Assembly (NCBI RefSeq): GCF_028553765.1
Contig: NZ_CP067134.1
Span: forward strand, 1,779,001-1,843,000
DNA: 64,000 bases
Source: Paracoccus stylophorae
Lineage (GTDB): Bacteria > Pseudomonadota > Alphaproteobacteria > Rhodobacterales > Rhodobacteraceae
Reading direction: 5' to 3'
A program made the translations under genes and the position numbers. The notes beneath the pieces were generated by a model. That model made no database searches. It had not been told where the DNA came from and saw nothing but the letters and a program-made list of their open reading frames with translations. Shown here in pieces: positions 1 to 64,000 of the stretch (the first letter of the stretch is position 1; each line of letters begins with the position of its first letter).

Positions 1-1
1 G

Positions 2-340
2 GGCATGATCGAACGCGGCATGGGCAGGCTGTTTCAGGATTTCTGGACCGATGTGGAACCCGATCTGAACCGTCTGGGCGATGACATGGCGGGTGCGCTG
101 TCGCGCATGGGGCCGGTGCTGAAGGATCTGTCGGTTCTGGTGGACGATCTGGGCAACTATCAGGCCCCGCAGCGGCTGGAAAACGGCGATATCCTGATTG
201 CGCGAAAACCGGGCGCCCCGCCGCCGCCGCCTATCGGCGACAATTTGCAGGATCTGACGGACCCCGATCAGGACGAGTCCGCGCCCGACTCCCCGCCCGC
301 CGTGCCGCGCGACCCGGACGCCCCCGAAATCGAGCTTTGA
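2..340 (+). CDS. C-terminal part of a small acidic, proline-rich hypothetical protein
   Basis: The reading frame is open to the left edge, so this is probably the 3' part of a gene whose start lies outside the window; the first internal ATG is at position 5. The visible part is an amphipathic helical stretch (residues about 1-50) followed by a Pro-rich linker and an acidic Asp/Pro tail. It resembles short exported Rhodobacterales proteins that are sometimes misnamed 'AAA+ family ATPase', but no ATPase motif is present. Its last 73 bases overlap the 3' end of the convergent sensor-exonuclease gene. I cannot assign a function. Confidence 0.55.
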   Translation, partial: GMIERGMGRLFQDFWTDVEPDLNRLGDDMAGALSRMGPVLKDLSVLVDDLGNYQAPQRLENGDILIARKPGAPPPPPIGDNLQDLTDPDQDESAPDSPPAVPRDPDAPEIEL

Positions 341-2286
341 ACGCCGCGCGCGGTGACCGGCAGATTGGCATCCTCGATCAGCCTGGCGTGACGCCGGCCC
401 TCGGCCACCGCCTCCTCGAACAGGGCGATGCCCTTGGCCTCCAGTGCGGGGATCAGTTGCAGGAACGCCTTGGCCGTGGCCAGCGTGTCGCCCATGGCGG
501 TGTGCCGGTCCTCGGGCGGGATGTCGATGCCCAGACGTTCGGTCAGCGCATCCAGCGTGTGCGGAACCGACCCGCCCCAGACCAGCGCCGACAGCAGGAC
601 CGTGTCCAGAACGCGATTGTCGAACATCGCCCCCGTCTCGGCGGCGGCGCGGCGCAGCATGCCCATGTCGAACGGCGCATTATGCGCGATCAGCACCGCA
701 TCCTCGGCAAAGTGATGAAACGCGGTCAGCGCGGCGGTCATGTCGGGCGCGTCGGCCACCATCTCGTCGGTGATGCGATGGATCGCGGTCGAGGCGGGCG
801 GAATCGGACGGCCCGGATTGACCAGCGTCTCGAACCGCTCGCCGGTCAGGCGGCCGCGCGCGATCCGGACGCCGGCGATCTGCACGATCCGGTCGGTGGG
901 CGACAGGCCGGTGGTTTCGGTGTCGAAGACCACGCAGGTCAGATCGGACAGCCGCGAAGAGGCCGCACCCCGGCCCGCCAGCGCGAAATCATAGGTCAGC
1001 CCGGTCCCCCCCGCCTGCCCCGGCGCCAGATGCAGCGGCAGGACCAGACGCGCCAGCGCGTCGCCCCTTTCCGGCCAGATGCCGGTGCCGTGGGTGGCAA
1101 GGATCTCGGTTCCCGACAGGTCGGGCTGCGCGGGATCGGGGGGCTGGGCCAGCCAGTCCTCAAGCCGGTCCATCGGCACCGCCGCGCCGTCCCATTCCAG
1201 CAGCAGACGCGCCTCGTCGGGGTCTTCCATCACCATCCGCAGACGCGGCTGAACCCCGTCCTCGCGCAGCCGGCCATCCAGCATCCGCAGCAGCCCGTTC
1301 ATCGGTCCGGCCTCGGCCAGCAGCAGGATGCGCGGCAGATCCATGGCCACGTCCAGCCCCGCCGCCAGTTCCGCCGGCAGCGCCCGCCCGGTCGAGGCGT
1401 CGGCCGACATGATCTCGGACAGGCGGCGCGTGGCCTTGGCCAGCCCGTGCCCCTCGTCCCGGATCGCCTGGGCCAGCGCCGGCGGGATCGGGCCTTCCAG
1501 CGCGTCCAGCATCGGCACCAGCGTGGCGGCGTGGCGGCGCAGCGCCTCCATCGTGTCGCGGGGGGCGGGACGCTGCGGCAGCCGGTCGCGCAGGATCAGC
1601 AGCGTGCCGTCGTCGATGCGCCGCATCCGGCCCGACAGCCTTGCCCCTTCGGTCGTCAGACAGACCAGATCGGTGGCCTCGACCCCCGCCGCGATCCGCG
1701 CCGCCGCCGCCTCCAGCGCGCCCGACAGGATGTGCCGGTCCAGCGGCCGGTCCAGCGCCAGCCGCGGCAGCAGCCGCGCGGCCGAGGCGTTGTAGAAGAC
1801 CACCCTGCCCTTGGCATCGGTCATCACCGCGCCCGATCCGAAATCGGCCAGGATCGATTCCAGCGTCGCCTTTTCGCGCGCCAGTTCGGCGGCGTGTTCC
1901 TGCACCGCCTCGGCCAGCGCCTCGGCGGTCCGTGCCCGCGCCTCGGCCGCATCGCGCGCCGCCGGGCCCAGATCCGCCAGATAGCGGGCATCGCTGACAT
2001 CGGGGGCCTGTCCGGTCCGCAGCCCGCCGGCCAGCGCCTCGATCGGGCGGGCGACGTTGCGGTCGAACAGGAACCAGACCCCGGTGATCAGCCCCACCGA
2101 GGCGAAACCGGCGATCAGCCCGGCCTGAAGCATCGGGTCCAGCGACCGGTCCAGCCCCACCCCCGCCGCGTCCAGACGCCGCGCGCCCACCCACAGCCCC
2201 AGCACCAGCGTCGCCAGAACCGTCGCCGCCAGCCCGGCAAAGATCAGCAGCACGCGCAGACGCAGGGACAGCCGTTGCAGCATCAC
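268..2286 (-). CDS. membrane-bound PAS sensor fused to a DEDDh 3'-5' exonuclease (DnaQ/epsilon-like)
   Basis: The protein has 672 residues. Two transmembrane helices (about 11-34 and 52-75) are followed by a HAMP-like/coiled-coil stretch (76-140) and a PAS-like domain (about 140-235). Next comes a segment resembling a worn-down histidine-kinase core (about 243-430), with no recognisable H-box or intact ATP lid. The C-terminal DnaQ-type exonuclease carries the full DEDDh set: D455 and E457 in FDTETTG, D540, H595 and D600. The start is GTG at 2286 (or ATG at 2283), overlapping the stop of the upstream response regulator by four bases (GTGA). DnaQ-family domains remove nucleotides from 3' ends, so this looks like a sensory scaffold with a nuclease as output. 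The gene ends the acetate-uptake cluster. The fusion is directly visible; the biological role is unknown. Confidence 0.85.
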   Translation of the reverse strand: MMLQRLSLRLRVLLIFAGLAATVLATLVLGLWVGARRLDAAGVGLDRSLDPMLQAGLIAGFASVGLITGVWFLFDRNVARPIEALAGGLRTGQAPDVSDARYLADLGPAARDAAEARARTAEALAEAVQEHAAELAREKATLESILADFGSGAVMTDAKGRVVFYNASAARLLPRLALDRPLDRHILSGALEAAAARIAAGVEATDLVCLTTEGARLSGRMRRIDDGTLLILRDRLPQRPAPRDTMEALRRHAATLVPMLDALEGPIPPALAQAIRDEGHGLAKATRRLSEIMSADASTGRALPAELAAGLDVAMDLPRILLLAEAGPMNGLLRMLDGRLREDGVQPRLRMVMEDPDEARLLLEWDGAAVPMDRLEDWLAQPPDPAQPDLSGTEILATHGTGIWPERGDALARLVLPLHLAPGQAGGTGLTYDFALAGRGAASSRLSDLTCVVFDTETTGLSPTDRIVQIAGVRIARGRLTGERFETLVNPGRPIPPASTAIHRITDEMVADAPDMTAALTAFHHFAEDAVLIAHNAPFDMGMLRRAAAETGAMFDNRVLDTVLLSALVWGGSVPHTLDALTERLGIDIPPEDRHTAMGDTLATAKAFLQLIPALEAKGIALFEEAVAEGRRHARLIEDANLPVTARGVQSSISGASGSRGTAGGESGADSS

Positions 2287-2648
2287 GTATCCAGCAGACG
2301 TGCCATCTCGGCGCGCAGCTCGTCCAGCTCGAATGGCTTGGCGATAAAGCCGTCGGCGCCCAGTGCCAGCCCCTTGCGCCGTTCCACGACCGAGCCGCGC
2401 GCCGTCATCATCAGCACCCGCACATCCTTCAGCGCCGGATCGGCGCGCACGTCCTGCACGATCTGATAGCCCGACACGTCGGGCAGCATCACGTCCAGCA
2501 GCACCAGATCGGGCTGCGTCTCGCGGATGCGCGCGACCGCGCCCTCGCCGGTTGCCAGCCTTGCGTGGCTGTGGCCGTCGCGCGTCAGCAGGAAATCCAG
2601 CGCGACGGCAATATTGTCCTCATCCTCGATCACCAGTATCTCGGCCAT
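2283..2648 (-). CDS. single-domain response regulator (CheY-like receiver)
   Basis: This 121-residue protein is a receiver domain only. The phosphorylation machinery is intact: acidic pair near residues 8-11, phosphoacceptor D52 in LLDVMLP, T82, and K104 in AKPFE. No DNA-binding or enzymatic output follows. I chose ATG 2648 (MAEILVIEDED) because the receiver fold begins there; a longer frame would add an unrelated leader overlapping the upstream membrane-protein gene. It is translationally coupled to the sensor-exonuclease gene (GTGA overlap), which suggests the two proteins act together. The nuclease partner lacks a normal kinase core, so the phosphodonor may be another kinase or a small phosphodonor. 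Confidence 0.9.
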   Translation of the reverse strand: MAEILVIEDEDNIAVALDFLLTRDGHSHARLATGEGAVARIRETQPDLVLLDVMLPDVSGYQIVQDVRADPALKDVRVLMMTARGSVVERRKGLALGADGFIAKPFELDELRAEMARLLDT

Positions 2649-3147
2649 CCTCCCCCTCCCCATCGCAGACCAGGGCAAAGGCCGGATCATCCGCCCCCGC
2701 CGGTGTCCATTCGCCGTGCGCGGGCCGGATCCTGCCCTCGGCGCAGTCGAATTGCTGCGGCACGACCAGCGTCTGTCCCCGACGCTCGACCAGCATGATC
2801 CGGGCCTGTCTTATGCCCGACACCTCGTCGCTGATCGTCGCCGGGTCCAGCGCGGCAAAGCGCACCGCGACCGGCGCCAGATAGGTCCAGGGCGCCCAGG
2901 GCTGGCTGTCGCGCCCGATCAGCAGCATCCGCGTATCCTCGGGCAGCCGGCCCTGGGCGCGGGCAAGCCACGCATAATCGTTCCAGACCGAATATCCGAT
3001 CATCGCCAGCCCGACGCCGGCCGGCAGCAGCCACAGCGGCAGGACCACACCCGCCTTGCGCAGCGCGTGCATGCCTGCATACAGCACCGCCGCCATCCCG
3101 ACGCCCACCGCGATCACGCCCAGCAATTCGACGCCGACACCCGTCAT
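2620..3147 (-). CDS. conserved two-TM membrane protein of unknown function
   Basis: The protein has 175 residues with two N-terminal membrane helices (about 8-29 and 36-55). A soluble domain of about 115 residues follows, with no motif I recognise, and the C-terminal tail is charged. The gene overlaps the stop of the CNB/CBS protein upstream (ATGA at 3144-3147) and the start of the response regulator downstream, so it is embedded in the acetate-module operon. The soluble domain is probably a small sensory or adaptor module; that is inference from position only. Confidence 0.75.
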   Translation of the reverse strand: MTGVGVELLGVIAVGVGMAAVLYAGMHALRKAGVVLPLWLLPAGVGLAMIGYSVWNDYAWLARAQGRLPEDTRMLLIGRDSQPWAPWTYLAPVAVRFAALDPATISDEVSGIRQARIMLVERRGQTLVVPQQFDCAEGRIRPAHGEWTPAGADDPAFALVCDGEGEDGRDTGDRG

Positions 3148-4952
3148 CCCAGCATGCCCTTTCCGTGTCCCACCGCCGACTGCATCCCGCGCACGACGAC
3201 AAAGGCGTCGCGCAGATGGCTGCGCTCGAAATCCGGCAGATCGGCGGGCGACAGATAGTTGTCGGGTTTGCGGCCGGTGTTGACCTCGTGCGCCTGGCTG
3301 TCCAGCCGCATGGTCTGGATCAGATCATAGGCCGCGATCAGATCGCGCGCGCCGCTGCCCGAGATCACGCCCTTCGCCTCGGCCTCCTGCAACCTTGCGC
3401 GGGTGTTCACCGGCGTCAGCCGCCCCTGCAACGCATAGACGCGGGCCAGATCGGTGACCGGCACGACGCCGTTATGCTTCATGTCGATATGGTGCCGATG
3501 CTCGCCCGAGCGGATCGTGGCGAAGCCGCCGATCAGCCCCAGCGGCGGGCGATGCTTCAACGCGTTCGAAATCATGTGCGCCACGAAGATCGAGTTTTTC
3601 GAGGCCATCTGCAACGTGTCCTGCTGCAACCCCGCCAGCAGCGTGGCATCGCCGCCGATGGCGCGCAGGTCGAACATGACGCTGGCCAGCATCTGCGCCT
3701 CGGGGCTGGGACGGTCGATCCAGTCGCGGAAATAGCGTTCCCAGACATTGCGCGGCTGGCGCCAGCGCGGGTTTGTGGCCATCATGTCGCCGGGACAATA
3801 GACATAGCCGCATTCGTGCAGCCCGTCGCTGACAAAGCGGGCCAGCTCGTCGAAATAGGGGTGCGCCGGGTCGGTGCCCTCGGCCAGGATCAGGCAGTTG
3901 TCCTGATCCGACACGCCGGTCTGTTCCTGCCGCCCCTGCGATCCGCACGCCGCCCACAGCCACGCGGCCGGCGCCGGGCCAAGCCGGTCCTGCGCCATGT
4001 CCAGCAGCCGCCGTGTCACCGCGTCGGCGATATCGGTGATCATGCGGGTGATGACCTCGTGACGCTGGCGCGCGCGCACCAGCTGCGTCAGCAGGCGCGG
4101 GATGCGCGCCGTCGTCTGCGCCATCTGGGCGACGGTCTCTGCCTCGGCCAGGTCGCGGATCACGGCCGAGGCGGTGATCGCCTGGAACCGGGTCAGGTCG
4201 GTCTGGCTGATCATGCCGATGAAGCGCCCGTCCTCGATCACCGGCAGATGGCCGATATGGGATTCCAGCATGATGTTCAGCACATCGTATCCCAGCGCCG
4301 TGGGCGGCAGGGTGATCGGGTCGGTCGTCATCACCTCGCCCACCGGGCGGTTCAGGTCGCGGCCCTCGGCGACCACGCGGTTCGACATGTCGCGGATCGT
4401 GACCAGCCCGGTCAGCCTGCCGTCGCGGGTGATGCCCAGGCTGCTGATATTGGCCTCGCGCATGATCCGGGCGGCCTCGATGATCGGCGTCTCGGCGGGA
4501 CAGCTTTGCGGATCGCGGGTCAGCAGATCGCCCACTTTCAGCATCGCGATGTCGGGCGCACGTTCCGACAGGGTCCGGCCCCGGTCGAAGAACCGCGCCA
4601 CCGCCCGGTGGGCGCCGATCAGGCGCATCACCTCGGCCCGCGGCAGCATCAGCACCACCGATTCCTCGGCCGCGCGTGCCGATGTGACCGCCGCGCCGTC
4701 GCGCAGCAGCCCGCGTTCACCGAAGGAATTGCCCGGACCCAGTTCCGACACCGAATCGCCGTTGCAATCGGTGACCGAGACGCGGCCCGACCGGATCAGA
4801 TACAGCCCGGACAGCGAATCGCCGGCGTCATAGATCGCCTCGTCGGCGGCATAGGTCCTGCGGCTGAAGGAACCGGCGACACGCGCCAGCTCGTCCTGCG
4901 GCAGGCTGTCATAGGGGTGGACCGTGGCGATGAAGTCGGCCGTGTTGGACAT
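3144..4952 (-). CDS. cyclic nucleotide-binding / double CBS / DUF294 nucleotidyltransferase protein
   Basis: Domains in order are an N-terminal cyclic nucleotide-binding domain (about 12-125), two CBS motifs (about 140-265) that typically bind adenine nucleotides, and a DUF294-type nucleotidyltransferase-like domain with GSQGRQEQ followed by DQDN (about 335-355). A helical substrate-binding-like domain completes the 602 residues. Start ATG 4952 (MSNTADF) was chosen because a GGGA Shine-Dalgarno sequence lies about 8 bases upstream; in-frame TTG and ATG codons further up are poorly placed. Genes of this type accompany VC_2705-type acetate symporters and DUF4212 proteins in many proteobacteria. 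It probably reads the energy or nucleotide state and regulates uptake or signalling; the transferred nucleotide and target are unknown. Confidence 0.9.
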   Translation of the reverse strand: MSNTADFIATVHPYDSLPQDELARVAGSFSRRTYAADEAIYDAGDSLSGLYLIRSGRVSVTDCNGDSVSELGPGNSFGERGLLRDGAAVTSARAAEESVVLMLPRAEVMRLIGAHRAVARFFDRGRTLSERAPDIAMLKVGDLLTRDPQSCPAETPIIEAARIMREANISSLGITRDGRLTGLVTIRDMSNRVVAEGRDLNRPVGEVMTTDPITLPPTALGYDVLNIMLESHIGHLPVIEDGRFIGMISQTDLTRFQAITASAVIRDLAEAETVAQMAQTTARIPRLLTQLVRARQRHEVITRMITDIADAVTRRLLDMAQDRLGPAPAAWLWAACGSQGRQEQTGVSDQDNCLILAEGTDPAHPYFDELARFVSDGLHECGYVYCPGDMMATNPRWRQPRNVWERYFRDWIDRPSPEAQMLASVMFDLRAIGGDATLLAGLQQDTLQMASKNSIFVAHMISNALKHRPPLGLIGGFATIRSGEHRHHIDMKHNGVVPVTDLARVYALQGRLTPVNTRARLQEAEAKGVISGSGARDLIAAYDLIQTMRLDSQAHEVNTGRKPDNYLSPADLPDFERSHLRDAFVVVRGMQSAVGHGKGMLG

Positions 4953-5018
4953 CCCGGACATTCCCAGCAAAAAGGTTGAGGATGCCGCGCCCCCGGCAAA
5001 AGGGGCGCGGCGGTCTTG

Positions 5019-6830
5019 TCAGTGTGCCTGGGCCTGGCCGGCGCCGCGCGGAACGCGGATCGATTCGACCAGTTCCTGGATCTCGACCGGCGGCTCTTCG
5101 GTCGCGTTCGAGACCACATAGGCGACCACGAAGTTGATGATCGCGCCGACCACCCCGAACGAGGCGGGCGAGATGCCAAGCACCCATTCCGCAGGGACGT
5201 CGTTCAGCGAGTTCGTCCCCGAGATGAAGAACCATCCCTTGTAAAGGAAGATATAGACCAGCGTGGACAGGATACCGGCCAGCATCCCCGCGATCGCACC
5301 CTGCTTGTTGATGCGCTTGCTGAAGATGCCCATCATCAGGACAGGGAAGATTGAGCTTGCGGCAAGGCCGAAGGCCAGCGCCACGGTCTGCGCCGCAAAG
5401 CCCGGCGGGTTCAGCCCCAAGATCGTGGCAACCAGGATCGAGACCGCCATCGACACGCGTGCCGTCAGCAATTCGCCCCTTTCGCTGATACCGGGATTGA
5501 GCGAGCCCTTGATCAGGTCGTGACTGACCGCCCCCGAGATCGCCAGCAGCAGCCCCGCCGCCGTGGACAAAGCGGCCGCCAGACCGCCCGCCGCGACGAT
5601 GGCGATCACCCAGCCCGGCAGGTTGGCGATTTCCGGGTTGGCCAGCACCATGATGTCGTTGTTCACGGTGGTCAGCTCGTTGCCTTGCAGGTTCTGCTCG
5701 GCAACCAGCGCCGCGACCTGTTCGTCATCGGTGGCCGCGTCGTTATAGTACTGGATCTGGCCGTCGCCGTTCTTGTCTTCCCAGTCCAGAAGACCGGTGA
5801 CCTGCCAGTTGCGCATCCACTGCTTGTCCGGGTCGTTCTGGATCGATTCCAGCGAGACGGCCGGCTGGCTGAACGTGTCGCCCGCGCGCGCGCCCGGCCA
5901 CATGGTCGTGGTCAGGTTGAAGCGCGACATCGAGCCCACGGCCGGCGCCACGGTATAAAGCAGCGCGATGAACACCAGTGCCCACCCCGCCGATTTGCGC
6001 GCATCCGACACTTTCGGCACGGTGAAGAAACGGATGATGACATGCGGCAGACCTGCGGTGCCGATCATCAGCGCCAGCGTGAACAGCACCATGTTCAGCG
6101 TGGTGCCGTGATGGCCGGTATAGGACCTGAAGCCCAGATCGGTCACCACCTGGTCCAGCTTGACCAGGAACTTGGTGTCGCTTCCGCTCAGCGTGCCGAA
6201 CATGCCCGTCTGCGGCAGCACGTGCCCGGTCAGTTGCAGCGCGATGAACACCGCCGGGATCGTATAGGCGATGATCAGCACGATATACTGCGCCACTTGC
6301 GTATAGGTGATGCCCTTCATGCCGCCCAGAACCGAATAGGCGAACACCATCGCCGCACCGATCCACAGCCCGGTCGAATTCGACACTTCCAGATAGCGCG
6401 AGAAGGTGACGCCCACGCCGGTCATCTGCCCGATCACATAGGTGATCGAGATGATCAGCAGACAGATCACGCCGATGATGCGCGCGGTCTTGGAATAGAA
6501 CCGGTCGCCGATGAATTCCGGCACGGTGAACTTGCCGAACTTGCGCAGATACGGCGCCAGCAGCATCGCCAGCAGGACATAGCCGCCGGTCCAGCCCATC
6601 AGATAGGTCGAGTTGTCATAGCCGGTGAAGGCGATCAGACCCGCCATCGAGATGAACGAGGCCGCCGACATCCAGTCGGCCGCCGTCGCCATGCCGTTCA
6701 TGACCGGGCTGACGCCGCGGTTGGCGGCATAGAATTCCGCCGTCGATCCCGCACGGGCCCAGATCGCGATGCCGATATAGATCGCGAAGCTGATGCCGAT
6801 GAAGATCAGGTTAAGTGTGAACTGGCTCAT
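5019..6830 (-). CDS. sodium:solute symporter, acetate/monocarboxylate type (VC_2705 subfamily)
   Basis: This 603-residue polytopic membrane protein of the SSS family has about 13 hydrophobic helices. It is related to the acetate permease ActP and probably imports acetate or other short monocarboxylates with Na+. An extramembrane insertion of roughly 100 residues (about 305-400) separates two helices and contains an EF-hand-like loop (D352, N354, D356, G357, I359). A good Shine-Dalgarno sequence (GAGGGGG) precedes ATG 6830. Twelve bases upstream ends the DUF4212 gene, whose product is the usual small partner of this symporter type; acs lies further upstream, so transport and activation of acetate are adjacent. 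Confidence 0.92.
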   Translation of the reverse strand: MSQFTLNLIFIGISFAIYIGIAIWARAGSTAEFYAANRGVSPVMNGMATAADWMSAASFISMAGLIAFTGYDNSTYLMGWTGGYVLLAMLLAPYLRKFGKFTVPEFIGDRFYSKTARIIGVICLLIISITYVIGQMTGVGVTFSRYLEVSNSTGLWIGAAMVFAYSVLGGMKGITYTQVAQYIVLIIAYTIPAVFIALQLTGHVLPQTGMFGTLSGSDTKFLVKLDQVVTDLGFRSYTGHHGTTLNMVLFTLALMIGTAGLPHVIIRFFTVPKVSDARKSAGWALVFIALLYTVAPAVGSMSRFNLTTTMWPGARAGDTFSQPAVSLESIQNDPDKQWMRNWQVTGLLDWEDKNGDGQIQYYNDAATDDEQVAALVAEQNLQGNELTTVNNDIMVLANPEIANLPGWVIAIVAAGGLAAALSTAAGLLLAISGAVSHDLIKGSLNPGISERGELLTARVSMAVSILVATILGLNPPGFAAQTVALAFGLAASSIFPVLMMGIFSKRINKQGAIAGMLAGILSTLVYIFLYKGWFFISGTNSLNDVPAEWVLGISPASFGVVGAIINFVVAYVVSNATEEPPVEIQELVESIRVPRGAGQAQAH

Positions 6831-6842
6831 GTTTGTTCCCCC

Positions 6843-7100
6843 TCACTCGTCCACGCCGTGGTCGCGGTCGAGTGTGTTCATCCGCCACGCATAGAAGAAA
6901 ATCAGCACGATGAAGACCAGGATCGAGCCTTGCTGCGCGAACCAGAAGCCCAGATCGGTGCCGCCGATCCTGATGCCCGACAGCATCGGCCGCAGGATGA
7001 TCGCAAATCCATAGGACACCAGCGCCCAGATCGCGATGCAGATATAGATGATCTTCAGATTGGCCTGCCAATAGGCGTTCGATGATTGTCTGTCACTCAT
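6843..7100 (-). CDS. DUF4212 small membrane subunit of the symporter
   Basis: The protein has 85 residues with two membrane helices (about 17-37 and 50-70) and an aromatic, YWxxN-like N-terminus, as in DUF4212 (putative solute:sodium symporter small subunit). GAAGGAC lies directly upstream of ATG 7100. It is encoded 12 bases before the large symporter and is probably co-translated with it. DUF4212 proteins nearly always accompany VC_2705-type symporters; the exact contribution to transport is not established. Confidence 0.9.
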   Translation of the reverse strand: MSDRQSSNAYWQANLKIIYICIAIWALVSYGFAIILRPMLSGIRIGGTDLGFWFAQQGSILVFIVLIFFYAWRMNTLDRDHGVDE

Positions 7101-7197
7101 GTCCTTCGGACCCTCCCTGTTCAGACACGTCCCTCAGTTCCGCCCTTTCCGTATGCACAGCACGCCGGTTCCCGGCGAAAAGGCCGGCGCGCAGAAA

Positions 7198-7218
7198 CGG
7201 GGCCGGCGCGCGGCCCCG
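7198..7218 (-). terminator. Rho-independent terminator downstream of acs
   Basis: On the minus strand a perfect 8-bp stem (CGGGGCCG/CGGCCCCG) with a 5-base loop is followed by TTTCTGC. It begins 17 bases after the acs stop codon. It probably separates acs from the symporter operon or gives partial read-through. Confidence 0.6.
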
Positions 7219-7234
7219 CAATCGGTTTTCGGGA

Positions 7235-9190
<1,956 letters not shown>

Positions 9191-9479
9191 GTAATCCCCT
9201 CCTCGAAGCTGTGTCCCGGCCTGCGGATCGGGCCGGAAAACCGGCGCGGCGGGGACACTTGGCAAACCCGAGGGAATGTTAATCACATGATGGGTAGAAT
9301 GTTAAGTATTTTTTAAATAAGGATTTTTCTGTAAATTTATTCACGGAATCCTGATGCAAATTGTAAATGCTTCACAACCCCGTCATCGGTCGCGGCTTGC
9401 ACGCGCAGCGCCCGCCGCAATAGCAAACGCCGCCGCGGGACCTGACCCGCGACGGCGCCCCTGCCCGATGCCGGGCGCG
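9191..9479 (-). promoter_or_regulatory. AT-rich acs upstream region, no gene seen
   Basis: This 289-base stretch holds no convincing coding sequence. Between about 9275 and 9375 the base composition drops sharply to AT-rich, with A/T runs, in contrast to the GC-rich surroundings. The acs promoter and possible activator sites are expected here. TTTGC-type half sites occur on the minus strand near 9355-9362, but they are too weak to call an operator. Confidence 0.5.
9428..9457 (-). terminator. Rho-independent terminator of the beta-helix gene
   Basis: On the minus strand a 12-bp stem with one T·G pair and a 6-base loop is followed by TTTGCTA. It starts 22 bases after the beta-helix gene stop codon at 9480 and probably ends that transcript before the acs promoter region. 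Confidence 0.65.
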
Positions 9480-11774
9480 TCAGGTCGCCCTGTCCATCCG
9501 CGCGTACACGCAGACCTTGCCCTTGACCCGCGTGCTCCAGTTCAGGCGCAACTGCCGCTTGCTGGTTCCCACGAACCCCTGCACCCACGGCATGGCATCG
9601 ACGGTCTTGCCCGAGGCGTCGGTGATCGGCCCCTCCAGCACCACCGATTCCACCGACTTGGCCCAGCCCTGGAACGGCAGGCCCTGGATGACCGGCAGCG
9701 TCCACGCGTTCGAGGCCGAATTCTGGCTGTGCTGGATCATCAGCGGGTTCGATACGTAATGCGTGATGCCGTTGAACGTGTTCCCCTCGAACTGGATGTT
9801 GCGCATGTTCAGGTAATCCAGGTCCGCGATCGAGGTATCGACGCGCTCGATCCTGTCGATGCGGTTGACCAGCGACTTGAAGACGTTTCCCACGACGCTG
9901 AGGCCGTGAATGTAATGCCCCGCACCATAGGGCTTCACCGTCAGCCAGGTGAACCACGGCACCGTGCGGCTGCACAGGCAGGTGTTGCCGGTCAGGGTCA
10001 GCCCGCCAAAGCTGTATTCGTTGCCGTCGAAATCGGGACGCGCGCTGTGTTCGTTCGTCCACTCGATCGAGGCGTTGTCGATATAGTTGCCCGACACCGT
10101 CGTCTGCACATTGGTCTGGGTCAGCACCAGCCCGGCAAAGCGCAGCCCGTCGCCGCTGCCGTCGCCCTGAAACCAGTGATTGCCGCTGATGATATGGCCC
10201 CCGCCCGCGGCGACCATGAAATGCGCGAACCGGACAAAGCGGTTGTTGCGCATCTTCACGTCGTTGGCGTTGACGTTGATGGCGATGGTCTTGCGCTGCT
10301 GCGCAGGCAGGCTCATCTCGTTGGACAGGAACTGGCAGCGGTCGATCAGCATGTCCTGACAGCCCCGCCCGATCGAGGTGATCGCCCGGTCCCGCGGCCT
10401 CGTCAGATAGCAGTCGCGCACCGCAATCATCTCGCCATCCGCCGGCAGCATGATCGCGCTGCCGACGCCCTGACACACCAAGTCCAGATCGACGAAATTC
10501 AGCCGGTCCAGCCGGTCCAGCCCCGAAAAATCGAACATATAGCGATAACGCTCGAAGCTAAAGCTGCGCCGGCCCGCCCCGCCATACAGCGGCTGCGACA
10601 GGTTCAGCCAGCCCTCGCCGACATTCTTGCCGTTGACATAGACCTCGCGCCCGACGCCGTTGCCGCTGATCCGGCTGCCGACCTCGATCGCGGCGACATT
10701 GGTCACGTTCGTCAGCCGCGTCGGGCGGGCCGGGTCATAGCTGCCCGAACTGGTCCAGGTGCCGGTTTTCCAGGCCGGCCCGTCCACCAGCACGATACTG
10801 CCGTTGCAGATCACGCGGCGGTTGGAAAACCCCGACAGATCGGGGGCGACATGGGTGATCACCATGGGTTCGGTCAGTTCGATCCGCCGGCCGCGCAGAT
10901 CCAGCGAGACATGGTCGGTATAGCCGAACAGCGCCTGCAACGCCTTTTTCAGGCCAAGCGTTTCATCGGCGAACGCATCGGCATAGGTCGGAAAATCGAA
11001 GCTTTCCAGAAACGAGACCCGCGTCGCATCGGGCGTGGTCAGCCGGCCCTTGAACCGGATCGGACTGCGGATGCCGATATCGCCCGAAATGAAGAAATTC
11101 CCCTCGGGCACAAGGATCCAGCCACCATTGGCGGCGTTGTCGGCGGCGATGAACGCCGCCCGGTCATTGGTGACGCCATCGCCCACCGCGCCGAAATCGC
11201 GCACATCGACCCAGTCGATCAGGCTGGGCACGAACGCGGCCGTGACATCCTCGATCCGGATCGACTCGATGCGGATCGCGCCGCCATTGGGTCCGATCAG
11301 ATCAAGCCCGAAATGCCCGAAGACCGGTTTCGTGCCCCACGCCATGTCCACGCCGCCGCGCGCGCCGACCCCGACGATGGCGCTGACCTCGACCACATCG
11401 CCGAAATGGCGCAGCTGCACCGTCGGGCCGGTCTCGGTCAGGCCGGTGACGTGGTTGCGCCCGCCATCGCCCGCCCAGCCCGCGATGCGCACGCCGCACA
11501 GCGCGCCGGCCACCGCCTTCACGCGGGCCGAGACGCGCAGATAGACGCCGGGGATCATCGGCGTCTCGCCCATGAACCGGACGCTGGTCGTCGTCTGCTG
11601 CTTCAGGATTTCCAGGCAGGGGCCGAAAACCTGATCCGACGGATGGATGGACGCGTTGTCCGCATTCGCCCATGTCGCCGAGCCCGATCTGCCGTCGCTG
11701 CGCGACCACGCGTTCAGACCCGCGCGGAAGGCCGGGGGCATCAGCAAAAGGCCGTTCGTGATCGCAATGTTCAT
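9480..11774 (-). CDS. right-handed beta-helix protein, pectate lyase / GH28-related fold
   Basis: The protein has 764 residues. Residues 191-211 carry the pectate-lyase-3 entry motif (VRDFGAVGDGVTNDRAAF) that starts the right-handed parallel beta-helix. The following 500 residues show repeated short strands with N/D/G turns such as SGN and GNT. Residues 1-185 form a separate N-terminal beta-rich domain resembling carbohydrate-binding or tail-fibre modules. There is no obvious signal peptide. GAGGAG lies upstream of ATG 11774. The gene stands alone between acs and lysS with its own terminator. Such proteins act on or bind polysaccharides, or occur as spike/fibre parts; the substrate cannot be read from sequence. 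Confidence 0.82.
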   Translation of the reverse strand: MNIAITNGLLLMPPAFRAGLNAWSRSDGRSGSATWANADNASIHPSDQVFGPCLEILKQQTTTSVRFMGETPMIPGVYLRVSARVKAVAGALCGVRIAGWAGDGGRNHVTGLTETGPTVQLRHFGDVVEVSAIVGVGARGGVDMAWGTKPVFGHFGLDLIGPNGGAIRIESIRIEDVTAAFVPSLIDWVDVRDFGAVGDGVTNDRAAFIAADNAANGGWILVPEGNFFISGDIGIRSPIRFKGRLTTPDATRVSFLESFDFPTYADAFADETLGLKKALQALFGYTDHVSLDLRGRRIELTEPMVITHVAPDLSGFSNRRVICNGSIVLVDGPAWKTGTWTSSGSYDPARPTRLTNVTNVAAIEVGSRISGNGVGREVYVNGKNVGEGWLNLSQPLYGGAGRRSFSFERYRYMFDFSGLDRLDRLNFVDLDLVCQGVGSAIMLPADGEMIAVRDCYLTRPRDRAITSIGRGCQDMLIDRCQFLSNEMSLPAQQRKTIAINVNANDVKMRNNRFVRFAHFMVAAGGGHIISGNHWFQGDGSGDGLRFAGLVLTQTNVQTTVSGNYIDNASIEWTNEHSARPDFDGNEYSFGGLTLTGNTCLCSRTVPWFTWLTVKPYGAGHYIHGLSVVGNVFKSLVNRIDRIERVDTSIADLDYLNMRNIQFEGNTFNGITHYVSNPLMIQHSQNSASNAWTLPVIQGLPFQGWAKSVESVVLEGPITDASGKTVDAMPWVQGFVGTSKRQLRLNWSTRVKGKVCVYARMDRAT

Positions 11775-11844
11775 CTGCTGTCTCCTCAGGACGGTTCGCA
11801 GGCGGGCTCGACGCGCGGGACCCGGCTGATGCCTGAAGACATAG

Positions 11845-11859
11845 TTGATGAAAGCTTAA
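11845..11859. promoter_or_regulatory. weak CtrA-like site upstream of the beta-helix gene
   Basis: TTGA-N7-TTAA lies 71-85 bases upstream of the beta-helix start. It differs from the CtrA consensus TTAA-N7-TTAA by one base and may be chance. Confidence 0.25.
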
Positions 11860-11951
11860 CGACGGGTGAAGCCGGCGCGCGATGCAACGCGGAAACCGGC
11901 AACGGCGCGGCCGGCAAGGGGGCTTTCACCCCCCTCTCGCCGCCGCGCGGA

Positions 11952-13538
11952 TCAGGCCGGCGCGTCCAGCAATTCGCCCGCCAGCGCGCGTTCGATCAGC
12001 GCGCGCGTCTCGTCGATGCCGTAAAGCGCGATGAAGCCGCCAAAGCGCGGCCCCTGATCGGCGCCCAGCAACACCTGATACAGCGTTGCGAACCAGTCGC
12101 GCAGCGGCTCGAACCCGTGTTCGCGCCCGACCGCAAAGACCATGGATTGCAACGCCTCGGGGTCTGCGGGCTGATCCCATGCCGCCAGCCGCCCCGCCAG
12201 ATCCTCCAGCGCGCGTCGTTCGATTTCCGTCGGCGCACGGAACGTCCGCGCCGGTGCCACGAAATCCTCGAAATAACGCAGCGCGAAACCGGCCGCCTGA
12301 TCCAGACCCGGATGGGTTTCGGGGCTGGCCTCGGGCGCATAGCGGCGGATAAAGCCCCACAACCCGTCCTTGCCGCTGGCGCCCGCGACCGAGGCGAGGT
12401 TCAGAAGCATCTGGAACGGCACGACCATGTCCGAGGCGGGAACGTCGCCGCCATGAATATGCCAGACCGGGTTGGCCGCCTGCTGTTCGGGCGTCTGATC
12501 GGGAAAGGCGCGCAATTGCTGATGGTATTCGTCCACCGCCTTCGGAATCACGTCGAAATGCATCCGCTTGGCCGATTTCGGCTTCTGATACATGAAATAG
12601 GACAGGCTTTCGGTCGCGGCATAGGTCAGCCATTCGTCGATCGACAGGCCGTTGCCCTTGGATTTGCTGATCTTCTGGCCGTCCTGGTCCAGAAACAGCT
12701 CATAGATGAAATGTTCGGGCGCGCGCCCGCCCAGGATCTCGCAGATGCGGTCATAGATCGGCGTGTTGGTGCTGTGGTCCTTGCCATACATCTCGAAATC
12801 CACGTCCAGCGCGGCCCATCGCGCGCCGAAATCCGGCTTCCATTGCAGCTTGACCTGCCCGCCGGTGACCGGCAGCGTCAGTTCCTGTCCATCCTCGTCG
12901 AAGGTGACGGTGCCGTTCTTCGCATCGACATGCTTGATCGGCACATACAGAACCCGGCCCGTGGTCGGGCTGATCGGCAGGAAACAGCTATAGGTCTGCT
13001 GCCGTTCCTCGCGCAGGCTGGCCAGCATCACCTCCATGATCGCGTCATAGCGTTCCGCCGCGCGCAGAAGCGTGTCGTCGAACCGGCCCGAGCGGTAGAA
13101 ATCGGTCGCGCTGATGAACTCGTATTCGAACCCGAACGTGTCCAGGAACCTGCGCAGCATGGCGTTGTTGTGGGCGCCGAAACTGTCATGCTCGCCGAAC
13201 GGATCGGGCACGCTGGTCAGCGGCTTTTGCAGATGCTCGCGCAGCATGTCCTGTCGGGGCACGTTGTCGGGCACCTTGCGCATGCCGTCCATGTCGTCCG
13301 AAAAGCAGATCAGCCGCGTCGGAATGTCGCTGATGACCTCGAAGGCGCGGCGGATCATCGTGGTCCGCGCCACCTCTCCGAACGTGCCGATATGGGGCAG
13401 GCCGGACGGGCCGTAACCCGTCTCGAACAGCACGAACCCCTTTTCGGGGTCCTTCTTCTCATAGCGTTTCAGCACCCGGCGCGCCTCTTCGAACGGCCAG
13501 GCCTTCGATGTCATCGCGGCGTCGCGCAGGGTGGTCAT
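11952..13538 (-). CDS. lysS: lysine--tRNA ligase, class I
   Basis: This class I LysRS (also called LysK) charges tRNA-Lys. Its 528 residues match the family. The HIGH-type signature appears as HIGTF near residue 50 and the KMSKS motif as KISKSKGNG near residue 295. Alphaproteobacteria characteristically use this archaeal-type enzyme instead of class II LysRS. ATG 13538 is preceded by AGGAG. It is divergent from the TerB-like gene across a 93-base spacer holding a perfect inverted repeat. Confidence 0.97.
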
Positions 13539-13570
13539 GATCGCTGCTCCTGTTGCAAGGCTCCGACGGC

Positions 13571-13599
13571 TTATTGAAAGCCCGCGACATCGTCAATAA
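13571..13599. promoter_or_regulatory. inverted repeat in the lysS / terB-like divergent promoter
   Basis: TTATTGA-N15-TCAATAA has perfect 7-base arms whose centres are 22 bases (about two helical turns) apart. It sits mid-way between two divergent start codons, as a dimeric regulator site would. No cognate regulator is evident. Confidence 0.4.
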
Positions 13600-13631
13600 T
13601 TTGCACCGGTGAACCAGATGGAGTCGCCAGG

Positions 13632-14054
13632 ATGACCGCCGAACTGCCCTCTTTCTCGCCATGCGATGCGCTGGTCGCGGTGATGGTGGCCGTTTCGGCC
13701 TCGGACCAGACGATGCGGACCTCGGAACTGGTCGCGATCCAGCGCAATGTCGATCACGCGCCGGCCTTTGCCGAATACGACGATTCCCGCATCCGCGCGG
13801 TCAGCCAGACGGTGATCTCGCTGTTCGAGGAAGAGGACGGGCTTGACGCGCTGTTCGGACTGGTGCGCGAGGCATTGCCCGCGAAACTGCACGAAACCGC
13901 CTATGCGCTGGCCTGCGACGTGGCCGCCGCCGACGGCCGGCTGTATGAGGGCGAGATCGAGATGCTGGCCGAAATCCGCGACCAGCTCAGCATCGCGCGC
14001 CTGCACGCCGCCGCGATCGAGCTGTCCGCACAGGTGCGCCACCGCGTCCTGTAA
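13632..14054 (+). CDS. TerB-like (tellurite-resistance TerB family) protein
   Basis: This 140-residue all-alpha protein has the TerB pattern: two helical halves, with acidic pairs in the 'ACDVAAADGRLYEGEIEML' region (about 95-115) that in TerB bind metal. ATG 13632 follows an AGG-type site. It lies convergent with dacB, their stops one base apart. TerB-family proteins are cytoplasmic and linked to stress or metal responses. No other ter gene is nearby, so tellurite resistance should not be assumed. Confidence 0.8.
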   Translation: MTAELPSFSPCDALVAVMVAVSASDQTMRTSELVAIQRNVDHAPAFAEYDDSRIRAVSQTVISLFEEEDGLDALFGLVREALPAKLHETAYALACDVAAADGRLYEGEIEMLAEIRDQLSIARLHAAAIELSAQVRHRVL

Positions 14055-14055
14055 G

Positions 14056-15462
14056 CTACAGCCAGCGTTGCGCCCATCCGGCCAGCAATTGCCCTTGCAG
14101 CGTCTTGGCCTCGTGCGTCCATCCGCGCACGCCCGCGGGCAGTTCCTGACCGGTGGTCGCCGTATGACGCGCGCCATCGGCGCACAGGATCGCAAAGACG
14201 GCGTGTCCGCCATCCGCGCGCAGATGCCCCGACAGGTTCGACACGAAATTCAGCGTGCCGGTCTTGGCGGCGACCTGGAAACCGCGGTCGGGCAACGCGC
14301 CCAGATCGTCCGCCAGCGGATCGCGCTTCAGCAGCGGCGCCAGATCGGCCGCGCCCTCGGCCGACAGTATCGCGCGGGCCAGCCCCAGGGCAGTGACGCG
14401 ACTTTCGCCGGACAGTCCCGAATGATCGTGCAGGCGGAACCCCTGACCAAGCCCCTGCGCGTGCAACCAGTTCTGCATCGCCGCCGCCGATGCCGCGGGA
14501 TCGGATGCGCCGCTGGCGTGCAGCCCCACCACCTCGGCCGTCAGGTTGGTCGAGAAGTACAGCATGTCGCGCAGGATCTGCCGCAACGGCTGGCTGTCCA
14601 GCGACGCGACCTCGTCTCCCTCCGGCAGCGTGTCGATGATTTCCGGCGTGGGCAGCACCAGCCCCCTGGCCCGGCACAGCGTCTGGAAGACATCGCCCGC
14701 ATACAGTTCCGGCTTGCGCACCGGCAACCAGCGGCTGCCCGGCCGGGTCACGGCCGAACGCGCGACGGTCCAGCGTTCGTGCAGCGGGTCGGCGTGATAG
14801 GCGAACAGGGCGCGATGATCGCCCGGCTCGACCGTGATCGTATAGGCGCGCGGAGAATTTGCCGCCGCCCGCGCCTCAAGCCGCATCTGCACGGCGCCGC
14901 CCGCGGTGCGCCAGCCCAGATGTACGCGATTGAAATTCAGGATCATCCCCGACAGCGCCGGATTATAGGCCAGATGATCGGCCTGATCGGGCACGATCCG
15001 CGCCAGCCGGGGCAACGCGCCGCCCCAGACGGCAAAGCGCGGCGGCGATGTCTGCCCGCTTGCCACCAGATCGGCGGCCAGTCGCGCCAGATCGTCGGTG
15101 GACAGCACCGGATCGCCGCCGCCGGCCAGAACCAGCATGTCGCCCGCCCGCAGCACCCGCGTGCGGAACCGGTGCGCCGGGCCCAGCCGCGCCAGCGCAT
15201 ACAGCGCGGTCAGCGCCTTCATCGTGCTGGCCGGCGGCAGCGCGGCCATCGCGCCGCCGCTGTCCAGAACCCGCCCATCATCGGCGTCCAGCAGCGCATA
15301 TCCCACCGTCCCGGACAGGCCGGACCGTGCCACGATCCGGGCCGCATCCGGCGCCGGGCGCAGCGGCGGCCGCTGCGCCAGCCCCGTCACCTGCGGCCAG
15401 GCCGCCGAGGCCGGCAGCGCCAGCGCCCCCGCAAGCAGGCCGCGTCGTGTCAGCCGGGTCAT
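14056..15462 (-). CDS. dacB: D-alanyl-D-alanine carboxypeptidase/endopeptidase (PBP4 type)
   Basis: This class C-type low-molecular-weight penicillin-binding protein trims or cleaves peptidoglycan stem peptides in the periplasm. The SxxK catalytic motif is S79-K82 (ASTMKA), the SxN-type region is around DHSGLSGES, and the KTG motif is KTGTLN. The N-terminus (TRLTRRGLLAGALALPASA) looks like a twin-arginine export signal. 468 residues is normal for PBP4. Its ATG overlaps the nadD stop (ATGA), so the two are co-translated. Confidence 0.93.
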   Translation of the reverse strand: MTRLTRRGLLAGALALPASAAWPQVTGLAQRPPLRPAPDAARIVARSGLSGTVGYALLDADDGRVLDSGGAMAALPPASTMKALTALYALARLGPAHRFRTRVLRAGDMLVLAGGGDPVLSTDDLARLAADLVASGQTSPPRFAVWGGALPRLARIVPDQADHLAYNPALSGMILNFNRVHLGWRTAGGAVQMRLEARAAANSPRAYTITVEPGDHRALFAYHADPLHERWTVARSAVTRPGSRWLPVRKPELYAGDVFQTLCRARGLVLPTPEIIDTLPEGDEVASLDSQPLRQILRDMLYFSTNLTAEVVGLHASGASDPAASAAAMQNWLHAQGLGQGFRLHDHSGLSGESRVTALGLARAILSAEGAADLAPLLKRDPLADDLGALPDRGFQVAAKTGTLNFVSNLSGHLRADGGHAVFAILCADGARHTATTGQELPAGVRGWTHEAKTLQGQLLAGWAQRWL

Positions 15463-16079
15463 CCTGCCCCCTCCTTTTCAATCAGGTTCTGCCGCGCCGC
15501 GCGGATCGCGGTCGAGGATTGCGCCGACATCGGCAGATTGATCAGCACCCAGGCCGGCGGCGTGCGCAGCGCCAGCGTGCCGGCCTGCGACGGCGGCAGG
15601 CGCCAGGGCTGCATGATCCGCGCCGCCCGCGAATGCCGCGCCGCGATCCGCGTACCGGGCCGCGCCAGAACGCCGATGGGCACCATCCGGGCGATGTCCT
15701 GCCAGCGATCCCATCGGTCGAACTGCACCAGATTGTCCGACCCCATCAGCCAGACAAAGCGCACGCCGGGATAAAGCGCGCGCAGTGCCGCGACCGTGTC
15801 CACCGTCAGGCGCATGTCCAGCCGCGCCTCGAGATCGGTCACCACGATATCAGGATCGCGCAGCATCCGCCGTGCGGTGCGGATGCGTTCTGCAAGCGGG
15901 GCCGGGCCGCGGGATTTCAGCGGATTGCCGGGCGAGACCAGCCACCAGACCCGGTCCAGCCGGAACCGGCGCTTGGCGATGCGGCTGACATGGACATGGC
16001 CTTCATGGGCGGGATCGAACGATCCGCCCAGAAGCCCGATGCACATGCCCGGCTGTGCGATGGGAAATCCCGGTGCCAT
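15459..16079 (-). CDS. nadD: nicotinate-nucleotide adenylyltransferase
   Basis: The enzyme adenylates nicotinate mononucleotide in NAD synthesis. The nucleotidyltransferase motif GGSFDPAHEGH (HxGH) lies near residue 20 of the 206-residue protein, and STAIRAA near the end corresponds to the ISSTxIR motif. ATG 16079 (MAPGFPIAQPG) was chosen because the fold begins soon after; upstream in-frame residues look like leader. It is coupled to dacB by a four-base overlap. Confidence 0.93.
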   Translation of the reverse strand: MAPGFPIAQPGMCIGLLGGSFDPAHEGHVHVSRIAKRRFRLDRVWWLVSPGNPLKSRGPAPLAERIRTARRMLRDPDIVVTDLEARLDMRLTVDTVAALRALYPGVRFVWLMGSDNLVQFDRWDRWQDIARMVPIGVLARPGTRIAARHSRAARIMQPWRLPPSQAGTLALRTPPAWVLINLPMSAQSSTAIRAARQNLIEKEGAG

Positions 16080-16180
16080 GCCCAACGGATTAGAGCATCG
16101 GATGCGGCAAGCCAACACGAGCCGTCATCCGCCGGACGCCGCGCGCAGCCGGCCCTGTCCGCCGCCCCGCACCACGCATT

Positions 16181-17218
16181 TCAATCGCTGCCGTCCGTCG
16201 GCCGGTCCAGGATCGTGACCCGCCCCCTGCCCTCGCGCTTGGACCGATACAGCGCGGCGTCGGCATCCGACAGCATGCGTTCGGCCGACACATCCCGGTA
16301 AAAGCGCGACATGACGATGCCGACACTGGCCGAGACGCGGCAGATGTCGGGACGATCCACCAGCGCCGCCTCGATCTCCGCGATGATCCGCCGGGCCAGC
16401 CGGTCCAGCTTCGCCCCATCCTGCAACCCCCTGAGGATCAGCACGAACTCGTCGCCGCCGACACGTGCGGCGGTGTCGTCGCGGCGCGTCACCTGCCGCA
16501 GCACATCGGCGACATGGCACAGCAGCCGGTCGCCCTCGGCATGACCCATGCGGTCGTTGACCTGCTTGAAATGATCCAGGTCCAGATGCGCCAGCGCGAA
16601 GCCCGCATCCGGGTCCGACGCCATGTTCCCGCGCGCGGTCCGCATCGCGCGGGCCAGCGCCGCCTCCAGCCCGCGCCGGTTGCACAGCCCGGTCAGCGGG
16701 TCGGTATGGGCCTGGATCTCGGCGGCCTCGCGCGCGGCCTCAAGCTGGTTGTTGAACCGCGACAACTCGGCCATCACGCCCCCCATGGCCTCGCGCATGA
16801 ACAGCAGCTCCATCGCCAGCTCTGGGGGTGCGAAATCGCGGTCGGTGAGATGCGCGGCGCGCACCGCGTCGTGCAAGCCGATGCCGAAGCCCAGATTCAA
16901 CAGCAGCGAATCGTCCTGCGCCGCGACCGCGTGGCCGCGCAGGTTCAGATGCGGCGCGGCGCGCATCCGCAGAAACAGACGCTCCTCGCGACCCGCGCAC
17001 TGGCGGATCAGTGACACAAGATCGTCCGCGGCGCCCGCGCGCCCGTTCTGGAATGCCTCATGAAGATGGCCGTGACCCGTGCCGATCAGCTTGCGCAAGG
17101 TGGGTCCGGCGGACAGGATCGCGCCCGCCCCGTTCAGCCAAAGATGCATGGGCAGCAGCCGGTCCAGCGCAGGCGCCGGCAAGGCGGGCGGAACGCACCC
17201 GTGCGTCCGCGCGCTCAT
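16181..17218 (-). CDS. diguanylate cyclase with N-terminal HNOBA-like sensor domain
   Basis: Residues about 18-150 resemble the heme-NO-binding-associated (HNOBA) domain, beginning with an LPMHLWLNGAGAI stretch. A short coiled coil (about 150-172) leads to a GGDEF domain (about 175-338) with intact GGDEF in RVGGDEFVLIL. An RxxD inhibitory I-site (RRDD) lies exactly five residues upstream, so product feedback is likely. It makes c-di-GMP from two GTP. Its ATG overlaps the stop of the H-NOX-like gene (ATGA at 17215-17218), the usual arrangement in which an H-NOX protein controls its partner cyclase. Confidence 0.9.
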   Translation of the reverse strand: MSARTHGCVPPALPAPALDRLLPMHLWLNGAGAILSAGPTLRKLIGTGHGHLHEAFQNGRAGAADDLVSLIRQCAGREERLFLRMRAAPHLNLRGHAVAAQDDSLLLNLGFGIGLHDAVRAAHLTDRDFAPPELAMELLFMREAMGGVMAELSRFNNQLEAAREAAEIQAHTDPLTGLCNRRGLEAALARAMRTARGNMASDPDAGFALAHLDLDHFKQVNDRMGHAEGDRLLCHVADVLRQVTRRDDTAARVGGDEFVLILRGLQDGAKLDRLARRIIAEIEAALVDRPDICRVSASVGIVMSRFYRDVSAERMLSDADAALYRSKREGRGRVTILDRPTDGSD

Positions 17219-17808
17219 GCCGGCAGGTCCCCTTCGCGCGGCAAGGCCTGGCCAAGCCGGAATTCGCGCGGCGCGGCGAAGGCGTCGTCCGAGATGCTGA
17301 CGATCACGCAGCTTCCCTCGACCTCGATCACGCTCAGCGCGCCGTAATCGTCGGCCATCACCCGCACCAACCCGGCAAACAGCGACGTCCAGCCCATCGC
17401 AGACGGCGCCAGCACAAGCCGCAGCGTCCGGCCGGGTTCGTGCACCACGTCGATGCGCGGCATCCGCAGATCGGGCATCACAAACCGCGCGCGCCCCGGC
17501 AGTTCCTCAAGGCTGATGACGAAATCCTCGAAATCGCGGCCCGAGAATCGCATCAGCCGGCGGATCGGCTCTCGGCGGGCAAGCCATGCGCCCATGTCTT
17601 CCAGCAACTCGGCCACGGGCTTGTCCAGCCGCGAAGCCGCCATCGGGATCAGCCGTTCGGAGCGGTCGCGCGACACGGACAAGGCTTCGGGCGAAGCCTG
17701 CTGGTTGGCCGATTCGGCCTCGCAGCCGGCAAGAACCTGGGCCCACACCGCGTCACCATAGGTGTCGCAAAGAAATTCCTCGACCGCCCGGAACACAAGC
17801 CTGTGCAT
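17215..17808 (-). CDS. H-NOX (HNOB)-like protein lacking the heme-binding residues
   Basis: The N-terminus MHRLVFRAVEEFLCDTYG and the segment FEDFVISLEEL...MPDLRMPRI match heme-NO/O2-binding domains, and the 197 residues fit the family. The position of the proximal heme histidine (the H of the usual LH dipeptide) is P104. The YxSxR heme-propionate motif is replaced by an LxLxP sequence around 131-135. Only two histidines exist (H2 and H123), neither in the heme position. Start ATG 17808 has GAGAGG upstream. It is coupled to the HNOBA-GGDEF gene. It probably acts as a heme-independent regulator of that cyclase, or is decaying; the ligand is unknown. Confidence 0.82.
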   Translation of the reverse strand: MHRLVFRAVEEFLCDTYGDAVWAQVLAGCEAESANQQASPEALSVSRDRSERLIPMAASRLDKPVAELLEDMGAWLARREPIRRLMRFSGRDFEDFVISLEELPGRARFVMPDLRMPRIDVVHEPGRTLRLVLAPSAMGWTSLFAGLVRVMADDYGALSVIEVEGSCVIVSISDDAFAAPREFRLGQALPREGDLPA

Positions 17809-17888
17809 CTGTCCACCTCTCTGGCGGATCACCCTAGCGGCCGGAGGTGAAGAAATCGCAAATGCGGACGGATGCCGAGGCCCGCGAT

Positions 17889-18179
17889 CTAATCCGCCTC
17901 CCAGCCATAGCTGCCCGGCCCCGCCATCACGACGCGCGCCGACAGGAAATCCTGCGGCCGCACATCCAGTTCATTGGCAGCGTCCAGAACCCGCGAATCG
18001 TCCTCAAGCAGGAAATCGAGGACGTGCAGGCTCATCTCGGGCTGGCCTGCCATCTCGCGCAGATCCTGCACCTGCAGGCCGGTCGCGCCCAGAAATGTCG
18101 CCGCCAGTTCCGGTCGTTCGACGATATAGATCAGCCCGGCCATCGCCAGGTCCTGCGCGCTGTCGGCACTCTGCGCCAT
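17889..18179 (-). CDS. DUF3572 family protein
   Basis: This 96-residue alpha-helical protein matches DUF3572 (pattern LAxxFLxxTGLxxxDLR... and a C-terminal DFLLEDD...ARVxMAGPG). ATG 18179 has AAAGGA upstream. It is divergent from the PleD-like gene, with about 120 bases between them. DUF3572 genes sit beside pleD in many alphaproteobacteria. The function is unknown; the conserved linkage hints at cell-cycle or c-di-GMP signalling. Confidence 0.85.
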   Translation of the reverse strand: MAQSADSAQDLAMAGLIYIVERPELAATFLGATGLQVQDLREMAGQPEMSLHVLDFLLEDDSRVLDAANELDVRPQDFLSARVVMAGPGSYGWEAD

Positions 18180-18300
18180 CTTGTGTCCTTTCATTCCGTC
18201 GGCGGAAATCGGCCGATCCGATTCACGTCGAAACCGTTTGTTAAGAAGTTGGTGACAGGGTCCGTCCTCAGACACGGCAAGTAAAGGGACGACCCGTCCG

Positions 18301-19695
18301 ATGACAGCACGCATCCTGGTGGCAGATGGGATGGCGACGATGCGCATCACGCTGAAGGTGCGCCTTGCCTCTGCCTGCTATGACGTCTTGACGGCGGCGA
18401 CGGCCTGCCAGTTGCTGCAACAGGCCCGCGACGGCCGCCCCGATCTGATCGTGCTGGGCAGCGGGTTTGCCGGCCGCACCCAGGCCGAGATCTGCCGCGA
18501 CCTTGCGCGCGACCGCGACTGCACGGCGATCCCGGTCCTGATGCTGGCCGGCGGCGAAACCCGGCTTCAGGCGTTGCAGGCCGGCGCGACCGCCGTTCTG
18601 GACCCGGCGGTGGACGAACAGATGCTGCTGGCGCGCATTCGCGGCCTGCTGCGCGACGCCGGATCGGGGATCGAGCCGCAGCGGTCGATGGCCGAGGCGC
18701 CCGCGGCCTTCGCCGGGCCGGCGCCCACGCGGCAGGTGGCGCTTGTCGCGGACGATGCCGCGCGCGCGCTGCGATGGCGGCATCTGTTGCAACGCCGGCT
18801 GGCCTGCCGGTTCTCGGTCTTCACCCCGGAAGAGGCGCTTGGCGCGGCGGCGGGCGGACGCGCCGCCGACCTGTATCTGATCGCCGCCGATATCGAGGGG
18901 CGCGGCGACGGTCTGCGCCTGCTGTCCGAACTGCGGTCGCGCACCGGATCGCGCGACGCGGCCTTCGTGATCGCCACCGCGCCCGACCGGGCGGAATTGT
19001 CGGCCATCGCGCTGGATCTGGGCGCGGGCGAGGTGCTGCCGCTGGATCTGGGCGGCGATGCGGGCATCGAGATCGCGACGCTGGCCCTGCAGATGCAGCT
19101 GGCGCGCAAGCAGCAGGGCGACAGGCGCCGGGCCGAGGCGCGGCGCAACATGCTGTGGGCGATGACCGACCCGCTGACCGGACTTTACAACCGGCGCTAT
19201 GCCCTGCCGCGCCTGACGGAAATCGCGCGCGATTCGCTGCGCGACGATGCGCCCTTTGCGGTGATGGCGCTGGATCTGGACCGCTTCAAGCGGATTAACG
19301 ACAGTCACGGACACGCCGCGGGCGATGCGGTCCTGCGCGATGTCGCCCACCGGCTGGAAACCGCAATGGCGGGCGACGGCATCACCGCCCGGCTTGGCGG
19401 GGAAGAGTTTCTGGCCGTGCTGCCCGCCACCGACGAGGCGCAGGCATGGCGGCGGGCCGAGGATCTGCGCCGCGCGGTCGAGGCGCGCCCCATCGCGCTG
19501 CCGGATCTGTCGGGCGGCGGACAGGTGGCCATCACCCTCTCCATCGGCGTGGCGATCGGCCATTCCCGAAACCCCGCCGCCGCGCCCGACCGGCTGGCCG
19601 AAACCTCGCTGGAACGCGCCGACCGTGCGCTGATGTCGGCCAAGACGCTTGGCCGCAACCGCGTCATGCTGGCGCAGGCCGAACGCGCGGCCTAG
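18301..19695 (+). CDS. PleD-like diguanylate cyclase with degenerate receiver domains
   Basis: The 464-residue layout REC-REC-GGDEF matches PleD. In REC1 the phosphoacceptor position is G53 instead of Asp, the acidic pair is D9-G10, and the conserved lysine is D101. REC2 (about 145-265) also lacks an Asp at the expected place, as PleD adaptor domains do. The cyclase domain has GGEEF at 366-370 and the DLDRFKRIND substrate loop, so it looks active. The RxxD inhibitory site is absent (A357-G-D-G360). Activity is therefore probably independent of phosphorylation and of product inhibition. Translation starts at ATG 18301 after an AAAGGGA site. Confidence 0.88.
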   Translation: MTARILVADGMATMRITLKVRLASACYDVLTAATACQLLQQARDGRPDLIVLGSGFAGRTQAEICRDLARDRDCTAIPVLMLAGGETRLQALQAGATAVLDPAVDEQMLLARIRGLLRDAGSGIEPQRSMAEAPAAFAGPAPTRQVALVADDAARALRWRHLLQRRLACRFSVFTPEEALGAAAGGRAADLYLIAADIEGRGDGLRLLSELRSRTGSRDAAFVIATAPDRAELSAIALDLGAGEVLPLDLGGDAGIEIATLALQMQLARKQQGDRRRAEARRNMLWAMTDPLTGLYNRRYALPRLTEIARDSLRDDAPFAVMALDLDRFKRINDSHGHAAGDAVLRDVAHRLETAMAGDGITARLGGEEFLAVLPATDEAQAWRRAEDLRRAVEARPIALPDLSGGGQVAITLSIGVAIGHSRNPAAAPDRLAETSLERADRALMSAKTLGRNRVMLAQAERAA

Positions 19696-19789
19696 GCTGC
19701 CGGGGGGCTGGCGAAACGGCGGCCAAGACCCTACATTGGGGGCGTCGGTCGCGCCCGCGCGACCCCTCAGCGATACGGAGCCGCCCGTC

Positions 19790-20209
19790 ATGCAACCCCA
19801 GGTCCAGATCACCCCCTCTGCCCCGGTCGAAAGCCAACGTCCGCTTCGCCCGGCCATGCTGCGCGCAATGCGCGGCCGCTGCCCGGCCTGCGGCAACGGA
19901 AGGCTGTTTCGCGGCTATCTGAAGGTCGCCGATCAGTGTCCCGAATGCCACGAGGCGCTGCACCATCAGCGCGCCGATGACGGGCCGGCCTATCTGACGA
20001 TCCTTCTGGTGTCGCATCTGGGCGCGCCGCTGCTGCTGATCAGCTATGTCCTGTGGCGTCCGTCGGCGATGACGATGCTTCTGTCATTCGGCCTGGGCGC
20101 GGTGATCCTGTCGCTGCTGCTGCTGCCGCTGATCAAGGGCGCGTTCATCGGCCTGCAATGGTCGCAGCGAATGCACGGCTTTGGCGGCGCGGAACCCGCA
20201 TCCACATGA
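19790..20209 (+). CDS. DUF983 membrane protein with zinc-ribbon-like motif
   Basis: The 139-residue protein has an N-terminal pair of CxxC motifs (CPACG and CPECH), which probably bind a metal, and two membrane helices near the C-terminus. This is the DUF983 layout. I chose ATG 19790 (MQPQVQ), preceded by ACGGAG. Its stop overlaps the NUDIX start (ATGA). DUF983 proteins have no established function. Confidence 0.88.
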   Translation: MQPQVQITPSAPVESQRPLRPAMLRAMRGRCPACGNGRLFRGYLKVADQCPECHEALHHQRADDGPAYLTILLVSHLGAPLLLISYVLWRPSAMTMLLSFGLGAVILSLLLLPLIKGAFIGLQWSQRMHGFGGAEPAST

Positions 20210-20901
20210 CCGCCGCGCCCGGCGATCAGCCGATCCGCGACGCGGCCACGATGATCCTGCTGCGCAGGACCGCCCGCGAATCGTCGGTGCTGATGGGAAT
20301 GCGCGGTGCCAGCGCGGTCTTCATGCCGTCGAAATACGTGTTTCCCGGCGGGGCTGTCGATGCCGCGGATGCCGCGGCGCCGCTGGCCAGTCCGCTGGAC
20401 GGGCTGCACCGCGACCGCCTGCTGAAAGAGCCGCGGGATGTCAGCCCCGTCCCCCACGCCATCGCCGCCGCCGCGTTGCGCGAACTGGCCGAGGAAACCG
20501 GCCTGCTGATCGGGCGAAAGGATGGGCCGGCCAGCACATGGCCCGGCTATGCCGAAACCGGCCTCAGCCCAAGCGCATCGGCGCTGCAATACGTATTTCG
20601 CGCCATCACCCCGCCCGGCCGCCCGCGCCGGTTCGACGCCTATTTCTTCGTCGCCGATGCCGCCGAAATCTGCGGCGACCCGGATGATTTCGGGCGCGCC
20701 TGCGACGAATTGTCGCATCTGCACTGGGTGCCCCTGCACCAGGCGCGCGCGCTGGATCTGCCTTTCATCACCGAGGTGGTGCTGGCCGAGATTGCCGAAC
20801 TGGCCGGCGCGGTCAGCCACGACACCCCGCTGCCGCAGCCGGACACGGTGCCGTTCTTCGACAATCGCGGCCACGCCCCCCGCTTTGCCCAGATCGCCTA
20901 G
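20206..20901 (+). CDS. NUDIX hydrolase (NUDT19/CoA-type)
   Basis: This 231-residue NUDIX fold has FPGGAVD early and the Nudix box end RELAEETGLL after an insertion of about 45 residues. Such an insertion is typical of the NUDT7/19-like branch, which hydrolyses CoA derivatives. The glutamates for Mg2+ binding (REL-EE) are intact. It is coupled by ATGA to the DUF983 gene. Its stop codon overlaps the stop of the convergent enoyl-CoA hydratase gene. The substrate is not certain. Confidence 0.88.
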   Translation: MTAAPGDQPIRDAATMILLRRTARESSVLMGMRGASAVFMPSKYVFPGGAVDAADAAAPLASPLDGLHRDRLLKEPRDVSPVPHAIAAAALRELAEETGLLIGRKDGPASTWPGYAETGLSPSASALQYVFRAITPPGRPRRFDAYFFVADAAEICGDPDDFGRACDELSHLHWVPLHQARALDLPFITEVVLAEIAELAGAVSHDTPLPQPDTVPFFDNRGHAPRFAQIA

Positions 20902-21668
20902 CGGCCGGTGAAGGCCGGTTTGCGCTTTTCCAGAAACGCCGCGACGCCTTCGCGGAAATCGGCGCTGCGCCCGGCCTTGCCCTGCAACCGCGCCTCCAGT
21001 TGCAGCTGTTCTTCCAGATCGTTGTCAAGGCTTTCCGCCACCGCCTGCCGGATCGACAGAAAGGCCGAGGTCGGACCCTGCGACAGCTGACGGGCGCGCG
21101 CGGCCACGCCTTCGGCGAATTCGGAATCGGGCAGCGCCTCCCAGATCAGGCCCCAATCGGCGGCCTGACGCGCGGGAACGGGGTCCGCGAACAGCATCAT
21201 GCCCATGGCGCGCGCCGCGCCCACCGCGCGCGGAATGGCCCAGGTTCCGCCGGCATCGGGCACCAGCCCGATCCGCGTGAACGCCTGGATGAAACTGGCG
21301 CTTTCCGCCGCGATCACGATGTCGGCGACCAGCGCCAGATTGGCGCCCGCCCCCGCCGCCACCCCGTTCACCGCCGCGATGACGGGCGCGGGGCAGTTCC
21401 GGACGGCGTGCAGCATCGGTTCGTATTCGTCGCGCAGGGTCTTTTCCAGATCGCGCGCGGCCTCGGTATCGGTCAGATCCTGACCGGAACAGAACGCCTT
21501 GCCCGACCCGGTGATGACCGCGCAGCGCACGCCTGCGGGCAAGCGGGTCAGCGCCTCGGTGATCTCGGCCCGCATCTGCCGGTTCAAGGCGTTCATCACC
21601 TGCGGCCGGTTCAGGATCAGCGTGGCGATGTCGTCGCTGACGTTGAACTGTATGGTCTGAAAATTCAT
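20898..21668 (-). CDS. enoyl-CoA hydratase/isomerase, PaaG-like
   Basis: This crotonase-fold protein (256 residues) has oxyanion-hole segments around GSGKAFCSGQDL and GVAAGAGANLAL, and the C-terminal FREGVAAFLEKRKPAF signature. The overall pattern is closest to 2-(1,2-epoxy-1,2-dihydrophenyl)acetyl-CoA isomerase (PaaG), but no other phenylacetate gene is present in the window, so the substrate is open. ATG 21668 is preceded by TGGGGG. It follows ccmH by 66 bases. Confidence 0.9.
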   Translation of the reverse strand: MNFQTIQFNVSDDIATLILNRPQVMNALNRQMRAEITEALTRLPAGVRCAVITGSGKAFCSGQDLTDTEAARDLEKTLRDEYEPMLHAVRNCPAPVIAAVNGVAAGAGANLALVADIVIAAESASFIQAFTRIGLVPDAGGTWAIPRAVGAARAMGMMLFADPVPARQAADWGLIWEALPDSEFAEGVAARARQLSQGPTSAFLSIRQAVAESLDNDLEEQLQLEARLQGKAGRSADFREGVAAFLEKRKPAFTGR

Positions 21669-21734
21669 GCATGCCCCCAAGCTATTCGCGGCCATGATGC
21701 CGCAATCCGCGCGCAGGGAAAGGCGGACCCCGCG

Positions 21735-22193
21735 TCAGTCGCGCATGATTTTCCGCAAACGCGCCTTTTCCTCGCCGGACAGCTCCGCCGGATCGGGCGC
21801 CGGACGCGACCGCGCGCGCATGAAGCGCGCCGCGACCAGCAGCGCGATCAGCGCCATGACCGGCCCCGCCAGCCACAGCACCAGATTGCCGCCGCGGGCG
21901 CGCGGCTCGAACAGGACGAACTCTCCGAAACGGTCCACCACGGCGTCGATCACCTGGTCGTCGCTGTCCCCGGCCACCAGCCTTTCGCGCACGTAAAGCC
22001 GCAGATCGCGGCTGATGGCGGCGTTCGATTCGTCGATATTCTCGCCCTGACAGATCGGACAGCGCAGCTTTTGCGAGATGTCGCGCGCCCGCGCCTCCAG
22101 CGCCGGGTTCGCCAGCACCTCGTCGGGCTGCACCGCCAGCGCGGCGCAGGGCAGGCTCAGCAGCAGGGTCAGGATCAGGACCAGCCGTCTCAT
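21735..22193 (-). CDS. ccmH: cytochrome c maturation protein CcmH
   Basis: CcmH is a periplasmic, membrane-anchored thiol protein that keeps apocytochrome CxxCH cysteines reduced for heme ligation. The 152 residues have a signal peptide (1-20), the RCPICQ redox motif near residue 44, and a membrane anchor at about 103-123. The start overlaps the ccmF stop (ATGA), so it is translated with its heme-lyase partner. Confidence 0.96.
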   Translation of the reverse strand: MRRLVLILTLLLSLPCAALAVQPDEVLANPALEARARDISQKLRCPICQGENIDESNAAISRDLRLYVRERLVAGDSDDQVIDAVVDRFGEFVLFEPRARGGNLVLWLAGPVMALIALLVAARFMRARSRPAPDPAELSGEEKARLRKIMRD

Positions 22194-24151
22194 TCCGCCG
22201 GCACCGCGCGGGCCGGGCTGCGTCGCGCCCCGGCGGCGACGCGATAGCGGCGATCAGACAGGCTGACGACGCCGCCAAGCGCCATCAGGATCGCGCCGGC
22301 CCAGATCCAGTTGGCGAACGGCTTGATATAGCTGCGCACCGCCCAGCCCCCGTCCGCCTGCGCATCCCCGATCACCAGATAGATGTCGCGGAAGATGCCG
22401 TTGTCGATCGCAGCCTCGGTCGTGGGCATCGCCTGCACCGGATAGACCCGCTTTTCGGGGTGCATCACCGCGACCTGCCGCCCGTTCCGGGTCACCTGCA
22501 TCGTCGCCATGGTCGACAGATAGTTCGGCCCCTGAACCTCATCCACGCCCGTCAGGATGATCCGGTATCCCGACAGATCGAACGGCTCGCCGATCCGGGC
22601 CACGCGGATGTCCTCGGTCTGCCATGCGGTCAGCAGGCCGACGCCGATGAAGGTAACGCCCAGCCCCGAATGGGCCAGCGCCTTGCCCCAATCCGCGCGC
22701 GGCAGCCGGATCAGGCGCGACAGGCCCGATTTGCCGGTGCGGTGGACCAGTTCGGCCACCGCCCCCGCGATCAGCCAAGCGCCCAGCCCCGCCCCGATCA
22801 CCGCAATCGCGCTGCGCCCGGTCGAGACCGCCCAGACCAGCAGCATCACCGCGACCGCCAGGATCAGCGCGCCCCTCAGCGGTCTGATGGCGCGCGACAG
22901 CGTGGCGCGTTTCCACGGCATGATCGCCCCCAGGGGCAGGACGATGGCCAGCACGATCATGAAGGGCGTGAACGCCTTGTTGAAGAACGGCGCTCCGACC
23001 GACAGCTTGCGATCCCACATCAGTTCGGCGAACAGCGGCCACATCGTGCCGACGAAGACGACGAAGGCCGCGACCGCCAGCAGGACGTTGTTCAGGACCA
23101 GCGCCCCTTCGCGCGAAAAGGTCGAAAACACGCCTTTCGCCGTCATCTCGCCCGCGCGCGCGGCATACAGCGTCAGCCCGCCGCCGACGAACACCGCAAG
23201 GATCGCCAGGATGAACACGCCCCGCGCCGGATCGCTGGCAAAGCTGTGGACCGAGGTGATGACCCCCGACCGGACGATGAAGGTGCCGATCATCGAAAAC
23301 CCGAAGGCCATGATCGCCAGCAGGATCGTCCAGCTTTTCAGCGCCTCGCGCTTTTCCACGACGATGGCCGAATGCAGCAGCGCGGCGGCCAGCAGCCAGG
23401 GCATGAAGCTGGCATTCTCGACCGGGTCCCAGAACCAGAACCCGCCCCAGCCCAGCTCGTAATAGGCCCACCAGGACCCCAATGCGATGCCCACGGTCAG
23501 AAACATCCACGCCGCCAGCGTCCAGGGCCGGACCCACCGCGCCCAGGCGGCGTCCACCCGCCCCTCGATCAGCGCGGCGATGGCAAAGCTGAACGCCATC
23601 GAAAGCCCGACATAGCCCAGATACAGAAACGGCGGATGAAACGCGAGGCCCGGGTCCTGCAACAGCGGGTTCAGGTCGCGCCCGTCGAACGGCGGATTGG
23701 CCAGCCGCAGGAACGGGTTCGAGGTGAAGATGATAAAGGCATAGAACGCCGCCCCGATCGCCGCCTGCACACCCAGGACGCGGGCGCGCAGGCTGGGCGG
23801 CAGATTGCCCCCGAACGCCGCGGCCGCCGCCCCGAACAGCGACAGGATCAGCACCCACAGCAGCATCGAGCCCTCGTGATTGCCCCACACGCCGCTGATC
23901 TTGTACAGCATCGGCTTGGCGGTGTGCGAATTCTCATAGACCAGCTTCAGCGAGAAATCCGAGGTCACGAACGAAACGGTCAGCGCCGCAAAGGCCAGCC
24001 CTGTCAACCCGAACTGCGCCATCGCGGCCGGGCGCGCGCTGTCCATCCACCCGGTCCAGCCCCTGGCCGCCCCGATCATCGGGACGATCATCTGATACAG
24101 CGCCACCGCGAAGGCAAGCGTCAGGGCGAAATGGCCGATTTCAGCGATCAT
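22190..24151 (-). CDS. ccmF: heme lyase CcmF (cytochrome c-type biogenesis)
   Basis: CcmF is a 653-residue polytopic protein with roughly 15 helices that attaches heme to apocytochromes c. The WWD heme-handling motif region GSWWAYYELGWGGFWFWD lies near residues 230-247. Start ATG 24151 (MIAEIGHF) was chosen because the first helix begins immediately; upstream in-frame codons cross the lysis-cassette terminator. Together with ccmH it forms the lyase unit, while ccmE lies beyond the intervening holin/endolysin genes. Confidence 0.96.
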   Translation of the reverse strand: MIAEIGHFALTLAFAVALYQMIVPMIGAARGWTGWMDSARPAAMAQFGLTGLAFAALTVSFVTSDFSLKLVYENSHTAKPMLYKISGVWGNHEGSMLLWVLILSLFGAAAAAFGGNLPPSLRARVLGVQAAIGAAFYAFIIFTSNPFLRLANPPFDGRDLNPLLQDPGLAFHPPFLYLGYVGLSMAFSFAIAALIEGRVDAAWARWVRPWTLAAWMFLTVGIALGSWWAYYELGWGGFWFWDPVENASFMPWLLAAALLHSAIVVEKREALKSWTILLAIMAFGFSMIGTFIVRSGVITSVHSFASDPARGVFILAILAVFVGGGLTLYAARAGEMTAKGVFSTFSREGALVLNNVLLAVAAFVVFVGTMWPLFAELMWDRKLSVGAPFFNKAFTPFMIVLAIVLPLGAIMPWKRATLSRAIRPLRGALILAVAVMLLVWAVSTGRSAIAVIGAGLGAWLIAGAVAELVHRTGKSGLSRLIRLPRADWGKALAHSGLGVTFIGVGLLTAWQTEDIRVARIGEPFDLSGYRIILTGVDEVQGPNYLSTMATMQVTRNGRQVAVMHPEKRVYPVQAMPTTEAAIDNGIFRDIYLVIGDAQADGGWAVRSYIKPFANWIWAGAILMALGGVVSLSDRRYRVAAGARRSPARAVPAE

Positions 24152-24188
24152 GCGGGCGGTCCTTTGTTGCCGCCAGCATAGGGATACG

Positions 24189-24214
24189 AAAAAAGGGGGG
24201 AAAGCCCCCCCTTT
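24189..24214 (-). terminator. Rho-independent terminator of the holin/endolysin unit
   Basis: On the minus strand a G-rich/C-rich stem (AAAGGGGGG with CCCCCCTTT) runs into six T residues. It lies 29 bases after the holin stop and before ccmF, insulating the lysis genes from the cytochrome c maturation genes. Confidence 0.8.
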
Positions 24215-24242
24215 GTCGATGGTCTTCAGTTTTGCGTGCGAC

Positions 24243-24773
24243 CTATTCGCGCAAGCCCGCCGCCCAGTCGCGCAGCGCGGCATTGTCGGCGAAATCGTCG
24301 TCGGTCCGGACCGCCACGAGGGGTTGCGGGGACGCGCCTTCGACCTCGGTGCGCGTCACCTGGCTGGTGGGCCAGACCCGGTGGCGGAAATAATGCGCCT
24401 CGCGCGCGCCGAAATAGAAGCCGACAATCGCCCCCAGCAACCACCACAGCGGCTCGGGCACCTGTTGCAGACCCTGCATCCGCAGACCGAACCCCACCGG
24501 CTCGACCATCGAATAGACGAACAGCCCCATCGTTCCCAGTGCCAGCAACGGCCGTGGCAGCCGGTTCAGCCCGTTGACGAGACTGTCGAAGAACCCCGCC
24601 CGCGCGATCTCGAATTCCTGTCCCAACTGGGTGATCGCGCGCGCATAGGCCTCTTCCTCCAGTTCCATCTTGCGCGTGGCGTTCTGCGTGAACACCTCGG
24701 CCATGCCGGTGGCGGCGCTGCCCAGGGCGCTGACGCCGGGGCCAAGCCCAAGGAAACGGTCGATCATGCCCAT
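24243..24773 (-). CDS. GTA-type 3-TM holin
   Basis: This 176-residue protein matches the GTA_holin_3TM family: an amphipathic N-terminal region, hydrophobic segments around residues 70-88 and 105-125, and a soluble tail. Holins make lesions in the inner membrane that release endolysin. It overlaps the endolysin gene by 10 bases. In Rhodobacter capsulatus a homologous holin/endolysin pair (rcc00556/rcc00555) lies away from the structural GTA cluster and is needed for particle release. No capsid or tail gene is present here, which fits that arrangement. Confidence 0.88.
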   Translation of the reverse strand: MGMIDRFLGLGPGVSALGSAATGMAEVFTQNATRKMELEEEAYARAITQLGQEFEIARAGFFDSLVNGLNRLPRPLLALGTMGLFVYSMVEPVGFGLRMQGLQQVPEPLWWLLGAIVGFYFGAREAHYFRHRVWPTSQVTRTEVEGASPQPLVAVRTDDDFADNAALRDWAAGLRE

Positions 24774-25375
24774 CTTGCGGTCCTTTCGCGATGTTCGGCG
24801 TCGGTCAGGTGGTATCGGGGCGCGATGAAGGTCTCGGCACGGGTGATCCAGCCGCCCTTTCCGCCGGCGCGGGTGCGGGCGTATTTGCGGCTGGCGGGCC
24901 GCTGATCGGCCAGCGCGTAGTAATAGTTTCGCCGCGCGATCCCATAGGCATCCGCGATATGCAGCGGCGCGGCCTCGGCCGCCTCGGACGCCGCCGCGAT
25001 GGTGCGCGGGCCGACCACGCCGTCCGCTGCGGCGGAAAACCCCATTCGCGACACCAGCCGTTGCAGGATCTTGACCGCGTTCGCGCCGGCATTGACATAC
25101 ATGTCGAAGACGCTGGCCTGCACCGGGTCCGGCAGATCTGCCAGACGCGGCTTGCGGAAATAATGTTCGACGAAGATCCGTTCGGCCTGCGCCCGCGTCA
25201 GCGCGCGGACATCGGCGGTGTCGACCTTGCCGTCGCCGGTCAGGTCCAGCCCCAACGACCGCATCGTGCCGATGGTGACCCCGAAATTCGTGGCTCCGCC
25301 CGGATCGTCCTTGTCGTTCACAAAGCCGCCCTCGCGGGCGACAATCTCTCGTGCAATGTCTTCGACGCTCGGCAT
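24764..25375 (-). CDS. GTA-associated endolysin (GH108-type N-acetylmuramidase)
   Basis: The N-terminus has the glycoside hydrolase 108 signature with catalytic E15 (REGGFVND...DPGGATNFGVT), and a C-terminal peptidoglycan-binding region (about 80-175) follows; total 203 residues. Residues D44-D55 (DLTGDGKVDTAD) form a perfect EF-hand-like loop, suggesting calcium binding. There is no export signal, so a holin is needed. AGGGGA precedes ATG 25375. A CtrA-consensus site lies about 60 bases upstream of the start. The enzyme should cleave peptidoglycan glycan strands for cell lysis and particle release. Confidence 0.9.
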   Translation of the reverse strand: MPSVEDIAREIVAREGGFVNDKDDPGGATNFGVTIGTMRSLGLDLTGDGKVDTADVRALTRAQAERIFVEHYFRKPRLADLPDPVQASVFDMYVNAGANAVKILQRLVSRMGFSAAADGVVGPRTIAAASEAAEAAPLHIADAYGIARRNYYYALADQRPASRKYARTRAGGKGGWITRAETFIAPRYHLTDAEHRERTARWA

Positions 25376-25434
25376 TCCAGTCCCCTTCGGTCTGCCGCCC
25401 CCTCGGCGGACGCCAGAAAACTGGAACAGGCCGG

Positions 25435-25449
25435 TTAATCCTCCGTTAA
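25435..25449. promoter_or_regulatory. CtrA binding site upstream of the lysis cassette
   Basis: TTAA-TCCTCCG-TTAA exactly matches the full CtrA consensus TTAA-N7-TTAA, embedded in a longer palindrome-like GGTTAA...GTTAACC. It lies 60-74 bases upstream of the endolysin start codon. CtrA is known to control GTA production and release in Rhodobacter. Confidence 0.65.
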
Positions 25450-25465
25450 CCCGCCGCGCGTTGCT

Positions 25466-25505
25466 TCTTCTTTGTCCAAATACCCATCGACGCCCGCCAC
25501 GGGCG
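25466..25505 (-). repeat. Rhodobacterales-type intergenic repeat, copy 1
   Basis: Directly after the ccmE stop (minus strand) a CGCCCG-TGG-CGGGCG hairpin is followed by GGGTATTTGGACAAAGAAG. A second copy with the same layout follows mcm at 61851-61904. Confidence 0.5.
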
Positions 25506-25511
25506 CCACCG

Positions 25512-25970
25512 TCAGGAATTGGGGTCCTGATAGACCCCGCTTTCCTTCAGCGTGTCCACGACCTCGCGCGGCATATAGGTCTCGTCATGCTTGGCCAGCA
25601 GGCTTTCCGCCTCGAACCGCCCGTCGCGGTAATACCCCTTGGCGATGGTGCCCTGGCCTTCGGTGAACAGATCCGGTCGCGGATCGTGTCCGACATAGCT
25701 GACCGGGATCTCGACCGCGCCATCGGTGATGACGAAATCGAACTCGACCCCGTCGCGATTGACGATCGAGCCGTCCTTGACCAGCCCGCCAAGCTGGAAA
25801 TATTCGTCGGGCGAGGGTGCCGCCGCGCTGATCTGCGTGGGCGAGCGGTAAAGATTGATGCCGTCGCGAAAGCCGTATCCGATCAGCACCACGGCAATCA
25901 GCAACGCCCCGGCCGCAGCCATCAGCACTTGCGCGCGGCGACGTTTCTTCAACGATTTCAGACCGGCCAT
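25512..25970 (-). CDS. ccmE: cytochrome c maturation protein CcmE (heme chaperone)
   Basis: CcmE carries heme to CcmF in the periplasm. The 152-residue protein has an N-terminal membrane anchor (about 14-33), an OB-fold domain, and the covalent heme-binding histidine in LAKHDETYMP (HxxxY type, near residue 127). ATG 25970 follows GAGGG. It begins 10 bases after murI and is probably in its operon. It is separated from ccmF/ccmH by the holin/endolysin pair. Confidence 0.95.
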   Translation of the reverse strand: MAGLKSLKKRRRAQVLMAAAGALLIAVVLIGYGFRDGINLYRSPTQISAAAPSPDEYFQLGGLVKDGSIVNRDGVEFDFVITDGAVEIPVSYVGHDPRPDLFTEGQGTIAKGYYRDGRFEAESLLAKHDETYMPREVVDTLKESGVYQDPNS

Positions 25971-25980
25971 CGCGCCCTCC

Positions 25981-26793
25981 TCATGCGGCCTCGAAACGGA
26001 TCGAACGGCGCAGGAACTGCGTCGCCTTGCCCGAGACGCGCACCGGATCGCCCGTCGTCAGGAATTTCGACGGCGTGCCGCCGCCCTGATATTCGGGCCG
26101 ACGCTGAAGATAGTCCGCAAGGCTGTCGGCCACCAGCCCCGCCTGAGAATAGACCCGCACATGCGGGCCCAATGCGCGCTGAAACGCGCCTTCGACCAGC
26201 GGGTAATGCGTGCAGCCCAGGATCGCGGCCTCGGGCTGCGGCATCCGGCGCAGCAGCGCCTCGACATGGCTGGTCACCAGCGCCTCGGCCAGGATTTCGT
26301 CCCCCATTTCAATGGCATCCACGACGCCGCCGCAAGGCTGGGCTTCGACGTCGACGCCCACGGCGCGGAACGCCAGTTCGCGCTGAAAGGCGCGGCTGGC
26401 GACCGTGGCCGGCGTTGCGAACAGCGCCACCTGATTGACCGCGACCGGGCGGGGCGACGAATTGTCGCCCCATTGCCGTTCGGTCAGCGCCTCGATCATC
26501 GGGACGAAGACCCCAAGGACGCGCTTGCCGGGCGGCAGCCAGGTTTCCTGCATCCGGCGAAGTGCCGCGGCGCTGGCGGTGTTGCACGCCAGAATCACCA
26601 GATCGCACCCGTCCTGCCACAGCCTTTCGACCCCCGCGCAGGTCAGATCGAAGATGTCGTCGGCGGTGCGCACGCCATAGGGCGCATGGGCGTTGTCGCC
26701 CAGATAGATCAGCGGCAGATCGGGCAGACGGGCGGCAATCGCCTGATGAACCGTCAGCCCGCCAAGCCCCGAATCGAAAACGCCGACCGCCAT
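25981..26793 (-). CDS. murI: glutamate racemase
   Basis: The enzyme makes D-glutamate for peptidoglycan. Two catalytic cysteines are visible in ACNTAS (near residue 70) and GCTHYPL (near 190), together with [10 protein letters not shown] and [11 protein letters not shown]. 270 residues is normal. It lies 10 bases upstream of ccmE. Confidence 0.95.
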
Positions 26794-26856
26794 GTCGCTT
26801 ACCCCTTTGCCGCGCGCCGTTCTAGGACGCCGCGCGGCGTTTGGGAATGACCGATC

Positions 26857-29800
26857 TCACTCGGCCGCCTGCCGCATCGGCGCCCCGCCCGCGCGGAACT
26901 GATCCAGCAATTCCCGGCGCCGGATGGCGGCCGCGTCGGCGGCCGCGTCCTTGATCGGGCCAAAGCCGCGCACGCTCAGCGGCAGTTCGGCCAACTCAAC
27001 GGCAACCGGCATGGTCGCATCGTCCACCTTGGCCAGAACCTCGCGCATGTCCGTCTCGTATTCGCGGATCATGGCGCGTTCGCGACGCCTCTCGGCGGCA
27101 TAGCCGAACGGGTCGAACGGCGTGCCGCGCAGACCCTTCATCGCCGCCAGCACCCGGAACGCCTTCATCATCCAGGGCCCGAACTCGCGCTTTTTCGGCC
27201 GTCCGTCCGCATCGGTTCCGGGCAGGGTCGGCGGGGCCAGATGGAAGGACAGGGTCGTCTCGCCCTCCCAGATCCGGGCGATCTGGTCGGCGGTGGTCAG
27301 ATGCAGCCGCGCAACCTCGTATTCGTCCTTGTAGGCCAGCAGCTTGAAATAGCCGCGCGCCACGCTTTCGCGCAGTTGGGCGGGCGCGGCATCGACCAGC
27401 TTGCGGAACTTTCGTGCCAGCTTCCTGCCCTGGTATTCGACCAGACGCGCCTCGCGATAGGCGACGGGATCAACGGGCATTTCAGACACTTCCGCCGGCT
27501 TCTTCATCAGATCCGGGAAGACCATGGCACACCGCCCGATGTCGAAGGCACGCAGGTTCTCATCGACCTTGGCGCCGTTCAGCCGGATCGCGGTGCGGAT
27601 CGCATCCTCGCTCAGCGGGATCAGGCCCTGCTGCCAGCAGGCGCCCAGAACCAGCATGTTGGAATAGATCGAATCGCCCAGCATCCGCAGCGCCAGATCG
27701 TTGGCGTCGAAGAACGCCACCTTCTCGCCCAGACGCGCCTGCAACGACATCTTCAGCCGGTCCGAGGGCACCTGGAAATCGCGGAACCGGGTGAACTCGC
27801 CGGTGATGATCTCGTGATCGTTGACCACCGCGCCCGTCCGGTCCTTCGTCATCAGACCGATGGTCTTTGCGCCGGCCGTCACCACCAGATCGCCGCCGAT
27901 CACGCAATCGGCCTCGCCCGTGGCCACGCGGATGGCGCTGATATCCTCGGGGCGGTCGGCCAGACGCAGATGGATGTGGACCGCGCCGCCCTTCTGGGCC
28001 AGCCCGGCCATTTCCATCATGCCCGCGCCCTTGCCGTCGACATGGGCGGCCTGCGCCAGCACCGCGCCGATGGTGACGACGCCGGTGCCGCCGACGCCGG
28101 TGATGACGACGTTATGGGTGCCGTCGATCGCCGGCAGCGACGGGGCGGGCAGATCGGGAATGTCGAACCCCTCGGCCTTGGGCTTGCGCAGCTTTCCGCC
28201 CTTGACGGTGACGAAGCTGGGGCAGAACCCCTTGAGGCACGAATAGTCCTTGTTGCAGCTGGACTGGTCGATCTGGCGCTTGCGGCCCAGTTCGGTGTCC
28301 AGCGGCACGACCGACACGCAGTTCGACTGGACCGAACAGTCGCCGCACCCCTCGCAGACATCGGGGTTGATCCACACGCGGCGGTCGGGGTCCGGAAACT
28401 GGCCCTTCTTGCGGCGGCGGCGCTTTTCGGCGGCGCAGGTCTGGATATACAGGATCGCGCTGACGCCCTTGGCGTTTTCCAGTTCGCGCTGGACGTTCAT
28501 CATCTCGTCGCGTTCCTCGAACCGCATGCCGGTCGGGAACTGCTTGCGGTCCACGTCTTCCTTTTCATCATAGACCACGACCACCGGATCGACGCCCATC
28601 GCGGTCAGTTCGCGCGCGATCTGCGGGGCGTCCAGATCGCCCTCGTTCGGCTGCCCGCCGGTCATGGCGACGGCGTCGTTATACAGGATCTTGTAGGTGA
28701 TGTTGGTCTTGGCAGCGATGGCCGCGCGGATCGCCAGCGACCCGGAATGGTTATAGGTTCCGTCGCCAAGGTTCTGGAACACATGCTTTCTGGTGCTGAA
28801 GGGCGCCTCGCCGACCCAGTTCACGCCCTCGCCGCCCATATGGGTGAAGCCGGTCGTCTCGCGGCCCATCCACTGGACCATATAGTGACAGCCGATCCCG
28901 GCATAGGCGCGGCTGCCTTCGGGCAGACGGGTCGAGGTGTTGTGCGGACAGCCCGAACAGAACCACGGCGTGCGCGTGGCGATTTCGGGGGCGTTGTCGT
29001 TGCGGCGCACCTCGGTCAGCCGTTCCAGCCCGGCCTTGATATGTTCGGTGCCGCGGCCTTCCTCGATCAGGATGCCGCCGATCTTCTGCGCGATCATCAC
29101 CGGGTCCAGCGCGTAGCGGGTCGGAAACAGTTCCTCGTGGGTGCGGTCGTGTTTCCAGCCATGCACGCGGCGGCCGTGGCGATTGTCGAAGATCGCCTCT
29201 TTCAGCTGCACCTCGATCAGCTTGCGCTTTTCCTCGACGCAGACGACCAGGTCCAGATCTTCGGACCATTCCTGCATGGATTTCATGTCCAAGGGCCAGG
29301 TCTGCCCGACCTTGTAGGTGGTCAGGCCCAGACGCTCGGCTTCGGCCTCGTCGATGCCCAGCAACGACAGGGCGTGAACCAGATCCAGCCAGTTCTTGCC
29401 GGCAGCGACAAAGCCGATCTTGGCGCCGGGCTTGCCCCAGTGCTTGCGGTCGATGCGGTTGGCACGCGAAAACGCCTCGGCCGCCCACCGCTTGTAGTCG
29501 ATCATCCGGGCTTCCTGCGCGACCGGCGTGTCGCCCAGACGGATGTTCAGACCGCCCTCGGGCATGTCGAAATCGGGAATGACGAATTTCAGCCGGTCGG
29601 GATCGCCGTTGACGACGGCCGTCGCCTCGACCGTGTCCTTCATCGTCTTCAGCCCGGTCCACACCCCCGCGAACCGCGACAGGGCAAAACCGTAAAGCCC
29701 GTAATCCAGGATTTCCTGCACACCCGCCGGCGACAGCACCGGGATATAGGCGTCGATCATCGCCCAGTCCGACTGATGCAGCACGGTCGAGCTTTCGCCG

Positions 29801-30246
29801 GTATGGTCGTCGCCCATCGCCATGACGACGCCGCCATGTTTCGACGAGCCCGCCATGTTGGCGTGACGCATCACGTCGCCGGTGCGGTCCACGCCCGGCC
29901 CCTTGCCGTACCACAGCGCAAAGACGCCGTCATGCTTGCCCTCGCCGCGCAATTCGGCCTGCTGACTGCCCCAGATGGCGGTCGCCGCCAGATCCTCGTT
30001 CAACCCCGGCTGGAACAGGACATTGGCTTCCGCCAGCCGCTTGCCCTCGCGCATCATCTGCAGATCGACGCCGCCCAGGGGCGATCCGCGATAGCCGGTG
30101 ACATAACCGGCCGTATCCAGCCCCGCCGCCCTGTCGCGCGCCGCCTGCATCAGCATCAGCCGCACCAGCGCCTGCGTGCCGTTCAGCAACACATGCGACT
30201 TCGACAGATCGAACCGGTCGGCTAGCGAGAATTCCTGCTTGCTCAT
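26857..30246 (-). CDS. indolepyruvate ferredoxin oxidoreductase family protein, alpha-beta fused
   Basis: This 1129-residue fusion of thiamine-diphosphate 2-oxoacid oxidoreductase subunits oxidatively decarboxylates aryl- or branched-chain pyruvates to acyl-CoA with ferredoxin as acceptor. It starts with a TPP-pyrimidine domain and continues with a TPP-binding region (GDGTYNHSG near residue 495). A cysteine cluster region (CEGCGDCSVQSNC and SCLKGFCP, about 620-665) for Fe-S binding follows. The C-terminal part carries the gamma domain (GVGGTGVVTIG) and a helical tail. GGAGGAG lies upstream of ATG 30246. It is divergent from the LysR regulator, which may control it. Confidence 0.93.
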   Translation of the reverse strand: MSKQEFSLADRFDLSKSHVLLNGTQALVRLMLMQAARDRAAGLDTAGYVTGYRGSPLGGVDLQMMREGKRLAEANVLFQPGLNEDLAATAIWGSQQAELRGEGKHDGVFALWYGKGPGVDRTGDVMRHANMAGSSKHGGVVMAMGDDHTGESSTVLHQSDWAMIDAYIPVLSPAGVQEILDYGLYGFALSRFAGVWTGLKTMKDTVEATAVVNGDPDRLKFVIPDFDMPEGGLNIRLGDTPVAQEARMIDYKRWAAEAFSRANRIDRKHWGKPGAKIGFVAAGKNWLDLVHALSLLGIDEAEAERLGLTTYKVGQTWPLDMKSMQEWSEDLDLVVCVEEKRKLIEVQLKEAIFDNRHGRRVHGWKHDRTHEELFPTRYALDPVMIAQKIGGILIEEGRGTEHIKAGLERLTEVRRNDNAPEIATRTPWFCSGCPHNTSTRLPEGSRAYAGIGCHYMVQWMGRETTGFTHMGGEGVNWVGEAPFSTRKHVFQNLGDGTYNHSGSLAIRAAIAAKTNITYKILYNDAVAMTGGQPNEGDLDAPQIARELTAMGVDPVVVVYDEKEDVDRKQFPTGMRFEERDEMMNVQRELENAKGVSAILYIQTCAAEKRRRRKKGQFPDPDRRVWINPDVCEGCGDCSVQSNCVSVVPLDTELGRKRQIDQSSCNKDYSCLKGFCPSFVTVKGGKLRKPKAEGFDIPDLPAPSLPAIDGTHNVVITGVGGTGVVTIGAVLAQAAHVDGKGAGMMEMAGLAQKGGAVHIHLRLADRPEDISAIRVATGEADCVIGGDLVVTAGAKTIGLMTKDRTGAVVNDHEIITGEFTRFRDFQVPSDRLKMSLQARLGEKVAFFDANDLALRMLGDSIYSNMLVLGACWQQGLIPLSEDAIRTAIRLNGAKVDENLRAFDIGRCAMVFPDLMKKPAEVSEMPVDPVAYREARLVEYQGRKLARKFRKLVDAAPAQLRESVARGYFKLLAYKDEYEVARLHLTTADQIARIWEGETTLSFHLAPPTLPGTDADGRPKKREFGPWMMKAFRVLAAMKGLRGTPFDPFGYAAERRRERAMIREYETDMREVLAKVDDATMPVAVELAELPLSVRGFGPIKDAAADAAAIRRRELLDQFRAGGAPMRQAAE

Positions 30247-30290
30247 CCTGCGTCTCCTCCAGTGCCCGAAGGCGTTGGGCCCGATTATAG

Positions 30291-30305
30291 GTCAGAAATG
30301 CTGAC
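30291..30305. promoter_or_regulatory. inverted repeat in the oxidoreductase / lysR divergent region
   Basis: GTCAG-AAATG-CTGAC is a perfect 5-base-arm palindrome 45 bases upstream of the oxidoreductase start. It may be an operator, possibly for the divergently encoded LysR protein. Confidence 0.3.
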
Positions 30306-30365
30306 TGATGAAGAAAAAAATCGGTGCTTGACGCAGCCGTGAGGGACGGGCAGAGGGAAATGCGA

Positions 30366-30373
30366 TTTGCAAA
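30366..30373. promoter_or_regulatory. TTTGCAAA palindrome (ScfR/PccR-like motif)
   Basis: An exact TTTGCAAA octamer lies 36 bases upstream of the lysR start. The same octamer occurs before pccB. It matches the half-palindrome reported for short-chain fatty acyl-CoA regulators such as PccR. Confidence 0.35.
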
Positions 30374-30408
30374 AAATGCATGGCAGACCACGCAGGATTG
30401 TAACAGCA

Positions 30409-31314
30409 ATGGACTGGGACAAGCTAAGAATATTCCACGCGGTTGCCGATGCAGGCAGCCTGACACATGCGGGGGACGTTCTTCAACTGTCGCAATCGGC
30501 GGTCAGCCGGCAGGTCCGCGCGCTGGAAGAGATGCTGGGGACCACGCTGTTTCACCGTCACGCACGCGGACTGATTCTGACCGAACAGGGCGAATTGCTG
30601 TTCGACGCGACCTCGGCCATGTCGCGCAAGCTTGAGGGGGCGTCGGCGCGCATCCGCGACAGTGAGGAAAACGTCATGGGCGAATTGAAGGTGACCACGA
30701 CGGTCGGCTTCGGTTCGCTGTGGCTGGCGCCGCGACTGGTCAAGTTGTATGAGAAATTCCCCGATCTCAAGATCGACCTGATGCTTGAGGAACGGGTTCT
30801 GGACCTGCCCATGCGCGAGGCGGATGTCGCCATCCGCATGAAGGAACCCAGCCAGTCCGACCTGATCCGCCGCCGCCTGCTGAATATCCGCATGCGGCTT
30901 TACGCCACGCAGGCCTATCTGGACAAGGCGGGCATCCCCTCCAGCATGGATGACCTGTCGCGTCACCGGCTGGTGTGCCAGAAGGCCGATCAGCCCCAGG
31001 TCGCCGCCGGCGCGCGCCTGATCCAAGAGATCATGGCCCAGAACATCTGCTCGACCCTGACGGTCAACAACTATTTCGGCGTGTTGCAGGGGGTGCTGGC
31101 CAATGTCGGCATCGGCGTTCTGCCCGATTACCTGATCGTCGATCATCAGGGTCTGGTCCGCGTGCTGCCCGAGATCGAGTCGGGCGAGGTGCCGGTCTTT
31201 CTGGCCTATCCCGAGGAATTGCGTCAGACCCGGCGGGTTGCCGCCTTCCGCGATTTTGTTCTGGAAGAGATCCAGTCCTATCGCCGGCAAAAGATCGACG
31301 CCTTGGCCCCCTGA
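30409..31314 (+). CDS. LysR-family regulator, LsrB/VtlR type
   Basis: This 301-residue LTTR has an N-terminal winged helix-turn-helix (MDWDKLRIFHAVADAGSLTHAG...LSQSAVSRQ, residues 1-60) and a periplasmic-binding-like effector domain. The MDWDKLRIFHA start and RHARGLILTEQGE segment are those of the conserved alphaproteobacterial group containing LsrB (Sinorhizobium) and VtlR (Brucella). Start ATG 30409 is chosen because the domain begins there. In Brucella VtlR activates the AbcR2 small RNA, and a predicted sRNA with a terminator follows this gene by about 170 bases. Confidence 0.9.
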   Translation: MDWDKLRIFHAVADAGSLTHAGDVLQLSQSAVSRQVRALEEMLGTTLFHRHARGLILTEQGELLFDATSAMSRKLEGASARIRDSEENVMGELKVTTTVGFGSLWLAPRLVKLYEKFPDLKIDLMLEERVLDLPMREADVAIRMKEPSQSDLIRRRLLNIRMRLYATQAYLDKAGIPSSMDDLSRHRLVCQKADQPQVAAGARLIQEIMAQNICSTLTVNNYFGVLQGVLANVGIGVLPDYLIVDHQGLVRVLPEIESGEVPVFLAYPEELRQTRRVAAFRDFVLEEIQSYRRQKIDALAP

Positions 31315-31377
31315 TCGCGCCAAAGCGTCGAAATTCAATCGGATATTGCGCAGATCTTCAGCTAGCCGCAGGCGAAT

Positions 31378-31438
31378 CTACAACTTTCGCGTGTAGCTAT
31401 TCGGCAACTGCATGCCGGTTATGCTGCGGGTGCAGCAT
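31378..31438. promoter_or_regulatory. two inverted repeats upstream of the predicted sRNA promoter
   Basis: CTACA-N9-TGTAG (31378-31396) and ATGCTGC-GGGT-GCAGCAT (31421-31438) precede the proposed -35 box; the second ends 8 bases before it. Such dyads are typical of LysR-type activation and recognition sites. Confidence 0.4.
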
Positions 31439-31446
31439 GATTAGAC

Positions 31447-31474
31447 TTGATCCGTTAACGCCCTGCCTCTAAAT
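31447..31474 (+). promoter_or_regulatory. predicted sigma-70-type promoter of the sRNA
   Basis: TTGATC (31447-31452) and CTAAAT (31469-31474) are separated by 16 bases. Transcription would start near 31481. The -10 match is modest. Confidence 0.4.
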
Positions 31475-31480
31475 CTGGCT

Positions 31481-31566
31481 GCGAAGGCGATGGTCTGCTT
31501 CATCGCGCATCACCTTCTACCTCCCTGTTGGACTTAGGCCGGGCCTTGTGCCCGGCTCTTTTTTTT
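31481..31566 (+). ncRNA. predicted trans-acting sRNA next to the LsrB/VtlR gene (AbcR/alpha-r15-like)
   Basis: The roughly 86-nt transcript would have a 5' hairpin (GCGATG 31487-31492 with CATCGC 31501-31506). A single-stranded CU-rich stretch CCUUCUACCUCCCUGUUGG (about 31513-31531) follows; it is complementary to Shine-Dalgarno sequences. A 7-bp terminator with a U-tract ends it. No protein-coding frame fits. This architecture and the position beside an LsrB/VtlR gene match AbcR (alpha-r15) sRNAs, which repress ABC-transporter mRNAs. The exact 5' end is a guess and family membership is by analogy. Confidence 0.6.
31538..31566 (+). terminator. Rho-independent terminator of the sRNA
   Basis: The perfect 7-bp stem GCCGGGC/GCCCGGC with loop CTTGT is followed by TCTTTTTTTT. 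It is one of the strongest terminators in the window and ends no protein-coding gene directly. Confidence 0.85.
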
Positions 31567-31660
31567 CGGTCGGGCCGCCTTTGCCCGGCGGTGCCGCCCT
31601 TCCCAAGTCCGCCGTCTCGTCCTACAAGCCGCGTGAACCCACGGGCAGGAAGGGCCGGAT

Positions 31661-33841
31661 ATGCAGGAACCGACGATCACCCCCGATCTGATCGCCGCGC
31701 ACGGGCTGAAGCCCGACGAGTATGACCGCATCCTGGACATCATCGGCCGCGAACCGACCTTTACCGAACTTGGCATCTTCAGCGCCATGTGGAACGAACA
31801 TTGTTCCTACAAATCCTCGAAGAAATGGCTGCGCACCCTGCCCACGGACGGCCCGCAGGTCATCTGCGGACCGGGCGAGAATGCCGGCGTCGTCGATATC
31901 GGCGACGGTCAGGCCGTGGTCTTCAAGATGGAAAGCCACAACCACCCCAGCTATATCGAGCCGCATCAGGGTGCGGCGACCGGCGTGGGCGGCATCCTGC
32001 GCGATGTCTTCACCATGGGCGCCCGCCCCATCGCGGCGATGGATTCGCTGTCCTTCGGGCGGCCCGAACATCCCCGCACCGCGCATCTGGTCAAAGGCGT
32101 GGTCGAGGGGATCGGCGCCTATGGCAACGCCTTCGGCGTGCCCAATGTCGGCGGCGAGGTGCGGTTTCATGCCTCCTATGACGGCAACTGCCTTGTGAAC
32201 GCCTTTGCCGCGGGTCTGGCGGATGCCGACCGCATCTTCTATTCCGCCGCCTCGGGCGTGGGCATGCCGGTCGTGTATCTGGGCGCCAAGACCGGCCGCG
32301 ACGGCGTGGGCGGCGCGACCATGGCCAGCGCCGAATTCGACGACACGATCGAGGAAAAGCGCCCCACCGTTCAGGTCGGCGATCCCTTTACCGAAAAATG
32401 CCTGCTGGAGGCGTGTCTGGAACTGATGGCTTCGGACGCGGTGATTTCCATTCAGGACATGGGCGCTGCGGGTCTGACCTGCTCGGCGGTCGAGATGGGC
32501 GACAAGGGCGGGTTGGGCATCAAGCTGCGGCTGGACGCGGTGCCGCAGCGCGAAACCGGCATGACCGCGTACGAGATGATGCTGTCGGAAAGCCAGGAAC
32601 GGATGCTGATGGTGCTGAAGCCCGAAAAAGAGGCCGAGGCGCGCGAGATTTTCGAGAAATGGGATCTGGATTTCGCCATTGTCGGGGAAACCATCGCCGA
32701 AGACCGCTTTCTGATCCTGCACGGCAACGACGTGAAGGCCGATCTGCCGCTGTCGAAACTGTCCTCGGCCGCGCCCGAATACGACCGTCCGTGGGTGGAG
32801 ACCCCCGCGCCCGGCGACGCCCCCGCCCTGCCCGCGATCCGGCCCGTGGCGGCGCTGCGCGCGCTGATCGGGTCGCCCAATTACGCCCACAAGGGATGGG
32901 TCTGGGAACAATATGACAGCCAGGTCGGCGCCGACACGATCCGCGGCCCCGGACTGGGCGCGGGCGTGGTGCGCGTGCACGGAACCGACAAGGCGCTGGC
33001 GTTCACCGCCGATGTGACGCCGCGCTATGTCAAGGCGAACCCGGTTCAGGGCGGACGGCAGGCCGTGGCCGAGGCCTATCGCAATTTGTGCGCCGTGGGG
33101 GCGACGCCGCTGGCGACGACCGACAACCTGAATTTTGGCAATCCCGAAAAGCCCGAGATCATGGGCCAGTTCGTCGGCGCGATCCAGGGCATCGGTCAGG
33201 CCTGCCGGGCGCTGGACTTTCCCATCGTGTCGGGCAACGTGTCGCTGTATAACGAGACCGACGGCAAGGCTATCCTGCCCACGCCCACGATCGGCGGGGT
33301 CGGCCTGCTGGAAGACCTGTCGCATCTGATCGGCGGCCTGCCCGGCGACGGCGATCTGGCACTGGTGATCGGCACGACGCAGGGTCATCTGGCGCAATCT
33401 GCGCTGGCGCACGAGGCGTTCGGGATCGAGACGGGCGATGCGCCGCATGTCGATCTGGATGCGGAACGCCGCCACGGAGAATTCCTGCGCGCCAATCGCA
33501 GCCATCTGCGCGCCGCGACCGATCTCTCCGATGGCGGTCTTGCGCTGGCGGCGTTCGAGATGGCCGAGGCCGCGGGCATCGGCGTGCGTCTGGACAGCGA
33601 CGACATCGCGCAACTGTTCGGCGAGGATCAGGCCCGCTATCTGGTGGCCTGCGAGGCAGACGGCGCCAATGCGCTGCTGCAAGCCGCCGAACGGGCCGGC
33701 ATCCCCGTCGCGCAGGTCGGCATCTTTGGCGGAATGTCGATCCAGATGGGCGAGGACGCCGGCGATCTGGCGCAACTGTCGCGTCTTTACCGCACGGCTT
33801 TCGCGGCCGCGATCAAGGGCGACACGCCCGATCACGCATGA
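31661..33841 (+). CDS. purL: phosphoribosylformylglycinamidine synthase subunit PurL
   Basis: PurL is the ATP-dependent synthetase subunit of purine biosynthesis step four (FGAR to FGAM), working with PurQ and PurS. The 726-residue small-type PurL has the family motifs [10 protein letters not shown] near residue 45, [12 protein letters not shown] near 95, and two AIRS-like halves. GGAAGGG precedes ATG 31661. Its stop overlaps the ispDF start (ATGA). Confidence 0.97.
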
Positions 33842-34986
33842 GCCTGAACGCGCCCGCAGGCTTTGCCGCCATCGTCACGGCGGCCGGTCGCGGCAGCCGC
33901 GCGGGCGCGGGCGATCCCAAGCAATGGCGTCCGCTGGCCGGGGTGCCGGTCCTGGCCCGCGCGCTTGCGCCCTTTGCCGGGTTCGAGCGGATCGTGCTGG
34001 TCGTCCATCCCGACGACATGGGCCGCGCCATCGACCTGTTCGCGGGCAGCGTCACCATCGTCGCAGGCGGCGAGACGCGGGCCGCAAGCGTGCGCCACGG
34101 CCTGTTGTCGCTGCGCGACAGCGCCATCACCCATGTCCTGATCCACGACGGCGCCCGGCCGCTGGTCAGCGACGAGGTCATCGGCGGCGTGATCGCGGCG
34201 TTGCAGAACGGCGCGCAGGCCGCAGCCCCCGCCCTGCCGGTCAGCGATGCGCTGTGGCGCGGCGAGGGCGGCAGGGTCACCGGCACCGCCCCCCGCGACG
34301 GGCTGTTTCGCGCGCAGACGCCGCAGGGCTTTGCGTTCCAGCCGATCCTGGCCGCGCATCTGGCGCATCCGCACGACGCCGCGGACGACGTGGAACTGGC
34401 GCGTCTGGCCGGGCTTCACGTCGCCATCACCACGGGCAGCGAAGACAATCTGAAGATCACCTTCCCGGCCGATTTCGCCCGGGCCGAACGTATTCTGGGG
34501 GCAGGAATGGATATCCGACTTGGCAATGGCTATGACGTGCACGCGTTCGGACCGGGCGATCATGTCTGGCTGTGCGGGGTGCGGGTGCCGCACGATGCCG
34601 GGCTGGTCGGACATTCGGACGCCGATGTGGGGATGCACGCGCTGACCGACGCGATCTATGGCGCGCTGGCCCAGGGCGATATCGGCCGGCATTTCCCGCC
34701 CTCGGACCCGCAATGGAAAGGCGCTGACAGCACAATCTTTCTGCGCCACGCCGCCGATCTGGCCCGCAGCCGAGGGTTTTCGTTCGGCAATTGCGATGTC
34801 ACCCTGATCTGCGAGGCGCCCCGGATCGGCCCGCACGCCGCCGCCATGCAGGCGCGTCTGGCCGAGATCATGGACGTTCCGCAGGATCGCGTCAGCGTCA
34901 AGGCGACCACCTCCGAAAGGCTGGGCTTTACCGGCCGCGGCGAAGGGATCGCGGCCATCGCCACCGCCGCATTGCTGAAGGGATAG
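33838..34986 (+). CDS. ispDF: bifunctional IspD/IspF (MEP isoprenoid pathway)
   Basis: The 382-residue fusion combines 2-C-methyl-D-erythritol 4-phosphate cytidylyltransferase (1-225, AAGRGSRAG nucleotide loop and GSEDNLKIT) with 2-C-methyl-D-erythritol 2,4-cyclodiphosphate synthase (about 228-382, GYDVHAF and [15 protein letters not shown] metal site). Fusion of these non-consecutive pathway steps is common in alphaproteobacteria. It overlaps purL by four bases. Confidence 0.97.
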
Positions 34987-34989
34987 ATC

Positions 34990-35481
34990 ATGGACCGGCT
35001 TCTTTGCATCTGGTTCGGGGCGGGGCTGCTGCGGCCCGCGCCGGGCACCTGGGGCTCGGCCGTGGCGGTGGCCCTGGGGTTGCTGATCCACCGGATCGGC
35101 CATTTCCCCTTGCTGGCCGTGGCGACGGGCGCGGTGACGCTGATCGGCCTTCGGGCCGTCCGCCGCTATACCGCCGGGATGGCGGACCCCGACCGCAGCG
35201 AGATCGTCATCGACGAGGTTGCGGGCCAGTGGCTTGCGCTGTGCTTTCCCTCGGCCGGGTTCTTTCTTGCGGGGCTGCCGGCCAGCACCTTCCCCTATCC
35301 GGGCTGGATTGCGGCGTTCCTGTTCTTTCGGCTGTTCGACATCTGGAAACCCTGGCTGGTGGGCCGCGCCGACCGGCAGGGCGGCGTGGACGGGGTGATG
35401 AAGGACGATCTGTGGGCCGGGCTGTTTGCGGGCATCGCCACGATGATTTCCGCCGCCGTCGCGCATCTGGTGGTGATGTGA
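34990..35481 (+). CDS. pgpA: phosphatidylglycerophosphatase A
   Basis: PgpA dephosphorylates phosphatidylglycerophosphate to phosphatidylglycerol in the inner membrane. The 163-residue protein has several hydrophobic helices and the family motifs PGTWGS near the start, EIVIDEVAGQW (acidic metal site) and FRLFDIWKPW. It starts three bases after the ispDF stop, and its stop overlaps the GTG start of the CinA-domain gene. Confidence 0.95.
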   Translation: MDRLLCIWFGAGLLRPAPGTWGSAVAVALGLLIHRIGHFPLLAVATGAVTLIGLRAVRRYTAGMADPDRSEIVIDEVAGQWLALCFPSAGFFLAGLPASTFPYPGWIAAFLFFRLFDIWKPWLVGRADRQGGVDGVMKDDLWAGLFAGIATMISAAVAHLVVM

Positions 35482-35954
35482 GCCTGGCCGAACAGGTGCT
35501 GGACGCCGCCCGCGCCCGCAACATCCTGATCGCCACCGCCGAAAGCTGCACCGGCGGTCTGATCGCCGCGACGCTGACCCGGATTCCCGGATCGTCCGAC
35601 GTCGTGGATCGCGGTTTCGTCACCTATTCCAACCGCGCCAAGGAACAGATGCTGGGCGTCCACGCCGACACGCTGGACGCTGCGGGCGCGGTCAGCGAGG
35701 CGGTGGCCGAACAGATGGCCGCGGGCGCGCTGTCGCGGTCGGATGCGACCTTGTCGGTGTCCGTGACCGGCATTGCCGGGCCGGGCGGGTCCGAACGCAA
35801 GCCCGAAGGCCGGGTCTGCTTTGGCATCGCCGGCCCCGACGGCGTTCGGACCGAAACCGTCGATTTCGGCGCCATCGGGCGTCAGGCCGTGCGCGAGGCC
35901 AGCGTGGAACACGCGCTGACCCTGCTGCTGCGCGCGCTGTCCGATCGGGTCTAA
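35478..35954 (+). CDS. CinA-family nicotinamide-nucleotide amidohydrolase (PncC domain only)
   Basis: The 158-residue protein corresponds to the C-terminal CinA domain, which deamidates nicotinamide mononucleotide. The catalytic motif TAESCTGGLIAATLT lies near residues 17-31, with SVTGIAGPGG further on. The start is GTG 35478, overlapping the pgpA stop (GTGA). The N-terminal molybdopterin-binding-like CinA domain is absent, as in many stand-alone PncC proteins. Confidence 0.92.
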   Translation: MSLAEQVLDAARARNILIATAESCTGGLIAATLTRIPGSSDVVDRGFVTYSNRAKEQMLGVHADTLDAAGAVSEAVAEQMAAGALSRSDATLSVSVTGIAGPGGSERKPEGRVCFGIAGPDGVRTETVDFGAIGRQAVREASVEHALTLLLRALSDRV

Positions 35955-35955
35955 G

Positions 35956-36993
35956 TCAACGCAGCAAGCCGATCAGCCGGTCGACATCGTCCTCGGGCGT
36001 GTCCCACGAGGTGACGAAGCGCACCGGCACCGGGTCCAGCCCCTGGGCCGAACGGTCCGGCCACAGATGATAGATCGCACCGGCGGCGCGCGCCCGTTCA
36101 TGTGCCTCGGCCGGGATCGTGGCAAAGACCGCGTTCGACTGCACCGGCGCCAGCAGCCCGCCGCCGGCATCGCGCACGCCCTGGGCCAGTCGCGCCGCCA
36201 GCGCGTTGGCGCGCGCGGCCAACCGCAGCCACAACCCGTCCTCGATCAGCGCCAGCATCTGCGCCGCCAGAAAGCGTTGCTTGGAAAACACATGACCCGA
36301 CTGCTTGCGGCGGTAATCGAACCCCTCGGCCAGCGCGGGATCGAAGAACACCACGGCCTCGGCCGCCATGGCACCGTTCTTGGTGCCGCCGAAACACAGG
36401 ACATCGACGCCCGCGCGCCATGTCAGATCGGCGGCCGACCGGCTGCCCGAGGCGACGGCATTGGCGAAACGCGCCCCGTCCATGTGCACCGGCACCTTGA
36501 AACGGTGCGCCACGTCGGCCAGCGCGGCAATCCGGTCGGCGTCGTAGACGGTGCCCCATTCGGTCGCGTTGGTGATCGACACCATCGCGTTGCGCCCGCC
36601 GTTCAGCCCCGCACCGGCCCCGATCCGCAGCGCGTTTTCCAGCCGGTCCGCGTCGATCCGGCCGCAATCGCCGGGCAGCGTGACCAGCTTGGCGCCGTGG
36701 GAAAAGAACTCGGGCGCGCCGCATTCGCTGGTCTGGATATGCGCACCTTCGTGGCAATAGATGCGCCCGCCCACCGGGCACAGCTGCGCGCAGACCAGCG
36801 CATTGGCGGCGGTGCCGGTGGACACGAACCGGATCGCTGCCTCGGGCGCGTCCAGCGCGTCGCGGATGGCGGCTTCGGCGCGCGCGGTGACCGGGTCGGC
36901 GCCATACCCCATCATCGCGCCGCCATTGCACTCGGCCAGCGCCCGCAGGACATCCGGATGCGCGCCATAGGCGTTGTCCGAGGCGAAGTTCAC
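35956..36993 (-). CDS. low-specificity threonine aldolase family (PLP) enzyme
   Basis: This 345-residue fold-type I PLP enzyme probably cleaves L-threonine/allo-threonine to glycine and acetaldehyde. The PLP lysine is in CFGGTKNGAM and the cofactor-binding aspartate region is HMDGARFANA. The N-terminus FASDNAYGAHP fits the family after a GTG start at 36993 that overlaps the ycgN stop (TCGTGA). A longer frame upstream lies inside ycgN and is not protein-like. Confidence 0.92.
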   Translation of the reverse strand: MNFASDNAYGAHPDVLRALAECNGGAMMGYGADPVTARAEAAIRDALDAPEAAIRFVSTGTAANALVCAQLCPVGGRIYCHEGAHIQTSECGAPEFFSHGAKLVTLPGDCGRIDADRLENALRIGAGAGLNGGRNAMVSITNATEWGTVYDADRIAALADVAHRFKVPVHMDGARFANAVASGSRSAADLTWRAGVDVLCFGGTKNGAMAAEAVVFFDPALAEGFDYRRKQSGHVFSKQRFLAAQMLALIEDGLWLRLAARANALAARLAQGVRDAGGGLLAPVQSNAVFATIPAEAHERARAAGAIYHLWPDRSAQGLDPVPVRFVTSWDTPEDDVDRLIGLLR

Positions 36994-37433
36994 GACAGAT
37001 CCTCGATGATGTGCTGGTCCCAGTCTTCCTCGTCCACCTCGACCTCGCTGATGGTCCAGTCGCGGACGCTGACGCCTGCGCGATGCACCGCCTCGGGATC
37101 GCCCGACAGCAGATGATGCCACGGATAAAGGCTGCGCCCCTCGGCCCGCAGACGATAGGCGCAGGTGGCGGGCAGCCACCACGCGATCTCTTTCAGCTTG
37201 GCGGGGGTCAGCACCACGCATTCGGGCACGTAATCGTGCCGGTTGGGATACGAGCTGCACCGGCAGGCATGACCGTCCAGCAGCTTGCAGGCGACGCGGG
37301 TGAAGGCCAGCTCGCCCGTATCCTCGTATTCGATCTTGTTCAGGCAGCATTTGCCGCAGCCGTCGCACAGCGCCTCCCATTCGGGGCGGGTCAGCCGGTC
37401 CAGCGGCAATTCCCAGAACCTGTCACGCATCAC
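36990..37433 (-). CDS. YcgN-family cysteine cluster protein (UPF0260)
   Basis: The 147-residue protein has the conserved cysteine pattern CDGCGKCC (about 23-30), followed by further cysteines in ACKLL, CRCSSYPNR and CVVL, likely binding iron or an Fe-S cluster. The start is GTG 37433 or ATG 37430, overlapping the ribF stop. The function is unknown. It is translationally linked to both ribF and the threonine aldolase gene. Confidence 0.9.
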   Translation of the reverse strand: MMRDRFWELPLDRLTRPEWEALCDGCGKCCLNKIEYEDTGELAFTRVACKLLDGHACRCSSYPNRHDYVPECVVLTPAKLKEIAWWLPATCAYRLRAEGRSLYPWHHLLSGDPEAVHRAGVSVRDWTISEVEVDEEDWDQHIIEDLS

Positions 37434-38359
37434 GCGCCCGTCAGGACCTGGCGCGCCTGACGCGCATCGGCCGCAATCTGCGCGATCAGCGCATCAACGC
37501 TGTCGAATTTTTCTTCGTCGCGCAGGAATTCGACCAGCGCCACCGACAGGTGCTGGCCATAGAGATCGCCGTCGAAATCGAACAGATGCACCTCGAGGTT
37601 GGGCGCGTTGCGGCCGAACATCGGGCGCACGCCAAGGCTTGCGACGCCCTGGCAGGACGTCCGGTCGGGACCGGTCAGCACATCCACCAGCACCGCATAG
37701 ACGCCCAGACGCGGCAGATGCAGCCCGTCGAGACGCAGATTCGCGGTCGGCCAGCCGAGATCGCGGCCGCGCTTTTCGCCGTGCACGACCTCGCCCTCGA
37801 TCCGGTGCCAGTGGCCCAGCATGCGTTCGGCGTCGCGCACCCGCCCCTTGCTCAGCGCGATGCGGATCGCGGTCGAGCTGTAATCCTGCGTGCCGTTGCC
37901 GATCAGTTTGACGGCGGTCACGCCAAACCCCAGGGCCGCGCCCAGGTCGGCCAGCGTCTGCGCATCGCCCGCGCGTTTGCGGCCAAAGCGGAAATCGGCG
38001 CCCACCGTCATGTGCCGCACGCCCAGCCCGCCCACCAGCACGTCGCGCGCGAAGGCCTCGGGGGTCAGCCCGGCCAGAACCGGGCCGAAGGGCAGCTGAT
38101 ACAGATGATCGACGCCCAGACGCGCCAGCCGGTTGGCGCGCGATTCCGCGTTCATCAGCCGAAAGGGCGGCGCATCGGGATTGAAGAATTCGCGGGGATG
38201 CGGCTCGAATGTCAGGATGCCAAGGGGGGCGTCTGTGGCGCGTCCCGCCGCCTCGATCACCGCACGGTGGCCCAGATGCACGCCATCGAAATTGCCCATT
38301 GCGACGGTGGCCCCGCGTGCGTCGGGGGGTAATCCGCTCCAGTCGTCGTGGATGTGCAA
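37430..38359 (-). CDS. ribF: bifunctional riboflavin kinase / FAD synthetase
   Basis: RibF phosphorylates riboflavin to FMN and adenylates FMN to FAD. The N-terminal FAD synthetase domain has GNFDGVHLGHR (near residue 22) and the C-terminal kinase domain has GRDLGWPTANL (near 200). 309 residues is typical. The gene leads a coupled set ribF-ycgN-threonine aldolase. Confidence 0.96.
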   Translation of the reverse strand: MHIHDDWSGLPPDARGATVAMGNFDGVHLGHRAVIEAAGRATDAPLGILTFEPHPREFFNPDAPPFRLMNAESRANRLARLGVDHLYQLPFGPVLAGLTPEAFARDVLVGGLGVRHMTVGADFRFGRKRAGDAQTLADLGAALGFGVTAVKLIGNGTQDYSSTAIRIALSKGRVRDAERMLGHWHRIEGEVVHGEKRGRDLGWPTANLRLDGLHLPRLGVYAVLVDVLTGPDRTSCQGVASLGVRPMFGRNAPNLEVHLFDFDGDLYGQHLSVALVEFLRDEEKFDSVDALIAQIAADARQARQVLTGA

Positions 38360-38390
38360 TGGGCCCCCAGTCGAGGCGCCTGTTGCCCCG

Positions 38391-38846
38391 TCAGTCGAAC
38401 TTGCGGCTTGGGGCCAGCACGACCGCCTCGCCTTTCAGCACGACCGTATCGCCTACCAGACAACGGGTTGCAAGCGTCACCCGGCGTTTCGCGTGGTCGA
38501 TCGTCTCGACCGTGACCTCGGCCCGGACGGTGTCGCCCGGGCGCACCGGCGCCATGAATTTCAGCGTCTGTCCCAGATAGACGGTGCCGTGTCCGGGCAA
38601 CTGTTCGCCGATCACCGCCGAGATCAACCCGGCGGTCAGCATGCCGTGGGCGATGCGGCCCTCGAAGATGGTGTCCTGGGCATATTCCTCATCCAGATGG
38701 ACCGGGTTTCTGTCGGTCGAGACCTCGGCGAACAGGTCGATATCGCGATCCGTCACCTGTTTTTGCAGATGCCGGGTCATGCCGACCTCAAGATCCTCGA
38801 TAACGATCGTGCCGCGGGGGAAGTTGTCGAACATGGTGTCGTCCAT
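38391..38846 (-). CDS. MaoC-family (R)-specific hydratase-like protein
   Basis: This hot-dog fold protein carries the hydratase-2 motif in STDRNPVHLDEEYA and GRIAHGML, where Asp and His act in hydration of enoyl-CoA. Starting at ATG 38846 the product has 151 residues; ATG 38834 (MFDNFPRG) is equally possible because neither has a strong ribosome site. The substrate is probably an enoyl-CoA such as crotonyl- or mesaconyl-type, but this is not readable from the sequence. Confidence 0.88.
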   Translation of the reverse strand: MDDTMFDNFPRGTIVIEDLEVGMTRHLQKQVTDRDIDLFAEVSTDRNPVHLDEEYAQDTIFEGRIAHGMLTAGLISAVIGEQLPGHGTVYLGQTLKFMAPVRPGDTVRAEVTVETIDHAKRRVTLATRCLVGDTVVLKGEAVVLAPSRKFD

Positions 38847-38971
38847 CGCAAAAGCCGCTTTCAACGCTTGATGCTGCATAGCAGCATTTTCGGCGCGGCG
38901 CAATAAAATAACCGAACTGTCGCGCGTTCTATCTATTTGTTACGCAGCCACCGCCTGCCCGACTGGACATG

Positions 38972-39000
38972 AAAACGCCCGCGCCACGAATGGCGCGGGC
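38972..39000 (-). terminator. UUCG-loop Rho-independent terminator of the HAD gene
   Basis: On the minus strand a perfect 10-bp stem GCCCGCGCCA/TGGCGCGGGC closes a TTCG tetraloop and is followed by GTTTTC. It starts 23 bases after the HAD-hydrolase stop. Confidence 0.88.
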
Positions 39001-39023
39001 GGTCAGTGTTTCGTTCGGCCCGG

Positions 39024-39893
39024 TTACCGCAGCCGGCCGATGGCGAATTCCGGCTGCTGATGGTGATGGGCCAGCCATTCGCGCAGCAATTCGGGCTGGG
39101 GATTTTCGACATCGGGTCCGAACGCCTGCGCCGCCAGTCCGCCGGTGATGAACAGCGCGTCGATCCCTTCCTGCCGCGCGCCGCGGATATCGGTGTTGAT
39201 GCCGTCCCCGATCGCCAGGATCCGGGCATCGTCGCCCAATTCCATCTGCCGCCGCGCCCGTTCGTAGATGGGCGGATGCGGCTTGCCGAAATAAAGCGCC
39301 GTTCCGCCTAGATCCTCATAGAATTCGGCCAGCGCACCGGCGCAATAGATCCGCCTTTCGCCCATGTCGACGACCACGTCCGGGTTGGCGCACAGCATCT
39401 TCAGCCCGCGCTGCTGCGCCGCCATCAGCCGTGACCGGTAATCGTCCGGCGCCTCGTTATCCTCATCGAACGGGCCGGTCGCCACGATTCCCTCGGCCTC
39501 TTCCAGCGGGACGCGCGTGATCGGCGGGGCGTCGGTCCATTCGGGCGGGATGTCGTCGAAGAACCCGTCATCCTTCACCGTGCCGATATGCCAGACCCTG
39601 CGGCCGACCGCGCCCGCAAACATCGCCTGCTGCGCGGCGTCGCCCGAACTGATCACCAGATCCCAGGCATCGCGCGGCACGCCCATGCGGTCCAGCTGCG
39701 CGATCACATAGGGGTGCGGGCGCGGCGCGTTGGTCATCAGCACCACGCCGCCGCCCCCGCGGCGATAGTCCTGCAACGCAGCCACCGCCGCCGGATAGGG
39801 CTGTTTCCCGTTATGCAGACAGCCCCACAGATCGCAGAACAGCGCGTCGTAATCCGCGCCGATCTGCGACAGACGCTCGATGATGCGGGTCAT
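39024..39893 (-). CDS. HAD-superfamily hydrolase, TIGR01459 / NagD-like
   Basis: The 289-residue subclass IIA HAD phosphatase has motif I CDLWGCLHNG (near residue 19, nucleophile D20), motif II LMTNAPRP, and motif III/IV with FGKPHPP and IGDGINTDI. The second motif I Asp is replaced (DLWGC rather than DxDG), as is usual in this subgroup. It is coupled to ppaC by a TGATG junction. Its substrate is unknown. Confidence 0.92.
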   Translation of the reverse strand: MTRIIERLSQIGADYDALFCDLWGCLHNGKQPYPAAVAALQDYRRGGGGVVLMTNAPRPHPYVIAQLDRMGVPRDAWDLVISSGDAAQQAMFAGAVGRRVWHIGTVKDDGFFDDIPPEWTDAPPITRVPLEEAEGIVATGPFDEDNEAPDDYRSRLMAAQQRGLKMLCANPDVVVDMGERRIYCAGALAEFYEDLGGTALYFGKPHPPIYERARRQMELGDDARILAIGDGINTDIRGARQEGIDALFITGGLAAQAFGPDVENPQPELLREWLAHHHQQPEFAIGRLR

Positions 39894-40810
39894 CAGACGG
39901 TCAGGAACGGGATGATCTGCTTCTTGCGGCTCATGACGCCGGGCAGAACGACGGTGTCGCCGGTGACGGTGACGCCAAAGCTTTTTTCGGCGATCTGCCT
40001 GACGAAATCATTGGGGACCAGCAGCGTCGCCTCTTCCTTCAGGATATCGACGATGAACAACAGAACCTCGTCGGCGCTGTCGGCTGCGGCCACGGCGGGC
40101 ATCGCGGCGACCAGCGCATCCTTGCGCGCCAGCAGGGTCTGCGGCGCGGTGGTTTCCAGCACCGAGACGCGCAGTTGCTTGCCGTCCAGCCTGTATTCCT
40201 TGCTGTCCATGCGCAGCAGCGCGTCATCGGTGAAGGCGCTGACATCGGATTTCGCGGCGAACATCTCGTTGGCGTAATCGGTGATGTTCAGCCCCAGATC
40301 GGCGGCCAGCTTTTCGGCCACGGCGCGGTCATGCGCGGTGGTGGTGGGGCTGCGGAATTCCAGCGTGTCCGACAGGATGCAGGTCAGCATCGCGGCCTTG
40401 ACGCCCTGGGGCGCGCGCGCCATGTCGTCGCCGATCAGGTCGTGCATGATCGTCGCCGTGCAGGCCAGCGGCCGGATGGTGATGTTGATCGGCGTCTTCG
40501 TCCGGATCCCGCCGGCCAGCAGATGATGGTCGATGATCTCGATCACGTCGGCATCGTTGATGCCGGCCGGCAGTTCGGCGGGGTTGTTCGTGTCCACGAT
40601 CACGCAGGTATCGCCCTTGCCGACATCCGCGACGATCTCGGGCTTGTCGAGGTTCCAGCGGCTCAGCATCCATGCGGCTTCGGTGTTGGGTTCGCCTTGC
40701 AGGATCGCCTTGGCCGGGGTCTTGCGGACCTCGTTCAGATACCACGCCCAGATGATGGGCGAGCCGGTCGAGTCGGTGTCGGGAGAGGTGTGGCCGAAAA
40801 CCTTGATCAT
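39893..40810 (-). CDS. ppaC: manganese-dependent inorganic pyrophosphatase (family II)
   Basis: The enzyme hydrolyses PPi, a product of acs and many synthetases. The DHH-type metal motifs are visible: GHTSPDTDS near residue 6, DTNN near 73, and IIDHHLLAGG near 92. The C-terminal SRKKQIIPFL binds phosphate. 305 residues fits. AAAGGTG precedes ATG 40810. It is co-transcribed with the HAD gene. Confidence 0.96.
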   Translation of the reverse strand: MIKVFGHTSPDTDSTGSPIIWAWYLNEVRKTPAKAILQGEPNTEAAWMLSRWNLDKPEIVADVGKGDTCVIVDTNNPAELPAGINDADVIEIIDHHLLAGGIRTKTPINITIRPLACTATIMHDLIGDDMARAPQGVKAAMLTCILSDTLEFRSPTTTAHDRAVAEKLAADLGLNITDYANEMFAAKSDVSAFTDDALLRMDSKEYRLDGKQLRVSVLETTAPQTLLARKDALVAAMPAVAAADSADEVLLFIVDILKEEATLLVPNDFVRQIAEKSFGVTVTGDTVVLPGVMSRKKQIIPFLTV

Positions 40811-40935
40811 GTTGCACCTTTGCGGGTTCGGATTTTGCGCGCCTTATAGGTGCGAAACCGGGCGATGTCCACGCGGCCCGGCAGCCGGGTCCGGACTGAC
40901 GGTTCAGCGGGTCCGCACGCCGCGTTTCACGCATG

Positions 40936-40962
40936 AAAAAGGCGCCCCTCACCGGGGGCGCC
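40936..40962 (-). terminator. Rho-independent terminator of carD
   Basis: On the minus strand GGCGCCCC/GGGGCGCC with a 6-base loop is followed by TTTTTC. It begins 36 bases after the carD stop. Confidence 0.88.
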
Positions 40963-40997
40963 TTTCGCGCAATCGGGGCGGCGTCATCCGGGCGGCG

Positions 40998-41507
40998 TCA
41001 GGCCGCGCGCGACACCAGCACGTCTTCGACGCGCTTCTGCGCGGCGCCTTCGTCCAGCCCGCTGACCGCCGCGACCTCGCGCGTCAGCCGGTCAAGCGCG
41101 GCTTCGTAAAGCTGACGCTCGGAATAGGATTGCTCGCGCTGATCGTCGTTGCGATGCAGGTCGCGGACCACCTCGGCGATCGACATCAGATCGCCCGAGT
41201 TGATCTTCTGGTCGTATTCCTGCGCGCGGCGCGACCACATGGCGCGCTTGACGCGCGCCTTGCCCTTCAGCGTTTCCAGCGCACGGTCGATCAGGTCGGG
41301 CGTCGACAGGCCGCGCATGCCGATCTCGGTGGCGCGGGCGGTCGGGACGCGCAGCGTCATCTTGTCCTTGTCGAACGAGATGACGAACATTTCCAGCCGC
41401 AATCCGGCGACTTCCTGTTCTTCGATGGACACGATCCGGCCGACGCCATGCGCGGGATAAACCACGAAATCATCGGGGCGGAATTCGTTCTTCTTGGTCT
41501 TGGACAT
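40998..41507 (-). CDS. carD: CarD-family RNA polymerase-binding regulator
   Basis: CarD binds the RNA polymerase beta subunit and stabilises open complexes at many promoters, as shown for Rhodobacter sphaeroides. The 169-residue protein has an N-terminal Tudor-like RNAP-interaction domain (FRPDDFVVYPAHGVGRI) and a helical DNA-binding C-terminus. AGAGGAA lies upstream of ATG 41507. A long leader with a strong hairpin precedes it. Confidence 0.95.
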   Translation of the reverse strand: MSKTKKNEFRPDDFVVYPAHGVGRIVSIEEQEVAGLRLEMFVISFDKDKMTLRVPTARATEIGMRGLSTPDLIDRALETLKGKARVKRAMWSRRAQEYDQKINSGDLMSIAEVVRDLHRNDDQREQSYSERQLYEAALDRLTREVAAVSGLDEGAAQKRVEDVLVSRAA

Positions 41508-41595
41508 ATGGGTTCCTCTGGGTGGTGCCGTTTTCCCGGCACAAAGGACCGCAAGCGGCGGCTGCCGCCTTCGGTCCGTCTTGATCCTGTCATTG

Positions 41596-41620
41596 CCCCC
41601 TGCACGCAGAATGCAGGGGG
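41596..41620 (-). promoter_or_regulatory. stable hairpin in the carD leader
   Basis: CCCCCTGCA/TGCAGGGGG forms a perfect 9-bp stem with a 7-base loop, 89 bases upstream of the carD start. No U-run follows, so it is more likely an mRNA-stability or regulatory element than a terminator. Confidence 0.4.
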
Positions 41621-41690
41621 ACACAGCGGGGGCGCGCATCCGTCGGCCTCTGATTTCCACCAGATGCGAAATGATAATTGAACATACCAT

Positions 41691-41714
41691 AAATAAGGCG
41701 CTAAAAAAAGCGCC
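41691..41714 (-). terminator. possible terminator downstream of fdxA
   Basis: On the minus strand GGCGCT/AGCGCC with a 6-T loop is followed by TTATTT. It lies 135 bases after the fdxA stop and the stem is short, so it may be weak. Confidence 0.45.
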
Positions 41715-41848
41715 GCGATTCTGTCAGGAAATCGGGCCGCGGCAAAGGAATATCGCCGCGATGCCAATGGGTTGGGCTATGTTCGCCCAAAATAGCGCGG
41801 CCGTGCGGGGCGCGAATCACCCCCGCAGCGGCGGCCCGGTTCGGGGCG

Positions 41849-42187
41849 TCAATCCCCCTCGCCGGGCGCTTCCGAGAAATACTTGTCCAGCTTGCCATCG
41901 ACGCCGTCCATCTCTTCGGCGGTGGGCAAGGGATCCTTCTTCTGGGTAATCACCGGCCATTGTTCCGAATATTTCCGGTTGAACTCGACCCATTTCTCCA
42001 TGTCCGGTTCGGTATCGGGGCGGATCGCGTCGGCGGGACATTCCGGCTCGCACACGCCGCAGTCGATGCATTCGTCCGGATGGATGACCAATGTATTCTC
42101 GCCTTCGTAGAAGCAGTCCACCGGGCATACTTCGACGCAATCGGTATATTTGCACATGATGCAATTATCGGTGACGACGTAGGTCAT
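41849..42187 (-). CDS. fdxA: 7Fe ferredoxin FdxA
   Basis: This 112-residue seven-iron ferredoxin carries electrons in the cytoplasm. The first cluster ligands are in [14 protein letters not shown] (3Fe-4S side) and the second in [12 protein letters not shown] (4Fe-4S). The C-terminal extension with [13 protein letters not shown] is typical of alphaproteobacterial FdxA. GGGAG lies before ATG 42187. The block helicase - S4 - fdxA - carD is a familiar order in Rhodobacterales. Confidence 0.96.
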
Positions 42188-42339
42188 GGCACGCTCCCAT
42201 CCGGTCAGCGGCTAGGTACTCCCGGCAGCGGCATCATTCAAGGCCGGGGCCGGGGAAAAGACCGGCGTTCCGGCCTTTGCGCGGTTCCCGGACGCGCGTT
42301 CCACGCCCGGCCCGGCGCGGCGAATACCGTCTTGGCCGA

Positions 42340-42614
42340 TCATTCCCCCTCGCCGATTTCGGCATACAGGGTCTGCGCCTCGCTGGCCGGGCCGCGCCGT
42401 GTGCCAAGCGCCAGGACCGTCAGGCTGCGCACCCGACCGTGGGCCGAGACGACCAGCCGGTCGCCCGGCTTCACGCTGCGGCCGGGTTTGCGGCAGGGTT
42501 GTCCGTTCAGACGCACTCCGCCGCCCTCGATCCGTTCGGCCGCGAGGCCGCGCGACCTGAACAGCCGGGCGTGAAACAGCCACTTGTCCAGCCGCAGCGC
42601 GCCGCCAGCCTCGG

Positions 42615-42618
<4 letters not shown>
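42340..42618 (-). CDS. S4-domain RNA-binding protein (HslR-like)
   Basis: This 92-residue protein consists of an S4 RNA-binding domain (RLDKWLFHARLFRSRGLAAERI...VRLNG near residues 9-40) with a basic surface. HslR-like proteins bind stalled 50S subunits carrying peptidyl-tRNA. Its ATG overlaps the stop of the helicase gene (ATGA). Confidence 0.92.
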
Positions 42619-45572
<2,954 letters not shown>

Positions 45573-45576
45573 GGCG

Positions 45577-46119
45577 TCAGATATCTGTGCCCTGATCGTC
45601 GCGTTCCAGACGCCGGACCCCGTCAAGCGCCTCTTGCTGATGGGGATGGATGGCAAGGCTTTCGCGATAGGCGGTCAGCGCGCCCTCGGTGTCGCCGATC
45701 TCTTCCAGCATCGCGCCAAGCTGGGTCAGCGCGGCAAAATGCCGCGGCTCAAGCTGCAGGGTGCGGGCCAGATCGGCCGCAGCCGGCCCGAACTGGCCGA
45801 TCGTCGCAAAGGCCGCCGCGCGCGCCTGCCAGCCGGCGGCGAAATCGGGGGCGTGGTCGGTCAGCGCGGTCAGATGGCCGATGGCTTCCTGCGCGTCGCC
45901 GCGGTCCAGCGCCTCCTCCCCGCGCTTCAGCAGCAGATCCATCGACGCCGACCCGGATCTGGACCAGGCGCGCAGGATGTCCGATTCGGCGATGCGCCAG
46001 CCCTCGCCCTCGGGTTCGGCCAGCGTGTCGAACAGCGCGTCCATGTCCGGCGCGTCCTGCGCGATGGCTGCGGACGGCCCGCCCAAAGCCATTGCCAGAA
46101 CGAACAAAATCGTAATCAT
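45577..46119 (-). CDS. exported tetratricopeptide-repeat protein
   Basis: The 180-residue protein has a signal peptide (MITILFVLAMALGGPSAAIAQ, cut after about residue 21) followed by three TPR-like helical hairpins with the usual A/G/Y spacing (about 60-165). It is periplasmic and probably mediates protein contacts; no enzymatic motif is seen. ATG 46119 is chosen because the signal peptide begins there. It lies four bases upstream of the helicase gene. Confidence 0.85.
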   Translation of the reverse strand: MITILFVLAMALGGPSAAIAQDAPDMDALFDTLAEPEGEGWRIAESDILRAWSRSGSASMDLLLKRGEEALDRGDAQEAIGHLTALTDHAPDFAAGWQARAAAFATIGQFGPAAADLARTLQLEPRHFAALTQLGAMLEEIGDTEGALTAYRESLAIHPHQQEALDGVRRLERDDQGTDI

Positions 46120-46235
46120 TCGGGCGCAGCTTGCCGCTACGGCGGGGTGGTAATGGGGGCGTTCCGGGCGCATAACCGACATGTAACCCAGCCCGCATGG
46201 CGGGCGCCAGCCACAGCGCGTTGAAGAGGACCGAA

Positions 46236-46520
46236 ATGAGCAAAGTTGTGAACGCCGCCGTCGAGAAGCTGAACGAAAAGATCGGCAGCTTCGAATCGAC
46301 CGCGAAATTCGTGATCGAGGACGAAGGCTCGATCATGATCGACGAAAGCGGGGCGCGCGCGGCCGACGACGAGGCCGAGGTCACGCTGCATGCCAGCCGC
46401 GACACGTTCGAGGGCATCCTTGACGGCAGCGTCAATCCGGCGACCGCCTTCATGACCGGCAAGCTGAAGATCGACGGCGACATGGGCACGGCGATGAAGC
46501 TGGGTCAGGCCCTGTCCTGA
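46236..46520 (+). CDS. SCP2 sterol-binding domain protein
   Basis: This 94-residue single SCP2 domain protein belongs to a family with a hydrophobic cavity for lipids or acyl-CoA. The C-terminal AFMTGKLKIDGDMGTAMKL is the recognisable signature. GAAGAGGA precedes ATG 46236. It is followed 10 bases later by an alpha/beta hydrolase gene, suggesting a shared lipid-related role. Confidence 0.92.
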   Translation: MSKVVNAAVEKLNEKIGSFESTAKFVIEDEGSIMIDESGARAADDEAEVTLHASRDTFEGILDGSVNPATAFMTGKLKIDGDMGTAMKLGQALS

Positions 46521-46530
46521 TCGCCCGGCC

Positions 46531-47475
46531 TTGACCCAGACCGCACCCTTTCACCAGTTGCCGGGCGACATGTCGCGCCCGGCCGATGCCTTCTTCGTCA
46601 CGGCCGAGGATGGCGTCAGGCTGCGCCTGGGGCTGTGGCGCGGCGATGCCGACCGGGTCGCGGGGACCGTGCTGCTGTTTCCCGGCCGCACCGAATATAT
46701 CGAGAAATATGCCCCCGTCGCGCACCGCCTGAACGCCGAAGGCTATGATGTGCTGGCCATCGACTGGCGCGGACAGGGGATGTCGGATCGCCTGCAGGAC
46801 GATCCGCGCCCCGGCCATGTGCGCGACTTCACGGATTATCAGCTTGACGTGGTCGAGATGATTGTGACCGCGACCGATCTGGACCTGCCGCAGCCTTGGC
46901 ATCTTCTGGCGCATTCGATGGGCGGCTGCATCGGGCTGGCGGCCCTGCATGACGATCTGCCGGTGGCCAGCGCGGTGTTCTCGGCGCCGATGTGGGGGAT
47001 CAACCTGCGCCGGATGCCGCAGCGCATCGCCCTGGGCCTTGCCTCGCTGGCCGCGCGTCTGGGCCGCGCCGGGCGGTCGGCACCGGGCAGCGGCTCGGGC
47101 ATCACCTATCTGGTGGATGAGGCGTTCGGGTCCAACCTGCTGACCAACGATGTCGATAACTGGTGCCGGCTGCTGCGCGAGGCGGCATCATGGCCCGACC
47201 TGACCATCGGCGGCGCAAGCTATCAATGGGTGTCGGGGGCGCTGCGGGAATGTTCGCGGCTGGCGGCGATGGACTCGCCCGATCTGCCGGTCACCGTCTC
47301 GCTTGGCACGGACGAAAACGTGGTCTCACACGCCGCCATCCGAGACCGGATCGACCGCTGGCCCGGCGCCCGGCTGCTGGAGATCGAGGGCGCCCGGCAC
47401 GAGGTGCTGATGGACACGCCCGATCTGCAACAGCAATTCTACGACGCCGCGCTGGCGCGGTTCAAAGGCGTTTAA
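46531..47475 (+). CDS. alpha/beta hydrolase, lysophospholipase-like
   Basis: This 314-residue serine hydrolase of the monoglyceride lipase / PldB type has catalytic S129 in AHSMGG (first Gly replaced by Ala), an acid residue in LGTDENVVSH, and a His in GARHEVLMD. The start is probably TTG 46531; ATG 46570 would give a protein 13 residues shorter. It lies just after the SCP2 gene and likely hydrolyses lysophospholipid or monoacylglycerol esters. Confidence 0.88.
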   Translation: MTQTAPFHQLPGDMSRPADAFFVTAEDGVRLRLGLWRGDADRVAGTVLLFPGRTEYIEKYAPVAHRLNAEGYDVLAIDWRGQGMSDRLQDDPRPGHVRDFTDYQLDVVEMIVTATDLDLPQPWHLLAHSMGGCIGLAALHDDLPVASAVFSAPMWGINLRRMPQRIALGLASLAARLGRAGRSAPGSGSGITYLVDEAFGSNLLTNDVDNWCRLLREAASWPDLTIGGASYQWVSGALRECSRLAAMDSPDLPVTVSLGTDENVVSHAAIRDRIDRWPGARLLEIEGARHEVLMDTPDLQQQFYDAALARFKGV

Positions 47476-47478
47476 GGC

Positions 47479-48426
47479 TTAATCCGCCGTCCCGGTTCCG
47501 GCCTTTGCGGCGGCCACGGGCCGGCTTGCCGCCACCGCCTGGGGCGAGCGCAGGCGGACACGCTTGATGCGGCGGGGATCGGCCTCGACCACCTCGAACT
47601 CGGCGCCCGAATCGTGGCTGATCACCTCGCCGCGCAGCGGGACGCGCCCGGTCAGCATGAAGATCAGCCCGCCGATCGTGTCCACCTCGCTGTCCTCGTC
47701 GTCGCTGGACAGGTTCAGGCCGGTCTCGGCCTCGACATCGCTCAGCGCGGCGCGGGCCTGGATCAGCCACTGGCCGGGCTTTTCGCTGACCCACAACCCG
47801 CCATCGGCCTCGTCGTGTTCGTCCTCGATCTCGCCGATGACCTGTTCGATCAGATCCTCGATCGTGACCAGCCCGTCCACGCCGCCATATTCGTCGATCA
47901 CCAGCGCCATATGCGTGCGCTTCTGCTGCATCTGCTGCAACAGCACGCCGATGGGCATCGAGGGCGGCACGTAAAGCAGCGGCCGCAGCATCGGGCGCAG
48001 CGTGAACTTGCCGCCCTTGCCGAAGCCGTGCTTCAGCGCCAGATCCTTGAGATGGATCAGCCCAAGCGGGCTGTCCAGCGTGCCGCGAAAGACGGGAACG
48101 CGCGAAAACCCGTGTTCGCGGAACATCTCGACCAGATCGTTCAGCGTCACGTTCAGCGGCGCGGCGACGATCTCGACCTTGGGAATGGCCACGTCATCGA
48201 CCCGCATCCGCCGCAGATTGACCATGCCCGGCGCGGGCGAGGCAGGCGGACGGTGGCTGTTGGCCTCTTGCCGCTCCTCCTCGTCCGATCCGGTCAGCGC
48301 ATCGAAGAAGCGCCCGAAAAATCCGCGCGATCCGGGCAGGTCGCGCCCGTCTCCGCCTATTCCGTCGGCGGGGCCGGCGGCGTCGTCGCCAAGGGTGTTG
48401 TCGGGTAATCGGGATTCGGAGTTCAT
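47479..48426 (-). CDS. CorC/HlyC-type CBS-domain protein
   Basis: The 315-residue cytoplasmic protein has two CBS motifs (about 70-200) and a C-terminal CorC_HlyC transporter-associated domain (about 215-295). It lacks the DUF21 membrane part, so it is of the CorC type linked to Mg2+/Co2+ efflux and often encoded after ybeY, as here. It overlaps the ybeY stop (ATGA at 48423-48426). Confidence 0.93.
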   Translation of the reverse strand: MNSESRLPDNTLGDDAAGPADGIGGDGRDLPGSRGFFGRFFDALTGSDEEERQEANSHRPPASPAPGMVNLRRMRVDDVAIPKVEIVAAPLNVTLNDLVEMFREHGFSRVPVFRGTLDSPLGLIHLKDLALKHGFGKGGKFTLRPMLRPLLYVPPSMPIGVLLQQMQQKRTHMALVIDEYGGVDGLVTIEDLIEQVIGEIEDEHDEADGGLWVSEKPGQWLIQARAALSDVEAETGLNLSSDDEDSEVDTIGGLIFMLTGRVPLRGEVISHDSGAEFEVVEADPRRIKRVRLRSPQAVAASRPVAAAKAGTGTAD

Positions 48427-48938
48427 CGGACCTTCTCGTGATAGGGGTCGGGCGCGTGATAGGGGTCGGGAATATCCAGCGTTTGCAGGATCGAACGCTC
48501 GACCGTCTCCATGGTTTCGGCGTCCGCGTCGTCAAGGTGATCGTAGCCCAGCAGATGCAGCGTTGCATGCACCAGCAGATGGGTCACGTGATCGGCAAGG
48601 AGCTTGTCCTGCGCGCGCGCCTCGGCGGCGCAGGTGTCGAAGGCGATGGCGATATCGCCCAGCTCATCCTGATCGGGCAGATCGGGGCGCGCGCCCGGTT
48701 CGTGCGGCACATGCTCGACCGCGGGCCAGGACAGCACGTTCGTCGCCTGCGGCTTGCCGCGGAAATCGGCATTCAGCGCGGCGATGCGGGCATCGTCGCA
48801 GCCCATCACCACCACGTCGCCGCCGATTCCGTGCCAGCCAAGCGCGGCGGCGACGGCCCGTTCAGCCAGCGCCGGAAGGCCGGCGGTCTGCCATCGGTCG
48901 TCCTCGATCACGCAGTCGGTTTCGGTCTCGTCAGGCAT
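48423..48938 (-). CDS. ybeY: endoribonuclease YbeY (16S rRNA maturation)
   Basis: This zinc-dependent single-strand endoribonuclease is involved in 16S rRNA 3' processing and ribosome quality control. The metal motif HATLHLLGYDH (HxxxHxxxxxH) lies near residues 127-137 of 171. Start ATG 48938 overlaps the phoH stop by eight bases; longer upstream frames lie inside phoH. Confidence 0.95.
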   Translation of the reverse strand: MPDETETDCVIEDDRWQTAGLPALAERAVAAALGWHGIGGDVVVMGCDDARIAALNADFRGKPQATNVLSWPAVEHVPHEPGARPDLPDQDELGDIAIAFDTCAAEARAQDKLLADHVTHLLVHATLHLLGYDHLDDADAETMETVERSILQTLDIPDPYHAPDPYHEKVR

Positions 48939-50031
48939 TGTCTCGTCGCATCGGCCGCCTTGGCACATACTGCCCGCGCGTCCCGTCGGTGTCGCCGCGC
49001 GCCATCGCCGCGGCATCGTCGGCGTCATAGGCGTCGATGATCCGCGCCACAAGCGCGTGCCGCACGACATCCCTGGCGGTGAAATAGTTGAACGTGATCC
49101 CCTTGACGCCATCGAGGATCCGTTCCGCATCGACCAGCCCCGACGCCATGCCGCGCGGCAGGTCGATCTGGCTGCGATCGCCGGTCACCACCATGCGCGA
49201 ACCTTCGCCCAGGCGGGTCAGGAACATCTTCATCTGCATCTGCGTGGCGTTCTGCGCCTCGTCCAGCACCACGAAGGCATTCGACAGGGTGCGGCCGCGC
49301 ATGAAGGCCAGCGGCGCGATCTCGATCCGCTTTTCCTCGATCAGCTTCTGCAATTGCTTTCCGGGCAGGAAATCGTTCAGCGCGTCGTAAAGCGGCTGCA
49401 TGTAGGGGTCGATCTTTTCCTTCATGTCGCCGGGCAGAAAGCCCAGACGCTCGCCCGCCTCGACCGCAGGGCGCGACAGGATGATGCGGTCCACCTGCCC
49501 GTTGATCAGCATGGTGACGCCGACCGCGACGGCGAGATAGGTCTTGCCGGTGCCGGCCGGGCCGATCCCGAAGGCCAGCTCATGTTCGAACAGCGCGCGC
49601 ACATAGGCTTTCTGCGCATCCGTGCGCGGCTCCACCGATTTCTTGCGGGTGCGTAACTCATAGCTGCCGGCGCTGAACATCTCGATCTGTTCGGCCGGGG
49701 TGGTGTCGGCCGTGTGCTCGACCCCCATGCGCAACCCCGCCTCGACCTCGGGCAGGCCCACCGCCTTGCCCTGTTCCAGCCGCGCATAGAGACCGCGCAG
49801 CAACTGCGCCGCCTCGGCCTGCGCTTCGGGGTCGCCGACCACCGCCAGCTGGTTGCCGCGGCGCAGGATATGGATGCCAAGCGCCTCCTCGATCCGCGCA
49901 AGGTGCCGGTCATTGGCGCCGCACAGATCGATCAGCAGGCGGTTGTCGGGAAATTCCAGCAGGGTTTCGGCGGGATGGGTCGCGACGGGGGGCGTTGGGG
50001 TCAGGCCCAAATTGTTCTCCAGCTCAGTCAT
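48931..50031 (-). CDS. PhoH-family ATPase
   Basis: The 366-residue PhoH-like ATPase has Walker A GPAGTGKTY (near residue 155) and Walker B VVLDEAQN, with a KH-like N-terminal region. PhoH-like genes almost always neighbour ybeY and are linked to RNA metabolism. The set phoH-ybeY-corC is tightly overlapped here. Confidence 0.94.
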   Translation of the reverse strand: MTELENNLGLTPTPPVATHPAETLLEFPDNRLLIDLCGANDRHLARIEEALGIHILRRGNQLAVVGDPEAQAEAAQLLRGLYARLEQGKAVGLPEVEAGLRMGVEHTADTTPAEQIEMFSAGSYELRTRKKSVEPRTDAQKAYVRALFEHELAFGIGPAGTGKTYLAVAVGVTMLINGQVDRIILSRPAVEAGERLGFLPGDMKEKIDPYMQPLYDALNDFLPGKQLQKLIEEKRIEIAPLAFMRGRTLSNAFVVLDEAQNATQMQMKMFLTRLGEGSRMVVTGDRSQIDLPRGMASGLVDAERILDGVKGITFNYFTARDVVRHALVARIIDAYDADDAAAMARGDTDGTRGQYVPRRPMRRDNA

Positions 50032-50127
50032 CTGTCCTTATGGTGGCAATCCGAAGGGATTCGCACAAGGTCATGTCCGCAGTTTGTGCTGCATACCGGC
50101 CATTCCCTGCGCACACCTTGCGCCAGA

Positions 50128-50892
50128 TCAATCCGGCGCGCCGGGCGCAGCGCCCTGTTGCTGGCGACGGTCCGGCACCCGGCCCAGAAACGCGGCCATG
50201 GGGGCGGCATCCTGCATCGCCTCGGTCGTCCCCTGCCAGCGGATGCGACCGTCCTGCAACAGCGCCACCCGGTCCCCGACCGCGCGGACCGAATCCATGT
50301 CGTGCGTGATCGTGATCGCGGTCGCGCCGGTTTCGCGCACGATGCCGCGGATCAGGTCGTCGATGCGGCGTGCGCGGATCGGGTCCAGCCCGGTCGTCGG
50401 CTCGTCGAAGAAGATCACCGCCGGATCGTCGGCGATGGCGCGCGCCAGACCGACGCGCCGGGCCATGCCCCCCGACAGCTGCGCCGGCATCAGATCGGCG
50501 GTCTCGGGCGCAAGGCCGACCCGCGCCAGCTTGTCCACGGCAATCGCGCGGGCGCGGCCATCGGGCATCCGCTGACGCAGGCGAAAGGCGACGTTCTGCC
50601 AGACGCTGAGGCTGTCGAACAGCGCCCCGCCCTGAAACAGCATCCCGAAACCGCGCAGGAATCCCGGCCGCGTCGTGCGGTCCAGCGGCCGGCCCTGCCA
50701 CAGCACCTGTCCCGCATCGGGCGCGATCAGGCCCAAGATGCACTTCAGCAGCACCGATTTGCCGGTGCCCGACTGCCCGATCACGCACAGGCTTTCGCCC
50801 TGCGCCACGCTCAGATCGACACCGGCCAGCACCTGTGTGGGGCCGAAGGATCTGGTCAGGCCGCGCGTCTCGATCATGCCGGACCCGATCAT
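50128..50892 (-). CDS. mlaF: ABC transporter ATPase, MlaF type
   Basis: This 254-residue ATPase of a lipid-trafficking ABC transporter has Walker A GQSGTGKS, signature LSGGMARR, and Walker B VIFFDEPTTGLDP. Starting at ATG 50892 overlaps the permease stop (ATGA); ATG 50877 (MIETRGL) is also possible. It is paired with the MlaE permease. No mlaD/mlaC gene is adjacent, so the periplasmic partners must lie elsewhere. Confidence 0.92.
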   Translation of the reverse strand: MIGSGMIETRGLTRSFGPTQVLAGVDLSVAQGESLCVIGQSGTGKSVLLKCILGLIAPDAGQVLWQGRPLDRTTRPGFLRGFGMLFQGGALFDSLSVWQNVAFRLRQRMPDGRARAIAVDKLARVGLAPETADLMPAQLSGGMARRVGLARAIADDPAVIFFDEPTTGLDPIRARRIDDLIRGIVRETGATAITITHDMDSVRAVGDRVALLQDGRIRWQGTTEAMQDAAPMAAFLGRVPDRRQQQGAAPGAPD

Positions 50893-51653
50893 TCGAAAAA
50901 CAGCCCGGTCAGGACGAAATTCGCGGCCAGGATGGCCACGGCGGCGGCCACGACGGCGGATTTGGTGGCCCGTCCCACGCCCTCGGCGCCGCGTCCGGAT
51001 CGCATCCCGAACCAGCATCCGGCGACCGTCACGATCAGCCCGAACGCCGCGCCCTTGATCAGCCCCGAGATCACGTCCCAGCTTTCAAGATAGGCGCGGC
51101 TGTTGGCCAGATACGCGGCCGAGTTGAACCCCAGAGAGTTGGTGCCCACCAGCCAGCCGCCCATGATCCCGATGATGTCGCCCACCCCCACCAGAATCGG
51201 CACGGTCAGCAGCCCGGCCCACAGGCGCGGCGTGACCAGCCAGCGCATCGGATCGGTGGACAGGGTGACAAGCGCGTCGATCTGTTCGGTCACGCGCATC
51301 GTCCCGATCTCGGCGGCGATGGAACTGGCGACGCGCGCGGCCACCATCAACCCGCCCAGCACCGGCCCAAGCTCTCGCACCATGCCGATGGCGACGATGG
51401 CGGGCACCACGTCGCTGGCCTGAAACCGCGCGCCGCCGGAATGGATCTGCAAGGCCAGCGCCGCGCCGGTGAACAGCGCCGTCAGCCCCACCACCGGCAG
51501 CGACAGCCAGCCGATCTGCACAAGCTGCGTGGCGAACGCACCGGGATAGAACGGCCGCAGCCGGAACAGCCCGCGCAGCGTGAACAGCGCCACCGCCCCC
51601 GTCGCGCGCAGCGCGTGCAGCGCGACGCGGCCGATCCGGCGGACAAACGTCAC
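50889..51653 (-). CDS. mlaE: MlaE-family ABC transporter permease
   Basis: The 254-residue permease has about five helices and the MlaE signature RELGPVLGGLMVAARVASSIAAEIGTM. It works with MlaF in phospholipid transport between the two membranes. The start is GTG 51653, overlapping the alr stop (GTGA). Confidence 0.93.
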   Translation of the reverse strand: MTFVRRIGRVALHALRATGAVALFTLRGLFRLRPFYPGAFATQLVQIGWLSLPVVGLTALFTGAALALQIHSGGARFQASDVVPAIVAIGMVRELGPVLGGLMVAARVASSIAAEIGTMRVTEQIDALVTLSTDPMRWLVTPRLWAGLLTVPILVGVGDIIGIMGGWLVGTNSLGFNSAAYLANSRAYLESWDVISGLIKGAAFGLIVTVAGCWFGMRSGRGAEGVGRATKSAVVAAAVAILAANFVLTGLFFE

Positions 51654-52666
51654 AGATAGGACCGTTCATAGCGCTGGCGCAGCGCCGTCAGGATCTCGTA
51701 TCCGATGGTGCCGGCATGATCGGCCAGCCTGTCGATCGGCTGTTCGGGACAGATCAGGTCCAGATGATCGGGCACCTCTGGCAGATCGGTGACATCGGCG
51801 GTGATCAGGTCCATCGACACCCGCCCGACGATGGGACAGGCCACGCCACCGGCGTAAAGACTGGCCCCGCTGGACGACAGCGCCCGCAGGATGCCGTCGG
51901 CATAGCCCGCAGCGACAGTCGCGATCCGGCCGGGCCGAGGGGCGGTCCAGGTCGCGCCGTATCCGACGAATTCGCCCGCAGCGACCGGGCGCGTCTGGAT
52001 CACCGGCAGCGACAGGCGCACGACCGGGCTTGCATCGGCAAAGGGCAGGCCGCCGTAAAGACCGATGCCGGGCCGCACCAGATCGAAATGATATTCCGGC
52101 CCCAGCAGAATCCCCCCCGTCGCGGCCAGCGACAGGGGCACGTCCACGCCCTGGGTCATGTCGCGAAAGGCGCGCAGCTGCGCGGCATTGGCGGGGTGGC
52201 CGGGCTCGTCCGCGCAGGCCAGATGCGACATGATGAAATCGGGTTTTGCGGCCAGCGCCTCATCGCGCAGGCCGGCCCATTCGGCCGCCTCCATCCCCAG
52301 GCGGTTCATGCCGCTGTCCAGCTGGATCGCAAAGCGCCTGCCGGGGCGCATGGTGCGGTCGCGAAAGAACTGCTCGGCGCTGTTCAGCACCGGGACCAGC
52401 CCGTCCAGATCCGCCCCCTCCATGTGGCCGGACAGCACGTTGATCGTCGCGTCGTCGGGCAGGTGCGGGCGGATCGCCCTGCCCTCCTTGGCCAGCGCCA
52501 CGAAGAAGTCGCGCGCGCCGGCCCGATACAGCGCCGGCACGATCCGCGCCGCGCCGCAGCCATAGCCGTCGGCCTTGACCACCGCCGCCGTGCGTGCCCC
52601 CGGCGCCCTGGCCGCCAGCGCCTTCCAGTTGGCCACGATGGCCGATATGTCGATCTGCAATCCCAT
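51650..52666 (-). CDS. alr: alanine racemase
   Basis: This PLP enzyme makes D-alanine for peptidoglycan. The PLP lysine is in AVVKADGYGCG (near residue 31) and the catalytic tyrosine region in VGYGATW. 338 residues is slightly short but complete. ATG 52666 is chosen at the family N-terminus. It is divergent from pccB over a 175-base region holding TTTGCAAA motifs. Confidence 0.95.
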   Translation of the reverse strand: MGLQIDISAIVANWKALAARAPGARTAAVVKADGYGCGAARIVPALYRAGARDFFVALAKEGRAIRPHLPDDATINVLSGHMEGADLDGLVPVLNSAEQFFRDRTMRPGRRFAIQLDSGMNRLGMEAAEWAGLRDEALAAKPDFIMSHLACADEPGHPANAAQLRAFRDMTQGVDVPLSLAATGGILLGPEYHFDLVRPGIGLYGGLPFADASPVVRLSLPVIQTRPVAAGEFVGYGATWTAPRPGRIATVAAGYADGILRALSSSGASLYAGGVACPIVGRVSMDLITADVTDLPEVPDHLDLICPEQPIDRLADHAGTIGYEILTALRQRYERSYL

Positions 52667-52731
52667 ATCCGCTGGCTTGCCCGCGCCCTTGCGCAAGGTC
52701 AAGGGGCATCGACCGCGGCCGCCTTCGCAGA

Positions 52732-52771
52732 TTTGCAGTTTGCCCGCGCAGCCGGTCGCATAGTTTGCAAA
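52732..52771. promoter_or_regulatory. TTTGCAAA operator region before pccB (PccR/ScfR-like)
   Basis: An exact TTTGCAAA lies at 52764-52771, with TTTGC half-sites at 52732 and 52739. PccR, a short-chain fatty acyl-CoA regulator of Rhodobacter sphaeroides, uses TTTGCAAA repeats to control propionyl-CoA carboxylase. The full double palindrome is not present. Confidence 0.5.
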
Positions 52772-52841
52772 TTTTCCCGTTTTGTCTTTTCCGTCCCCGC
52801 AACCCAAGCTAACTTGCCGCAACCCAACCCGGAGGCCTGCG

Positions 52842-54374
52842 ATGAAGGACATTCTGCAAGAGCTTGAGCGTCGTCGCGACGAAGCCCGTCTGGGCGGCGG
52901 CCAGCGCCGGATCGACGCCCAGCACAAGCGCGGCAAGCTGACCGCGCGCGAACGGCTCGATCTGCTGCTGGACGAGGGCAGCTTCGAGGAATTCGACATG
53001 TTCGTCGCCCATCGCAGCACCGATTTCGGGATGGAGCAGGAACGCCCCTATGGCGACGGGGTGGTGACCGGCTGGGGCACGATCAACGGCCGCATGGTCT
53101 ATGTCTTTTCGCAGGATTTCACCGTCTTCGGCGGATCGCTGTCCGAAACCCACGCCCAGAAGATCTGCAAGATCATGGACATGGCGATGCAGAACGGGGC
53201 GCCGGTGATCGGGCTGAACGATTCGGGCGGCGCGCGCATCCAGGAAGGCGTGGCCAGCCTTGCCGGCTATGCCGACGTGTTCCAGCGCAACATCATGGCC
53301 TCGGGCGTGATCCCGCAGATCAGCGTCATCATGGGCCCCTGCGCGGGCGGCGCGGTCTATTCGCCCGCCATGACCGACTTCATCTTCATGGTGAAGGACA
53401 CCAGCTATATGTTCGTGACCGGCCCCGACGTGGTGAAGACCGTCACCAACGAGGTCGTGACCGCCGAACAGCTGGGCGGTGCATCGACCCATACCCGCAA
53501 ATCCTCGGTCGCGGATGGCGCGTTCGAGGACGATGTGGAAACCCTGTCCGAGATTCGCCGGCTGTTCGATTTCCTGCCGATGAACAATCGCGGCACCGTG
53601 CCGGTCCGCCCGTTCTTCGACGATCCCCGCCGGATCGAGGACAGTCTGGACACGCTGATCCCCGACAACCCGAACCAGCCCTATGACATGAAAGAGCTGA
53701 TCGTGAAGGTCGCGGACGAAGGCGATTTCTATGAGATCCAGAAGGATTTCGCCGGCAACATCCTGACCGGCTTCATCCGGCTGGAAGGGCGCACCGTGGG
53801 CGTCGTCGCCAACCAGCCGATGGTGCTGGCCGGTTGTCTGGACATCGACAGTTCGCGCAAGGCCGCGCGCTTCGTGCGGTTCTGCGACGCGTTCGAGATT
53901 CCGATCCTGACCTTCGTCGATGTGCCGGGCTTTCTGCCGGGAACGGGTCAGGAATACGGTGGCGTCATCAAGCACGGCGCGAAACTGCTGTTCGCCTATG
54001 GCGAGGCGACGGTGCCGAAGGTCACCGTCATCACCCGCAAGGCCTATGGCGGGGCCTATGACGTCATGGCGTCCAAGCATCTGCGCGGCGATTTCAACTA
54101 TGCCTGGCCCACGGCCGAGATCGCGGTGATGGGCGCCAAGGGCGCGGTCGAGATCCTGTATCGCAGCGAACTGGGCGACGCGGGCAAGATCGCCGCGCGC
54201 ACCAGCGATTACGAGGATCGTTTCGCCAATCCGTTCGTCGCCGCCGAAAAGGGCTTCATCGACGAGGTGATCCAGCCGCATTCGACCCGGCTGCGCGTGA
54301 CCCGCGCCTTTGCCAGCCTGCGCAACAAGAAGCTGGCGAACCCGTGGAAGAAACACGACAACATCCCCCTGTAA
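52842..54374 (+). CDS. pccB: propionyl-CoA carboxylase beta subunit (carboxyltransferase)
   Basis: This 510-residue biotin-dependent carboxyltransferase moves CO2 from carboxybiotin to propionyl-CoA, giving methylmalonyl-CoA. Crotonase-like halves are visible, with oxyanion-hole glycines in [11 protein letters not shown] and [11 protein letters not shown] and in the second half in [13 protein letters not shown] and [13 protein letters not shown]. Start ATG 52842 has GGAGG upstream. It heads the propionyl-CoA to succinyl-CoA gene set in this region. Confidence 0.97.
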
Positions 54375-54502
54375 GCCGCGGATTTCCATGACGATGCAAT
54401 TTCGCGTGAATGATGCAGCACCGCCACAGAGCGGCAAGGTTGTGCCGATGCCCCTGCCCTGTGGCTGTCTGCTGCAGGTTTCGGCGGCTATCATCGCGGG
54501 CA

Positions 54503-54526
54503 GGCCGGCGCATCAAGACGCCGGCC
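54503..54526 (+). other. strong hairpin between pccB and the small lipoprotein gene
   Basis: GGCCGGCG/CGCCGGCC with an 8-base loop lies 129 bases after pccB and is followed by another GC palindrome near 54541-54556. There is no U-run. It may protect the pccB mRNA 3' end or attenuate read-through. Confidence 0.35.
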
Positions 54527-54578
54527 CGAACCCGAGCAGCCGGGCGCCGCGGCGCCCGCATTACAGGAGCACGTCATC

Positions 54579-54725
54579 ATGTCGAAGAAGATCATCCTCG
54601 GCCTCGTTCTGGTTTCGGCTTTCGCCGCCTGTCAGCGGCCCGAACCCCAGGTCGATGTCTATACCCCGACCGCAAACCCGGTCACGACCGAGCCTGTCTA
54701 TCAGGGCAAATACGGCGCCAACTGA
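54579..54725 (+). CDS. small lipoprotein (48 aa)
   Basis: The reading frame has AGGAG 9 bases before ATG 54579. It encodes a basic N-terminus (MSKK), a hydrophobic stretch and a lipobox-like FAAC with Cys18, then a Pro/Thr-rich mature part of about 30 residues ending in YGAN. It is probably anchored to a membrane facing the periplasm. It lies between pccB and an unknown gene. No family is recognised. Confidence 0.7.
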   Translation: MSKKIILGLVLVSAFAACQRPEPQVDVYTPTANPVTTEPVYQGKYGAN

Positions 54726-54824
54726 GGCAAGGGACAGCGCGCGCGGGCGGCAGGGCTGCCCGCGCGGACCCCGCGCATCCGTCGCCACGCGCGCGATTGC
54801 CACGCGCGCGATCCGGGGGGCGAC

Positions 54825-55235
54825 ATGCTGAAACATCGCGGCTTTCCCGGTCGCCTTCCCGGCACCGATTTCCAGTTCGTCATCCGGCGCGAGAACAAGA
54901 AGGGCGCGACGCCCATCACGCGGCGCGAGCGTTTCCGCGACCGCAGGCCCGCCGACCGGCGCGCCGATGCGGGGTTCCTGGCCGCGCTGATCCAGCATTT
55001 CGGCGACGCCCCGTTCGAGCGCGGCAATCTGGACGCCGGCCGGCTGTCCTGGCTGATCGGCCGCGAGGTCAGGGCGGTGGGACCGTTCGACCCGACCGAT
55101 TATGCCCAGTTGCTGCAGATCGACATGGCCGCCGCCGAAGCCTCGTTCCCCGAAATCTTCGCCGCCGGCGCGCAGCCGGGCGGCGCGGACGACGACGGGG
55201 ACGACGACCGGGGCGACGACGGAGAGGAGCGGTGA
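54825..55235 (+). CDS. hypothetical protein in the pcc locus
   Basis: The 136-residue protein has a very basic N-terminal half (DFQFVIRRENKKGATPITRRERFRDRR), a hydrophobic/amphipathic middle, and a strongly acidic Asp/Gly-rich tail. It is cytoplasmic by composition. GGGGGGCG precedes ATG 54825. I recognise no domain. Its place between pccB and pccA suggests a link to propionyl-CoA carboxylase, but nothing in the sequence shows the task. Confidence 0.65.
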   Translation: MLKHRGFPGRLPGTDFQFVIRRENKKGATPITRRERFRDRRPADRRADAGFLAALIQHFGDAPFERGNLDAGRLSWLIGREVRAVGPFDPTDYAQLLQIDMAAAEASFPEIFAAGAQPGGADDDGDDDRGDDGEER

Positions 55236-55280
55236 TGCGCGAATTGCCGCTAGGCCGGTCCGGGTCACACCCATGTCAGT

Positions 55281-55308
55281 TTGACTACGCGCACGGCTGT
55301 GCGATATT
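55281..55308 (+). promoter_or_regulatory. predicted sigma-70 promoter for the lipoprotein genes
   Basis: TTGACT (55281-55286) and GATATT (55303-55308) are spaced by 16 bases, about 55 bases upstream of the first glycine-zipper lipoprotein start. Confidence 0.45.
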
Positions 55309-55362
55309 GCCGTGGCTTCATCCACCGGCCCGCGAAAGGGCCCTTAATACAGGCAAGACACC

Positions 55363-55608
55363 ATGCAGATTTCGCTTTTCACCCGGATCGGCGCCAGCGC
55401 CGCTCTTCTTCTGGCGGTCGCCGCCTGCGATCAGGGCTATGGCACCGGAACCGGCCTGTCGCCGGACGCGCAGCGCGCCGCGGGCGGTGCGGTTGCGGGC
55501 GCCGTCATCGCCAAGGCCCTTGACGAGGATATCGCGACCGGCGCGGCCCTGGGCGGCGCGGCCGGCGCATTGTGCGACGACGCGGGCGTCTGCCAGCGTC
55601 GCTACTGA
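55363..55608 (+). CDS. glycine-zipper lipoprotein, paralog 1
   Basis: The 81-residue protein has a signal peptide with lipobox AVAAC (Cys22). A Gly/Ala-rich zipper (AGGAVAGAVIAKAL, and GAALGGAAGAL) resembling membrane-inserting glycine-zipper outer-membrane lipoproteins follows, with a C-terminal CDDAGVCQ motif holding two cysteines. It is a paralog of the next gene, sharing the GAL-CDD-CQ ending. Confidence 0.8.
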   Translation: MQISLFTRIGASAALLLAVAACDQGYGTGTGLSPDAQRAAGGAVAGAVIAKALDEDIATGAALGGAAGALCDDAGVCQRRY

Positions 55609-55683
55609 TCACGACATTCCGGTCGAACCGGTCCGTGCGCCTGCGCATCGCGATGCGGCGACCGAAGGAAAAGGAATAACTCC

Positions 55684-55905
55684 ATGTCCAAGCTTATTGC
55701 GATTGCCGCACTTGTCGGCGCCACTGCCGTGGCCGGTTGCACCCAGGGGATCAACCCGACCGATGTCGACCGCGCCGCGATCGGCGCCGCCACCGGCGCC
55801 GTCATCGGCAAGGTGGGCGGCAAGAAGGAAAGCGATATCTATAAATACGCGGCGGTCGGTGCGGCCGGCGGCGCGCTGTGCGACGACGTGCGGCTGTGCC
55901 AGTGA
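55684..55905 (+). CDS. glycine-zipper lipoprotein, paralog 2
   Basis: The 73-residue protein has a signal peptide with lipobox AVAGC (Cys19), a glycine zipper (AIGAATGAVIGKVGG) and a CDDVRLCQ end like its upstream paralog. AAGGAAAAGGAA precedes ATG 55684. A strong terminator follows. The pair probably arose by tandem duplication. They are likely outer-membrane or periplasmic; the function is unknown. Confidence 0.8.
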   Translation: MSKLIAIAALVGATAVAGCTQGINPTDVDRAAIGAATGAVIGKVGGKKESDIYKYAAVGAAGGALCDDVRLCQ

Positions 55906-55948
55906 TATCCTGACCGGCGCGCAGACCGCGCGTTCCGAAACCTTTGCA

Positions 55949-55983
55949 GCCGTCCGGGACCTTGCGGTCGCGGGCGGCTTTTT
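55949..55983 (+). terminator. Rho-independent terminator after the lipoprotein pair
   Basis: A 13-base-arm stem (one T·G pair and one mismatch) with a TTGC loop is followed by TTTTTC. It separates the lipoproteins from pccA, which starts 28 bases later. Confidence 0.85.
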
Positions 55984-56010
55984 CGTGTCTGCTGACCGGG
56001 GGTGCCCTGC

Positions 56011-58059
<2,049 letters not shown>

Positions 58060-58165
58060 GGCCGCGTCCGGGCCGCACGCAGGAGCGGACGACACGCAGG
58101 ACCGGCGCCGCATAAGGCGGGCGGCGGTGCCGGTGCCGCAACAGAAGGGAAAGGGGTGCAGGCAG

Positions 58166-58837
58166 TTGGACTGGCAGGCGCTTTTGCTGAACGACCGGGT
58201 CGCCGCCGCCCTTGTCACCGCGCTTGTGGGCGGTGGCGTGGTGGCGGCGGGCTGGTTCTGGACGCACGCCCTGTCCCGGCGGCGCGACAGGGTTCTGCGC
58301 GTCGAACAGGTGTCGGACATTCAGCGCGCGCTGCTGGCCGAAATCCGTGCCCATGTCGCCTCGCTGGAACATCAGAAGGCCGCCGACAACCGCGCGGCCA
58401 GCATGGCGCTGCGCGAAAGGCTGCTTGGCGATCAGCACGTGCCGATCCTGCCCCATGACGCCAATGACCGCATCTTCCGCGCCGTGGTCGAACAGGTGCA
58501 TATCCTGCCCCAGCACGTGATCGACCCGGTCGTGCGCTATTACCGGCTGATCGCGGTCCGGGTGGCGCTGGCGCAGGATATCCGCCGCAGCGCGCGGGCG
58601 CAGCCGGAACGCGCGGGCGAGATGCTGGACGATTATCTCAGCCTGACGGATGAGACGTTGCAGGCGGGAAATGTCGCGATGATGTTGCTGGGGGCAAGCC
58701 TGAAAGGCGGGGCGCCGGCGGTCCGGGCGCTGCTGAAGGCGTTGCAGGAACAGGAACGCGACGACGCGAATGCGGGGCCGGCCGATGGCCGCCCCGTCGA
58801 TCCTAGTAGAACACCTTCGGACCGGAGATCCCCTTGA
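58166..58837 (+). CDS. membrane-anchored hypothetical protein
   Basis: The protein has one N-terminal membrane helix (ALVTALVGGGVVAAGWFW) followed by a basic RRRDR stop-transfer and a mostly helical soluble domain of about 180 residues with coiled-coil-like heptads. From TTG 58166 (LDWQALLLND) it has 223 residues; a GTG at 58127 would add 13. No domain is recognised. It lies between pccA and mcm. Its 3' end overlaps the convergent 66-residue gene by 35 bases. Confidence 0.6.
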   Translation: MDWQALLLNDRVAAALVTALVGGGVVAAGWFWTHALSRRRDRVLRVEQVSDIQRALLAEIRAHVASLEHQKAADNRAASMALRERLLGDQHVPILPHDANDRIFRAVVEQVHILPQHVIDPVVRYYRLIAVRVALAQDIRRSARAQPERAGEMLDDYLSLTDETLQAGNVAMMLLGASLKGGAPAVRALLKALQEQERDDANAGPADGRPVDPSRTPSDRRSP

Positions 58838-59003
58838 TGGGCGGAAGACCGATCACCGCCGCAATCTCGTTCGAGTTGCTGGCTTTCAGCAGCCGCCGCA
58901 CCAATTCGTCGGTGGCGTCGGCCACCGCATCGCGCGGGCCGCGCGCCGGCCGGACGACGGGTTCGGGCGTGTCGATCTTGCGAAGTGCGGACTGCTTGGC
59001 CAT
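58803..59003 (-). CDS. small basic hypothetical protein (66 aa)
   Basis: AAAGGTGA lies 5 bases before ATG 59003 and the product has a basic, Pro-rich N-terminal third and a helical middle (AVADATDELVRRLLKASNSNEIAAVIGL). It is soluble and cytoplasmic, with no known motif. The good ribosome site and normal codon use support a real gene. It is 114 bases from the DUF4174 stop and probably transcribed with it. Confidence 0.6.
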   Translation of the reverse strand: MAKQSALRKIDTPEPVVRPARGPRDAVADATDELVRRLLKASNSNEIAAVIGLPPIKGISGPKVFY

Positions 59004-59117
59004 CGTTTCACCTTTCGACGTGACGGGAAGCCCCGAGGGCGTCCCTGCAATGAAGATAGGGCCTGACACGGGGTTTCGCAACAGAAACGACCGGCCAGCC
59101 AGCGGGTTCCGCCGCAT

Positions 59118-59636
59118 CTATTCGCCCAGATCGGCGCGCCCGATCTCTTGCCGGCGCAGCGGAAACTTGTCGATGGCCCGGCTGATTTCGCGCACGTCCC
59201 ACGGAAACGGCTTGCGCAGCTTGACCTGCCCGTCCTTGTCCATGATGACCAGCGAGAAGCCGCGCGGATGCAGCCGACGCCGCCACGCGCTGGCCGCCTC
59301 GGGGTCGGCATCGGTGATCACCACAACGTCGCGGTCGGCCAGCATCCGCGGCTGTTCGCGCAGCACCCGCATCTGCTGGCGGAAGGCCGGGTCTTCGGGC
59401 GTGTCCGAGAACACCACGATCGGGCGCGAGGTCCACAGGAAATCCTCGGGCTGGACCTCGCCCGCGCCATATACCAGCAATTCGGGGCGCGCGGGTGCGG
59501 GCGCGGACGGCGCGGGCATCTCTTCGGGGCTGACGGGGCGGGATTGCGGCACCTGGGGCGCGGTGGGCGGCGGCGCGTCGCGGGCCGGTCCCATGGCCGC
59601 AAGCGCCACCGCGAGAAACAGGAAATTCAACTTCAT
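59118..59636 (-). CDS. exported DUF4174 protein
   Basis: The 172-residue protein has a signal peptide (MKLNFLFLAVALAAMGPA), a Pro-rich linker (20-55) and a DUF4174 domain, seen as PELLVYGAG...RPIVVFSDTPEDPAFRQQM and ending ...IDKFPLRRQEI. The fold is thioredoxin-like by family description, without a CxxC. GAGGTG lies before ATG 59636. It is divergent from mcm, with starts 58 bases apart. The function is unknown. Confidence 0.82.
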   Translation of the reverse strand: MKLNFLFLAVALAAMGPARDAPPPTAPQVPQSRPVSPEEMPAPSAPAPARPELLVYGAGEVQPEDFLWTSRPIVVFSDTPEDPAFRQQMRVLREQPRMLADRDVVVITDADPEAASAWRRRLHPRGFSLVIMDKDGQVKLRKPFPWDVREISRAIDKFPLRRQEIGRADLGE

Positions 59637-59693
59637 GGGCACCTCATCCTGATCTGAATATAGGATGGCGCGGCCTTTGGGAAAGGACGGATC

Positions 59694-61829
59694 ATGACAA
59701 AACCGACGCTGGAGGATTGGCGCAAGCTGGCCCGGAAGGAACTGAAGGGCCGCGATCCCGACAGTCTGACATGGGACACGCTGGAAGGCATCGCGGTCAA
59801 GCCGCTTTATACGCGCGAGGATATGGCCGGGCTCGACCATCTGGACGGGCTGCCGGGCTTTGGCCCCTTCACCCGCGGGCCGCGCGCCACGATGTATGCG
59901 GGAAGGCCCTGGACGATCCGGCAATATGCCGGCTTCTCGACCGCCGAGGAATCGAACGCCTTCTATCGCCGCAACCTTGCCGCCGGCCAGCAGGGCGTGT
60001 CCGTCGCCTTCGACCTGGCCACCCATCGCGGCTATGACAGCGACCATCCGCGGGTCGAGGGCGATGTGGGCAAGGCCGGCGTCGCCATCGACAGCGTCGA
60101 GGACATGAAGATCCTGTTCGACGGCATCCCGCTGGATCAGGTCAGCGTCAGCATGACCATGAACGGCGCGGTGATCCCGATCCTGGCGAATTTCATCGTC
60201 GCGGGCGAGGAACAGGGCCATGACAGATCGGCGCTGTCCGGCACGATCCAGAACGACATCCTGAAAGAGTTCATGGTGCGGAATACCTATATCTATCCGC
60301 CCGAACCCAGCATGCGGATCATCTCGGACATCATCGAATACACGTCGAACCAGATGCCGCGCTTCAACAGCATCTCGATCTCGGGCTATCACATGCAGGA
60401 GGCCGGGGCGAACCTGGTGCAGGAGCTGGCCTATACGCTGGCCGACGGGCGCGAATATGTGCGCGCGGCGATTGCGGCGGGCATGGATGTCGATGCGTTC
60501 GCCGGGCGGCTGTCGTTCTTCTTCGCCATCGGCATGAATTTCTTCATGGAAATCGCGAAACTGCGGGCGGCGCGGCTGCTGTGGCACCGGATCATGTCCG
60601 AATTCGGCGCAAAGAAGCCCGGCAGCCTGATGCTGCGCACGCATTGCCAGACCTCGGGCGTCAGCTTGCAGGAACAGGACCCCTACAACAACGTCATCCG
60701 CACCGCGTATGAGGCGATGTCGGCAGCGCTTGGCGGCACGCAGTCGCTGCACACCAACGCGCTGGACGAGGCCATCGCCCTGCCCACCGATTTCAGCGCC
60801 CGGATCGCCCGCAACACGCAGCTGATCCTGCAGGAGGAAACCGGCATCACCCATGTCGTCGATCCGCTGGCCGGGTCCTATTACATCGAAAGCCTGACCG
60901 CCGAGCTGGCCGACAAGGCGTGGCAGCTGATCGAGGAGGTCGAGGAGATGGGCGGCATGACCAAGGCCGTCGCCGGCGGCATGCCGAAACTGCGCATCGA
61001 AGAGACGGCGGCGCGGCGTCAGGCCCTGATCGACCGGGGCGAGGATGTGATCGTCGGCGTCAACAAGTATCGCAAGGATCGCGAGGACCCGATCGACATT
61101 CTGGATGTGGACAACGTCAAGGTCAGGGACAGCCAGATCGCGCGGCTGGAAAAGATCCGCGCCAGCCGCGACGAGACGGCCTGTCAGGCGGCGCTGGACG
61201 AGCTGACGCGGCGCGCGGCCGAGGGCGGGAACCTGCTGGAGGCCGCGGTCGAGGCCGCCCGCGCCCGCGCAACCGTAGGAGAGATCAGCATGGCGATGGA
61301 AAAGCAATTCGGCCGTCACCGCGCCGAGGTGAAGACGCTGGCCGGCGTCTATGGCGCCGCCTATGAGGGCGACGAGGGGTTCGCGCAGATCCAGAAGGAC
61401 GTGGAGAGCTTCGCCGAGGAAGAAGGCCGCCGGCCGCGGATGCTGGTCGTCAAGATGGGCCAGGACGGGCATGATCGCGGCGCCAAGGTGATCGCCACCG
61501 CCTTTGCCGATATCGGCTTCGATGTCGATGTGGGTCCGCTGTTCCAGACGCCGGACGAGGCGGCGCAGGACGCGGTGGACAACGACGTGCATGTGGTGGG
61601 CATCAGTTCGCAGGCGGCCGGCCACAAGACGCTGGCACCCAAGCTGATCGAGGCGCTGAAGGCGCAGGGTGCGGGCGATATCCTGGTGATCTGCGGCGGC
61701 GTCATTCCGCAGCAGGATTACGATTTCCTGAAGAAGGCGGGCGTGAAGGCGATTTTCGGTCCGGGCACCAACATCCCCGCCGCCGCCGCCGACATCCTGC
61801 GGCTGATCCGCGAGACGCGGGCGGCCTGA
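59694..61829 (+). CDS. methylmalonyl-CoA mutase, single-chain
   Basis: This adenosylcobalamin enzyme isomerises methylmalonyl-CoA to succinyl-CoA, completing propionyl-CoA assimilation. The 711-residue chain has the TIM-barrel substrate domain (about 20-540) and the C-terminal B12 domain with [11 protein letters not shown] (DxHxxG, cobalt-binding His near residue 595) and GLDLGxx-type motifs later. It is the homodimeric ScpA type, not MutA/MutB. GGAAAGGACGG precedes ATG 59694. An intergenic repeat follows its stop. Confidence 0.96.
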
Positions 61830-61850
61830 GCCGGTTGCGTCCCGCGAAAG

Positions 61851-61904
61851 CCGGGGGGCTGTCTGCCCCCCGGCCCCCCCGAGGATATTTGTCCCAAGGC
61901 AAAG
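61851..61904 (+). repeat. Rhodobacterales-type intergenic repeat, copy 2
   Basis: A perfect 9-bp GC stem (CCGGGGGGC/GCCCCCCGG, loop TGTCT) is followed by GGATATTTGTCCCAAGG. It lies 22 bases after mcm. The copy after ccmE has the same hairpin-plus-GGxTATTTG layout. Confidence 0.5.
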
Positions 61905-61931
61905 GGCATCGGGTGGGATTGCGGGGCTGCC

Positions 61932-63221
61932 TCAGACCTCTTCGATGCGCAGTTCGACCGGGTCGCTGACCAGAACCCCGGTGCGGGGCAGCGTCTGGAT
62001 CGCATAGTCGATCGCCTCGGGCGTGGTCTTGTGGGTGACGACCAGCACCGGCACGCTGGTGTCGCTGTGCTGTCCGTATTGCCGCATCCGGTCGATCGAG
62101 ATGCCGGCATCGCCCAGCACCGAGGCGACCTTGGCCAGCGCGCCGGGCTTGTCCTGCAATTCCAGCCGCATGTAATAGGCTGCGGGCACCGCCGTCCGGG
62201 CGGGACGCGCGGTCTTCAGCCTCGATGCGGGCTGGCCGAACATCGCCATGCGGACGCCGCGCGCGATTTCCACGATGTCGGACAGCACCGCGCTGGCGGT
62301 CGGGCCTTCGCCCGCCCCTGCCCCGCGCAGCACGATCTGGCCGACGCTGTCGCCTTCCAGCACCACCATGTTGGTGCCGCCGACCAGTTGCCCAAGCGGG
62401 CTGTCGGCGGGCACGAGGCAGGGCGACATGCGCTGTTCCAGCCCGCGCGCGGTCATCTGCGCGACCCCCAGAAGCTTGATGCGATAGCCCATGTCGGCGG
62501 CGCGGCGGATATCGTCGATGCTGACACGCTCGATCCCCTCGATCTCGACGGCGTCGAAATCGACCTGGGTGCCGAACGCGATGGCGGACAGGATCGCCAG
62601 CTTGTGGCTGGCGTCGATGCCGCCCACGTCAAGCTGCGGATCAGCCTCGAGATAGCCAAGCTGGCGGGCCTCTTCGAACACCGCCTCATAGGGCAGGCCG
62701 GCGCTTTCCATCCGCGTCAGGATATAGTTGCAGGTGCCGTTCATCACCCCCATGACGCGGCCGATATCGTTGCCGGCCAGCGATTCCGTCATCGTCTTGA
62801 TCACCGGGATGCCCCCGGCCACCGCAGCCTCGAACCGGATGACGCGGCCCAGATCCTCGGCCAGCAGCGCCAGATCCTGCCCGTGCATGGCCAGCAGCGC
62901 CTTGTTGGCGGTGACCACGTCCTTGCCGGCGCGCAACGCCGCCTGAATACTGTCGCGGGCGATGCCGTTATCGCCGCCGATCAGTTCGACATAAAGATCG
63001 ACGTCGTCGGCCGTCGCCACCGCCATAGGGTCGTCTTCCCACCGATAGGCGGACAGATCGGCGTCGCGGTTCTTCATCCGGTCGCGCGCGCTGACCGCGG
63101 TGATCGCAACCTCGCGCCCCGACCGCATCGCCAGCAGACCGGCATGTTTCTGAACGATCTTGACGACACCGATCCCGACGGTGCCAAGCCCGGCGATGCC
63201 CAAGCGGAGGGGGGACGACAT
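61932..63221 (-). CDS. hom: homoserine dehydrogenase
   Basis: The enzyme reduces aspartate semialdehyde to homoserine in the threonine/methionine pathway. The 429-residue protein has a Rossmann start (GIAGLGTVGIGVV), the NAD(P)-HSD domain with GVMNGTCNYILTRM, and a C-terminal ACT domain (about 350-425) for threonine feedback. AGAGG precedes ATG 63221. It is divergent from the sulfhydrylase gene over about 235 bases. Confidence 0.96.
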   Translation of the reverse strand: MSSPLRLGIAGLGTVGIGVVKIVQKHAGLLAMRSGREVAITAVSARDRMKNRDADLSAYRWEDDPMAVATADDVDLYVELIGGDNGIARDSIQAALRAGKDVVTANKALLAMHGQDLALLAEDLGRVIRFEAAVAGGIPVIKTMTESLAGNDIGRVMGVMNGTCNYILTRMESAGLPYEAVFEEARQLGYLEADPQLDVGGIDASHKLAILSAIAFGTQVDFDAVEIEGIERVSIDDIRRAADMGYRIKLLGVAQMTARGLEQRMSPCLVPADSPLGQLVGGTNMVVLEGDSVGQIVLRGAGAGEGPTASAVLSDIVEIARGVRMAMFGQPASRLKTARPARTAVPAAYYMRLELQDKPGALAKVASVLGDAGISIDRMRQYGQHSDTSVPVLVVTHKTTPEAIDYAIQTLPRTGVLVSDPVELRIEEV

Positions 63222-63455
63222 GAAGGCCTCTTTTCTGCGATTGCGCGGGGTGTTAGCGCGGCGGGGCCGATGTTGCAACGACGAAGGCGCGCCGGCTGGG
63301 GACGGGGCGGCGCGCGCCCTCAGCCGTCGTCGCCGTGGCCGACCGCATTGCATGCACCGGGGCCGCCCACGTCACCGTCGGACCGGGCCGCGAAAACGTC
63401 ATTGAAGCCATGCCCGCCGCGCGACTAGGCTGCGCGCAACCCAGACGGAGAGGAC

Positions 63456-64000
63456 CATGACCCAAGATCTCGATTTCGACACGCTGACCATCCACGCCGG
63501 CAGCGCGCCCGACCCCGCCACCGGCGCGCGGCAGACGCCGATCTATCAGACCACCTCGTATCAGTTCCGCGATGCCGAACATGCCGCGCGCCTGTTCGGC
63601 CTGCAGGAGGTCGGCTATATCTATTCGCGGCTGACGAACCCGACGGTCGCGGCGCTGCAAAGCCGTGTCGCCGCGCTGGAGGGCGGGGCGGGCGCGGTCT
63701 GCTGTTCCTCGGGTCACGCCGCGCAGATCCTGGCGCTGTTTCCGCTGATGGGTCCAGGCAAGAACATCATCGCCTCGACCCGGCTTTACGGCGGCACCGT
63801 GACCCAGTTCAGCCATACGATCCAGCGTTTCGGCTGGTCGGCGAAATTCGTCGATCTGGACGATCTGGATGCGCTGCGCGCGGCCATCGACGACGACACC
63901 CGCGCGATCTTCTGCGAATCGATCAGCAATCCGGGCGGATACGTGACCGATATTCCGGCGGTCGCCGAAATCGCCGATGCGGCGGGTATTCCGCTGATCG
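63456..64000 (+). CDS. metY: O-acetylhomoserine sulfhydrylase (partial, cut by window end)
   Basis: The first 181 residues are present. This Cys/Met-metabolism PLP enzyme has the N-terminal YQTTSYQFRDAEHAARLFGLQEVGYIYSR tract (split over residues about 31-60) and GGAGAVCCSSGHAAQ, typical of MetY, which makes homocysteine from O-acetylhomoserine and sulfide. GGAGAGGACC precedes ATG 63456. The PLP lysine lies beyond the window. Homoserine from the neighbouring dehydrogenase feeds this step after acetylation. Confidence 0.92.

Follow-up and report, generated by a model that had tools for sequence, protein, structure and literature searches.

A dead histidine-kinase core joined to a predicted DEDDh exonuclease and co-inherited with a single-domain receiver beside an acetate symporter

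The window analysed here (the whole 64,000-nucleotide stretch of Paracoccus stylophorae DNA) contains an acetate uptake operon that encodes a single-domain response regulator and, directly downstream, a protein in which sensor-like and kinase-like parts precede a 3'-5' exonuclease domain. The original prediction read this pair as a two-component-like module with a signal-gated nuclease as its output. The locus thus raises the question of whether the kinase-like part is a kinase, whether the receiver is its partner, and what the nuclease might do beside an acetate transporter.

The exonuclease gene and its operon

The operon lies on the minus strand in the order acs, DUF4212, symporter, DUF294, 175-aa protein, receiver and exonuclease, and this context of acetate uptake and activation with DUF294 recurs in many Proteobacteria. 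Its features, in window positions, are as follows.

268..2286, minus strand: PAS / pseudo-histidine-kinase / DEDDh exonuclease, predicted membrane-anchored, 672 aa
2071..2265, minus strand: N-terminal membrane region, residues 8-72, two predicted hydrophobic helices (sequence and model helices)
1582..1866, minus strand: PAS-like domain, residues 141-235 (Pfam, relatives above cutoff, model)
1402..1560, minus strand: degenerate DHp helical hairpin, residues 243-295 (alignment, hhalign, model)
1027..1386, minus strand: degenerate CA (ATPase-like) domain, residues 301-420, without N and G boxes (alignment, hhalign)
451..939, minus strand: predicted DEDDh 3'-5' exonuclease domain, residues 450-612
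2283..2648, minus strand: single-domain response regulator (receiver), D52 and K104, 121 aa (Pfam Response_reg, E 2.1e-24)
2620..3147, minus strand: 175-aa protein of no known family between DUF294 and receiver (no Pfam match; recurs in window-type operons)
3144..4970, minus strand: cNMP-binding / CBS / DUF294 nucleotidyltransferase, GS-x10-D-x-D motif (Pfam)
5019..6830, minus strand: sodium/solute symporter, VC_2705 family (TIGR03648, E 2.1e-246)
6843..7100, minus strand: DUF4212 symporter small subunit
7235..9286, minus strand: acetyl-CoA synthetase, acs (TIGR02188, 1023.2 bits)

The exonuclease reading frame (268-2286) gives 672 aa from a GTG at 2286 or 671 aa from an ATG at 2283. The receiver stop codon TGA (2285-2283) has one base in common with this ATG (2283-2281), an overlap that agrees with the coupling originally proposed. 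Response_reg is the only Pfam domain of the receiver, which is without a LuxR-type DNA-binding domain. The receiver had been called intact, and D52 and K104 are indeed present, with equivalents kept in 44/44 receivers of an alignment that includes a few lying away from the exonuclease; the acidic pocket is broken in only one of the 44 (L053).

An AlphaFold model of the exonuclease protein (mean pLDDT 87.1), a check that the original prediction had suggested, displays the sensor, hairpin, alpha/beta and DEDDh parts. Helices at 8-40 and 45-90 coincide with hydrophobic stretches, in keeping with the two transmembrane helices predicted earlier. PAS-like secondary structure follows at 152-234, where the Pfam PAS match is weak in the window protein (residues 142-173, E 0.018) and above the cutoff in three relatives (L142, L225 and L101). 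A helical hairpin (243-261/269-295) then leads into an alpha/beta domain that extends to residue 420, and the DEDDh domain occupies 450-617, with the Pfam RNase_T match spanning residues 452-608 (E 2.9e-34). The PAS region of the original prediction is thereby borne out, and its 'HAMP-like' region gave no Pfam match.

Relatives came from 149 family genomes: beyond the window's own genome, the best 71 matches listed were used, all at E 1.4e-46 or better. The remaining family genomes held weaker matches only, and one held none. Sixty class loci were picked by hand among the matches listed, leaving out those that looked like DnaQ, and alignment A1 comprised 33 of the at least 120 proteins listed.

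A degenerate kinase core and a conserved nuclease site

Neither HisKA nor HATPase_c matched the window protein in Pfam at E values up to 1. Profile comparison with the intact cores of 13 SLC5-type kinases nevertheless aligned the kinase-like core at 98.0% probability (hhalign, E 1.9e-13), and the CA portion alone at 86.8% (E 4.3e-6). Alignments of the receiver, symporter and DUF294 protein reached at most 0.4%, the reversed control 0.2%, and the highest of 20 column shuffles 1.3%; chance resemblance was ruled out by the reversed and shuffled controls. Foldseek with the full model retrieved WalK (2.0e-9), ThkA with TrrA (4.7e-6) and HK853 with RR468 (8.8e-5).

The phosphoacceptor column is occupied by Glu247 in the window protein. 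Histidine is found there in none of the 83 aligned proteins that retain the column, and Asp or Glu in 69 of them. By pattern, a working H-box was detected in 0/80 exonuclease ORFs, DHp-less ORFs among them, and the N, G1 and G2 boxes for ATP are gone, as judged by eye from the alignment with intact kinases. The core is a genuine but dead histidine-kinase (DHp-CA) fold, as the original prediction of a degenerate core had it. Every relative examined is without the H-box, which rules out an ordinary kinase accidentally fused to the nuclease. Phosphatase-competent HisKA proteins carry T or N four residues after the histidine; since this residue is Ala, Arg or Gly in 69/83 here, phosphatase activity is also unlikely.

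The nuclease site is preserved. D455, E457, D540, H595 and D600 are all present in the window protein, and the five residues are identical in 70/70 aligned family sequences, the window's included (two broken or partial proteins, L058 and L073, were excluded beforehand and kept out of the trees). In a wider alignment the set is kept in 113/114, the single miss being a split gene (L210). The complete DEDDh set that was claimed at the outset is thus a family trait, and the protein is predicted from its sequence to be an active nuclease. Neither observation named at the outset as refuting the prediction, loss of the DEDDh residues in orthologs or a conserved functional kinase core, turned up among the relatives.

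DnaQ, PolC, ExoX, RNase T and similar types make up the matches listed by sequence and by fold, and Orn is not among them. The earlier description 'oligoribonuclease-like' is thus not favoured, although the substrate class is not readable from such matches. VIA-align of the model gave mainly exonucleases among the 50 matches listed, which cover model range 438-645.

Co-occurrence of receiver, DHp hairpin and SLC5-type kinases

In a first set of 72 window-type operons, the receiver and a full DHp coincided in every case (29 with both, 43 with neither). An enlarged set of 108, from which L237 and L243 had been removed as duplicates of L077 and L070, comprised 48 operons with both, 58 with neither, 2 with the DHp only and none with the receiver only, an agreement in 106/108. 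Four of the 58 (L051, L052, L096 and L097) retain a DHp remnant: 42-86% of 65 DHp positions are missing and the CA part is kept. These four were scored as lacking the DHp in both counts. The presence/absence labels were entered by hand and gave the same result when later recomputed.

A wider count over 103 loci includes a fragment (L228), a locus at a contig end (L257) and a gene in pieces (L271), as well as L210 and L268, which are absent from the enlarged tree. A receiver immediately upstream was accompanied by a full DHp in 60/60 cases, and 13/103 loci had a full DHp without a receiver in that position. Among these 13, L101 is one, L144 and L215 have a receiver elsewhere in the locus, and L277 has a close one elsewhere in the genome (172 bits). 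Genome-wide searches gave no close receiver for L239, L240, L266, L270, L272 and L273 (best 94 bits) or for L211 and L230 (best 97 bits). The locus of L257 ends with its contig. The perfect rule suggested by the first set is therefore weakened (exceptions in 2/108 and 13/103), and the association of sensor, nuclease and receiver foreseen in the original prediction is nonetheless widespread and co-inherited.

Of seven independent pairs on supported branches, a mean of 5.5 were concordant, none was discordant and 1.4 showed no difference (p between 0.031 and 0.0625, median 0.031), on a quick tree whose counts cannot separate gain from loss; we infer that the receiver-less forms arose through loss. 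Coevolution of receiver and exonuclease, gauged by mutual information over 87 pairs (effective number 61), gave a weak signal, with shared ancestry not removed. The strong pairs (z > 2.5) were most frequent between DHp helix 1 and receiver helix 1 (4.9%), with those between the linker region and the receiver beta5-alpha5 stretch close behind (4.4%; other classes 1.2-3.2%). PAS and CA residues figure among the highest-ranking single pairs and ancestry remains in the signal, which is therefore not relied on.

Across Proteobacteria, 31/60 loci with a receiver and a pseudokinase-nuclease also hold an SLC5-type (CbrA-like transporter/) histidine kinase, as does the window-type locus L268. The linked kinases match the H-box pattern in 32/32 and the N-box pattern in 31/32 cases, and HisKA and HATPase_c were found in 5/5 kinases scanned, one of which is the unlinked kinase from the window's genome, and also in the kinase of L100. 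The N-terminus of the latter matches the CbrXA SLC5-STAC structure (PDB 10ED, E 1.5e-70), and the kinase, receiver and exonuclease genes of L100 overlap. The window's operon has no kinase gene; its genome has a single full-length SLC5-type kinase match, which is unlinked and comes with a separate receiver of its own, at 48% identity to the window's receiver. At L152 and L153 a receiver and an SLC5 kinase lie near a short nuclease without DHp, which suggests that the receiver there has another target.

Twelve of the 60 class loci, from other lineages, carry a fusion of a related exonuclease with the DUF294 nucleotidyltransferase, and because of these fusions the two proteins probably share a target. 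The joint presence or absence of receiver and DHp, the CbrA-like kinase neighbour and the DUF294 fusion are additions to the original prediction.

Proposed pathway and comparison with known systems

On balance, we hypothesize that these genes form a two-component pathway with the nuclease as output, a reading we hold to be somewhat probable. The receiver would take its phosphoryl group from another histidine kinase of the cell, the presumed source in the window's genome; in relatives, the CbrA-like SLC5 transporter/kinase next door may donate it. The phosphorylated receiver would dock on the dead DHp hairpin, itself without a phosphoacceptor histidine, a proposal for which DivL/DivK is the precedent. 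Together with membrane and PAS input, docking would reposition the C-terminal DEDDh domain or change its dimerisation, next to the acetate symporter, and so gate nuclease action on a putative substrate. Co-inheritance of the pseudokinase-nuclease with the receiver suggests that the nuclease may be switched by a nutrient signal itself, not via gene expression. Against this pathway, many relatives are without both DHp and receiver, so gating is dispensable for the basic job of the nuclease; the absence of a growth defect on succinate or acetate after deletion of the soluble homolog pp_0353 in P. putida, reported in the available part of PMC9927547, also counts against it. So do the loci with a full DHp but no close receiver, the other target implied at L152 and L153, the lack of a kinase gene in the window's operon, the weak coevolution signal and the limits of the quick tree.

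Receiver and pseudokinase might instead make no contact, their joint presence or absence being a by-product of DNA changes in the acetate operon. Their genes are adjacent, and the seven independent pairs, confined to supported branches, include a mean of 1.4 without a DHp difference. Yet a full DHp without a receiver is rare in window-type operons (2/108), and loss of both needs two separate deletions, since the receiver gene lies upstream of the exonuclease start and the DHp after retained membrane and PAS parts; we regard this explanation as unlikely. Still less probable in our view is that the pseudokinase is a controller that buffers or sequesters the phosphorylated receiver, as a sink or a competitor for the SLC5 kinase, with the nuclease constitutive. 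Co-inheritance of receiver and DHp is compatible with any direct binding, and the overlapping genes at L100 also suit this reading; however, the residue four past the histidine column speaks against phosphatase activity, and the conserved nuclease residues would be left without a signalling role.

That the protein is simply a DnaQ-family exonuclease for repair or proofreading, tethered to the membrane by chance, is highly improbable. The nearest folds among the matches listed are PolC, DnaQ and ExoX exonucleases, and the annotated names of relatives include 'DNA polymerase-3 subunit epsilon', but the window's genome encodes a true DnaQ separately (L281, 273.5 bits against TIGR01406, cutoff 222.7), the window protein reaches only 99.3 bits, and the recurrent operon context is one of acetate uptake and activation with DUF294.

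If the two-component pathway with a nuclease output holds, a transporter-like kinase would sense a nutrient and act on a membrane nuclease, bypassing transcription, and the unexplained genes at acetate symporters (DUF294, exonuclease and 175-aa protein) would become one testable pathway. It would also provide, beside DivL, a further natural dead histidine kinase that reads a receiver, with an enzyme attached and in a form simple enough to reconstitute. A bolder extension, which we consider a long shot, is that the DUF294 partner sets a nucleotide mark which the DEDDh enzyme, gated by the receiver, takes off again. The DUF294 protein (GlnD/GlnE-like, with CBS and cNMP sensors) would place nucleotides on RNA 3' ends or on a protein such as the symporter or Acs, and the DEDDh enzyme would strip them once the transporter-kinase signal arrives via the receiver. 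Carbon uptake would then be subject to a nucleotidylation switch under two-component control.

Among the matches listed in the open-licence literature (titles and abstract beginnings), no pseudokinase-exonuclease or receiver-gated nuclease of this kind is described. The catalytic fold and residues are those of the DnaQ, PolC and ExoX exonucleases, from which the window protein differs in falling below the DnaQ equivalog cutoff and in carrying a fused signalling module. In Pseudomonas putida, PP_0353/PP_0354, an operon of an RNase_T-family exonuclease and a CBS protein, is under MxtR/ErdR control; the available part of that paper describes PP_0353 as a putative nuclease and makes no mention of membrane, PAS, pseudokinase or receiver parts (PMC9927547). 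Homologs in P. aeruginosa PAO1 lie beside actP and yjcH in the PA3232-PA3235 cluster, according to the available part of PMC9765439. CrbS/CrbR (MxtR/ErdR) and CbrA/CbrB resemble the kinase-linked relatives in their transporter-fused kinase, the L100 kinase being CbrA-like, and CrbS/CrbR also in the tie to acetate metabolism; CrbR and CbrB are, in the available excerpts, DNA-binding regulators, whereas the window receiver has no output domain and a nuclease as its likely partner.

A further likeness is to DivL/DivK of Caulobacter. As far as the available part of PMC4211667 describes it, the pseudokinase DivL binds DivK~P and often lacks DHp-CA where DivK is absent, so that the systems share a dead phosphoacceptor, a DHp-CA fold, PAS domains, a single-domain receiver as partner (here a presumed one) and the frequent absence of DHp-CA in lineages without the receiver. 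DivL, on the same partial account, regulates the CckA pathway and retains its remaining kinase motifs; in the window protein the N and G boxes are also gone, the dead site is mostly acidic across the family, and the output would be the covalently attached nuclease.

The putative sensor-nuclease and its operon

The window protein and the receiver, a single-domain response regulator, are encoded on the same strand as a small protein of the acetate gene set:

268–2286, (–) strand: exonuclease protein, 672 aa from GTG, 671 aa from ATG
2283–2648, (–) strand: receiver, intact
2620–3147, (–) strand: 175-aa protein whose N-terminus has a hydrophobic stretch; in window-type operons it sits between DUF294 and receiver/exonuclease

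The exonuclease start overlaps the receiver stop, in keeping with the original prediction of an intact receiver translationally coupled to the sensor-nuclease. Pfam places RNase_T at residues 452–608 of the window protein (E = 2.9e-34), together with weaker exonuclease-clan matches and a weak PAS match. All five DEDDh residues named previously were correct, and are identical in 70/70 aligned family sequences and in 113 of 114 sequences of a wider alignment. An AlphaFold model built from 66 sequences had a mean pLDDT of 87.1. In it, a pair of long helices at the N-terminus is followed by a PAS-like region, a hairpin of helices, an alpha/beta domain and finally the nuclease. Among the matches listed, the nuclease is closest in fold to DnaQ, PolC, ExoX and RNase T; the true DnaQ of the genome is encoded at a separate site. 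Of the listed matches whose source is named, those closest to the window protein come from Paracoccus.

Upstream of the receiver on the same strand lie the genes for the 175-aa protein, a cNMP/CBS/DUF294 nucleotidyltransferase, a VC_2705-type symporter with a DUF4212 subunit, and acetyl-CoA synthetase. The 175-aa protein, for which no Pfam family was matched, is an unexplained component of this set. Farther along the window, a 764-aa protein with a pectate-lyase-like stretch (PF12708; 9480–11774, (–) strand) adjoins a class I lysyl-tRNA synthetase (11952–13538).

A related exonuclease and DUF294 share a single ORF in 12 of the 60 fetched loci from the class-wide search:

L175, L176, L178, L180, L185, L188–L192, L197, L198: exonuclease–DUF294 fusions, DEDDh domain first, then DUF294

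RNase_T, CBS, DUF294 and DUF294_C were present in 4/4 fusions scanned, and the motif GS-x10-D-x-D, which we take to be a nucleotidyltransferase signature, is kept in 12/12 fusions and in the window's DUF294 protein. In a published survey, DUF294_C is classed together with the C-terminal domains of GlnD and GlnE (PMC3710099). Given the fusions, their kept motif and this grouping, the exonuclease and DUF294 likely act jointly on one target; in the boldest reading, they would form a writer/eraser pair.

Kinase core and receiver

Residues 236–425 of 40 relatives were aligned as a core profile and compared with the kinase cores of 13 SLC5-type transporter/histidine kinases. The match had a probability of 98.0% (E = 1.9e-13); with the DHp part by itself it was 96.1% and with the CA part by itself 86.8%, and all controls gave ≤1.3%. 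WalK, ThkA–TrrA and HK853–RR468 were matched by the full model using Foldseek. The intact-kinase sequence HELRTPLTSIRA aligns opposite sequences such as EGFRAPIANLRA in the exonuclease relatives. The core had been described as degenerate, and this holds: the phosphoacceptor column contains His in 0/83 proteins keeping the position and is acidic in 69 of them (Glu 44, Asp 25). The N and G boxes are missing, as judged by eye against intact kinases, and the best Pfam kinase matches among the proteins scanned are sub-threshold: a Thauera relative has HisKA at E = 0.1, and L100, a locus from the window's own genus, has HATPase_c at E = 0.15. Alignments and model indicate that the middle region is a dead kinase.

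A family search covered 149 genomes, and the best 71 neighbourhoods were fetched. The orthologs fall into long and short forms, the short ones mostly about 470 aa and lacking residues about 240–430; in these neighbourhoods a receiver lies directly upstream of the long form and none upstream of the short form. A tree was built from the symporter and DUF294 of 72 loci, neither of which belongs to the tested trait. In 72/72 loci, the receiver and a full DHp are either both present (29) or both absent (43), and their state changes at least five times on the tree. With named genomes added (108 loci), 48 have both, 58 neither, two DHp only (L211, L230) and none receiver only. Seven independent pairs on supported branches gave means of 5.5 concordant, 1.4 without difference and 0 discordant (median p = 0.031, range 0.031–0.0625). 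Gain and loss are not distinguishable on this quick tree; the forms without receiver and DHp appear to have arisen by loss, since both are present in relatives well beyond the family and four receiver-less loci (L051, L052, L096, L097) hold DHp remnants, with 42–86% of 65 DHp positions missing and the CA part kept. The membrane and PAS parts stay, and the receiver gene lies ahead of them, so that losing receiver and DHp needs two separate deletions.

Distribution and linked kinases

A class-wide search of 337 genomes and a named-genome scan (80 loci kept out of at least 492 relatives) found full-length relatives in Alpha-, Beta- and Gammaproteobacteria and in Magnetococcales, as well as in records that carry the labels Deltaproteobacteria and Nitrospirota. 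With L100 and L101, these scans make up a set of 103 loci. The ortholog search suggested in the original prediction thereby places the receiver directly before the exonuclease both in long-form family orthologs and in 60/103 wider loci, with full DHp in 60/60 of the latter. DHp is absent in 27/103 loci, 0/27 having an upstream receiver; full DHp without an upstream receiver occurs in 13 and partial DHp without a receiver in 3.

An SLC5-type kinase is found in 31/60 receiver-bearing loci, among them those of Thauera (L260), Azonexus (L276), Colwellia (L279) and Ectothiorhodospira (L225); in L100, 4-base overlaps join the genes for kinase, receiver and exonuclease. All 31 linked kinases and the L268 kinase carry an H-box pattern, and all except that of L244 an N-box pattern; the L232 kinase gene is split across two frames. 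HisKA and HATPase_c were detected in five kinases scanned together, including the one that is unlinked in the window's genome, and also in the L100 kinase, whose residues 7–467 match PDB 10ED (E = 1.5e-70), identified in a preprint as CbrXA SLC5-STAC (PMC13022988). At L215, a kinase–exonuclease pair is flanked by two receiver genes, 4.1 kb before and 2.35 kb after the exonuclease start.

Proposed mechanism and known systems

By analogy, the window system is probably best read as a receiver-gated nuclease: a kinase would phosphorylate the receiver, receiver~P would dock on the dead DHp, and docking and membrane/PAS input would jointly set the nuclease. Evidence against it includes exceptions to the receiver–DHp pairing, which are real. 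L277, with DHp and no upstream receiver, has a close receiver elsewhere in its genome (172 bits); a search for one found none above 94 bits in the genomes of L239, L240, L266, L270, L272 and L273, and none above 97 bits in those of L211 and L230. In L152 and L153, where the nearby exonuclease is short and has no DHp, the receiver and an SLC5 kinase persist, so in these loci the receiver must have a different target. A single full-length match to SLC5-type kinases is present in the window's genome:

L110:7810–11235 (a locus of the window's genome; G000 C1, about 1.466–1.469 Mb): histidine kinase of the SLC5 type, unlinked, with a single-domain receiver of its own

Since this sole full-length match is unlinked and has its own receiver, any phosphoryl donor named for the window's receiver would be a guess. 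No exonuclease match was found in the stretch fetched around this kinase. The ORF preceding it (L110:6435–7745) resembles an XRE-type regulator by eye.

According to one study, the Pseudomonas homolog pp_0353 and its CBS partner form an operon under MxtR/ErdR control, pp_0353 deletion leaves growth on acetate or succinate unimpaired, and the gene is tied to pyruvate use (PMC9927547); another reports that propionate raises PA3232–PA3235 about 16-fold (PMC9765439). By term count, the letters 'nuclease' are absent from the main text of the RpuS/R and CrbS/R papers (PMC9100948, PMC5715377), and among the matches listed from the open-licence literature no description of a pseudokinase-nuclease or receiver-gated nuclease was found. 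The parts and the docking logic are thus already known, while the predicted nuclease output is not described in the papers listed.

The precedent is DivL, in which, according to PMC4211667, Tyr replaces His, DivK~P is detected without phosphate being added or removed, and the DHp-CA is frequently missing in lineages without DivK. DivL and the pseudokinase-nuclease share a dead His site and would share the receiver docking logic, the docking here being proposed by analogy; the dead site is commonly acidic in the pseudokinase-nuclease proteins, whereas it is Tyr in DivL as described there.
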